Source of the DNA: a virus | IMG/VR virus record: IMGVR_UViG_3300009593_002493 | Coordinates: 1 to 29,440 of that record | Strand: one strand, 5' to 3' | DNA length: 29,440 bases | Part shown: piece by piece, positions 1 to 29,440 of the stretch | Numbering within the stretch: position 1 is the stretch's first letter | Layout of the letters: each line of letters begins with the position of its first letter | Program-made: the position numbers and the translations under genes | The notes under the pieces: model-generated | Told to the model about the DNA's origin: nothing | Seen by the model: only the letters and a program-made list of their open reading frames with translations | Databases searched by the model: none

Positions 1-117
1 ACTAATTTTAAAGAAATAAAAAAGATGTGGAGCCCTTATCATAACCGTTATGTGCCAAAATGTTTTGCTACGTGTGGCAGTAAGGGCATTTACCTAGATT
101 TTGATAAAGAACTATGA
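1..117 (+). CDS. 3' end of an unidentified gene
   Basis: An open frame enters from the left edge and stops at TGA 115-117, giving the last 38 codons of a protein whose start lies outside the window. The tail contains two cysteines five residues apart (CFATC-G) and ends LDFDKEL. An in-frame ATG at 25 is also possible, giving a 30-residue peptide, but there is no Shine-Dalgarno sequence before it, so a truncated longer gene is the better reading. The function is not recognisable from this fragment. Confidence 0.45.
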   Translation, partial: TNFKEIKKMWSPYHNRYVPKCFATCGSKGIYLDFDKEL

Positions 118-118
118 A

Positions 119-139
119 CTAATAGATACAATCTATTAG
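119..139 (+). terminator. Perfect hairpin after upstream gene, possible terminator
   Basis: CTAATAGAT (119-127) and ATCTATTAG (131-139) form a perfect 9-bp stem with a 3-base ACA loop, two bases after the preceding stop codon. There is no U tract after it, so it may stabilise the 3' end of the upstream mRNA rather than terminate transcription. Confidence 0.35.
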
Positions 140-146
140 ACATGCT

Positions 147-190
147 GACTCCTGTGTGTTATTATTAGTAAATAGTATGACATAGGAGTT
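147..190 (+). promoter_or_regulatory. Late promoter inside a hairpin that would hide the ribosome binding site
   Basis: GACTCCTGTG (147-156) can pair with CATAGGAGTT (181-190): 10 bp, two of them G-U. The right arm contains the AGGAG ribosome binding site of the next gene. A T4-like late promoter motif, AGTAAATA (167-174), lies in the loop, so a late transcript would start near 180 and lack the left arm. Read-through RNA from upstream would carry both arms and be poorly translated. T4 controls genes e, soc and the I-TevI gene in this way. The pairing is visible in the sequence; the regulatory role is inferred. Confidence 0.5.
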
Positions 191-194
191 TATC

Positions 195-1250
195 ATGCCA
201 CCACGCAATCACAAAAATTGGTTAAAACAACCTAAAGTAGAATCCATTATTAGCACAGCATATAATAGTCCAGAAGTATTTGATCAGGAGCAGGAACATA
301 TCTTTAAAAAGGTTTGGGTGCCTGTCTGTCATATATCAGAAATGTATAACGAATTAGATTTTAGAACAACTCAAATAGCAGGAGTCAATATTATAGTATG
401 GAACACTGGCAATGGTGTAAAAGCATATCGTAATTACGGCTTTAATACCCCTAGTGGTACACTAGGTGCACCTATTGTAACTGTTGAGCCAGAGTTACAT
501 AGCGAAATAAAGCATGGAGGTATGATATGGGTAACACTTGATCCTAATCCAACGCAGAGTGTTGAACAATGGACAGCAGGTGCATTTGATTGTATCGCAG
601 ATGCTATTGACACAGAAGAACTAGAAGTATTTCATTATCATAAAGCAATAATAGATACAAACTACAAACTTTGGCACGACACAAACAGTGAATTCTATCA
701 TGACTTTATGCACTACTTCAATCGTGTAACAGGATTCAATGATGAATACTTTGCTCGTAAGAACATTGCTTTTGATAACGGACATGTCAACGTAAGTTCG
801 TTTACAGTGAACTACACAGAGTTTGACAAGGCAGGTGACCGAGGAGAGTTAAGTTTTCCTAACCTACCACCCAACCAATGGTACATGGTAGACCTGTTTC
901 CAGGATTCAATTTCAATCTACGTGGAAGTGCCTATCGTTCAGATAGTGTTACGCCCTTAGGTTGTAACAAGGTACTAATTGAGTTTAGAGGATATGGATT
1001 GAAAAAAGATACGCCCGAAGAAAGGCAAACAAGAATCAAGCATCACAATTCAATTTGGGGACCATTTGGCCGTAACCTACACGAAGACCTTATAGGTGTA
1101 ACAGGACAAGGTGTTACAATGAGGGAAGGCACTGAGAATAGAAACATACTACATGGTAGACATGAGAATAGAACCATACATGATGAAGTTGGTATGCGTC
1201 ATTACTACAGTGAATGGGGAAAGTATTTAGATGTTGACCCGTATCAGTAA
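195..1250 (+). CDS. Rieske-type oxygenase alpha-subunit homologue lacking the Rieske cluster
   Basis: This 351-residue protein follows the layout of ring-hydroxylating oxygenase alpha subunits. The N-terminal part (residues 30-120: EHIFKKVWVPVCHISEM, then a strand ending IWVTLDP) is followed by a catalytic domain with NYKLWHDTNSEFYHDFMH (156-173). That matches the iron-binding NWK...E..YH...H region, with H169 and H173 as likely ligands (spacing x3 rather than the usual x4). D298 in NLHEDLIG is a candidate carboxylate. The C-x-H ... C-x2-H ligands of the Rieske [2Fe-2S] cluster are absent: where they should be (about 79-109) the sequence is NYGFNTPSGTLGAP and the loop is shortened. It may be a mononuclear iron enzyme taking electrons elsewhere, or a repurposed fold. 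The start is set by AGGAG at 184-188. Substrate unknown. Confidence 0.75.
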   Translation: MPPRNHKNWLKQPKVESIISTAYNSPEVFDQEQEHIFKKVWVPVCHISEMYNELDFRTTQIAGVNIIVWNTGNGVKAYRNYGFNTPSGTLGAPIVTVEPELHSEIKHGGMIWVTLDPNPTQSVEQWTAGAFDCIADAIDTEELEVFHYHKAIIDTNYKLWHDTNSEFYHDFMHYFNRVTGFNDEYFARKNIAFDNGHVNVSSFTVNYTEFDKAGDRGELSFPNLPPNQWYMVDLFPGFNFNLRGSAYRSDSVTPLGCNKVLIEFRGYGLKKDTPEERQTRIKHHNSIWGPFGRNLHEDLIGVTGQGVTMREGTENRNILHGRHENRTIHDEVGMRHYYSEWGKYLDVDPYQ

Positions 1251-1291
1251 ACGTATATTTAAAATATTAGATTGGATTAGTAGAGATGCTG

Positions 1292-1309
1292 GCCCCAAAC
1301 ATATGGGGC
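1292..1309 (+). terminator. GC-rich hairpin, weak terminator candidate
   Basis: GCCCCA (1292-1297) pairs with TGGGGC (1304-1309) around a 6-base loop, 42 bases after the Rieske-like gene. The following sequence is AT-rich but has no clean U run. It sits just upstream of the sigma70 promoter at 1330 and could separate the two transcription units. Confidence 0.35.
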
Positions 1310-1329
1310 GAAATTAATTTAAAAAGCTC

Positions 1330-1365
1330 TTGACAAGCATATAAGTCTATGTTATGCTATAAATA
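1330..1365 (+). promoter_or_regulatory. Overlapping sigma70-type and T4-like late promoters for the phosphate permease
   Basis: TTGACA at 1330-1335 and TATGCT at 1353-1358 are separated by exactly 17 bases, a near-consensus host sigma70 promoter. A perfect T4 late-promoter octamer, TATAAATA, follows at 1358-1365. The gene downstream could therefore be expressed both early by host polymerase and late by modified polymerase. The predicted starts near 1365-1371 lie just before the structured leader. Confidence 0.7.
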
Positions 1366-1370
1366 AAAGT

Positions 1371-1443
1371 GCAACAATAATGTTGTCAGCCAGGCAATTA
1401 GTCGAGCCTGGTCTAATTTGTGAGTACCGTGGTCAAAGCGGTA
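1371..1443 (+). promoter_or_regulatory. Structured 5' leader with three consecutive hairpins
   Basis: Between the promoter and the permease gene there are three hairpins in a row: CAACA/TGTTG (1372-1376 with 1381-1385), CCAGGC/GCCTGG (1390-1395 with 1406-1411, 10-base loop) and TACCG/CGGTA (1425-1429 with 1439-1443). The ribosome binding site GAGGAG lies directly after the third (about 1448-1453). Such a leader could be a cis-regulatory RNA. It does not match a riboswitch class I can name. Confidence 0.45.
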
Positions 1444-1460
1444 AACAGAGGAGATAAAAA

Positions 1461-2420
1461 ATGGACGCACTCACCATATGGATGGCAGTGGGTTTCCTAT
1501 TTGCAGGATACGCAGTTATTGCCAACGATAGTGTACAAACTCTCGGTACATGGATAGCTTCGAACAATGAGAGATTCAATTGGAAAATTATGTGGGGAGC
1601 GGCTTCGGCCGTTTTATTATGGACACTTTGGTATGGTTGGTATACTAATGGTGGTGACATAAGCTATGGCAGATTAAATAAGATTCCATTCCAAGAAATT
1701 AAATGGTACCATGCTCTTGCTCCTGGAATACTTTTGATACTTACACGGATAGGTGTACCGGTATCAACTTCGTTCCTAGTGTTATCAGCATTCGCAAGTA
1801 CATTTGTATTAGAAAAGATGCTTATGAAATCTATGATGGGCTATGCTGTCGCGGCAGTGGCGGCTTATGCTATTTGGATTGGTGTAAGCAAAATATTAGA
1901 CGAAGCAAAACCAGTCAAAGAAGAACATAAATCATATTGGCGTGTAGGTCAATGGGTAACGACAGGCTTCCTGTGGTTTACTTGGCTATCACATGACATG
2001 GCAAACATTGCAGTATTCCTGCCTAGGGAAATACCCTATGATCTAATGATAATGATTAGTGTCATGTTTATAGTAGGGCTTGCCTATATGTTTAAAGAAG
2101 GCGGAGGTAAGATTCAAAAGATTGTATTAGAGAAACATAATACTCGTTATGTAAGATCTGCTACAATTATTGATTGTGTTTACTTTTTAATACTTTGGTT
2201 CTTCAAAGAACTTAACGACATTCCAATGAGTACAACGTGGGTATTTGTTGGGTTACTATGCGGACGTGAACTTGCTATGGCAACTATTACAGGAAAAGAG
2301 AAATTTAAATCTGTGTTTCCTTTAGTTACCAAAGACTTCTTTAAGATGATGATAGGTCTTGGTGCTAGTGTTGGCGTAGTATTATCAATCCACTATATTA
2401 TTGTTCCAAACGGACTATAA
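1461..2420 (+). CDS. PiT-family inorganic phosphate permease
   Basis: A 319-residue polytopic membrane protein with about eight to nine hydrophobic segments. It shows the duplicated signature of PiT/PHO4 transporters: FAGYAVIANDSVQTLGTWIAS near residues 14-33 (family form G-x-N-D-x-x-N-x-x-G-T) and a second copy, WLSHDMANIAVFLPRE, near 176-191. Known members import phosphate with H+ or Na+ across the inner membrane. The protein is shorter than cellular PiT proteins (about 400-500 residues). It has its own promoters and a structured leader, and the next gene makes PRPP, which suits a role in feeding phosphate to nucleotide synthesis. Both ANDSV and SHDMA depart from the usual sequences, so substrate specificity is uncertain. 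Confidence 0.75.
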   Translation: MDALTIWMAVGFLFAGYAVIANDSVQTLGTWIASNNERFNWKIMWGAASAVLLWTLWYGWYTNGGDISYGRLNKIPFQEIKWYHALAPGILLILTRIGVPVSTSFLVLSAFASTFVLEKMLMKSMMGYAVAAVAAYAIWIGVSKILDEAKPVKEEHKSYWRVGQWVTTGFLWFTWLSHDMANIAVFLPREIPYDLMIMISVMFIVGLAYMFKEGGGKIQKIVLEKHNTRYVRSATIIDCVYFLILWFFKELNDIPMSTTWVFVGLLCGRELAMATITGKEKFKSVFPLVTKDFFKMMIGLGASVGVVLSIHYIIVPNGL

Positions 2421-2429
2421 ACAACGATA

Positions 2430-2458
2430 GGATTTTGTTATATACTATTACAAAATCC
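2430..2458 (+). repeat. Perfect inverted repeat between permease and PRPP synthetase genes
   Basis: GGATTTTG (2430-2437) and CAAAATCC (2451-2458) form a perfect 8-bp stem with a 13-base AT-rich loop (TTATATACTATTA). The loop contains TATACT, a possible -10 element. It could be a terminator or a promoter inside a hairpin, but no -35 or U run settles this. Confidence 0.4.
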
Positions 2459-2483
2459 ATAAAATGAAAGGTTAATATCGAGT

Positions 2484-3419
2484 ATGAAGATCATTTCAGG
2501 TAATGCTAACATTGAGTTAGCAAACAGGATCGCAGAACATTGCTTTGCACCAATAGTTCCTGCAAACGTAACAGCCTTTGCTGATGGGGAAATCAGCGTC
2601 GAGTTTTTAGAAAATATTAGAGGAGAAGATGTCTTTATTATTAATTCTACGTCGACACCAGTTAATGACAACTTAATGGAATTAATGATAATGATAGATG
2701 CGGCTAGAAGATCTAGTGCTGACAGAATAACTGCTGTCATTCCTTATTATGGATATGCTCGACAAGATCGTAAGAGTGCAAGTCGTACTCCAATAACTGC
2801 AAAACTTGTTGCCAACTTATTAACTAAGTCTGGTGCAGATAGAATCTTAACTATGGATCTTCATGCAGGACAGATACAAGGATTCTTTGACATTCCAGTT
2901 GATGACTTAACAAGCAGGATTGCATTTGCAAAAGATATAAAAGAAAAGATTGATGTTGAAAATAACTCTTTAATATTTGTATCTCCTGATGCAGGAGGAG
3001 TTGTTAGAGCTCGTAAGTTTGCTGACATGTTTAACGGAGACATTGCTATTGTTGATAAACGTAGACCTAAAGCAGGAGTTAGCGAAGTTATGAACTTAAT
3101 TGGTGATGTTAAAGACCAACATGCTATATTAGTTGATGACATTGTTGATTCAGCTGGAACATTAGTTAATGCCGCCAAAGCAATTAAAGACGCAGGAGCA
3201 TTGAGTGTTAGAGCTTATATAACTCATGGAGTCTTAAGCAATGATGCACATCAAAAGATAGAAAAGAGTGTACTTGAAGAACTAGTAGTAACAGATAGCA
3301 TAAACTCAAGACCAATTAGTAAGTTTAAAAAGATAAGAGAAGTTACAGTAGGCCCAATGTTTGGTGAAGCCATTCGTAGAATTACTAACGAAGAATCAGT
3401 TAGCACTCTATTCAGGTAA
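2484..3419 (+). CDS. prs: Ribose-phosphate pyrophosphokinase (PRPP synthetase)
   Basis: This 311-residue protein is full length for the family (E. coli Prs has 315). It makes phosphoribosyl pyrophosphate from ribose 5-phosphate and ATP, the precursor for purines, pyrimidines, NAD and histidine. Visible motifs are the N-terminal FADGEISVEF, the ATP-binding stretch YYGYARQDRK followed by SRTPITAKLVAN, the metal-binding DLHAGQIQGFFD, and the PRPP loop VDDIVDSAGTL. ATG 2484 is preceded by a weak AAAGG. The 3' end overlaps the convergent lipase gene by 12 bases. Together with phosphate import and ribonucleotide reductase it fits a nucleotide-supply programme. All recognisable catalytic motifs are intact, so it is probably active. 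Confidence 0.96.
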   Translation: MKIISGNANIELANRIAEHCFAPIVPANVTAFADGEISVEFLENIRGEDVFIINSTSTPVNDNLMELMIMIDAARRSSADRITAVIPYYGYARQDRKSASRTPITAKLVANLLTKSGADRILTMDLHAGQIQGFFDIPVDDLTSRIAFAKDIKEKIDVENNSLIFVSPDAGGVVRARKFADMFNGDIAIVDKRRPKAGVSEVMNLIGDVKDQHAILVDDIVDSAGTLVNAAKAIKDAGALSVRAYITHGVLSNDAHQKIEKSVLEELVVTDSINSRPISKFKKIREVTVGPMFGEAIRRITNEESVSTLFR

Positions 3420-4157
3420 GGATTTATCTATGTTATCGTGATAAGCCTGGATGTCATGGTCGCCTACAGAATCAAATTTCTTTTGTTTAATTCCTTCCCA
3501 AACACCTTTCCACCAATCCATTAAGCCTGGCTTGCCTATCTTACAATCACTTGTAATATAATGGCATTCTCCGTGATGTCTGTATCCCATAATCCAAAGA
3601 GGAACCTTAGTAACTATATCGTTGTTGTTTTTCCATCTGTGATGAACAACATCTAAACTTTTAACATACCCTGACCAACCTACTCTTGGTGATCCGTAAG
3701 TATAAAGTGCAACAGGATCGTTTAATGATTCCTTATGCTTTGCTCTGCTAGACATTATAGTTGCCATTGCGGCTCCTAAGCTATGTCCACAAAACCAAAG
3801 GTCTTTTTTAAGATTTACCGAACGATCTATGTCTTCACACACCATAGGCCAAAGGTCATCAACTTCTTTTTTGAATCCTTTGTGAACCCTACTAACTGTT
3901 TCGGACATTACTGGAATTGCTTTAAGATCAGCACTAATATCATTCCATGCAGTAGGTTCTGTGCCACGACAAGCTATTACTAAGTCGGTTTTATTCATAA
4001 AACGGTATGCTTGTGCTCCGTCCCTGTCGTAAAACTCTACTGTAGAAAAACCTAATTTTTTTGCTTGACTTTTAGCGTCTTTTAAGTTATAATAAGCAAT
4101 CTTAGATAACTTTGCAAATAATAAGGATTTTTCTTTGAAACTACGATTCTTAATCAT
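3408..4157 (-). CDS. Class 3 lipase (alpha/beta-hydrolase)
   Basis: A 249-residue protein with the lipase class 3 pattern: an oxyanion-region strand VIACRGTEP (60-68), the nucleophile elbow GHSLGAA with Ser126, YGSPRVG after it, a likely catalytic Asp180 in NNNDIVTKVP, and a His near 194-195 (YRHHGE). There is no obvious signal peptide, so it would act inside the cell, or leave with lysis or the virion. Family members hydrolyse ester bonds of glycerolipids. It is on the minus strand, convergent with prs (12-base overlap), with its own late promoter on the minus strand and GAGGGG 9 bases before ATG. Attack on host membrane or storage lipids is an inference. Confidence 0.85.
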   Translation of the reverse strand: MIKNRSFKEKSLLFAKLSKIAYYNLKDAKSQAKKLGFSTVEFYDRDGAQAYRFMNKTDLVIACRGTEPTAWNDISADLKAIPVMSETVSRVHKGFKKEVDDLWPMVCEDIDRSVNLKKDLWFCGHSLGAAMATIMSSRAKHKESLNDPVALYTYGSPRVGWSGYVKSLDVVHHRWKNNNDIVTKVPLWIMGYRHHGECHYITSDCKIGKPGLMDWWKGVWEGIKQKKFDSVGDHDIQAYHDNIDKSLPE

Positions 4158-4184
4158 ATGTTCTTTCCCCTCGTTATATAACTA

Positions 4185-4208
4185 TATTTATTGTTTGCCG
4201 GCTAAATA
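4185..4208. promoter_or_regulatory. Divergent pair of T4-like late promoters
   Basis: The minus strand reads AATAAATA at 4185-4192 and the plus strand reads GCTAAATA at 4201-4208, eight bases apart. Each sits a short distance from a ribosome binding site: GAGGGG at 4167-4172 for the lipase and GAGG at 4215-4218 for the gene at 4230. The same arrangement recurs at 25445-25466. Confidence 0.55.
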
Positions 4209-4229
4209 TGTTATACGAGGACAAATGAC

Positions 4230-4490
4230 ATGAAAAAAGTCACAAGATCTATACTGCAAGAGCTAAACAACCTTAATTTAAGTAAGGATCGCGAGAGCTT
4301 GATTTCTACTACAGGTAACAACTTAATTGAAAGTACCATTAATTTGTTCCAAAAGATAAGCGATCATTACTCGGCTGAAGAGGCTTTAGAACTAGAACGT
4401 CGATTCATTAATAGTGTCCGTACTGGTGATCCTAAGAAGTTTAGACGCGGTATAACAAAAATAAAAGAGAGCAAACAGAATGATTCTTAA
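4230..4490 (+). CDS. Small conserved phage protein, possible head-assembly protein
   Basis: An 86-residue, mainly helical and basic-ended protein with LERRFINSVRTGDPKKFRRG in its second half. I recognise the type from marine T4-like phages but cannot assign a function. Near the N-terminus it has SILQEL (7-12), an L-x-E that could be a prohead-protease site as in its neighbours. It starts the long plus-strand structural block, has a late promoter (GCTAAATA) and GAGG before ATG, and overlaps the next gene by 11 bases. Confidence 0.65.
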   Translation: MKKVTRSILQELNNLNLSKDRESLISTTGNNLIESTINLFQKISDHYSAEEALELERRFINSVRTGDPKKFRRGITKIKESKQNDS

Positions 4491-6678
4491 AGAAGGCGGA
4501 AACATCTTTAAAGATGAAAAAGGCGTACCCGTAACACAAAGAATTGCTAGAGATGATGTTGACCCTACATTAGATTGGGTTGAAAAAATCACAGGAATTC
4601 CACACAAAGACATGAAACTTGGAAGTACTGGAATTAAAAGTTCCAGTGGAGATATTGATGTAGCAATTAATCAAGACGAAGTTAATAAAGAAGAACTATA
4701 TCAAAAGCTAGTTGCATGGGCAGAAAAAAATCATCCTGATGATCCACCTAGAGCTTGGGTAGCAAAGTCAGGAACAAACGTACATTTTAAAACTCCTATT
4801 AATGGAAACCCAGCAAACGGGTTTGTACAAACTGATTTAATGTTTGGTAACCCACAGTGGATGAAGTTTGCACTAAGAGGTATGGGCGATGATACTCCAT
4901 ACAAAGGAGCTCATAGAATGATCTTCTTAGCCAGTATTGCTAAAGCACAAGGCTATCAATGGTCGCCTACAAAAGGACTTGTTAATAGAGATACTAAAGA
5001 ACAAGTATCTATTAACCCAGATGAAATAGCAAAATTATTAATTGGTAAGACAGCTTCAAGATCAGATCTTGATAGTGTTGAATCAATAAACAAAGCACTC
5101 AAAGGTCGATCGGATTACGAAAACTTAGTCGCAGATGTCAGAGCTAATTTTGAGAAACAAGGACTTCCGATGCCTGAGTCAAGAAGTATGCACACTGGAT
5201 TAATGTTAGCAGAAAGAAACATTTTCCAAAAAGCTATAGGCGGTGTTGCTAAAGGAATAGGAAATACTGCTAGGACAGCCTATGCAGGATTTAAAGCAGG
5301 ACAGGCTTCTCCCAAAGGAATTGGTGCTACAAGAAAAGCATACAAACAAGCTGGTGGAGGCAAAACTACTGTAGGCCAAATAGGTAGTCTTGCAAAAAAA
5401 GCAGGACATAAACTTACAGGAACTGAACCAGCAAAAATATCTAAGCCAAGTGTACAAGGTGGATCTTCACAAGGTACACACGTAAAAATGAAAAAGGGTT
5501 GGTCAACTAAAGTTATACCAGCAAAAGATTTTCAAAAATTTAGTGATAAAGGTTGGAAACAAGTAACAAAAGAATCAATTAATGAAGGTGCAAGAATACA
5601 ACACGTAGAAGATTTAGTATTTTTTGAAGGATCAAAAGGAGCCATAAGGGCTTTACAAAGTTTAAGAAAAATGGGTCAAGGAGGACATAAAGATGTCACA
5701 CTCAAATGGGACGGATCTCCTGCAATCATTTTTGGACGTAATGAAGATGGAGAGTTTATACTTACAGACAAGTCCGGATTCGTTGCTAAGGGATACGATG
5801 GGAGAAGTAAAAGTCCAGATGATCTCGAAACTATGTTGCTCAACCGTTCCGGTGGTAAGAACAAAGACAATCCAGATTATGTTAAATTCGCAAACAACAT
5901 GAAGCAAGTTTACAACGACTACGAAAAAGCAGTACCACAAGACTATAGAGGATACTTTAAAGGTGACTTACTATACTTTGATACTCCGCAAGTTGTTGAA
6001 CAAAATTATGTATTCAAACCAAACATAGTAGAGTATGCAGTTGATATTAATAGTGATTTAGGAAAAAAGATTGGCAAGTCTAAAACAGGCGTTGTTATAC
6101 ATAGACAAGTAGATGCAGATGGAAATGAATCTCCGTTACAAGATCCAGACATATTCATAGGTAATAGAGTTTTAGTTGTACCTCCAGTGTCAGTAGAACA
6201 AGCCCCAGAACCAGATCTTCCAGAGCTAGATAGATTAGCACAAATAATTAAAAAAGATTCTTCAGCTATAGATAGTTTACTTAATCCTGATACACTAAGA
6301 GCAATGAAAGTAACAGACTTTCCTGACATACTTTATACATACACAAACAGTAAAGTAGATACTGGACTTGAAAACTTAGGTAGAGATTTTGTTAAATGGT
6401 TAGGTGCTAGTAAAGTTAGTAGAATAAAGCAACAAAAGATTATAGAATATATTAAACAAAACATGCAGGCATTTACAAGTTTATGGGAAGTTGTAAATGG
6501 AATCATGAAAGTTAAAAATGGAATCATTAACCAACTTGATAGTAATGGCGGATCAGTTAAAGCTAGAACCGCAGGACAAGAAGGTGGTGAAGGTTACGTT
6601 CTTGCACACCCTGGTGGGGACGTAAAACTAGTAAACAGAGCAGGGTTTTCAGCCGCGAACAGAGCAGTACAACGATAG
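4480..6678 (+). CDS. Two-domain nucleotidyltransferase: pol-beta-like NTase fused to ligase-like domain
   Basis: A 732-residue protein. The N-terminal region has the minimal nucleotidyltransferase signature GS-x8-GDID: G48-S49, then G57-D58-I59-D60, in a context like pol-beta-type enzymes. The C-terminal half looks like a covalent nucleotidyltransferase of the ATP-dependent ligase class: K-x-D-G at LKWDGSP (K409, D411, G412), EGGEGYVL (701-708) as motif IV and VKLVNR (715-720) as motif V. Between them is a basic Gly/Lys/Ala-rich linker (about 250-345), then SINEGARIQHVEDLVFFEG. I367-N-E369 is a possible prohead-protease site that would release the ligase-like half. The start MILKE is itself an L-x-E. 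RNA or DNA end repair is a plausible role, but no substrate can be read from sequence. Confidence 0.6.
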   Translation: MILKEGGNIFKDEKGVPVTQRIARDDVDPTLDWVEKITGIPHKDMKLGSTGIKSSSGDIDVAINQDEVNKEELYQKLVAWAEKNHPDDPPRAWVAKSGTNVHFKTPINGNPANGFVQTDLMFGNPQWMKFALRGMGDDTPYKGAHRMIFLASIAKAQGYQWSPTKGLVNRDTKEQVSINPDEIAKLLIGKTASRSDLDSVESINKALKGRSDYENLVADVRANFEKQGLPMPESRSMHTGLMLAERNIFQKAIGGVAKGIGNTARTAYAGFKAGQASPKGIGATRKAYKQAGGGKTTVGQIGSLAKKAGHKLTGTEPAKISKPSVQGGSSQGTHVKMKKGWSTKVIPAKDFQKFSDKGWKQVTKESINEGARIQHVEDLVFFEGSKGAIRALQSLRKMGQGGHKDVTLKWDGSPAIIFGRNEDGEFILTDKSGFVAKGYDGRSKSPDDLETMLLNRSGGKNKDNPDYVKFANNMKQVYNDYEKAVPQDYRGYFKGDLLYFDTPQVVEQNYVFKPNIVEYAVDINSDLGKKIGKSKTGVVIHRQVDADGNESPLQDPDIFIGNRVLVVPPVSVEQAPEPDLPELDRLAQIIKKDSSAIDSLLNPDTLRAMKVTDFPDILYTYTNSKVDTGLENLGRDFVKWLGASKVSRIKQQKIIEYIKQNMQAFTSLWEVVNGIMKVKNGIINQLDSNGGSVKARTAGQEGGEGYVLAHPGGDVKLVNRAGFSAANRAVQR

Positions 6679-6687
6679 GAGAATGCT

Positions 6688-7095
6688 ATGAGAATAACTG
6701 ATATGCTTAATGAAGATGAGTTTAACACAATAAGAACTGACCTTCATGATGCCGATTGGGAACAACCAAAAAGCGTCTACGATATGACAGACGAACAAAA
6801 AAGATTAGTACAAATAGGACAAAGAATTAAGGCCGCATTAAGCCCTAAAACAGGTGATGTTAAATGGGATTCAGATGAAGAATGGCTAGATGCAATGAAA
6901 CTTTCTGAAGTTTTAATTGACGCAGGAAAAAATGATAAAGATCTTGGGCCAATGATTAAAGCAAGTGGAATTGATGTTAAAAGAGCAATGAGTATTATTG
7001 AAAAAGTCAAAAAAGGCAACGTTGATATTACTAAACACACAGACGGCGACCATGATGGCGTTGACAAGTTAGCTAAAGCAGTAGCAGACGCATAA
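6688..7095 (+). CDS. Small phage protein with capsid-targeting-like N-terminus
   Basis: A 135-residue acidic, helical protein of unknown function. It begins MRITDMLNE-DE, which matches the T4 internal-protein type of N-terminus (an acidic residue, two hydrophobics, then x-E) followed by an L-N-E prohead-protease site. A C-terminal HTDGDHDGVDKL segment is calcium-loop-like (DxDHDGxD) but too short to assign. It follows the ligase-like gene after a GGAG site, and its TAA overlaps the next ATG (TAATG). Confidence 0.65.
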   Translation: MRITDMLNEDEFNTIRTDLHDADWEQPKSVYDMTDEQKRLVQIGQRIKAALSPKTGDVKWDSDEEWLDAMKLSEVLIDAGKNDKDLGPMIKASGIDVKRAMSIIEKVKKGNVDITKHTDGDHDGVDKLAKAVADA

Positions 7096-7970
7096 TGGAA
7101 TTCATTCAAGAGTTACATGAAGCAAGAATGACTCGTAATACTGCGGGTCTTAAAACTCTTACATACACAGATTGTTGTGAGAGAACTTACCTCACAATGT
7201 TAATTCTTGAAATACTAAGACGTTTTCCACAAACTGCTCCTTATGCTCACGGATATGCAAAAAAGACATCAGGATACGACAACTATAAACATTTTAGAAT
7301 AAGTGGTACTGACTTATATAACTTTGTTTACTTTATTGTTGGCGATGACCAAGCACAGGATAAACTTAAAGATCCAGGTGCGGCTAAGAAGATAAGAGAA
7401 CGAACGTTCTTTCCAACAATGGCATTTAACAGATATGTAATTAATCTTAGTAGAGGAATAACTCCAACTTCAACAGATGGACAATTTTTTATTAAGATGG
7501 AAGGCGCATTAAAAATAACTAATGCAGATTACAAGGCTGTAAGAAGAAGTATCTTTAGTTTTAATAGCATATCTACAAGAGATAAGAAGAAGGCTGTAAC
7601 TAGACTTTTACTCGCGGCAAGAGCAAAACTAAGAAACAGTGACTTAATACAATACTTAGAAGAACTGTCCTCAAGAGCAGACTTAGAAGTATACAAAGTA
7701 ACAGACCCAGAACCTAAAGTAAGTTTACCTGACATCGACGTAACAGGCAAAGACCTTGCAGGATATAGATACCTTGTAGGGTCTAAGAACTTAATGCTTA
7801 CAAAAAAGTTTTTAGAATTAGCAAAAGACGGCAAAAGTATTCCTAGCCCAATGGTACAAGCATACATTCCTGCAATATCTATGATAGATAATATAGTAAA
7901 AGCAGGCCCGGGATTCGTACAAATGCTAAGAACACTCGAAAATCGAGCCAAAAAAAGCCCTAATAGCTAG
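7095..7970 (+). CDS. Conserved phage protein of unknown function
   Basis: A 291-residue soluble protein with no catalytic motif I can name. It opens MEFIQELHE-A, again an internal-head-protein-like start with an L-H-E cleavage site at residues 7-9. A Tyr/His-rich stretch follows (YAHGYAKKTSGYDNYKHF, about 50-68), and the C-terminal half is lysine-rich and helical. It is translationally coupled to the preceding gene through TAATG and ends before a late promoter, so it closes the 4230-7970 operon. A packaged or assembly role is inferred from position and N-terminus only. Confidence 0.65.
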   Translation: MEFIQELHEARMTRNTAGLKTLTYTDCCERTYLTMLILEILRRFPQTAPYAHGYAKKTSGYDNYKHFRISGTDLYNFVYFIVGDDQAQDKLKDPGAAKKIRERTFFPTMAFNRYVINLSRGITPTSTDGQFFIKMEGALKITNADYKAVRRSIFSFNSISTRDKKKAVTRLLLAARAKLRNSDLIQYLEELSSRADLEVYKVTDPEPKVSLPDIDVTGKDLAGYRYLVGSKNLMLTKKFLELAKDGKSIPSPMVQAYIPAISMIDNIVKAGPGFVQMLRTLENRAKKSPNS

Positions 7971-7985
7971 TAATTTCCTATAATT

Positions 7986-8022
7986 GGTAAATACATATAA
8001 CAACTTCGTAGAGTAACGAAGT
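7986..8022 (+). promoter_or_regulatory. Late promoter and leader hairpin
   Basis: GGTAAATA (7986-7993) is a T4-like late promoter motif. The predicted transcript would start near 7999 and carry a hairpin, ACTTCGT (8003-8009) with ACGAAGT (8016-8022), before an AGGAG site (8042-8046) and ATG 8054. A 5' hairpin can protect an abundant mRNA from decay. Confidence 0.5.
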
Positions 8023-8053
8023 ATGTCATTAAGAGAAAATATAGGAGAAAACA

Positions 8054-8398
8054 ATGGCAGGAATAACAAAAGTAAATCCAACAGCTACTACATTAGGTTA
8101 TGAAGTAGTTGGTAAAGACGTACAGTTCTTTACAATTGATTACATCAATGCAATCAACGGTTCAGCAGGACCAGCTGGTGCACAAAAAGCAGTATTAGAT
8201 ACAATCATGAATACAGCTACAATTTTGTCAGCAGGACCATTAGGTAACTCAAACACAGAACAGACTTTCATGACTGAAGGTGCTGACTCAGTTGTAGTTG
8301 CTACATTACAAGCGGCTATCAGAGCATTAGGTACAGTTGACTCAGTTGACTTATCAGGCGCTACTGTAAATGCTAAAACACTTGTAATTGCTGTATAA
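8054..8398 (+). CDS. Small virion-type protein, single-gene transcription unit
   Basis: A 114-residue protein rich in Ala, Thr, Ser, Val and Gly with no charged clusters. It looks like a beta-rich structural or decoration protein, starting MAGITKVNPTATT and ending AKTLVIAV. It has its own late promoter and leader hairpin upstream and a strong terminator 34 bases downstream. That arrangement is typical of abundantly made virion proteins and contrasts with the overlapping genes on both sides. No family is recognisable, so capsid decoration is an inference. Confidence 0.65.
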   Translation: MAGITKVNPTATTLGYEVVGKDVQFFTIDYINAINGSAGPAGAQKAVLDTIMNTATILSAGPLGNSNTEQTFMTEGADSVVVATLQAAIRALGTVDSVDLSGATVNAKTLVIAV

Positions 8399-8431
8399 TA
8401 ATAGTAATTAAGTTTTTTACTAAAAACAATT

Positions 8432-8466
8432 AAAGGGCTCATTCACATTGTTTGAGCCCTTTTTTT
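8432..8466 (+). terminator. Strong rho-independent terminator
   Basis: AAAGGGCTCA (8432-8441) pairs with TGAGCCCTTT (8453-8462), a perfect 10-bp stem with an 11-base loop, followed by a T run to 8466. Confidence 0.9.
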
Positions 8467-8472
8467 ATGACC

Positions 8473-8480
8473 GGTAAATA
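8473..8480 (+). promoter_or_regulatory. Late promoter placing the start at the AUG
   Basis: GGTAAATA ends at 8480 and the ATG begins at 8486. In T4 late promoters transcription starts about six bases after the octamer, so the mRNA of the next gene would begin at or next to its AUG. There is no Shine-Dalgarno sequence in between. Confidence 0.5.
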
Positions 8481-8485
8481 GATGT

Positions 8486-8917
8486 ATGAAAGTTTATTCT
8501 CTCATAGATATAACCGAAACAAAAAGTTATCGATCAAATAGTAAAGATACATTAATGATCGATCAGCAGGCCAACTTCATGACATTAATACAGACTTTGA
8601 CGTTAGGTACAAACTTTTTTTACGACAAACCACCCACTTTACAGAAGTTTACAGAAAATAAATTAAAAAAAATTGGCTTCGGAACTGCATACAAAGGAAG
8701 CCATAACGTATGGTGCCTAGAGTTAAGAGTTGACGAAGGAAGAACGGAGCCTAGTCTTGATATTCTGGAGGCAGACTTTGATTTAGTACCAGTGATACCT
8801 GACCTAAAAGAAACAATACAGATAAATAATAACGTATTTAGAACATCAGATAAAAAGGCAAAAAACATAATATTTGAGCAGGCTGTAGAGGAAAACATTG
8901 AACATAATCAGGCATAG
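8486..8917 (+). CDS. Conserved phage protein of unknown function, candidate leaderless gene
   Basis: A 143-residue soluble protein (MKVYSLIDITETKSYRS...). The first half is mixed alpha/beta with the motif IGFGTAYKGSHNVWCLELRV (about 66-85), and the C-terminal third is acidic. I recognise no catalytic motif or family. It follows a strong terminator and lies directly at a late promoter with no ribosome binding site, so translation from a leaderless message is likely. An upstream ATG at 8482 is in another frame. A structural role is suggested by the neighbourhood only. Confidence 0.65.
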   Translation: MKVYSLIDITETKSYRSNSKDTLMIDQQANFMTLIQTLTLGTNFFYDKPPTLQKFTENKLKKIGFGTAYKGSHNVWCLELRVDEGRTEPSLDILEADFDLVPVIPDLKETIQINNNVFRTSDKKAKNIIFEQAVEENIEHNQA

Positions 8918-8964
8918 TATACGAGGCCCCTTCCAAGAGAATAAAAGGAACGGAGATATAGATT

Positions 8965-9201
8965 ATGGCAAGAGCCACAAAATTAGAGCGTGAGAGTTTA
9001 GAAGCACATGTCGACTTGTGCGAACAAAGATATATTAATTTAGAAACACGCCTTGAGAAAATTGAGATGAAGGTGGAGCATATCCACGCTGACATCACCA
9101 AAGGGAACTCAGCAATGATGAAAGTAGTTCTAGGTGCAACGGGTACTATTGTAGCTGGTTTACTTTCCACAATAGTTGTTCTCTTAATTTCCTTTAACTA
9201 A
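8965..9201 (+). CDS. Small coiled-coil protein with C-terminal membrane anchor
   Basis: A 78-residue protein. Residues 5-45 form a heptad-like charged helix (LERESLEAHVDLCEQRY...LETRLEKIEMKVEHI), followed by one hydrophobic segment (about 52-76, VVLGATGTIVAGLLSTIVVLL). The layout resembles XhlA-type phage membrane proteins found near lysis or structural genes, but there is no direct motif. CGGAG lies ten bases before ATG. It would sit in the inner membrane with the coiled coil on one side. Confidence 0.6.
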   Translation: MARATKLERESLEAHVDLCEQRYINLETRLEKIEMKVEHIHADITKGNSAMMKVVLGATGTIVAGLLSTIVVLLISFN

Positions 9202-9212
9202 CCCCCAATAAA

Positions 9213-9220
9213 CATAAATA
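9213..9220 (+). promoter_or_regulatory. Late promoter placing the start at the AUG
   Basis: CATAAATA ends at 9220 and ATG begins at 9226, the same five-base gap (CTGTT) seen before the gene at 8486. No Shine-Dalgarno sequence is present. Confidence 0.55.
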
Positions 9221-9225
9221 CTGTT

Positions 9226-9510
9226 ATGCTAGTAACAGAAATCATCACCTCAGACCTTAGTGAAAAACAAATATGGGGACGTCGCGGCAAAAAGCTAGTA
9301 CGTAAGTACAGATGCATGGGCGGTAGACGTAAAGGCCGTATTGTTGCTAATATGGCACAATGTTTTGCGGCTCCTAATATGAAAGCTAGGATGGCAATGA
9401 AGAAGACTAGAGCAAGATTAGGTGCTAGAATGGCTAGGAAAGCACGTAGAACTAAACGTACAAATCCAGCTTCAATTGCACTACGTAGATTAAACAAAAG
9501 AGCAAGTTAA
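9226..9510 (+). CDS. Very basic internal-head-type protein, paralogue 1
   Basis: A 94-residue, strongly basic protein (many Arg/Lys, especially 48-90), expected to bind nucleic acid. It opens MLVTEIITSDLSE, a capsid-targeting-like start with L-S-E at 11-13 as a possible protease site. The central segment LVRKYRC-(x5)-RKGRIVANMAQC has two cysteines 14 residues apart and aligns with the protein at 9849. The position and composition fit a DNA-condensing protein packaged in the capsid. It appears to be leaderless. Its stop overlaps the next ATG (TAATG). Confidence 0.7.
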   Translation: MLVTEIITSDLSEKQIWGRRGKKLVRKYRCMGGRRKGRIVANMAQCFAAPNMKARMAMKKTRARLGARMARKARRTKRTNPASIALRRLNKRAS

Positions 9511-9671
9511 TGACTAGTAAGAAACAATCTAAATCACGTTTAGAACCAGAAGAATTTAAAAGTCATTTGGAAAATATTTTATCAATTCCTAAAATGGAAA
9601 AGAAAATAGTACCAGAACATCCATACTGTACCAATTGGCCAACAGGAGATAATAAAGATGCTATCAAATAA
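9510..9671 (+). CDS. Small conserved phage protein, 53 residues
   Basis: The gene starts at ATG 9510 through a TAATG junction with the previous gene and ends at TAA 9669-9671, overlapping the next gene by 14 bases. The protein is charged and soluble, with EPEEFKSHLENILSIPKMEK followed by PEHPYCTNWPTGD. It has no recognisable domain. Tight packing on both sides and sustained coding character support it as real. Confidence 0.6.
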   Translation: MTSKKQSKSRLEPEEFKSHLENILSIPKMEKKIVPEHPYCTNWPTGDNKDAIK

Positions 9672-9858
9672 ATGTAAATTACATTTAGAATCAGTTGAAG
9701 AAACAGGATTTCAACACATGATAACAGCATTAAAGACAGCAATGAAGTTACAACTTCTTGTGCCAGCACTTATTATTCATAGTGTTGCTCCTAGATTTTT
9801 TACTACAACAGCATCTGATGTAATGAAAAGTATTTTAGAGAGTAGAATATGCAAATAG
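9658..9858 (+). CDS. DUF6356-like small membrane protein
   Basis: A 66-residue protein. The sequence HLESVEETGFQHMITALKTA (9-28), followed by a hydrophobic stretch LLVPALIIHSVAPRFFTTTASD, matches the pattern I know from small DUF6356 proteins of phages and bacteria (H-x2-SVGET-x3-H, then a membrane helix ending in TAS/TGS). One membrane segment is expected. The function of the family is unknown. AGGAG at 9644-9648 supports ATG 9658, and the gene overlaps both neighbours. Confidence 0.65.
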   Translation: MLSNKCKLHLESVEETGFQHMITALKTAMKLQLLVPALIIHSVAPRFFTTTASDVMKSILESRICK

Positions 9859-10169
9859 CAGATATAATACCTGAAGGTGCAGTACAAGTCTTTGGTAGAA
9901 ACAAAGGCAAAGTTGTAAGAAAATATAGATGTACATCTGGACAGAAAAAAGGACGTATTGTTGCAAAGCCTACAACTTGTAGTTCACCTATAAGAGTTTC
10001 AAGTAGAATATCTATGAAGAAAGCTAAAGCTAGAAGATCTCCATTAATTAAAATTAAAAGTAGATATACAAAAAGAATGAGTCCTACTAGTAGACGTTTA
10101 ACAAGATTAAATAAAACTAGATTAAAGCCAACTAGAAGATCAACCGCAAAACGTAGGAGAATGAAGTGA
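9849..10169 (+). CDS. Very basic internal-head-type protein, paralogue 2
   Basis: A 106-residue, extremely basic protein. It starts MQIADIIPE-G, a near-perfect T4-type capsid-targeting peptide with I-P-E at 7-9. It shares VRKYRCTSGQKKGRIVA and a second Cys (KPTTC) with the protein at 9226, so the two are paralogues. The C-terminal 50 residues are an Arg/Lys/Ser/Thr tail ending KRRRMK, like histone or protamine tails. A packaged DNA-binding role is likely but inferred. The start overlaps the previous gene by 10 bases and its TGA overlaps the next GTG. Confidence 0.7.
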   Translation: MQIADIIPEGAVQVFGRNKGKVVRKYRCTSGQKKGRIVAKPTTCSSPIRVSSRISMKKAKARRSPLIKIKSRYTKRMSPTSRRLTRLNKTRLKPTRRSTAKRRRMK

Positions 10170-10576
10170 GAATAGATGAAATTATTCCAGTAGTAGCAAG
10201 AGTTGCCGCACCAATTGCAGGTAAGATTGTGTCCAGAGTTGGAAACAAAATGGGCAAAGGACCTGCTAAACTTCCTAATACAGCAATTAATAGAAAAGCT
10301 CAACAAGCAACAAAAATAGCTAGTCAACAATTAGCTACCAAACTACTTAAACCAGGACAAAAGTTAGCTATTGGCGGAGCCGAAGTAGTAGTAGATAAAG
10401 TCCAAGGAAAAGAAGTAACACTAGCAGATCCAAAAAATAAACAAGGCCCTAAGACAGTATTACAAAAATCAGATCCTAACATATCTGGAGCAATCCAAGC
10501 TATGGCAGGCGCACAAGCACCAGGAGGCGGCGCTAGAACACAACCAGCTCAAGCGGCGGCAGTAAGAAAAGTATGA
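10166..10576 (+). CDS. Basic Ala/Gln-rich phage protein with capsid-targeting-like start
   Basis: A 136-residue protein read from GTG 10166 (GTGA overlap with the preceding stop). It opens MRIDEIIPVV, like its neighbours, but lacks an early I/L-x-E, so it may keep its N-terminus or be cut elsewhere. The body is basic to about residue 60, has a small beta-rich part (KLAIGGAEVVVDKVQGKEVTL, 68-88), and ends in a low-complexity Ala/Gly/Gln/Pro tail (110-136). The function is unknown; an internal-head protein is plausible. Confidence 0.6.
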   Translation: MRIDEIIPVVARVAAPIAGKIVSRVGNKMGKGPAKLPNTAINRKAQQATKIASQQLATKLLKPGQKLAIGGAEVVVDKVQGKEVTLADPKNKQGPKTVLQKSDPNISGAIQAMAGAQAPGGGARTQPAQAAAVRKV

Positions 10577-10782
10577 AAATAAACGAGCTTATAACTGAAT
10601 TTCATATCCAAAGAAGCAATGAAGAACAAGCTGTGCTTGATAAGTGCAAAGAAGCTAGATCATTTGATAGTTTTCCCGAAAGAGAACGTTCCATATTAGA
10701 GACTCTAATACGTAAAGCATTAGTAAGTAAAGTAATAGATGGAAGAACTATAATGGTCATAGCTAATGAGCTACAACAATAA
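10573..10782 (+). CDS. Small phage protein with capsid-targeting-like N-terminus
   Basis: A 69-residue protein beginning MKINELITE-F, with I-T-E at 7-9 as a likely prohead-protease site. The mature part would be a charged helical domain (EEQAVLDKCKEARSF, then RERSILETLIRKALV). It starts inside the preceding stop (ATGA) and overlaps the next gene by 17 bases. No domain is recognised. Confidence 0.6.
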   Translation: MKINELITEFHIQRSNEEQAVLDKCKEARSFDSFPERERSILETLIRKALVSKVIDGRTIMVIANELQQ

Positions 10783-11188
10783 TAAAGAACTTACAGAACA
10801 ATTAGAAGAAATTATAGAAGCTGGATTAGTCGATGTTGCTATTCCTTTTGAAAAAGGTAATAGTATTCGAATAAAGCATATGATAATTCGAAAACATCAT
10901 AACGGCTATAGACTTTTTAATTTAACTACTAACAAGCATGTTTGTACTACGTTTACTAAAACTGCGGCGTTAGCAATAGCAAAAATGACTGTTGAAAAGA
11001 CTAATTTTGACCTAAAAGCTGTAATAAAGCTAGATGATACAGTATCAAAGTACTATATGGATGCTTTATATGCAAAAAGAGGCATGAAAACAAGTGATAG
11101 TCCCCATCATGAAACCCAATTCGATATAGCTTACGATAAGGCGTGGACCGCTTTATCGGATATAGAAAGATATATATTTGATAAATAA
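10766..11188 (+). CDS. Conserved phage protein of unknown function
   Basis: A 140-residue soluble protein, MSYNNNKELTEQLEEIIEAGLVDVAIPFEKGNSIRIK and onward. It has a beta-rich first half with YRLFNLTTNKHVCTTFTKTAALAIAK (about 48-73), resembling a small domain that presents a Cys and aromatic residues, and a helical C-terminus. It lacks the shared N-terminal tag of its neighbours. It is the last gene before the late promoter at 11180, which lies in its final codons. No function can be assigned. Confidence 0.6.
   Translation: MSYNNNKELTEQLEEIIEAGLVDVAIPFEKGNSIRIKHMIIRKHHNGYRLFNLTTNKHVCTTFTKTAALAIAKMTVEKTNFDLKAVIKLDDTVSKYYMDALYAKRGMKTSDSPHHETQFDIAYDKAWTALSDIERYIFDK
11180..11187 (+). promoter_or_regulatory. 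Late promoter for the frameshifted gene
   Basis: GATAAATA (11180-11187) lies inside the last codons of the preceding gene. The predicted start near 11193 is followed by AAAGGA (11207-11212) and ATG 11220, a normal leader of about 27 bases. Confidence 0.5.
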
Positions 11189-11219
11189 AAGTAAGGATAG
11201 TTAATAAAAGGAATAAACA

Positions 11220-12077
11220 ATGCTAGTAAGAGAATTTTCAACAAAACCTTCAGTCGAGAAACTGAATGAGAATCTTTCCAAGCAATTTGGAGAAAAGATC
11301 GATGTATCTAAGTTTACAATTGAACAATTAGAAGATGCACGTAACAAAATTAGAACAAAGTTATCACAAGTAGAACAACACGAAAAATTTGAATCTGTAC
11401 ACAATAGCGATGTATACCAAAAAAATAAATTATTCCTAGACATCCTTAATACTGCTATTGCTGAAAGAGACGAAGAAGATGATAAGAAAATGGTTGTAAC
11501 AAACGCAGACAAAATGTCAAACACTAAGGCATGGCAAAATTATAAAAAAGGCGACAAACGTTACAAAGCCGCGGCAGACCTTAAAGAAGGTGCAGAAGAA
11601 AGTGCGGCACTTACTATGGCCGCTAAGGACATGGTTGATAGAGTCACAGGCTGGATGGAAGACACAGCAGAAATGCAAACTGAATCTATGCTAGAGATAG
11701 GCGATAAAATTAGAGACGAAATGGGTGTTGACCGATCAGAAGAATTTATCGGCGCTGTTAAACCAGCACTCGAAAGTTTATTCACGTCATTGGAGAGCAC
11801 CAGAGATGCCTTAACAAGTGGCGTAGCCATTTTGACAGGCGAAGGCGCACCAGCTACAATGGGCGATGAAGTTCCTGGAGACGATGCAGAAATGGATATG
11901 GAGCCAATCGACGGCGAAGAACCAGGAATGGAACCAAGCGACCCAGAAGGCGACGAGTTTGGCACTTCAGGTGCTTCCGCAGGAGGCGATGAAATGTCCG
12001 ACAGGGGCAAACGCGAGAGCGTTGAATTAAGTAAAAGATTAGGTTTGCTCTTAGCAGACTCAAAAAAAAAGGACTAG
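11220..12077 (+). CDS. Virion-block protein, zero-frame product of a frameshifted gene
   Basis: A 285-residue protein. It opens MLVREFSTKPSVEKLNE with L-N-E at 15-17, again a capsid-targeting-like start plus protease site. A helical charged region (20-110) is followed by an Ala-rich helical region, then a very acidic low-complexity segment rich in Asp, Glu, Gly, Pro and Met (about 218-265). The zero frame ends DSKKKD-stop immediately after nine A residues. The -1 frame is open from the slip site for another 105 codons, so a minority 389-residue product is likely. The acidic middle resembles scaffold or core proteins. Function unknown. Confidence 0.75.
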   Translation: MLVREFSTKPSVEKLNENLSKQFGEKIDVSKFTIEQLEDARNKIRTKLSQVEQHEKFESVHNSDVYQKNKLFLDILNTAIAERDEEDDKKMVVTNADKMSNTKAWQNYKKGDKRYKAAADLKEGAEESAALTMAAKDMVDRVTGWMEDTAEMQTESMLEIGDKIRDEMGVDRSEEFIGAVKPALESLFTSLESTRDALTSGVAILTGEGAPATMGDEVPGDDAEMDMEPIDGEEPGMEPSDPEGDEFGTSGASAGGDEMSDRGKRESVELSKRLGLLLADSKKKD

Positions 12078-12101
12078 AGGAAGCCAACGCAACTTCTACT
12101 A
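12065..12101 (+). promoter_or_regulatory. Programmed -1 frameshift site: A AAA AAG slip plus hairpin
   Basis: In the reading frame of the gene at 11220, bases 12065-12071 read A AAA AAG, the heptamer used by E. coli dnaX. The zero-frame stop (TAG 12075-12077) comes two codons later. A hairpin follows after three bases: TAGAGGAAG (12075-12083) pairs with CTTCTACTA (12093-12101) with one A/A mismatch and one G-U, loop of nine bases. A missing A in a homopolymer of nine would give the same picture, so assembly error must be kept in mind. Confidence 0.65.
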
Positions 12102-12388
12102 ATACCAGAGATGGTTTAGCCCAAATACTTCATTTAAAACTTAACCAAGGCGCAACTAGAGTAAGTTGGGACGATTTAAATAGTTTTCTAGACAACGTAG
12201 GCAGTGAACACTTTGATCAACAGAGTTTTGTACAGGCATACAACAACGACAAAAGAATTCAAGATTTAGTTGACAGTTTTGACGAAAATGGTGTTGTATT
12301 AAAAGGTGGAGAAGCACCACAATCAGAACCAGAAGACAAAACTGTCGACAAAATGGCTTCTAGAGCTTCCAAAAAATTCAACTCATAA
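12071..12388 (+). CDS. -1 frame extension of the 11220 protein
   Basis: Read from GGA 12071 after a -1 slip, this frame is open for 105 codons to TAA 12386-12388 and has no good start codon of its own near the junction. It encodes an ordinary globular segment (LAQILHLKLNQGATRVSWDD, FLDNVGSEHFDQQSFVQAYN, DLVDSFDENGVVL) ending in a basic KMASRASKKFNS tail. Without a frameshift this 310-base stretch would be an unexplained gap in a tightly packed block. It should be read as the C-terminal domain of a 389-residue fusion protein. Confidence 0.7.
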   Translation, partial: GLEEANATSTNTRDGLAQILHLKLNQGATRVSWDDLNSFLDNVGSEHFDQQSFVQAYNNDKRIQDLVDSFDENGVVLKGGEAPQSEPEDKTVDKMASRASKKFNS

Positions 12389-12394
12389 AAACAC

Positions 12395-12423
12395 TTGACA
12401 TCTATTAAATAATACTATATAAT
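12395..12423 (+). promoter_or_regulatory. Consensus sigma70 promoter
   Basis: TTGACA (12395-12400) and TATAAT (12418-12423) are both perfect, with a 17-base spacer. It drives the Nfu-like gene, whose AGGAG is at 12430-12434. Confidence 0.9.
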
Positions 12424-12440
12424 AGTACTAGGAGTAATAT

Positions 12441-12797
12441 ATGTCAGAAGAAAATAGATCTGAAGAAGAAATAATCAAAAAAATCAAAGAATTAATAGAA
12501 ACAAATGTCAAGCCAGCAGTTGCAGGCCATGGCGGTGTTATTGACTTTGTTGATTATAACGACGGACATTTAAAACTTATTCTAGGCGGCGCCTGTAGTG
12601 GTTGTGCAAGTAGCACTATCACATTAAAAATGGGTGTTGAAAATATGATAAAACACTACGTACCTGAAGTACATACTGTCTCAGCAGAAGATGATCCAAA
12701 CTCAACGGTAGATCCTTACTATGCAATGGATCCGTTTATGGAAAACTTTGACAAGTATGAAAGTTGGAATACTGATGAGTCTACTAAGAAAGAATAA
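12441..12797 (+). CDS. Nfu/NifU C-terminal-domain Fe-S cluster carrier
   Basis: A 118-residue protein. Residues 10-75 match the NifU-like domain: IKELIETNVKPAVAGHGGVIDFV, then LKLILGGACSGCASSTITLKMGVENMI. The C-S-G-C pair is the family's CxxC cluster-binding motif. Such proteins carry a [4Fe-4S] cluster, bound at a dimer interface, to client enzymes. The acidic C-terminal tail (85-118) is extra. It has its own consensus sigma70 promoter, suggesting early expression. Nearby iron enzymes (the 2OG oxygenase, RNR beta) show a general demand for iron but are not Fe-S clients; the link is speculative. A nfuA-like gene, with the N-terminal degenerate A-type domain absent. Confidence 0.88.
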   Translation: MSEENRSEEEIIKKIKELIETNVKPAVAGHGGVIDFVDYNDGHLKLILGGACSGCASSTITLKMGVENMIKHYVPEVHTVSAEDDPNSTVDPYYAMDPFMENFDKYESWNTDESTKKE

Positions 12798-13374
12798 TGA
12801 TATTGAGTTTTATGCTGTTCCAAACCAACATTGGATAATCTCAGCTGAATATCCGTTCTATAAAGATTTAGAAAAACTTTTCGATTTTACTAATGAAGAC
12901 ATTAGTAAAGGCTCCTGCACGGTTAGAGGTTTACAAAAACCCATTAAAGATAATGAATGGGAAAAAGAAAGAGCTGAATATAAAAAATGGTTCTTGTCTA
13001 TTTTTAAACAAATAGATATGCCTTTAACAAAAATACACGACAGAGAAAACGAATCAGAACACAAAGCCTGGACTATAAATTATTTTCCAGGTGGTTGGCA
13101 AGCTGGACACTTTCATTCAACAAAGAAACACGATCAATCAAATAAAAGATTTGCATCTAGTGTAATCTTCTTTGATGAACTAAAGCCAACAAAAAAGAAT
13201 CCTTACAATGGTTGTTTGTATACCGTATTACAAGATCCTAACGGATATAGTTATGACCACAAGTTTCATCCTACTCCTGGTAAAGTAGTTGTATTTGATG
13301 ATAGAGTATGGCATGGATCATATCCTTGCGAAGATAACCGAAGATGTTTAGTATGGGACTTTGACATAGAATGA
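12775..13374 (+). CDS. 2-oxoglutarate/Fe(II)-dependent oxygenase-like protein
   Basis: A 199-residue protein with a double-stranded beta-helix oxygenase pattern. WTINYFPGGWQAGHFHSTKKHD carries the proximal histidines, ASSVIFFDE is a core strand, NPYNGCLYTV follows, and then GKVVVFDDRVWHGSYPCEDNRRCLVWDF has the distal His and the 2OG-binding Arg. Members hydroxylate proteins, nucleic acids or small molecules using 2-oxoglutarate and O2. I chose ATG 12775, in frame and overlapping the end of the Nfu gene by 23 bases, because an upstream ATG at 12721 lies well inside that gene. Substrate unknown. Overlaps the next gene by ATGA. Confidence 0.7.
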   Translation: MSLLRKNNDIEFYAVPNQHWIISAEYPFYKDLEKLFDFTNEDISKGSCTVRGLQKPIKDNEWEKERAEYKKWFLSIFKQIDMPLTKIHDRENESEHKAWTINYFPGGWQAGHFHSTKKHDQSNKRFASSVIFFDELKPTKKNPYNGCLYTVLQDPNGYSYDHKFHPTPGKVVVFDDRVWHGSYPCEDNRRCLVWDFDIE

Positions 13375-13529
13375 ATTGTTGGCATTGTAACACTGAATTA
13401 ATATGGGGTGGTGACCATGACGTTGAAGATAAAGAAGAATATGATATAGTAAGTAATCTTTCGTGTCCAACGTGTAATTCAGTAGTTTATGTCTATCACT
13501 ACTGCGGAGAAGATGCCGATGAAGATTAG
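13371..13529 (+). CDS. Small zinc-ribbon protein
   Basis: A 52-residue protein starting at ATG 13371 (ATGA overlap with the preceding stop) and ending at TAG 13527-13529. It contains two CxxC knuckles: N-C-W-H-C near the start (residues 3-6) and C-P-T-C in the middle, with an acidic spacer (GGDHDVEDKEEYD). The pattern fits a small zinc ribbon found in many phages and bacteria, of unknown function. It overlaps the membrane-protein gene that follows. Confidence 0.75.
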   Translation: MNCWHCNTELIWGGDHDVEDKEEYDIVSNLSCPTCNSVVYVYHYCGEDADED

Positions 13530-13770
13530 ATTTTATCAAAATTTAAATGGTGCAAGATGGGTCGGATTTCTGATAGCCATCATAAGCTGTTTTATTTTAT
13601 CGAATGCGAACGTCGAAACACAATGGATAGGCTGGGCCATTGGTTGTGTATCGTGTTCCATGTGGGTATACTTTGGATTCAAAGACAAAGATACGCCACG
13701 AGCTTTAATGGAAGTAATGTATCTACTAATTTCTATGAGAGCTCTATATAACTGGATTATAGGATACTAA
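13519..13770 (+). CDS. Small integral membrane protein
   Basis: An 83-residue protein with three hydrophobic segments: GFLIAIISCFIL, WIGWAIGCVSCSMWVYFGF and ALMEVMYLLISMRALYNWI. A KDKDTPR loop lies between the second and third. ATG 13519 is preferred because GGAG at 13506-13509 is nine bases upstream; an in-frame ATG at 13513 is also possible. No transporter motif is seen. The stop directly abuts the PEP carboxykinase ATG. Confidence 0.65.
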   Translation: MKIRFYQNLNGARWVGFLIAIISCFILSNANVETQWIGWAIGCVSCSMWVYFGFKDKDTPRALMEVMYLLISMRALYNWIIGY

Positions 13771-14967
13771 ATGACAAACATAAAAATAACAACACACCCA
13801 ACAGGTAGATCCCCTGAGAACAAATACTTTTTTGGAGAAAGGACTAGATGCTTAGATCTAACTAGACCTAAGTTTAATAAAATAGGTAAAGAAGAAGACT
13901 TTATGGTATTTTATACTTTACTACAACAACAAACAAATTACTTAGAACCTATGAACTTTGAAACAGTAGGAACTAATTTTACAATACACACTAACGACGA
14001 ACGTCACAAACAATTTGTTTGGAACATGTTTAAAGTGACTGCTGAAGACCAACATGGGGATTGGACTATATGGCACAACACAAGCATCGAAATGGAACCT
14101 AAAATATATGTGCATTTAGATAAGAAACTACTGCTCATTGCAGGTACAACATTTTTAGGAGAAATTAAAAAAGGTGTGTTTGGTATTATAAGTTTTGTAC
14201 TACCAAAGTATGATAGACTTCCTATGCATTGTGGAGCATTTACATATAGGAATACTACTAATCTTATGTTTGGGTTAAGTGGTACAGGTAAAACTACATT
14301 ATCAAGTGATCCTGATTATAAACTTATTAGCGATGATGAAGTAGTTTGGAGTAACATGGGCATTAGAATGATCGAAACAGGTTGCTATGCTAAAAGCGAA
14401 GGCTTAACACCTGAAACACATCCTACAATCTTTAATGCAGTAGAAGAAGCAAGGAGAAGGGATACACTAGTTGAAGAAAATCCTGATGCCTTAAATGCTA
14501 GATTAAGTTACCCTATTAGCTGTGTAGAAAATGCTTATCATAAACGGAGTAACTTTGATCATGCAGATAACATATTCTTTTTAACTATGGATGCCGAAGG
14601 TGTGTTTCCATCTATAAGCAGAATAAGTGGCGATACAGTTCGTAAGTTTTTTGAAACAGGATACACTAGTCAAATGCCAGGAACAGAAGCAGGTGATGAC
14701 GAAATAAAACGTACATTCTCTCCTTGCTATGGATCACCCTTTATGCCAAGAGATGTAAAAGTATACAGTGATATGCTTATAGATAAAGTAGAACAGCATA
14801 ACACAAATGTATTTTTAGTAAACACAGGCATGAACCCAGAGACAGGCGAAAGATTTGCATTAGATTATACACGGAATACAATTAAACAAGCAATACAAAC
14901 TGAGTATCCTTTACAAGATACAAGTAGTGAAGTATTAAAAACATTAGAAGGACTAATAGGAGAGTAA
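13771..14967 (+). CDS. pckA: ATP-type phosphoenolpyruvate carboxykinase, short phage form
   Basis: A 398-residue homologue of PckA, against about 520-540 for cellular enzymes. It converts oxaloacetate plus ATP to PEP, CO2 and ADP, the entry step of gluconeogenesis. Catalytic parts are present: TGRSPENK (11-18, substrate Arg13), GEIKKGVFG (Lys133/134), MHCG (His153), the kinase P-loop GLSGTGKTTLS (168-178), SDDE (Asp188/189), ECYAK-like TGCYAK and NARLSYPI (Arg244). The N-terminal domain is shortened and the last 80-100 residues of the cellular enzyme are missing after TRNTIKQAIQ. It would steer TCA-cycle carbon to sugars and pentoses for nucleotides. The enzyme looks active by residues, but the missing C-terminus leaves doubt. 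Confidence 0.92.
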   Translation: MTNIKITTHPTGRSPENKYFFGERTRCLDLTRPKFNKIGKEEDFMVFYTLLQQQTNYLEPMNFETVGTNFTIHTNDERHKQFVWNMFKVTAEDQHGDWTIWHNTSIEMEPKIYVHLDKKLLLIAGTTFLGEIKKGVFGIISFVLPKYDRLPMHCGAFTYRNTTNLMFGLSGTGKTTLSSDPDYKLISDDEVVWSNMGIRMIETGCYAKSEGLTPETHPTIFNAVEEARRRDTLVEENPDALNARLSYPISCVENAYHKRSNFDHADNIFFLTMDAEGVFPSISRISGDTVRKFFETGYTSQMPGTEAGDDEIKRTFSPCYGSPFMPRDVKVYSDMLIDKVEQHNTNVFLVNTGMNPETGERFALDYTRNTIKQAIQTEYPLQDTSSEVLKTLEGLIGE

Positions 14968-15653
14968 TGAGCTTAATTACAGAAAAGTACGACTACAAAG
15001 AAATAAAAAGGCAAAGTGTCGAAGGTAAACGACTATATGCTTGTCCAGACGGTAATGCCGTAGCAAGTGTTACAACTATACTAGATGCTACTAAAGATAA
15101 AACACACTTAGTAGCTTGGCGTAAAAGAGTTGGAGAAGCAAAAGCAAAAGAGATAACAACAGAAGCCGCTGGCGTTGGAACTCGTATGCACAAATACTTA
15201 GAAGATTATATCGAAAACTGGCCTGCATGGCCTTCTGCTGGGTCTAATCCGTATGCTCAACAAGCACACAAAATGGCATCACAGATTAGAGAAAATGTTT
15301 TAGAAAGTCATGTAACAGAGATATGGGGTAGTGAAGTTAACTTATATCATCCTAAAATTTATGCTGGAACTACAGATTTAGTTGGTACTTACGATAACAA
15401 TCCTGCTATAATGGACTTTAAGCAAACTAATAAACCTAAGAAGAAAGAGTGGGTTGATGATTACTATCTACAACTTGTAGCCTATGCTTTAGCACATAAC
15501 GAAATATACGATACAAATATACAAGAAGGACACATTTTCATGTGTTCTAGAGACCTAGATTACCAACAATTTGACTTATGGCCTGACGATTTTAAACATT
15601 GGGAGTCAAAATGGTGGGATCGAGTCTACCAGTATTACGACAAGTTCGCATAA
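14967..15653 (+). CDS. PD-(D/E)XK nuclease of RecB type
   Basis: A 228-residue nuclease. The core motifs are AGTTDLVG (metal-binding Asp), IMDFKQTNK (D-x-K) and, after it, DDYYLQLVAYALAH, the Q-L-x-x-Y motif of RecB-like exonucleases. GTRMHKYLEDYI upstream supplies the His/Glu helix. Similar single-domain exonucleases are common in T4-like marine phages and probably act in host DNA degradation or recombination. It starts at TAATG overlapping the preceding stop. Its own stop lies inside the late promoter of the tail spike. Confidence 0.85.
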   Translation: MSLITEKYDYKEIKRQSVEGKRLYACPDGNAVASVTTILDATKDKTHLVAWRKRVGEAKAKEITTEAAGVGTRMHKYLEDYIENWPAWPSAGSNPYAQQAHKMASQIRENVLESHVTEIWGSEVNLYHPKIYAGTTDLVGTYDNNPAIMDFKQTNKPKKKEWVDDYYLQLVAYALAHNEIYDTNIQEGHIFMCSRDLDYQQFDLWPDDFKHWESKWWDRVYQYYDKFA

Positions 15654-15656
15654 ATA
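15649..15656 (+). promoter_or_regulatory. Late promoter for the tail spike gene
   Basis: CATAAATA (15649-15656) overlaps the stop of the nuclease gene. The predicted start is near 15662, just before AAGGAG (15665-15670) and GTG 15678. Confidence 0.6.
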
Positions 15657-15677
15657 TATAAAATAAGGAGTTTAACA

Positions 15678-17294
15678 GTGGCAGTCGTACAGATATCTAG
15701 AATACAAATAAGAAGAGGGCAGAAGAATCAAGGTTCTGGAGTTCCTCAATTATCAGGTGGTGAATTAGGTTGGGCTGTTGATGCAAGAGAATTATACATA
15801 GGTAATGGTTCAGTTGCAGAAGGTGCACCAGCAGTTGGCAACACAAAAATTATTACACAACACGACGACTTGTTTACATTAGCAGATAGCTACACTTACT
15901 TAGGTGGAACAACAGTTCAAACAGGAACAACAGCAACTTCACCAATAAAAAGAACACTACAAGCAAGACTAGATGAAATAGTAAGCATTAAGTCATTTGG
16001 TGGTATCGGAGACGGAACAGATCAAACTGTAGCAATACAAAGAGCTATAGACCAATTATATCTTAATAGTGCAACTAAAGGTACAGAAGGAAGTAGAGTA
16101 AAATTACATTTTCCAGCAGGTGTATATGGAATATCAGGAACAATTTACCTTCCTCCATTTGCTAATTTAATAGGCGAAGGTTGGGACAAAACAAAATTTA
16201 ATATGACCAATAGTGCTTCAGCATTTCAAACTGTTAACAGTAGCAGTACTCCAGGAAGTTATGCTGACGATAGTTCTAGTACAACTCTTAACCAAGCATC
16301 AGGAATACATTTTTCAGGATTTACAATCGCTACTATATCTACTACAAATCCAGCTATAGTTTTACAGAGTTGTAAAGAAGGAAACTTTAGTGATATTAAA
16401 ATTACAGGTCCTTGGACAACAGGTACAGCTATTACTGCAACTAATGCCGCAATTAAAATGGGATCTTTAAGTACTCTAGTAGGAACACACAAAAATAAAT
16501 TTGATCACATATCTATAAATGGATTTAGTACAGGAATTGGAAGTGACGACGATGCATACGACAATAACTTTAATAATTCATTTGTTGCATCTTGTGGACG
16601 TGGTGTATACTTTGGAGAAAATACATCTATAGGTTCACAAGGACAAGCAACAGGTCCAAGTAGAAACACATTTAGTCAATGTAAATTTGAAGACATTGAC
16701 AAAGAGGCTATTAATATAATCAAAGGCGTAGACAATATTAGTTCACATAATAAATTTACTGGAGTTGGTAATGTTGGCGGAAACGAAGGCAATGCCCAAT
16801 ATCCTGTAATTGATTATGTAACACAAAATAATTCAGTTGAAGACATTTTTTCAAGAACAAACGATTTATCTAACAACCAAACTTACTTAACATCTTTTCC
16901 ATACATATCAGAAATTAAAGGCAAAGTTAATGCAAGAATAGGTGGATTCATGTCGCTTAACGTGACAGAGCAATCATCACCAACTTACTTTTTTAGACTA
17001 CCAGGCGATGTTTCTAAAACTTATGAAGTTGAATACTATTATAATAGTGGCTTAGTTAACGCACAACGAAGTGGTAAGATGACGTTTCAGTTAGATACTG
17101 GTAATAATACACTAAATTTTATTGACGATCACGAATACCAAGGAGATGCTAATTATGAGACAGCACTCCAGTTTACAGCCGCTATGGTAAACACAAATGG
17201 ACAAGTAGGGGTTGACACAATCATAGTTTCTATGTTAAACTCTACTACAAATGATACAGGAAGTTTCAACTATAAAATTAAAGTTTTAGGGTAA
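15678..17294 (+). CDS. Tail spike or fibre with right-handed beta-helix
   Basis: A 538-residue virion protein. Residues 5-50 (ISRIQIRRGQK, GGELGWAVDARELYIGNG) match the N-terminal module seen in phage receptor-binding proteins (Mtd-N type). Residues 98-125 (IVSIKSFGGIGDGTDQTVAI-QRAID) match the start of pectate-lyase-type beta-helices (Pect_lyase_3), followed by Asn/Gly/Ser/Thr-rich coils to about 400 and a beta-rich C-terminal domain. Such spikes bind and often cut surface polysaccharide, so this may decide host range. GTG 15678 follows AAGGAG by seven bases. Catalytic residues cannot be picked from sequence alone. Confidence 0.82.
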   Translation: MAVVQISRIQIRRGQKNQGSGVPQLSGGELGWAVDARELYIGNGSVAEGAPAVGNTKIITQHDDLFTLADSYTYLGGTTVQTGTTATSPIKRTLQARLDEIVSIKSFGGIGDGTDQTVAIQRAIDQLYLNSATKGTEGSRVKLHFPAGVYGISGTIYLPPFANLIGEGWDKTKFNMTNSASAFQTVNSSSTPGSYADDSSSTTLNQASGIHFSGFTIATISTTNPAIVLQSCKEGNFSDIKITGPWTTGTAITATNAAIKMGSLSTLVGTHKNKFDHISINGFSTGIGSDDDAYDNNFNNSFVASCGRGVYFGENTSIGSQGQATGPSRNTFSQCKFEDIDKEAINIIKGVDNISSHNKFTGVGNVGGNEGNAQYPVIDYVTQNNSVEDIFSRTNDLSNNQTYLTSFPYISEIKGKVNARIGGFMSLNVTEQSSPTYFFRLPGDVSKTYEVEYYYNSGLVNAQRSGKMTFQLDTGNNTLNFIDDHEYQGDANYETALQFTAAMVNTNGQVGVDTIIVSMLNSTTNDTGSFNYKIKVLG

Positions 17295-17722
17295 TGCTCG
17301 AGTTAAAATTTGAAGATAAAGTAAAAGTCTGGAAAAACTTACGGGAAACATTAGAATTACACCCAAGACCATTCGACGCGGTCTTACAATTTGTTAGAAA
17401 ACTACCATTATCAGCTAAGAAAAAAACAAATGCATGGGATCCTAAGGCTAAAATAGAACCTTGGCATCTCATTGAGAAAACCGAATTTACTGAGTATGAA
17501 ATTGCACAACTTACGGCATATACTTTACAGTTAACCGATAGGTTTAGCGAAGCTCAAATCGAGATATATATCAGTAAAGAGAACAAGAAAAGTAAATTAT
17601 TATATCTAGTGTATGTGGATAACTTTATTGTAATCGGGTATAACAACGAAGTAACAACAGTTGAGGAACTTCCCGCAAATGTTATACCACAAAAGATTTA
17701 CAGTATGCCACCTATACACTAA
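17294..17722 (+). CDS. Conserved phage protein of unknown function
   Basis: A 142-residue soluble protein (MLELKFEDKVKVWKNLRETLELHPRPFDAVLQFV...). It opens with a helical part carrying HPRPFD, then NAWDPKAKIEPWHLIE, and ends in a beta-rich region (YISKENKKSKLLYLVYVDNF). The start overlaps the spike gene by one base (TAATG), so it is translated with it, and a tail-assembly or chaperone role is possible. No motif supports this directly. Confidence 0.65.
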   Translation: MLELKFEDKVKVWKNLRETLELHPRPFDAVLQFVRKLPLSAKKKTNAWDPKAKIEPWHLIEKTEFTEYEIAQLTAYTLQLTDRFSEAQIEIYISKENKKSKLLYLVYVDNFIVIGYNNEVTTVEELPANVIPQKIYSMPPIH

Positions 17723-17747
17723 GTATTACACACAAAGGGAAAGAAGT

Positions 17748-20057
17748 ATGAACACAGACCTCAGCATCATCAAAAGAAACGGCAAAACTGCACCATTAGA
17801 TATTCAAAAGATTCACAAAGTAGTAAACTATGCTTGTGAAAACTTAACTGGAGTTTCTAGCAGTTTGGTGCAAATGAATGCAGGCATACAGTTTGCAGAT
17901 AAAATGTCGTCAAGAGAGATACAAGACTTATTAATTAGATCAGCTAACGATTTAATTTCGTTAGACCAACCCAACTATCAATACGTTGCGGCAAGATTAT
18001 TGCTTTACGGAATTTATAAAGACGTATTTGGTGGATTTGAAAAAGTACCATTACTAGAAATGGTCAAAAGAAATATTAACCGTTCAGTATACGATGCAGA
18101 TATATTAGAGAAGTATACTGAAGATGAGTTTGAGCAGATGGAAAAGTATCTCAAACATAATAGAGATGAAAATTTTACCTATGCAGGACTAAGGCAAATA
18201 GTTGACAAGTACTTGTGCCAAGATAGAAGTACTAGTGAAGTATTCGAGTCGCCACAACACATGTACATGATGATTGCGGCTACACTATTCGCTAACTATC
18301 CTAAAGAAGATAGAATGTATTATGTAAGGAGATACTACGATGCGACCTCACTTTTTAAAATTAATATCCCAACGCCAGTCATGGCCGGTGTCCGCACACC
18401 TATTCGACAGTTTGCTTCGTGTGTCCTTGTTGACAGTGACGATACCCTTGATAGTATCTTCGCAAGTGATATGTCGATTGGTAGATACACAGCCCAAAGA
18501 GCAGGGATCGGAATCAACTCAGGACGTATCAGAGGAATCAATTCGAAAATAAGAGGTGGAGAAGTTGCACACACAGGTGTAATTCCGTTTCTTAAAAAAT
18601 TCGAAGCAACTGTTAGATGTTGCACACAAAATGGAGTAAGAGGCGGTAGTGCTACAGTTCATTTTCCTTTTTGGCATCAAGAAATTGAAGACATACTTGT
18701 CTTAAAAAATAATAAAGGCACTGAAGACAACCGTGTTCGTAAATTGGATTATTCCATTCAACTTAATAAAACAATGTACGAACGATTATTAACCCAAGGC
18801 GATATAACTCTTTTTTCACCTAAAGATGTTCCAGGCTTATATGAAGCCTACTTTAACGATCAAGAAAAGTTTAAGGAACTATACGAAAAGTATGAAAAAG
18901 ATAATAAAGTTAAAAAGAAAGTTATGTCTGCAATGCAACTCTTTTCTGCACTAATTAAAGAAAGAGCAGAAACAGGACGTATCTATATAATGAATGTTGA
19001 TCATTGTAATACACATAGTTCTTTTAAAGATCCTGTATACATGAGTAACTTATGTCAAGAGATTACGTTACCTACTAAGCCACTACAACATATTGATGAT
19101 CCAGATGGAGAAATTGCTTTATGTATTCTTAGTGCAATTAATGTAGGAACTCTAAAAGAATTAGATGACCTAGAAGAACTAGCTGAATTAGCTGTAAGAG
19201 CATTAGACGAGATTATTGATTATCAAAACTATCCTATTAAGGCGGCTGAGATAAGCACAAAAGCTAGACGTTCACTAGGAATAGGATACATTGGTCTTGC
19301 ACATTATCTAGCAAAGCATGGTTGTAAGTACTCAGATAAGAAAGCATTAACAAAAGTACACGAACTAACAGAAGCATTTCAGTTTTATCTTTTGAAAGCA
19401 AGTAATAAACTTGCACAAGAAAAAGGAAAATGTGACTACTTTGATCGCACTAAATACAGTGATGGTATACTGCCAATTGACACTTATAAGAAGGAGTTGG
19501 ACGAAGTATGTTCAATAACATTAAAATATGACTGGGATTATCTTCGCGAGGCTATTGGACAACACGGTCTTAGGCACTCAACATTGTCCGCACAAATGCC
19601 TTCGGAGAGCAGTTCCGTTGTGTCGAATGCCACAAACGGTATTGAGCCTCCTAGAGGATTCTTGTCCGTTAAGAAAAGTAAAAAAGGGCCTCTTAAGCAA
19701 ATTGTTCCGCAGTATACGACTTTAAAAAATCATTACACACTACTTTGGGATATGCCTAGCAATGATGGCTATATTAATATAGTGTCTGTAATGCAAAAGT
19801 TCTTTGATCAAGCTATTAGTGGTAACTGGAGTTATAATCCAACCCACTTTGACAATAACGAAGTACCTATGAGTATAATGATGAAAGATCTGTTAAACAC
19901 ATACAAGTATGGTTGGAAAACATCATACTACCAAAATACATATGACTATAAAACAGATGGCGAGGTGGATGAGCCAGCCGAGAAGATAGTTGAGCCACAA
20001 GAAAACGAATTACGTGTGGACAACGAAGAAGAAGAATGTGAAGCTTGTACAATATAG
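17748..20057 (+). CDS. nrdA: Class Ia ribonucleotide reductase, alpha subunit
   Basis: A 769-residue subunit that reduces ribonucleoside diphosphates to deoxy forms. An ATP-cone regulatory domain (residues 5-90) precedes the catalytic barrel. Active-site residues are all visible: the thiol of FASCVLVDSDD, NVDHCNTHSSF (radical Cys), NLCQEIT (second redox Cys), the Tyr pair in KTSYYQNTYD, and the C-terminal redox pair C-E-A-C four residues from the end. I chose ATG 17748 after AAAGAAG; a longer frame from 17661 would overlap the previous gene and add a non-family N-terminus. nrdB and glutaredoxin follow at once, so the full system is supplied. Confidence 0.97.
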   Translation: MNTDLSIIKRNGKTAPLDIQKIHKVVNYACENLTGVSSSLVQMNAGIQFADKMSSREIQDLLIRSANDLISLDQPNYQYVAARLLLYGIYKDVFGGFEKVPLLEMVKRNINRSVYDADILEKYTEDEFEQMEKYLKHNRDENFTYAGLRQIVDKYLCQDRSTSEVFESPQHMYMMIAATLFANYPKEDRMYYVRRYYDATSLFKINIPTPVMAGVRTPIRQFASCVLVDSDDTLDSIFASDMSIGRYTAQRAGIGINSGRIRGINSKIRGGEVAHTGVIPFLKKFEATVRCCTQNGVRGGSATVHFPFWHQEIEDILVLKNNKGTEDNRVRKLDYSIQLNKTMYERLLTQGDITLFSPKDVPGLYEAYFNDQEKFKELYEKYEKDNKVKKKVMSAMQLFSALIKERAETGRIYIMNVDHCNTHSSFKDPVYMSNLCQEITLPTKPLQHIDDPDGEIALCILSAINVGTLKELDDLEELAELAVRALDEIIDYQNYPIKAAEISTKARRSLGIGYIGLAHYLAKHGCKYSDKKALTKVHELTEAFQFYLLKASNKLAQEKGKCDYFDRTKYSDGILPIDTYKKELDEVCSITLKYDWDYLREAIGQHGLRHSTLSAQMPSESSSVVSNATNGIEPPRGFLSVKKSKKGPLKQIVPQYTTLKNHYTLLWDMPSNDGYINIVSVMQKFFDQAISGNWSYNPTHFDNNEVPMSIMMKDLLNTYKYGWKTSYYQNTYDYKTDGEVDEPAEKIVEPQENELRVDNEEEECEACTI

Positions 20058-20069
20058 GAAGGAAGTTTA

Positions 20070-21173
20070 ATGGCGAAGACCGTATTCAATAAAGATAAGA
20101 TTGATTTTACAAAGAGCACAATGTTTTTTGGCCCTGATCAAAATACACAAAGATATGATGTATTCAAGTTTCCGGAGTTCGAAAAACTTAACCAAACTAT
20201 GCTAGGTTACTTTTGGAGACCTGAAGAAGTTAGTTTGCAAAAAGACAGAGCAGATTATGCTAACTTTCGACCAGAGCAAAAACATATTTTTACTGCTAAC
20301 CTAAAATACCAAACATTGTTAGATAGTGTTCAAGGCAGAGGTCCTAGTTTAGCATTTCTACCATACGTTTCAATTCCAGAACTAGAAGGCTGTATTGTTA
20401 CATGGGACTTTTTTGAAACAATTCATTCACGTTCTTATACACACATTATTAAAAATGTTTATCCAGATCCATCTGAAGTATTTGATACTATTTTGGACGA
20501 TAAAGAAATTCTAAAAAGAGCTCAATCTGTAACCAAAAACTATGATGCATTTACATTAGCGGCAGAAGATTGGTTTCAACGTAAGCAAGGATCAATGCGT
20601 GAAGTCAAAAAGAAGCTCTACTTGGCTATGATGAATGTAAATATACTTGAAGGTTTACGTTTTTATGTTTCATTCGCTTGTACCTTTTCTTTTGCAGAAT
20701 CTAAAAACATGGAAGGTTCAGCAAAGATTGTATCACTAGTTGCAAGAGATGAAGCTACACATTTAAACTTAACTACACACGTTTTGAAGAATTGGCAAAA
20801 AGGATTAGATGATCCAGAAATGGCAAAGATAGCAAAGGAGTGCGAAGAAGAAGTTTATAATATGTGGAGAGAATGTGTAGATGAAGAAAAGGCTTGGGCA
20901 AATCATTTGTTCAAGGATGGAGCAATTATAGGATTGAATGAAGAACTATTACATCACTATGTTGAATTCATTGCTAACAAGAGATTGAAAGCACTTGGTT
21001 TAAAAACTATCTATAACAGATCTTTAAACAATAACCCACTACCGTGGACACAACATTGGCTTTCGAGTGCAGGATTACAAGTTGCACCACAAGAAACTGA
21101 AGTTGAAAGTTACATAGTTGGTGGTATTAAACAAGACGTAGACGAAGATGTTTTGAAAGGATTCACTCTTTAG
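20070..21173 (+). CDS. nrdB: Class Ia ribonucleotide reductase, beta subunit
   Basis: A 367-residue radical-generating subunit. Di-iron ligands can be aligned with E. coli NrdB: Asp in TLLDSVQG, Glu and His in FFETIHSRSYTH, Glu in ILEGLRFYVSF, and Glu and His in ARDEATH. The radical Tyr is the Y in HSRSYTH. The C-terminus YIVGGIKQDVDEDVLKGFTL matches the tail that docks on NrdA. It lies 12 bases after nrdA, with GGAAGG as its ribosome binding site. It is complete and likely active. Confidence 0.97.
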   Translation: MAKTVFNKDKIDFTKSTMFFGPDQNTQRYDVFKFPEFEKLNQTMLGYFWRPEEVSLQKDRADYANFRPEQKHIFTANLKYQTLLDSVQGRGPSLAFLPYVSIPELEGCIVTWDFFETIHSRSYTHIIKNVYPDPSEVFDTILDDKEILKRAQSVTKNYDAFTLAAEDWFQRKQGSMREVKKKLYLAMMNVNILEGLRFYVSFACTFSFAESKNMEGSAKIVSLVARDEATHLNLTTHVLKNWQKGLDDPEMAKIAKECEEEVYNMWRECVDEEKAWANHLFKDGAIIGLNEELLHHYVEFIANKRLKALGLKTIYNRSLNNNPLPWTQHWLSSAGLQVAPQETEVESYIVGGIKQDVDEDVLKGFTL

Positions 21174-21174
21174 A

Positions 21175-21456
21175 ATGAATAAACAAGAAGTTACAATTTA
21201 CTCTAAGACACATTGCCCTAGTTGTCTTAAAGCAAAAGCACAATTTGATAAACTAAACGTTCCTTATACAGAACATTTGCTTGGAACAGATATTCAACCA
21301 GGCGAATTGTTCGCTCTTTTCGAAGAAAAAGGACTACCACAGCCAAGAACAGCCCCGCAAATCTTTATAGGTGATACTTATATAGGAGGCTGGGAACAAC
21401 TTTGTGAATATATTGAAAACACAGGGTTCAACGGCTCCGGTTACTCAGTAGGATAA
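21175..21456 (+). CDS. Glutaredoxin
   Basis: A 93-residue glutaredoxin with the redox motif C-P-S-C (15-18), the TAPQIFIGDTYIGG cis-Pro/GSH-binding region and WEQLCEYIE. It starts one base after the nrdB stop, so it is read with nrdAB and probably re-reduces the reductase using glutathione, as T4 NrdC does. Confidence 0.93.
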   Translation: MNKQEVTIYSKTHCPSCLKAKAQFDKLNVPYTEHLLGTDIQPGELFALFEEKGLPQPRTAPQIFIGDTYIGGWEQLCEYIENTGFNGSGYSVG

Positions 21457-21465
21457 AATAAAAAT

Positions 21466-21765
21466 ATGTTAGTAGAAAATCCAGATTACAAAGTAAACGA
21501 TACAATAACTTTTAAAACCCAAGCTGGGGAAGAAGTTGTGTGCCGTGTAACACAGATAAACAAAGATTCTATTAAAGTCAAGAAGCCAATGGCTTTAACT
21601 ATGTTGAAAGACGGAATTGGAATGGTTCCATTCTCTTTAACAGTCAGCATGGATACTGAAATGCTAATTAACCTTAGTAACGTTGTTTTTATTGCGAAGA
21701 CAGCAGATAAAACGGCTAAGCAGTATATAGAATCAACAACAGGGCTTAAACTAGCTGTCAATTAA
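21466..21765 (+). CDS. LSm/Hfq-like small beta-barrel protein
   Basis: A 99-residue protein of a type common in T4-like marine phages: DYKVNDTITFKTQAGEEVVCRVTQINKDSIKVKKPMAL, then GMVPFSLTVS and NLSNVVFI. The order of short strands, with a Gly-Glu turn after strand 1, resembles an Sm fold. RNA binding would be the usual inference but no Sm1/Sm2 signature is clear. It lies nine bases after the glutaredoxin gene. Confidence 0.6.
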   Translation: MLVENPDYKVNDTITFKTQAGEEVVCRVTQINKDSIKVKKPMALTMLKDGIGMVPFSLTVSMDTEMLINLSNVVFIAKTADKTAKQYIESTTGLKLAVN

Positions 21766-21783
21766 AGTAGAAGGAGATAAATT

Positions 21784-21963
21784 ATGTCAGACATACATGA
21801 ACAGATCAAATCACAATATGAGGCTTACTTAAAGGAAGCCGAGTCGTTTGATACTAAAGGTGTAAAAGCATCTGCCGCAAGAGCAAGAAAAGCTCTAGGG
21901 GAGATGGGGAAATTAGCAAAAGCAAGAAGAGCTGAGATCCAAGATAAAAAGAACAATATGTAA
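21784..21963 (+). CDS. Histone-H1-like (Hc1-type) DNA-binding protein
   Basis: A 59-residue basic helical protein. FDTKGVKASAARARKALGEMGKLAKARRAEIQDKK (24-58) matches the pattern of Hc1/H1-like proteins (F-x-x-KGNKAAGTRARKALQELK) found in chlamydiae and many T4-like marine phages. It probably binds and bends or compacts DNA. AAGGAG (21772-21777) precedes ATG 21784. TAA 21961-21963 runs into the next late promoter. Confidence 0.75.
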   Translation: MSDIHEQIKSQYEAYLKEAESFDTKGVKASAARARKALGEMGKLAKARRAEIQDKKNNM

Positions 21964-22003
21964 TAAATATAGTTATGGCGGGACCTGTTGTTTCGCCATA
22001 ACT
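21962..22003 (+). promoter_or_regulatory. Late promoter and hairpin leader of the cold-shock gene
   Basis: AATAAATA (21962-21969) overlaps the preceding stop. AGTTATGGCG (21971-21980) and CGCCATAACT (21994-22003) form a perfect 10-bp hairpin with a 13-base loop. The predicted start (21975) falls on an ATG that opens an eight-codon mini-ORF (MAGPVVSP, stop 21999-22001), so even the trimmed RNA keeps a 6-bp stem. Confidence 0.5.
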
Positions 22004-22028
22004 AATAACACAAGGGCTAGAAAGAAAC

Positions 22029-22250
22029 ATGGCACAACAAGGTAAACTTAAATGGTACAATCACGTGAAAGGCTACGGCTTTATTTCTCGTGACGATGGA
22101 CAAAAGGATTTGTTCGTTCACGTATCAGAATTCAGAAAAGCAGGAATTAAAAAGATTGTTGAAGGTATGCACATTGAATATACCATTACCGATCACGCCG
22201 ACAAACCTGTCGCTACCGATATTCTAATAATTCACGTTCCAGAAAATTAG
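22029..22250 (+). CDS. Cold-shock-domain protein
   Basis: A 73-residue protein with both RNA-binding motifs: KGYGFISRD (RNP1-type) and LFVHVSEF (RNP2-type). It starts GKLKWYNHVKGYGFI as CspA-family proteins do. It would bind single-stranded RNA or DNA and act as an RNA chaperone or antiterminator. A late promoter and a 10-bp hairpin leader precede it; bacterial csp mRNAs also use structured leaders. Confidence 0.93.
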   Translation: MAQQGKLKWYNHVKGYGFISRDDGQKDLFVHVSEFRKAGIKKIVEGMHIEYTITDHADKPVATDILIIHVPEN

Positions 22251-22252
22251 AC

Positions 22253-22260
22253 GATAAATA
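22253..22260 (+). promoter_or_regulatory. Late promoter placing the start at the AUG
   Basis: GATAAATA ends at 22260 and ATG begins at 22266, the same five-base gap (here GTTTT) as at 8486 and 9226. There is no Shine-Dalgarno sequence. Confidence 0.5.
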
Positions 22261-22265
22261 GTTTT

Positions 22266-22487
22266 ATGACGGATGACTTAACAGAAATGTCTTCTGAGGA
22301 GAGAGTCAGCAATTTAAAACTAAGGATGTCGTTATTCAAGACAAAGTATCCAGAACTTTTTCCGGAAGTAATTATAAAGGAGGACCCGCCGAGTGAGCCT
22401 AAACCCGTTAGAGATATTGCATCCAGACTGGCTTCTTTTCGCACTACTGATAAAACACGCACTAGCAGATTTAATTCTACAGAGTAG
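22266..22487 (+). CDS. Small phage protein, candidate leaderless gene
   Basis: A 73-residue charged protein: MTDDLTEMSSEERVSNLKLRMSLFKTKYPELFPEVIIK, then a Pro-rich stretch and DIASRLASFRTTDKTRTSRF. No domain is recognised. Its last 95 bases overlap the next gene in a different frame, and the next gene's Shine-Dalgarno (AAGGAGG, 22377-22383) lies within it. The late promoter with no leader supports the start. Confidence 0.6.
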   Translation: MTDDLTEMSSEERVSNLKLRMSLFKTKYPELFPEVIIKEDPPSEPKPVRDIASRLASFRTTDKTRTSRFNSTE

Positions 22488-22785
22488 ATATTCTCCTGCA
22501 CACGGCGACAAGATAGACTTAAAGACACCAAAAGGATATTATCATGCACTCGATCACGGGGTCTTAACATTTATTAGTTGTCTTTTCTTTATCGACTACA
22601 AATTAGCAATCATTATTGGAATAGTTGATACTATTTTACACTTCACCATAGATTACACCAAAACTCGTTATGTACGTACGAATGATATCAAACAAGATAC
22701 CAAACCATTTTGGATTATTCAAGGAATTGACCAAATGGCTCATTATTCTTGCTACATGGCCTACACTCTTTACTTGACATTGTAG
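22393..22785 (+). CDS. DUF3307 membrane protein
   Basis: A 130-residue protein from GTG 22393, nine bases after a strong AAGGAGG. It matches the DUF3307 pattern: LLIKHALADLILQSRY, YHALDHGVLTFISCLFF, a hydrophobic helix, HFTIDYTKTR and FWIIQGIDQMAHYSCYMAY. The repeated His/Asp in membrane helices (KHALAD, H-x3-H, QMAH) is typical. Function unknown. Its 95-base overlap with the previous gene is long for this window. Confidence 0.8.
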   Translation: MSLNPLEILHPDWLLFALLIKHALADLILQSRYSPAHGDKIDLKTPKGYYHALDHGVLTFISCLFFIDYKLAIIIGIVDTILHFTIDYTKTRYVRTNDIKQDTKPFWIIQGIDQMAHYSCYMAYTLYLTL

Positions 22786-22804
22786 TTAAAGTATGTTATA
22801 AATA
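22774..22804 (+). promoter_or_regulatory. Dual sigma70 and late promoter of the tmRNA-hemCE unit
   Basis: TTGACA (22774-22779), a 17-base spacer and TATAAA (22797-22802) form a strong host-type promoter. TATAAATA (22797-22804) is at the same time a perfect T4 late octamer. Both predict a start near 22809-22810, at the 5' end of the tmRNA acceptor piece. The -35 lies inside the last codons of the DUF3307 gene. Confidence 0.85.
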
Positions 22805-22809
22805 TACTT

Positions 22810-22871
22810 GCAACGTTGAAGCAATTCGAACGCTGTACTGGACTCGGGTGCGATACCCGACACCTCCACCA
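22810..22871 (+). ncRNA. ssrA: Permuted tmRNA, acceptor (3') piece
   Basis: This is the tRNA-like 3' half of tmRNA, located upstream of the 5' half. It contains the P2 3' strand CTGGAC (22838-22843), a T arm TCGGG-TGCGATA-CCCGA (22844-22860), the acceptor strand CACCTCC (22861-22867), discriminator A and an encoded CCA end (22869-22871). The acceptor strand pairs fully with GGGGGTG at 23054-23060, and the third pair is G-U, the G3-U70 mark read by alanyl-tRNA synthetase. The T loop has TG in place of the usual TT. Order and pairing show a circularly permuted, two-piece tmRNA as in alphaproteobacteria. The 5' end is set from the promoter. Confidence 0.9.
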
Positions 22872-22884
22872 TAAGGACACTACG

Positions 22885-23052
22885 ATGGCAAAGTATAGAC
22901 ATAAAGGAAGAAAAGCTAGTAAACGTACAGTAAGATGTACACTTTGTACTACCTATCGCTGGATGGGGAATACTAAGGAAAGATTTAGATTTTCGGATAG
23001 ACGTCGAAAAGAGCAGTTTAAAGTTAGTCGGAATAGTTTAGTGTCTTTATGA
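22885..23052 (+). CDS. Small basic CxxC protein encoded in the tmRNA intervening segment
   Basis: A 55-residue, very basic protein (MAKYRHKGRKASKRTVRCTLC...RFRFSDRRRKEQFK) with a single CxxC pair (RCTLC). It starts 14 bases after the CCA end of the tmRNA acceptor piece, with AAGGA (22873-22877) as its ribosome binding site. It stops one base before the GGGGGTG that begins the coding piece. It thus fills the segment that must be removed to make the two-piece tmRNA. The frame is also open upstream through the acceptor piece, but that start has no ribosome binding site. Composition suggests nucleic-acid or ribosome binding; I can name no family with confidence. Confidence 0.7.
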   Translation: MAKYRHKGRKASKRTVRCTLCTTYRWMGNTKERFRFSDRRRKEQFKVSRNSLVSL

Positions 23053-23053
23053 T

Positions 23054-23271
23054 GGGGGTGAAATAGGATCGACAGGCAGGTAATAGGAAAGTGGAGTTGT
23101 CCGGATCTAAGCTCGGTTAACGCGAAGACACGTTACAGATGCAAACGATAATGTATCAAACGTATTTTCTTTCGTAGACTTCGGTTCACTTAAGAACTAC
23201 GTAAATGAGGATTACGCCTTAGCGGCGTAATTGCTCGGGGTTGGCAACTTACCTAGCAACAGAAAAGTTGC
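23054..23271 (+). ncRNA. ssrA: Permuted tmRNA, coding (5') piece with proteolysis tag
   Basis: It begins GGGGGTGAAATAGGATCGACA, the conserved 5' end and D-loop of tmRNA. GTCCGG (23099-23104) pairs with CTGGAC of the acceptor piece as helix P2. The tag frame opens at GCA 23141 (A-N-D-N...) and runs 29 codons to TAA 23228-23230, ending E-D-Y-A-L-A-A, the ending that directs ClpXP or related proteases. ATTACGCC (23211-23218) with GGCGTAAT (23224-23231) forms helix P5 around the tag end and stop. The 3' end is uncertain: a last hairpin, GCAACTT (23244-23250) with AAGTTGC (23265-23271), may mark it. It would rescue stalled ribosomes. Confidence 0.9.
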
Positions 23272-23291
23272 ACTTTAAAATTGGAGGTAAC

Positions 23292-24128
23292 ATGAAGATT
23301 GGTGTAAGAGGAAGTAAACTAGCTCTAGCATACGCCGATAAAGTCGTTGCACTACTTCCGCAGGCATGGCCCGAAATAAAAATAACCGAAATAAAAACAC
23401 AAGGCGATATTAAAGCTGACCAACCTATACACGAAATGGGTGGTAAAGGTGTATTTGTTTCTGCTATAGAAAAACAATTAATAGACAAAAAAATAGACTT
23501 AGCAATACATTCGTTTAAAGACTTACCTGCACAGATGGACGAACGTCTTGAAATAGTTGCTGTACTTGAAAGACAAGATCCTAGAGATTGTTATATAGGT
23601 GTACTATTTCCTAATGCAAAAGTTGGAACAGGCTCGCCTAGAAGAATAGCAGAACTAACAGAAAACTTTAATGTTCCTTTTAATGTACGACCTATTAGAG
23701 GAAACATTGATACACGACTACGTAAATTAGACGAAGGAATGTACGATGCAATTATACTTGCAGTAGCAGGGTTAGAAGCATTAGGATTAGAAAACAGGAT
23801 TACTAAAAGATTTCCTTTAGATAAGATGTTACCGTGTGTTGGACAAGGAGTTATAGCAATACAAATGCGTAAAGACCATCCTGACCTTAGATCTTTGCAA
23901 AAGATACTAAATCATTGGAATACGTACTATTCAGTAATGAGCGAACGTAAAATGCTACAAGTTATAGATGGCGACTGTCATACAGCCGTTGGAGCAATAT
24001 CGAGTATTGTAGGAGACTGTTTGATGCTAAAATCGATAAATTATACTAATAATAAACAATATGAAGCAACAGGAAAGCTAATGGACTATATACAAATTGG
24101 TGAGGAAGTTGGTAATAATATAAAATGA
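23292..24128 (+). CDS. hemC: Porphobilinogen deaminase (hydroxymethylbilane synthase)
   Basis: A 278-residue enzyme (E. coli HemC 313) that joins four porphobilinogens into hydroxymethylbilane in tetrapyrrole synthesis. Motifs: VRGSKLALAYADKV, KTQGD, GGKGVFVSAIE, the catalytic Asp in HSFKDLP, VGTGSPRRIAEL, RPIRGNIDTRLRKLD, and the Cys of GDCHTAVGA that carries the dipyrromethane cofactor. The C-terminal domain is short. ATG 23292 with GGAGG at 23283-23287 is chosen; a TTG at 23241 would lie within the tmRNA end. It overlaps hemE by ATGA. hemD is not in the window, so the host must supply it or the uroporphyrinogen I shunt is used. Confidence 0.95.
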   Translation: MKIGVRGSKLALAYADKVVALLPQAWPEIKITEIKTQGDIKADQPIHEMGGKGVFVSAIEKQLIDKKIDLAIHSFKDLPAQMDERLEIVAVLERQDPRDCYIGVLFPNAKVGTGSPRRIAELTENFNVPFNVRPIRGNIDTRLRKLDEGMYDAIILAVAGLEALGLENRITKRFPLDKMLPCVGQGVIAIQMRKDHPDLRSLQKILNHWNTYYSVMSERKMLQVIDGDCHTAVGAISSIVGDCLMLKSINYTNNKQYEATGKLMDYIQIGEEVGNNIK

Positions 24129-25099
24129 ATATAAAATTTAAAAATGCTTGTAAACGGATATCACAAAAAACGCCACCTATATGGTTTATGCGTCAAGCTG
24201 GAAGATATCATCAACACTATCGTGATTTAAAATTAAAATACACATTTGAAGAATTATGTAAGACTCCAGAGTTAGCTGGAGAAGTTGCACTAGGTCCAAT
24301 CGATGAATTTGATTATGACGTTGCAATACTTTTTTCTGATATACTATTTCCTTTAGAAGGCTTAGGAATTCCTTTAAAGTTTGATCCAGGTCCTAAATTT
24401 GCACATAACTTAACATTAGAAAATGCAGACGAACATAGTAACATTCCTGAAGCATTAAGGTTTATGTCATTCCAAAGAGATGCAATAATAACAACAAGAG
24501 CTATGCTACCCAAACATAAAAGTTTAATAGGCTTTGTGGGAGGTCCATGGACACTAATGAATTACGCCGTTGGCGATTCGAGAGTAACTGATGAATTTAA
24601 ACTAGACTATATGAAGTCTATTCTTATACCTTTACTAGTTCGTAATATAACATTACAACTTGATGCTGGTGCAGAAAAGGTAATGGTATTCGATAGCGGA
24701 TTAAAGAATATGTCTTCGTCTTTTTTTAATAAAAAGTATTCTCCTTTGTTAATGTCTTTAGCCATGCCACAGACAGCTTACTATAGTAAGAACTTACCCA
24801 GGAAATGCATTGACAAAGTAGTACAAGGGGACTGGGGTGGCATTGGCATTGATAGTAAAGTTGATATAACTCATGCATTAAAAACTTTTAAGAAAGGGTT
24901 TGTTCAAGGTAACTTTGACGAAGAAATGATGTTACTACCTAAACATAAGTTTATGTATCAGATAGAAAAGTATTGTGACGAAATGTCTAGAAATGATACT
25001 ACTGGTTGGGTATGTGGTTTAGGACACGGCATTAATAAAGAAACTCCAGAAGAACATGTTCACTTGTTTATAGAAACAGTAAGAAATCGTTTATCTTGA
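24125..25099 (+). CDS. hemE: Uroporphyrinogen decarboxylase
   Basis: A 324-residue enzyme (E. coli 354) that removes four carboxyl groups from uroporphyrinogen to give coproporphyrinogen, the branch to heme or chlorophyll rather than to cobalamin or siroheme. Motifs: PPIWFMRQAGRY (substrate Arg residues), AILFSDIL with the key Asp, GFVGGPWTLMNY, VMVFDSGL and GLGHGINKETPEEHV near the C-terminus. It is translationally coupled to hemC through ATGA. Its 3' end overlaps a convergent minus-strand gene by nine bases. Confidence 0.95.
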   Translation: MNIKFKNACKRISQKTPPIWFMRQAGRYHQHYRDLKLKYTFEELCKTPELAGEVALGPIDEFDYDVAILFSDILFPLEGLGIPLKFDPGPKFAHNLTLENADEHSNIPEALRFMSFQRDAIITTRAMLPKHKSLIGFVGGPWTLMNYAVGDSRVTDEFKLDYMKSILIPLLVRNITLQLDAGAEKVMVFDSGLKNMSSSFFNKKYSPLLMSLAMPQTAYYSKNLPRKCIDKVVQGDWGGIGIDSKVDITHALKTFKKGFVQGNFDEEMMLLPKHKFMYQIEKYCDEMSRNDTTGWVCGLGHGINKETPEEHVHLFIETVRNRLS

Positions 25100-25240
25100 T
25101 TTCTTTTGCCAGTACTTACTTTTTCGCATGCCTAGATAGTGTTCACCAGGTTCGTAATCCCATCTGTGTCCATGATGTCCTCTGAAATCAGCATACCACA
25201 TTCTTAAACGTACAATTATTTTTCTTACACCTAAGCTCAC
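25091..25240 (-). CDS. Small conserved phage protein, 49 residues
   Basis: A minus-strand frame from GTG (25238-25240) to TAA (25091-25093). The protein is basic and aromatic: RLRMWYADFRGHHGHRWDYEPGEHYLGMRKSKYW, with a cluster of His and Trp residues that could bind metal. The GTG overlaps the stop of the upstream minus-strand gene (GTGA), so the two are coupled. It converges on hemE with a nine-base overlap. Function unknown. Confidence 0.6.
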   Translation of the reverse strand: MSLGVRKIIVRLRMWYADFRGHHGHRWDYEPGEHYLGMRKSKYWQKKSR

Positions 25241-25425
25241 TGATATCCTATCTGTCTCCATGGAATAGGATTTCCATCTTGATCCATTATAGGTTCGCCG
25301 TTAATAGTACCGCCCATGAGAGCACCACCAGTTTGTCTGTAGTACTTACAAGGCTTAACTTCAACACCATCCCTCATCTTTTTATGATGAACTGTCTTTA
25401 CACCTTTACTATGTTTTATAGCCAT
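25237..25425 (-). CDS. Small conserved phage protein, 62 residues
   Basis: A basic protein whose C-terminal half, KPCKYYRQTGGALMGGTINGEPIMDQDGNPIPWRQI, is a conserved pattern I recognise from many phages without a known role. It has a minus-strand late promoter (25445-25452) and AAGGA eight bases before ATG. It is the first gene of a two-gene minus-strand unit. Confidence 0.75.
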   Translation of the reverse strand: MAIKHSKGVKTVHHKKMRDGVEVKPCKYYRQTGGALMGGTINGEPIMDQDGNPIPWRQIGYQ

Positions 25426-25444
25426 TCGCTTGATCCTTTTCGGT

Positions 25445-25466
25445 TATTTACCATTTTAGCTAAATA
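25445..25466. promoter_or_regulatory. Divergent pair of T4-like late promoters
   Basis: The minus strand reads GGTAAATA (25445-25452) and the plus strand reads GCTAAATA (25459-25466), six bases apart. Each has a ribosome binding site at the expected distance: AAGGA at 25434-25438 on minus, AAGGAG at 25484-25489 on plus. This repeats the layout at 4185-4208. Confidence 0.55.
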
Positions 25467-25495
25467 TATTAGTAGTTAATGATAAGGAGAAATGT

Positions 25496-25690
25496 ATGGC
25501 GGGACAAGCAGATGATCAAGGTAAGCTAGAAGTAGCTGTACGAGTATTAGGTAACGAATTAATAGCTTTAAAAATGACCGTAGACGATTTTAAAATGAAA
25601 TGGCTAGTACTTGGAGTAGTAACCATTTGTGCATTGGGTTGGGCGGCAAGTGTCTTTGGACCTGAGCTAATGAATATGTTTGGAGAATAG
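25496..25690 (+). CDS. Small membrane-anchored protein
   Basis: A 64-residue protein with a charged N-terminal helix (DDQGKLEVAVRVLGNELIALKMTVDDFKMK) and one membrane segment (WLVLGVVTICALGWAASVFG). The layout is like the protein at 8965 (coiled-coil plus C-terminal anchor), without clear sequence identity. ATG 25496 follows AAGGAG by six bases. Function unknown. Confidence 0.6.
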   Translation: MAGQADDQGKLEVAVRVLGNELIALKMTVDDFKMKWLVLGVVTICALGWAASVFGPELMNMFGE

Positions 25691-25691
25691 C

Positions 25692-26138
25692 ATGTATGAA
25701 TATAAATCAAAAATATTAAGAGTTGTTGACGGAGATACTGTTGATGTTGACATTGATTTAGGATTTGGTGTTTGGATGCACAAAGAACGTGTAAGAATGA
25801 TGGGCATTGATACTCCTGAGTCTAGAACAAGAGATAAAGTAGAGAAGAAATTTGGATTGGCAAGTAAAGCAAGACTTAAAGAACTTTTACCAACTGGTTC
25901 AATACAAATTCTTAAAACAGAAATTGATAAATCTGGAGAAGACAAGAAAGGCAAGTTTGGTAGAATACTAGGGGATTTCCACGTATACTATGGCCCAGAA
26001 GATAGGCAACTTGGCTGTACTAAGATTCTTATTAAAGAAGGACATGGAGTAGAATACCATGGACAATCAAAAGATGATATACAAGAGAAACACTTGGCTA
26101 ATAGAGAAAGGCTTCTTAAAGAAGGCATTGTTAGCTAA
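25692..26138 (+). CDS. Staphylococcal-nuclease-like protein (thermonuclease family)
   Basis: A 148-residue SNase-fold protein. RVVDGDTVDVDIDLGFG (Asp ligands of Ca2+) and ERVRMMGIDTPESRTRD (catalytic Arg, Asp) are clear, and GKFGRILGDFHV supplies the second conserved block with Arg. It would cut DNA or RNA with Ca2+. No signal peptide is seen, so it would act in the cytoplasm. ATG 25692 with GGAG at 25682-25685 is preferred to an in-frame ATG at 25680. It may share in host-DNA breakdown with the nuclease at 14967. Confidence 0.87.
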   Translation: MYEYKSKILRVVDGDTVDVDIDLGFGVWMHKERVRMMGIDTPESRTRDKVEKKFGLASKARLKELLPTGSIQILKTEIDKSGEDKKGKFGRILGDFHVYYGPEDRQLGCTKILIKEGHGVEYHGQSKDDIQEKHLANRERLLKEGIVS

Positions 26139-26432
26139 ATGAAATCTATAGCAATTATTTTTCTTGCTACTCTTATATACACTAACGATCCGAGTAAAAC
26201 TGAAAACTTATATAGTTGGCAGTTACAATTTCATTCTTACGACAAATGCACTGAGTTCTACAATAAGTATCAAGCAGAGATATTAAACGGCTTACTTGAT
26301 CATGGTAGAGAAAAATACAATGCAGTTATGGAAATAGATTATTTGGCGTGTGGAATGGTTGAAATGGATTTTCAAAAAAACAGCAATCCTAAAGTAATAG
26401 GACAAAAAGAAATGTATAAACGAGTAAACTAA
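26139..26432 (+). CDS. Small secreted protein with paired cysteines
   Basis: A 97-residue protein with a short hydrophobic N-terminus (MKSIAIIFLATLIYT) that could be a signal peptide. The mature part has SWQLQFHSYDKCTEFYNKYQAEI and DYLACGMVE, two Cys that could form a disulphide in the periplasm. It follows directly on the previous stop. It resembles the protein at 26627 in plan (signal, then F-x-S-x3-C ... C), suggesting a pair of related envelope proteins. Function unknown. Confidence 0.6.
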   Translation: MKSIAIIFLATLIYTNDPSKTENLYSWQLQFHSYDKCTEFYNKYQAEILNGLLDHGREKYNAVMEIDYLACGMVEMDFQKNSNPKVIGQKEMYKRVN

Positions 26433-26630
26433 ATGTTTTGGGGAACTGGTGTAGCGAAAGCAAACAAATCAGATTGTGAAACTTGCCGTATAGTAGTAAG
26501 TCAAGAAGGTATAGAAATAGATTCAAGTACAGGAAATATAGTAACTGAAGCTATAGTTCTTTCAGGTATTGTACTTGTTGTAGCATTACTATACATAGGT
26601 AAAAAATGGATAGATAAGAGGATGAAATGA
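26433..26630 (+). CDS. Small membrane protein
   Basis: A 65-residue protein: N-terminal region with CETC (DCETCRIVV, 14-22), a polar stretch, then one membrane helix (AIVLSGIVLVVALLYIGKKW) and a basic tail. Topology would place the CxxC outside. It abuts the previous gene and overlaps the next by four bases (ATGA). No family recognised. Confidence 0.6.
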   Translation: MFWGTGVAKANKSDCETCRIVVSQEGIEIDSSTGNIVTEAIVLSGIVLVVALLYIGKKWIDKRMK

Positions 26631-26896
26631 TTGTTAATTGGTTTTTAGTAGCAGTTATGAGTATGTCTTATACTCAACAAACAACTAATTTATATATTTT
26701 TACTGACCCATCTTTTACATCATCAGAACAATGTATTGAATTTGTAAAGCAACCAGAAAATGGACAAATGATTGCTTGGAAACTTAAAAATGAATTTCCA
26801 TTACAAACAATGCAAAATGTTTACTGTGTGCCCGAAAACGAAATGGAAAAGATATTAGAAAAGTCTAAGCCTGCCCAAAAAGAACTGAATATCTAG
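26627..26896 (+). CDS. Small secreted protein related in plan to the 26139 protein
   Basis: An 89-residue protein with a hydrophobic start (MIVNWFLVAVMSMSYT) and a mature part with IFTDPSFTSSEQCIEFVKQ and MQNVYCVPENEME. The spacing F-x-S-x3-C-x2-F and a later Cys parallels the protein at 26139. A periplasmic protein with one disulphide is likely. It is the last gene before a sigma70 promoter. Confidence 0.6.
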   Translation: MIVNWFLVAVMSMSYTQQTTNLYIFTDPSFTSSEQCIEFVKQPENGQMIAWKLKNEFPLQTMQNVYCVPENEMEKILEKSKPAQKELNI

Positions 26897-26905
26897 CCAA
26901 AACAC

Positions 26906-26934
26906 TTGACGTCCTCCACAACTTGTAATATATT
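26906..26934 (+). promoter_or_regulatory. Sigma70-type promoter
   Basis: TTGACG (26906-26911), 17-base spacer and TATATT (26929-26934). The predicted start is near 26941, upstream of an intrinsic terminator at 26976-27000. Confidence 0.75.
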
Positions 26935-26975
26935 AATACTATTATGTTTATAAAAGATAGACTAGTAACAAGTAT

Positions 26976-27000
26976 AAGAGCTCTTTCGAGCTCTTTTTTT
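26976..27000 (+). terminator. Intrinsic terminator in the leader of the HTH gene (attenuator candidate)
   Basis: AAGAGCTC (26976-26983) and GAGCTCTT (26988-26995) form a perfect 8-bp stem with a 4-base loop, followed by T to 27000. It lies between the promoter at 26906 and the gene at 27016, so most transcripts would end as a short RNA of about 55-60 bases unless termination is overcome. Confidence 0.8.
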
Positions 27001-27015
27001 AATAAAGGAGGCAAT

Positions 27016-27276
27016 ATGCCAATCAATAATAACAAAGGCTCTACTTACTTTAGAGTAGGTTCTCAGAAGCAACAAATCCTAGCGAAATACTGGGGTACTG
27101 GTAAGACTTTTACATTAGAAGGTCTAACAGATAAATTGGATGCTATGTCACCTGGCGCAAGAGTATGGGAGATCAGAGAAGCTGGTTTTAATGTTAAATC
27201 AAAACCAATTTACACTGGCGAAGTAGGAAGACCTGCTAACGAATACTCAATCTCAAGAAGAAGAGTATTTGCTTAA
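27016..27276 (+). CDS. Small helix-turn-helix protein
   Basis: An 86-residue protein. FTLEGLTDKLDAMSPGARVWEIREAGFNV followed by a basic, beta-type end (GRPANEYSISRRRVF) matches small winged-helix proteins of the 'ARI-ELR-x-GY/F-x-V' type. It may bind DNA as a regulator. ATG 27016 with AAAGGAGG (27004-27011) is chosen. An in-frame ATG at 26944 would put an intrinsic terminator inside the coding region. The terminator in its leader suggests controlled expression, possibly autoregulation. Confidence 0.7.
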   Translation: MPINNNKGSTYFRVGSQKQQILAKYWGTGKTFTLEGLTDKLDAMSPGARVWEIREAGFNVKSKPIYTGEVGRPANEYSISRRRVFA

Positions 27277-27285
27277 TCAAAACTC

Positions 27286-27342
27286 TTGACAAATAAATCA
27301 ACTCCTGTTATAATGAGTTATTAACTTTCAATAGCAGGAGTT
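27286..27342 (+). promoter_or_regulatory. Consensus sigma70 promoter inside a terminator-like, RBS-hiding hairpin
   Basis: TTGACA (27286-27291), 17 bases, TATAAT (27309-27314). AACTCCTGTTAT (27300-27311) pairs with ATAGCAGGAGTT (27331-27342), 12 bp with one G-U, followed by T to 27347. Read-through RNA from upstream forms the hairpin, which is both a terminator and a mask over the AGGAG of the next gene. RNA started at this promoter (near 27321) lacks the left arm and leaves AGGAG free. Confidence 0.7.
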
Positions 27343-27347
27343 TTTTT

Positions 27348-27800
27348 ATGACTATGCATTTAGAAAGAGGGCTAACAACTCTCAATACTCGTAAGCCAAA
27401 AAAGAAGAAATTATCATTGGCTCAAATTGATAAGTACAGTAAGCAACTAAAGATGCACAATAAAGATATGCGTCGATTAGGTTGTCACGATTTGCAAATG
27501 GATTTGGACACGTTCATTGCATATATCAGAGGAGAACTCAAACCAAGGGCAACTTCAATAAACAGAACCGAGCCAATTTATACTCGTCCACAGCAAGGTA
27601 CTGATAGAATTGTCGAGACTAAAAACTTGGATCAATTTGCACCCGCATTAAAGAAAGATTCACTTCAATATACTGGAACCAGACGACTAGTGGGGATAGC
27701 CACCATGCATAAGTCAAATATGGTTCCTATTTTTGCGGATGACGATGATAAAACAGGCAGTAAACAGGCAACAGACATAGCACAAATGAGGAGGAACTAA
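27348..27800 (+). CDS. Conserved phage protein of unknown function
   Basis: A 150-residue protein, basic in its first third (NTRKPKKKKLSLAQIDKYSKQLKMHNKDMRRLG), then DLQMDLDTFIAYIRGEL, an extended Pro/Thr/Gln-rich middle and a C-terminal GTRRLVGIATMHKSNMVPIFADDD. The last block recurs in T4-like marine phage proteins I recognise only as conserved hypotheticals. Its AGGAG is the right arm of the hairpin at 27300-27342. It is coupled to the hydrolase gene by TAATG. Confidence 0.65.
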   Translation: MTMHLERGLTTLNTRKPKKKKLSLAQIDKYSKQLKMHNKDMRRLGCHDLQMDLDTFIAYIRGELKPRATSINRTEPIYTRPQQGTDRIVETKNLDQFAPALKKDSLQYTGTRRLVGIATMHKSNMVPIFADDDDKTGSKQATDIAQMRRN

Positions 27801-28420
27801 TGTTAGCATTTTACATTTTAATGGCAGAGCTTAAATATTATATGAGGTTAATGTTTAAGTTAGCTTCGACATTGTTTTGTATATTGTTTATGGTCCCGAT
27901 GACGTATGCGGGTGCAGTAACTTTGCAAGGCGCAGTTGAAGGAGAACTATACACATCGGAAACTCATCCAGAATTATACTGTTTGGCGGCAAACATTTAT
28001 TTTGAAGCCAAGTCGGAACCAGTAGCTGGACAGTTTGCCGTATCCGACGTTGTTTTAAATAGAGTAAACGAAGCTCGGTACCCCAATACAATATGTGAAG
28101 TAGTATTGGACGGACCAACTCGTGAATCTTGGAAAACAAAGCAACACAAAGATTTGCCCGAAGACGAGAGAGTCTTCAATCCAATAAGAAACAAGTGTCA
28201 ATTTTCTTGGTACTGTGATGGCAAGTCAGATACAATTAGAGATAACGATGCTTGGCGTAAAGCACAAGAAATTGCTTATAGAATTGTAAACGAGAACAAG
28301 TTTAGAGGGATTACAGAAGGAGCAACTCACTACCATGCTACTTATGTAAGTCCAAGGTGGGCACCTCAACTTGACTTAGTCGGTAGAATAGGAACACATA
28401 TATTTTATAGATGGCCATAA
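27800..28420 (+). CDS. SleB-type cell wall hydrolase
   Basis: A 206-residue peptidoglycan hydrolase of the SleB/Hydrolase_2 type. YCLAANIYFEAKSEPVAGQFAVSDVVLNRV with the conserved Glu, PNTICEVV, CQFSWYCDG and GATHYHATYVSPRWA match the family. A hydrophobic segment (about 18-36, KLASTLFCILFMVPMTYAGA) is a likely signal peptide or signal-anchor. GAGGAGG five bases before ATG 27800 supports the start. It could act as an endolysin reaching the periplasm by Sec export, or as a virion wall enzyme. It overlaps the next gene by ten bases. Confidence 0.85.
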   Translation: MLAFYILMAELKYYMRLMFKLASTLFCILFMVPMTYAGAVTLQGAVEGELYTSETHPELYCLAANIYFEAKSEPVAGQFAVSDVVLNRVNEARYPNTICEVVLDGPTRESWKTKQHKDLPEDERVFNPIRNKCQFSWYCDGKSDTIRDNDAWRKAQEIAYRIVNENKFRGITEGATHYHATYVSPRWAPQLDLVGRIGTHIFYRWP

Positions 28421-29082
28421 AACTTTGGAAAAAGATACCGGTTAAGATACGACGAACATTTTACTTCTTATTGTTTTGGATTTTATCCATAGTCATATCT
28501 TATGGTTCAGGAACTTTTCAACCGAACTACCTGGTATTAAACAAAATTACAAAAGATGCATTTGCTCAAGTTCAATCTGAATATTTAGATTACGGATTGT
28601 ACGAGCCAGAAATGATATACGACACAAACGAACAGTTCGTTACAGCCGTTAATAAATGTATCAGTTATGTTAACTTATCTACACCACCAGATGAAAGAGT
28701 CCATGCACATATTATTATTGCTATGGCTATCTTAGAAACTGGTTATGGTAATAGTAGGTTTGCTAAAGAAGGTAACAACTTATTTGGTATTAGAACGTGG
28801 GACGAAAAGGCACCACAACTAAAACCAAAGGGCAATCCAGATGCTAAATGGGGAGTTAAAGTATACATTACTAAATGTAAGTCCGTTAAAGATATGATAA
28901 GAATCATTAACGAACTTGATGTATATAAAAAGTTTCGAGAAGAAAGAGCAAACCAATTAGCAACAGGAACTCCAAACCTTGGAGAAATGATTAATCATTT
29001 AAGTCCTTGGAGCACCAATCCAAGATACACAAGACTAGTAATATCAAAGGTTAATCAAATACAAGAACTTTTGAGCAACTAG
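28411..29082 (+). CDS. Bax/FlgJ-type glucosaminidase
   Basis: A 223-residue protein. One N-terminal membrane segment (about 16-32, FYFLLFWILSIVISYGS) is followed by the glucosaminidase core: HAHIIIAMAILETGYGNSRFAKEGNNLFGIRTW with the catalytic Glu in ILETGYG, then a C-terminal helical part ending in NPRYTRLVISKVNQI. Family members cut the glycan chain of peptidoglycan. The overlap with the SleB-type gene suggests they act together. A signal anchor would hold it in the inner membrane facing the wall. Confidence 0.85.
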   Translation: MAIKLWKKIPVKIRRTFYFLLFWILSIVISYGSGTFQPNYLVLNKITKDAFAQVQSEYLDYGLYEPEMIYDTNEQFVTAVNKCISYVNLSTPPDERVHAHIIIAMAILETGYGNSRFAKEGNNLFGIRTWDEKAPQLKPKGNPDAKWGVKVYITKCKSVKDMIRIINELDVYKKFREERANQLATGTPNLGEMINHLSPWSTNPRYTRLVISKVNQIQELLSN

Positions 29083-29126
29083 GTTAACCAAAAGTTCTTG
29101 ACATTCCCAGTCAATGACAGTATAAT
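29062..29126 (+). promoter_or_regulatory. Consensus sigma70 promoter with a 12-bp inverted repeat over its -35 edge
   Basis: TTGACA (29098-29103), 17 bases, TATAAT (29121-29126). CAAGAACTTTTG (29062-29073) and CAAAAGTTCTTG (29089-29100) are a perfect 12-bp inverted repeat with a 15-base loop that holds the preceding stop codon. The right arm ends within the -35. It may be an operator, or an mRNA 3' end structure. Confidence 0.7.
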
Positions 29127-29182
29127 GTAAACATAATGATAGAAATCATTTTAATAACTAATGCACACAGAAAGGCAATATA

Positions 29183-29440
29183 ATGTATAAAGGCATTTTA
29201 AGACTAGGAGCAATAATTGGGGTAATGGGTATGCTAAATGCATGTTCATCTTATACAACTATTGCAGAACGTGATACTTATGCACAACCTAAATGGTATG
29301 CAAAATGTGCCGAAACTGGATCAAAAGGCTGGTTTTGGTGGAAACAAGATTATGTATTCTCTTGTGGAGCAGGTGTAAGTATTTTTGAACAGGCCGCTGA
29401 AGAGCAAATGTATGCTATTGCAATGAATAACTTTGCAAAA
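29183..29440 (+). CDS. Lipoprotein, 3' truncated by the window
   Basis: The frame is open from ATG 29183 to the window end (86 codons). A signal sequence (MYKGILRLGAIIGVMGMLNAC) ends in the lipobox L-N-A-C with Cys21 as the lipid-bearing residue. The mature part starts SSYTTIAERDTYAQPKWYAKC and contains GWFWWKQDYVFSCGAG and FEQAAEEQMYAIAM. An outer- or inner-membrane lipoprotein is expected. The plan (KWY, C, then FSCGAGVS, then A-rich helix) resembles bacterial LPP20-like lipoproteins, tentatively. It has its own consensus promoter. Confidence 0.75.
   Translation, partial: MYKGILRLGAIIGVMGMLNACSSYTTIAERDTYAQPKWYAKCAETGSKGWFWWKQDYVFSCGAGVSIFEQAAEEQMYAIAMNNFAK

Follow-up and report, generated by a model that had tools for sequence, protein, structure and literature searches.

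The frameshift at a run of nine A's in this virus DNA is, as judged from comparison of related sequences, real, strongly conserved and programmed, and the phage gene family that carries it is new. The stretch analyzed here, which we call the window, is a virus record of 29,440 bases with 36% G+C. On its plus strand, the zero frame of the gene runs from ATG at 11220 to TAG at 12075–12077 and encodes an N part of 285 residues (ORF at 11220–12077), with a 3′ end that reads TCA AAA AAA AAG GAC TAG. The nine A's (12062–12070, plus strand) are the only run of at least nine A's or T's in the window, and two slippery heptamers lie in phase there on the same strand, A AAA AAA at 12062–12068 and A AAA AAG at 12065–12071. 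The −1 frame has no stop between 12035 and 12385 and reaches its stop codon at 12386–12388, giving a C part of 105 codons plus stop (12071–12388, plus strand) that is winged-helix-like in a predicted model. In the window this frame holds no ATG, GTG or TTG before codon 40 after the slip, and codon 40 is inside the conserved domain; because no earlier start exists, the full 105-codon extension can be reached only via a frame change. Read onward from AAG, the fusion would have 389 residues. The first-pass annotation had proposed a −1 extension at 12065–12388 of a zero frame ending right after the nine A's, with expected products of 285 and 389 residues. The span and both frames are correct, and the conservation of the frame change in relatives supports the expectation of two products. 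The same annotation had taken the gene for a virion-block protein, in agreement with the match of the N part to phrog_14154, a family of virion structural proteins (head and packaging).

A change to the −1 frame at the A run, giving a fusion, is well supported by the relatives. A scan of viral contigs returned 507 of them, and in 77 of the best 80, which were kept, the zero frame has an A9 run at its end. Another four scans, with different family members as queries, raised the total to 330 loci, 324 with the gene, of which 155 are distinct over 450 bases around the stop. Two truncated sequences (L144, L194), one with a mis-picked start (L047) and the window's own copy (L001) were dropped before classification. 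Among the 151 distinct relatives left, 128 are slip-type; the other 23 encode the C part in an independent ORF that has a start and a leader of its own. Of the 128 slip-type relatives, 113 have A9, eight have A10, two A8 and four A6; in L289 the wrong run was picked (it is really A10), and this sequence was omitted from most later counts. A9 or A10 is thereby found in 121 of the 128 as picked, or 122 counting L289. L057 and L330, both cut by a contig end, were left out of the tree, codon-column and extension counts. The sequences share kinship, and all counts refer to sequences rather than independent events.

A FastTree tree of 143 N parts, rooted at its midpoint, has A9 on either side of the root. 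The separate-ORF state requires four changes on this tree, at least three of which starred branches make unavoidable, and a single change accounts for the A6 state. Substitutions in the extension pile up on third positions of the −1 frame. A genome collection contributed two more relatives, both on MAG contigs and both with the A9 arrangement. The family is one of large marine T4-like phages. Two members, L066 and L156, have tandem A9 runs at the zero-frame end, and in L066 the long −1 frame follows the second of its two runs. A tblastn search of 50,697 phage records with the fusion gave partial matches only, none covering more than 80% of the query, and two other family members used as queries against phage records gave no match. 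The best of the partial matches fall on about residues 81–125 of the N part, with approximately 60% identity over 40–45 residues to cyanophage proteins (S-SM2 gp186, Bellamy 171 and others). This points to a motif common to otherwise different proteins.

In these alignments the conserved feature is the length of the run, regardless of codon phase. The Ser codon at which the run starts is TCA in 105 of 105 sequences, and the two codons after it are AAA in 121 of 121 and 115 of 121, respectively; the TCA share among Ser codons of these genes is about 41%, and AAA makes up 54–75% at other conserved Lys columns. Nine A's exceed the seven bases that a heptamer requires. In L013, L017, L018, L020 and L132 (TCG AAA AAA AAA GAC) and in L148 (TCT AAA AAA AAA), nine A's stand in a new phase, reached by two substitutions, one turning the base before the run into G or T and the other turning the following AAG into AAA. 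These phase-moved sites represent few independent events on the tree. Elsewhere such runs are scarce: 489 other ORFs of the same loci (267 kb) have no run of nine or more A's, compared with 20.7 expected from synonymous shuffling, and seven runs of eight A's compared with 35.7 expected. T's in runs of eight or longer are absent from these ORFs, where about eight such runs would be expected. A 262-kb relative (G001) has two A9 sites, both strands summed, and one of them is within the stretch of the homologous gene. Avoidance of A and T runs served to find bacterial slippage cases in the work described in PMC1088944; avoidance of ribosomal slipping could add to the scarcity seen here.

At the window site we favor polymerase slippage, either as the sole mechanism or as the predominant one, with a probability that we put slightly above one half. 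Most decoding would give the 285-residue protein, and at the nine A's some decoding would enter the −1 frame and give the 389-residue fusion. The nine A's would occupy the 9–10 bp RNA–DNA hybrid of RNA polymerase with a hairpin forming just behind, the RNA would realign with one A gained, and ordinary translation would then proceed in the −1 frame. According to PMC5009743, slippage is efficient on nine A's or T's, the hybrid in the polymerase spans 9–10 bp and a nascent stem-loop directly 5′ of the run stimulates slippage; for E. coli RNA polymerase, PMC6260861 gives a requirement of at least seven T's, and of more A's. In Campylobacter phage CPt10, transcriptional slippage was proposed earlier as a possibility for a methyltransferase gene that contains a poly-A tract (PMC2853527).

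A stem-loop of this kind, GGTTTGCT-CTT-AGCAGACT, with eight pairs, is located at 12042–12060 on the plus strand, so that the layout in the window clade is hairpin, one base, nine A's. Both-sided, compensatory changes affect five of its eight pairs in 28 sequences. When the 28 homologous 20-mers are compared, misfits included, 79% of cells pair, relative to 70.8% after shuffling, and the covariation score is 0.298, against 0.207 for shuffled and at most 0.136 for slid alignments. Over the family, 26 of 90 distinct upstream segments fold better than their synonymous versions (p < 0.05), and 41%, compared with 8% in the null set, have a structure of −5 kcal/mol or lower whose end is no more than 3 nt from the run. 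These results support the stem-loop as a genuine RNA element in some members of the family, and it is because of this conserved structure directly upstream of the run that polymerase slippage fits better than the dnaX mechanism. The upstream hairpin was ruled out as a family-wide requirement, since many A9 lineages lack it, e.g., ATTCTTTC-A9.

Ribosomes may contribute as well, given two in-phase slippery heptamers in the window run. They could even do all of the work, by pure −1 programmed frameshifting on A AAA AAA or A AAA AAG, with the two overlapping heptamers explaining the long run and the stimulators varying by lineage; we regard this as a serious possibility that falls not far short of an even chance. 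An in-phase heptamer is present at 127 of 127 slip sites, which counts against a reading that involves the polymerase only, and the A6G clade (four sequences) and the A8 relatives (two) lack A9, which counts against polymerase slippage. In other genes, in-phase A_AAA_AAG is found 27 times where 52 are expected, whereas out of phase it is found 180 times where 181 are expected; because the depletion is seen in phase and not out of phase, ribosomes seem to slip at this sequence. Among the best 80 of the 507 relatives, the zero-frame stop of those with A9 lies 1–8 codons from the run (the first run of L066 aside), again as ribosomal frameshifting would have it. Against an exclusively ribosomal origin, the base before AAA AAA AAG should vary if A AAA AAG sufficed, but A stands there with few exceptions; if A AAA AAA sufficed, AAA should be frequent as the third Lys codon, but A10 is rare (8/128). 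The phase-moved sites have a single in-phase heptamer and still nine A's, and the window clade has no conserved downstream stem. Its upstream hairpin would presumably fall within the ribosome footprint, which also counts against frameshifting by ribosomes alone.

Structure downstream of the run bears on the same choice. The first-pass annotation had pointed to a hairpin shortly after the heptamer as a stimulator, and a hairpin does exist after 12074 in the window (12075–12098, plus strand, approximate limits): the minimum free energy over 60 nt is −12.0 kcal/mol, with z −2.7 relative to dinucleotide shuffles and p 0.046 relative to synonymous-codon shuffles. Its role as a stimulator is doubtful because the close relatives L003–L007 lack it, with p values against the synonymous null of 0.33, 0.11, 0.29, 0.64 and 0.07, respectively. 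In the family at large, 32 of 110 downstream segments of 54 nt fold better than synonymous versions (p < 0.05), an excess that favors ribosomal frameshifting; folding is strongest, among the segments listed, in the A9C/A10 group, the A6G clade, L145, L159, L294, L295 and L297. As a family-wide stimulator, downstream structure was ruled out, being lineage-specific. The A6G clade (L147, L152, L153 and L154) combines an in-phase A AAA AAG with a strong stem five bases downstream and looks like a textbook ribosomal frameshift inside the same family. Ribosomal slipping thus stays in contention, since every slip site has an in-phase heptamer and some lineages have strong downstream stems, and the family appears, from these folding patterns, to use more than one stimulator. 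More than 100 natural versions of one phage slip site are now available, with A9 plus upstream hairpin, A10, A6 plus downstream stem and a separate ORF as alternatives within one family. Run length, hairpin position and codon phase are separable by experiment, as are polymerase and ribosome slipping.

A match of the N part to phrog_14154 was obtained for 60 of the 64 family members scanned. For the C part, no Pfam or PHROGs family held up, and a sequence search of the PDB gave nothing credible (best E 0.2) and nothing for the N part; a likeness of the C part to calmodulin (E 0.26) was dropped as weak. The predicted model of the C part has winged-helix topology (H-E-H-H-E-E) and is confident only in its core. 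Foldseek searches with this model against the PDB and a viral library gave no match at E ≤ 0.001. With VIA-align the best Z was 7.4 (Rok DNA-binding domain), and many winged-helix chains scored Z 5–7, under the tool's secure level. As these fold matches are weak, we use "winged-helix-like" for a topology and not as a family claim.

Directly behind the junction, the window has L-E-E-A (12074–12085, plus strand), a candidate prohead-protease site at which cleavage would be expected after the codon at 12080–12082. Just past the junction, [LIVMF]xE occurs in 120 of 121 distinct extensions, compared with 6.4% of other windows in the C part; followed by A, S, G or T, it occurs in 87 of the 121, compared with 0.7%. 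Its distance from the slip ranges from 3 to 11 residues. In T4, as described in PMC9026906, L/I-X-E is the motif after which the prohead protease gp21 cleaves, and IPIII needs no more than its first ten residues for head targeting; PMC5694885 describes related protease motifs in giant phages. Four large related records were searched for a gp21-type protease, and two encode one; the record from which the window comes is a fragment. We read the gene beside this protease as a gp22-like scaffold. The gp23 homolog of G001 has YLAE-TATAG near residue 40, by our reading where a T4-type maturation cut would fall. Separate-ORF C parts begin with leaders such as MRVSDIILEE and MKIFELYEAG. The N-terminus of the window gene, MLVREF, contains V-R-E only. 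In the window, [LIVMF]xE is found near the N-terminus in nine of the 11 genes at 6688–11220 and in six of 28 elsewhere (Fisher p 0.0009, for a block picked after looking).

From the N-part family, the junction motif, the gp21-type protease and the leaders of separate C ORFs, we infer that the C domain may be delivered to the head by slip fusion and then released by the protease. The N part would act as a head or virion protein. The fusion, a minor component of the prohead, would bring the C domain inside, where a T4-type protease would cut after L/I/V-x-E behind the junction and free it. In lineages that lost the slip, the C domain has a start of its own and a leader with L/I-x-E. If the head-delivery reading is true, recoding would allow a phage to package a minor cargo domain in its capsid; no comparable case was among the papers listed in a mostly open-access survey of the literature. 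The frameshift could also be real with a fusion unrelated to the head, the motif arising by chance or for structural reasons and the C part working elsewhere, which we consider rather unlikely. In its favor, a G-TAA overlap fixes a Val codon in many lineages and so yields some of the motif. The motif is kept, however, while its spacing from the slip ranges over 3 to 11 residues; the 23 separate ORFs have it again in their leaders, and the N part matches a head and packaging family. For the whole best explanation, slippage mainly in transcription together with head delivery of the C domain, we see about an even chance. More tentatively, and well below that, hairpin-assisted polymerase slippage at the nine A's would place a small winged-helix-like domain on a head-bound carrier from which a prohead protease frees it, with sister lineages having changed over to ribosomal frameshifting (A6G plus downstream stem) or to a separate gene with a head-targeting leader of its own.

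Production of the C part alone by re-initiation near the stop, with no fusion in the window, has a precedent in the 23 of 151 distinct relatives with a separate, self-starting ORF, but it is highly improbable here because the first ATG, GTG or TTG of the −1 frame would lie within the conserved domain. Homopolymers are prone to errors, but a sequencing or assembly error, or a decayed gene, is the least probable explanation of all, since A9 and the frame change recur in 113 of the 128 slip-type relatives from many metagenomes and in the two MAG contigs, and since a second record, L002, has an identical gene including the nine A's.

The surroundings of the gene were also annotated. A gene for a NifU-like iron-sulfur scaffold protein (12441–12797; PF01106, E 1.8e-24) adjoins it, and a NifU-like gene is near the family gene in 22 of 50 distinct loci. 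Between the stop of the C part and this gene, at 12395–12423, lies a perfect sigma-70 consensus (TTGACA, 17 nt, TATAAT; 12/12). A phosphoenolpyruvate carboxykinase (PEPCK) gene lies at 13771–14967 (PF01293, E 5.6e-90); no copy was found in the fetched flanks of 50 other distinct loci, and no case of phage-encoded PEPCK was among the matches listed in a literature search. Two small, very basic proteins (9226–9510 and 9849–10169) are candidates for DNA-binding head proteins; in 47 of 50 distinct loci each is encoded close to the family gene. The protein at 15678–17294, with a weak Mtd_N-like start (E 4.2e-5, below the Pfam cut-off), is perhaps a tail fiber. The window also contains a ribose-phosphate pyrophosphokinase-like gene (2484–3419; phrog_619, E 2.7e-50) and two adjoining endolysin-like genes (27800–28420 and 28411–29082).

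Several known systems resemble parts of this arrangement. Like dnaX, to which the first-pass annotation had likened the site, the gene has an A-rich slip site with an in-phase A AAA AAG and both a short and a long product. The likeness stands for the in-phase heptamer and fails in two respects, in that the window lacks a Shine-Dalgarno-like element in range and nine A's are kept. Over the family, a Shine-Dalgarno-like 4-mer 7–18 nt upstream of the heptamer is found at 25 of 127 slip sites, the window not included, and the conserved hairpin of the window is upstream. Homologous dnaX genes may use polymerase or ribosome (PMC5009743). E. coli dnaX relies on a ribosomal frameshift and that of Thermus thermophilus on slippage at nine T's, and in both species the long form is the zero-frame product, whereas here the long form requires the slip. 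An IS element of Roseiflexus also has an inverted repeat directly 5′ of its slip run, but that run is T5C5, from which one C is lost (PMC5009743), whereas the run here is A9 and would need the gain of one A or the loss of two. This difference in the bases lost or gained counts against hairpin-assisted slippage. A9 slips unaided elsewhere, and the stem-loop immediately 5′ of it is present in the window and part of the family, not in all lineages. In bacterial IS elements and mapW, a conserved A9 run likewise joins overlapping ORFs (PMC1088944); the present case differs in being a phage virion gene known from more than 100 distinct sequences, with both slip-type and separate-ORF versions.

The annotation had also compared the gene with tail assembly chaperones (G/GT), which share with it a phage frameshift gene and a minor extended product. 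This analogy does not hold, because the genes that follow are NifU-like, oxygenase-like and PEPCK-like with no tape measure among them, and because the N part matches a head and packaging family. T4 internal head proteins have short N-terminal leaders, and the gene block and the separate C ORFs here likewise show such leaders with L/I-x-E; related genomes encode a gp21-type protease. No match to the T4 internal proteins was obtained in the searches made. Fusions to IPIII are able to bring cargo into the T4 head, according to PMC9026906. Unlike in T4, the cargo here would be joined to its carrier by recoding.

Follow-up and report, generated by a model that had tools for sequence, protein, structure and literature searches.

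A total of 53 two-piece tmRNAs, mostly marine, have been reported in phage genomes, and phage tmRNA has been proposed either to keep the translation machinery running or to tag host proteins (PMC9004378). The window analyzed here, a viral stretch of 29,440 bases with linear ends that is possibly a fragment, carries a tmRNA gene whose two halves lie 182 nt apart. What this long intervening segment (IVS) holds, and how it is related to the RNA that surrounds it, is the question raised by the locus. We consider it likely that the locus is a permuted two-piece tmRNA gene whose IVS doubles as a gene for a small protein. The parts of the tmRNA gene are as follows:

22774..22802, plus strand: sigma-70 promoter candidate, TTGACA-17-TATAAA, directly 5' of the tmRNA (read from the sequence)
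22810..22871, plus strand: 3' (acceptor) piece with T arm, CACCTCC, A and an encoded CCA (RF04321, RF01849)
22872..23053, plus strand: IVS of 182 nt between the two modelled tmRNA pieces, whose removal is expected in processing
23054..23274, plus strand: 5' (coding) piece, reaching 23274 in RF01849 and 23230 in RF04321
23141..23230, plus strand: tag reading frame ANDNVSNVFSFVDFGSLKNYVNEDYALAA, first codon GCA at 23141, stop TAA at 23228-23230 (from the sequence)

The order of these parts is permuted, as the preliminary description had recognized: the acceptor strand (CACCTCC at 22861-22867, A at 22868 and CCA at 22869-22871) lies upstream of the coding piece, which begins with GGGGGTG (23054-23060). 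All seven pairs that had been proposed between these two ends form (GGGGGTG/CACCTCC, 7/7), the third being a G-U, and a G-U at this position of the acceptor stem is the mark of alanine identity. The covariance search with alpha_tmRNA (RF01849) that had been named beforehand gave a match at 22770-23274 (plus strand) with 96.9 bits and an E value of 1.6e-25 (cmscan, Rfam), and tmRNA_permuted (RF04321) matched 22810-23230 (plus strand) with 94.1 bits; both are far above the Rfam gathering scores of 50 and 47, respectively, with both models used in pseudoknot-free form. The ends predicted at 22871 and 23054 agree with the modelled pieces. P2 has to be redrawn: the pairing of GTCCGG with CTGGAC suggested for it is not that of the family, and in Rfam 22834-22840 pairs with 23073-23078, UGU (22834-22836) and CUG (22838-22840) being matched to CAGGCA and GAC being single-stranded. 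Both stems change on both strands in relatives, the acceptor stem to GGGGATG/CATCTCC (L013) and GGGGCCG/CGGCTCC (L015), and P2 to UAG/CUA (L007), ACG/CGU (L015) and AAG/CUU (L017). The arrangement recurs in near-identical contigs that come from three other metagenomes (L003-L005) and is therefore not an assembly artefact. ARAGORN called no tmRNA in the window. Taken together, the tmRNA gene in the window is phage-borne and circularly permuted, and its RNA is expected to be processed into two pieces.

The tag of this tmRNA has 29 residues and ends with YALAA, the mode of tag length being 14; another long tag, of 31 residues, is found in L082, and the extra part of the 29-residue tag may fold into a small hairpin at the RNA level. 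The upstream element at 22774..22802 is probably a sigma-70-like promoter, and a like layout precedes the tmRNA in phage Melnitz and in L461; our promoter scan does not list it because a T is demanded there as the last base of TATAAT.

The preliminary description omitted a gene at 22885-23052, inside the 182-nt gap. This gene and the helix that closes the IVS occupy the following positions:

22872..22882, plus strand: 5' arm of the helix, UAAGGACACUA, 11 bp with 23039-23049, containing an AAGGA ribosome-binding site (22873-22877)
22885..23052, plus strand: nested protein gene of 55 codons, starting MAKYRHKGRKASKRTVRCTLCTTYRWMGN, with its stop 1 nt before the 5' piece (from homology and ORF length)
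23039..23049, plus strand: 3' arm of the helix, UAGUGUCUUUA, pairing with 22872-22882 and also encoding the final codons of the nested gene; a conserved UGAU comes next

The nested gene nearly fills the IVS, with the AAGGA 7 nt ahead of the ATG. Dinucleotide shuffles give ORFs of 8.3 codons on average against the 55 observed (p 1.5e-4), and the more decisive evidence for coding is homology to genes outside any IVS. Relatives with 42-62% identity were detected at first in 12 further viral contigs and by a wider search in 30; the resulting protein family, unnamed and essentially phage-only, includes 33 viral loci and one metagenome-derived bacterial contig. The family core SKRxVRCTxCTxxRWxGN (RKASKRTVRCTxCTxxRWxGN in the family) is present in the window protein, and R14, C18, T19, C21, T22, R25, W26, G28 and N29 are invariant in an alignment of 18 sequences (A2). 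The spacing of 1 nt between the stop and the 5' piece was also considered as evidence for coding and dropped, the UGAU being conserved regardless. On homology and ORF length, coding by the nested gene is well supported.

The nested protein had no match in Pfam or NCBIfam and no convincing match in PHROGs, and its structure model was poor (pLDDT 64) and gave no fold match in the PDB. It is small and basic and contains a CxxC motif, features that would most simply be read as those of an RNA-binding protein. A tblastn search of 50,697 phage records returned no match for this protein or for three other IVS families, so isolates with these IVS genes are rare.

A permuted tmRNA is present in the retrieved flanks at 19 of the family's 33 loci from viruses. 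In diverged phages (L006-L011, L013-L015, L042 and L053), the family gene immediately precedes the acceptor piece, the start of which is overlapped by the stop codon of the gene; the tmRNA of L053 is of beta type. Homologues in L036 and L052 are in or beside phage tRNA clusters, which suggests a link of the family to tRNA-like RNAs generally. These varied placements therefore point to one small gene that is tied to tmRNA and tRNA genes and that lies inside the tmRNA in the lineage of the window.

The IVS is closed by a helix of defined position. In long-IVS precursors the start of the IVS pairs with a stretch that is separated from the 5' piece by 4 nt (register 1/-5), and the IVS of the window has the same register, with 11 bp between UAAGGACACUA and UAGUGUCUUUA. 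Among the matches listed, pairing in this register has a value of 0.88 for long and 0.81 for short IVSs as against 0.42-0.65 in other registers, the helix arms of a sequence have a folding energy of -14.9 kcal/mol versus -7.0 kcal/mol when arms are swapped (p 2e-4), and AU, UA, GC and CG interchange at many positions of the helix, which is thus supported by covariation. The UGAU before the 5' piece is conserved in 141 of 197 sequences among the matches listed; this linker faces ACCA, so that the two cutting sites are placed opposite each other. According to partition-function folding, the AAGGAC of the window has a mean unpaired probability of 0.65-0.71 in nascent RNAs and of 0.0 once the 3' arm has been made. 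This occlusion on synthesis of the 3' arm is the basis for a translation switch that we infer for the window from the folding model. Only 17 of 72 IVS clusters (95 of 197 sequences) among the matches listed have a motif resembling a ribosome-binding site within the arm, and occlusion is therefore not general; in Melnitz, the ribosome-binding site is just outside the IVS helix.

To see how such IVSs are distributed, IMG/VR was scanned for patterns in which a tmRNA acceptor end and a 5' piece are 122-183 nt apart, and this yielded at least 197 distinct long-IVS tmRNA genes in at least 72 IVS clusters. Among the matches listed, 24 of 72 clusters have a contained ORF that is significant against shuffles (p<=0.05), with 3.6 expected (Fisher p 1e-11); many long IVSs have no significant ORF, and the IVS genes belong to many unrelated families, small membrane proteins included. 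The commonest family, MKNPLVREVSKWMFKAYIVWSICADITLLAGIIYLVFF, is represented by 35 distinct sequences of the same length, all of them open. Its in-frame pS is 0.541 and pN 0.138, whereas the two other frames have pN/pS values of 1.07 and 1.84; in three further families the in-frame pS/pN values are 0.245/0.044, 0.357/0.082 and 0.161/0.009, and pN/pS in the other frames of the tested families is mostly >=0.8 (these counts pool pairs of related sequences, which are not independent, and the evidence lies in the contrast between frames). Several IVS families thus show purifying selection at the codon level that is confined to the predicted frame.

Among the best 80 relatives of the commonest family, 68 lie within an IVS by a strict test, and the exceptions that were examined have longer IVSs (some with two genes), a slightly altered acceptor end (L466) or the gene directly upstream of the tmRNA (L517, L518). 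Two consecutive small genes occupy the IVS in L461 and L481, the first one in L461 being MIKFFRKLFNKKEYDNCFAANYRRKCNASYEDLCM (translated by eye). The IVS-gene loci that were checked are flanked by gp32, T4-type RNase H and NrdA/NrdB and are therefore from T4-like phages. A small gene nested in a tmRNA IVS is common in ocean phages.

The strongest alternative is that the IVS is a tolerated insertion pocket and that a compact phage genome simply carries its small genes there as cargo, with neither their translation nor their products related to the tmRNA. Such a reading is quite possible, if somewhat short of probable, considering that the IVS genes are of so many kinds, that some IVSs contain two of them, that the same families are also found directly upstream of the tmRNA, and that the family of the window occurs in tRNA clusters or without a nearby tmRNA as well (L036, L052, L037). 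However, the linkage of that family to tmRNA is strong, nearly all of the best 80 relatives of the commonest family are in or directly before a tmRNA, and the ribosome-binding site of the window gene is built into the processing helix itself, all of which argue for a connection between gene and RNA.

It is very unlikely that the phage RNA acts as a decoy for host trans-translation, or inhibits it, instead of working as a tmRNA. The tag-less tmRNA-like domain of phage DS6A, for which such a role has been suggested, provides a precedent (PMC4131195, PMC11915505), and the tag in the window is twice the usual length, but its frame is open and ends with YALAA, and the tRNA-like domain, the G-U pair and CCA are all intact. 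Even less credible is an untranslated ORF, a remnant or chance frame in an IVS serving as RNA spacer only. The conserved UGAU does create a stop in one frame by itself and the three near-identical IVS sequences of the window lineage are too few for a codon test, but the protein has clear homology to genes outside IVSs and several other IVS families show frame-specific purifying selection.

Returning to a permuted tmRNA gene whose IVS also encodes a small protein, computation has shown the tmRNA, the membership of the nested gene in a phage protein family, the helix that closes the IVS and the repeated occurrence of coding IVSs in phages, and from these we infer processing, charging, a translation switch and a role for the nested protein. 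In permuted tmRNAs generally, RNase P generates the 5' end and 3' processing halts at CCA; the pieces remain paired, receive alanine and function together with SmpB. In the window, transcription would begin at the predicted strong promoter that borders the acceptor piece. The ribosome-binding site just past CCA would be open in the nascent RNA, allowing translation of the basic 55-residue protein, and the nascent or unprocessed precursor would thereby act as the message for the nested gene. Once transcription has passed approximately 23049, the end of the nested gene would pair with its own ribosome-binding site in the 11-bp helix, which would both block further initiation and join the two acceptor strands. 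Host RNase P and 3' nucleases would then cut at 23054 and after 22871, respectively, so that the IVS is set free and the tmRNA remains as two pieces. With host AlaRS and SmpB, this RNA could free ribosomes stalled on broken mRNA by adding the YALAA-ending tag, and may add to rescue capacity during the breakdown of host messages.

More tentatively, and with a probability that we place a little below that of the insertion pocket, many marine phages may make a dual-function transcript that serves first as a small-protein message and, after helix formation and the RNase P cut, as a ribosome-rescue RNA, with translation and maturation mutually exclusive for each molecule and the small proteins helping the phage to control translation or the host. 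If true, this exclusion would be strictest in phages such as Melnitz, whose small gene enters the 5' piece.

Conserved small genes in a helix-closed IVS loop provide a concrete handle on the role of phage tmRNA. They also expose hidden small proteins of phages: the Melnitz record lists none in the IVS and ARAGORN misses the tmRNA of the window, and these proteins have gone unannotated because they are located inside an RNA gene. Melnitz on OM43 strain H5P1 is cultured and has the arrangement, and the coupling of small-protein translation to tmRNA maturation is thus directly testable.

Genes for subunits of ribonucleotide reductase, for a cold-shock protein and for two endolysins are present in the window, together with one that weakly matches a virion structural protein, and the nrdB region has 69% DNA identity to pelagimyophage HTVC008M. 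Because of this gene content and the nrdB likeness, the window is most likely from a T4-like marine phage. Several metabolic genes were also identified:

23292-24128: hemC, hydroxymethylbilane synthase (TIGR00212, 270 bits), directly after the tmRNA
24125-25099: hemE, uroporphyrinogen decarboxylase (below the TIGR01464 cut-off)
13771-14967: PEP carboxykinase, ATP type, shortened to 398 aa (Pfam E 5.6e-90; below NCBIfam cut-offs)
195-1250: ring-hydroxylating dioxygenase (weak match)
2484-3419: ribose-phosphate pyrophosphokinase
3408-4157: class 3 lipase

The last three together form a metabolism-rich phage region. The hemC gene has only distant matches among phage records, several of which are bacterial sequence, and porphobilinogen deaminase has been reported in a deep pelagimyophage group (PMC7029224); the PEP carboxykinase has hardly any phage relatives. 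An alphaproteobacterial host had previously been suggested from the tmRNA type. This inference is weak, and tmRNA type was discarded as a means of host assignment, since Melnitz infects a gammaproteobacterium although its tmRNA is of alpha type (PMC9004378). The resemblance to HTVC008M appears to be better evidence on the host, yet indirect.

Among known systems, the closest is Melnitz (EXVC044M and relatives, PMC9004378), also a marine T4-like phage with an alpha-type permuted tmRNA, an early-type promoter and a long, helix-closed IVS (142 nt) containing a nested gene, of 54 codons, that is unannotated in its record. Genes of this type (10 distinct sequences) have a pS of 0.338 and a pN of 0.110 and an in-frame insertion of 8 codons. 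Unlike in the window, the nested gene of Melnitz is a different one and extends 42 nt into the 5' piece, the tag has 14 rather than 29 residues, and the tmRNA is followed by a glutamine riboswitch instead of hemC and hemE. Several Melnitz-type genes continue into the 5' piece, where the same bases specify protein and tRNA-like domain; with such an overlap, the small protein could come only from the uncut precursor. Pelagimyophage HTVC008M, a related phage, shares an alpha-type permuted tmRNA and IVS hairpin arms directly after CCA, but its IVS is only 50 nt and contains no gene. The permuted tmRNAs of alphaproteobacteria (RF01849; SAR11, Caulobacter) are similar in permutation, acceptor domain and tag design, whereas their IVSs have reported lengths of 75-125 bp (PMC2704228) compared with 182 in the window, and no protein gene in them is reported in the literature searched.

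Second genes within tmRNA precursors have been described in other forms. A tRNA-Ala lies inside the permuted tmRNA IVS of GCA-2688965, a single case from a metagenome assembly, and a repetitive element inside another such IVS (PMC11915505); the former resembles the window in having a second gene within the IVS but differs in that this is an RNA gene. Homing-endonuclease genes occur in group I introns of tmRNA (PMC11915505) and are likewise protein genes in a removed precursor segment, although they are much larger and reside in a self-splicing T-loop intron rather than in an IVS. No report of protein genes inside a permuted tmRNA IVS was found in the literature searched. Two-piece tmRNAs of phages were already known (PMC9004378), and the precursor with a nested gene, as read from these sequences, would be the new part.
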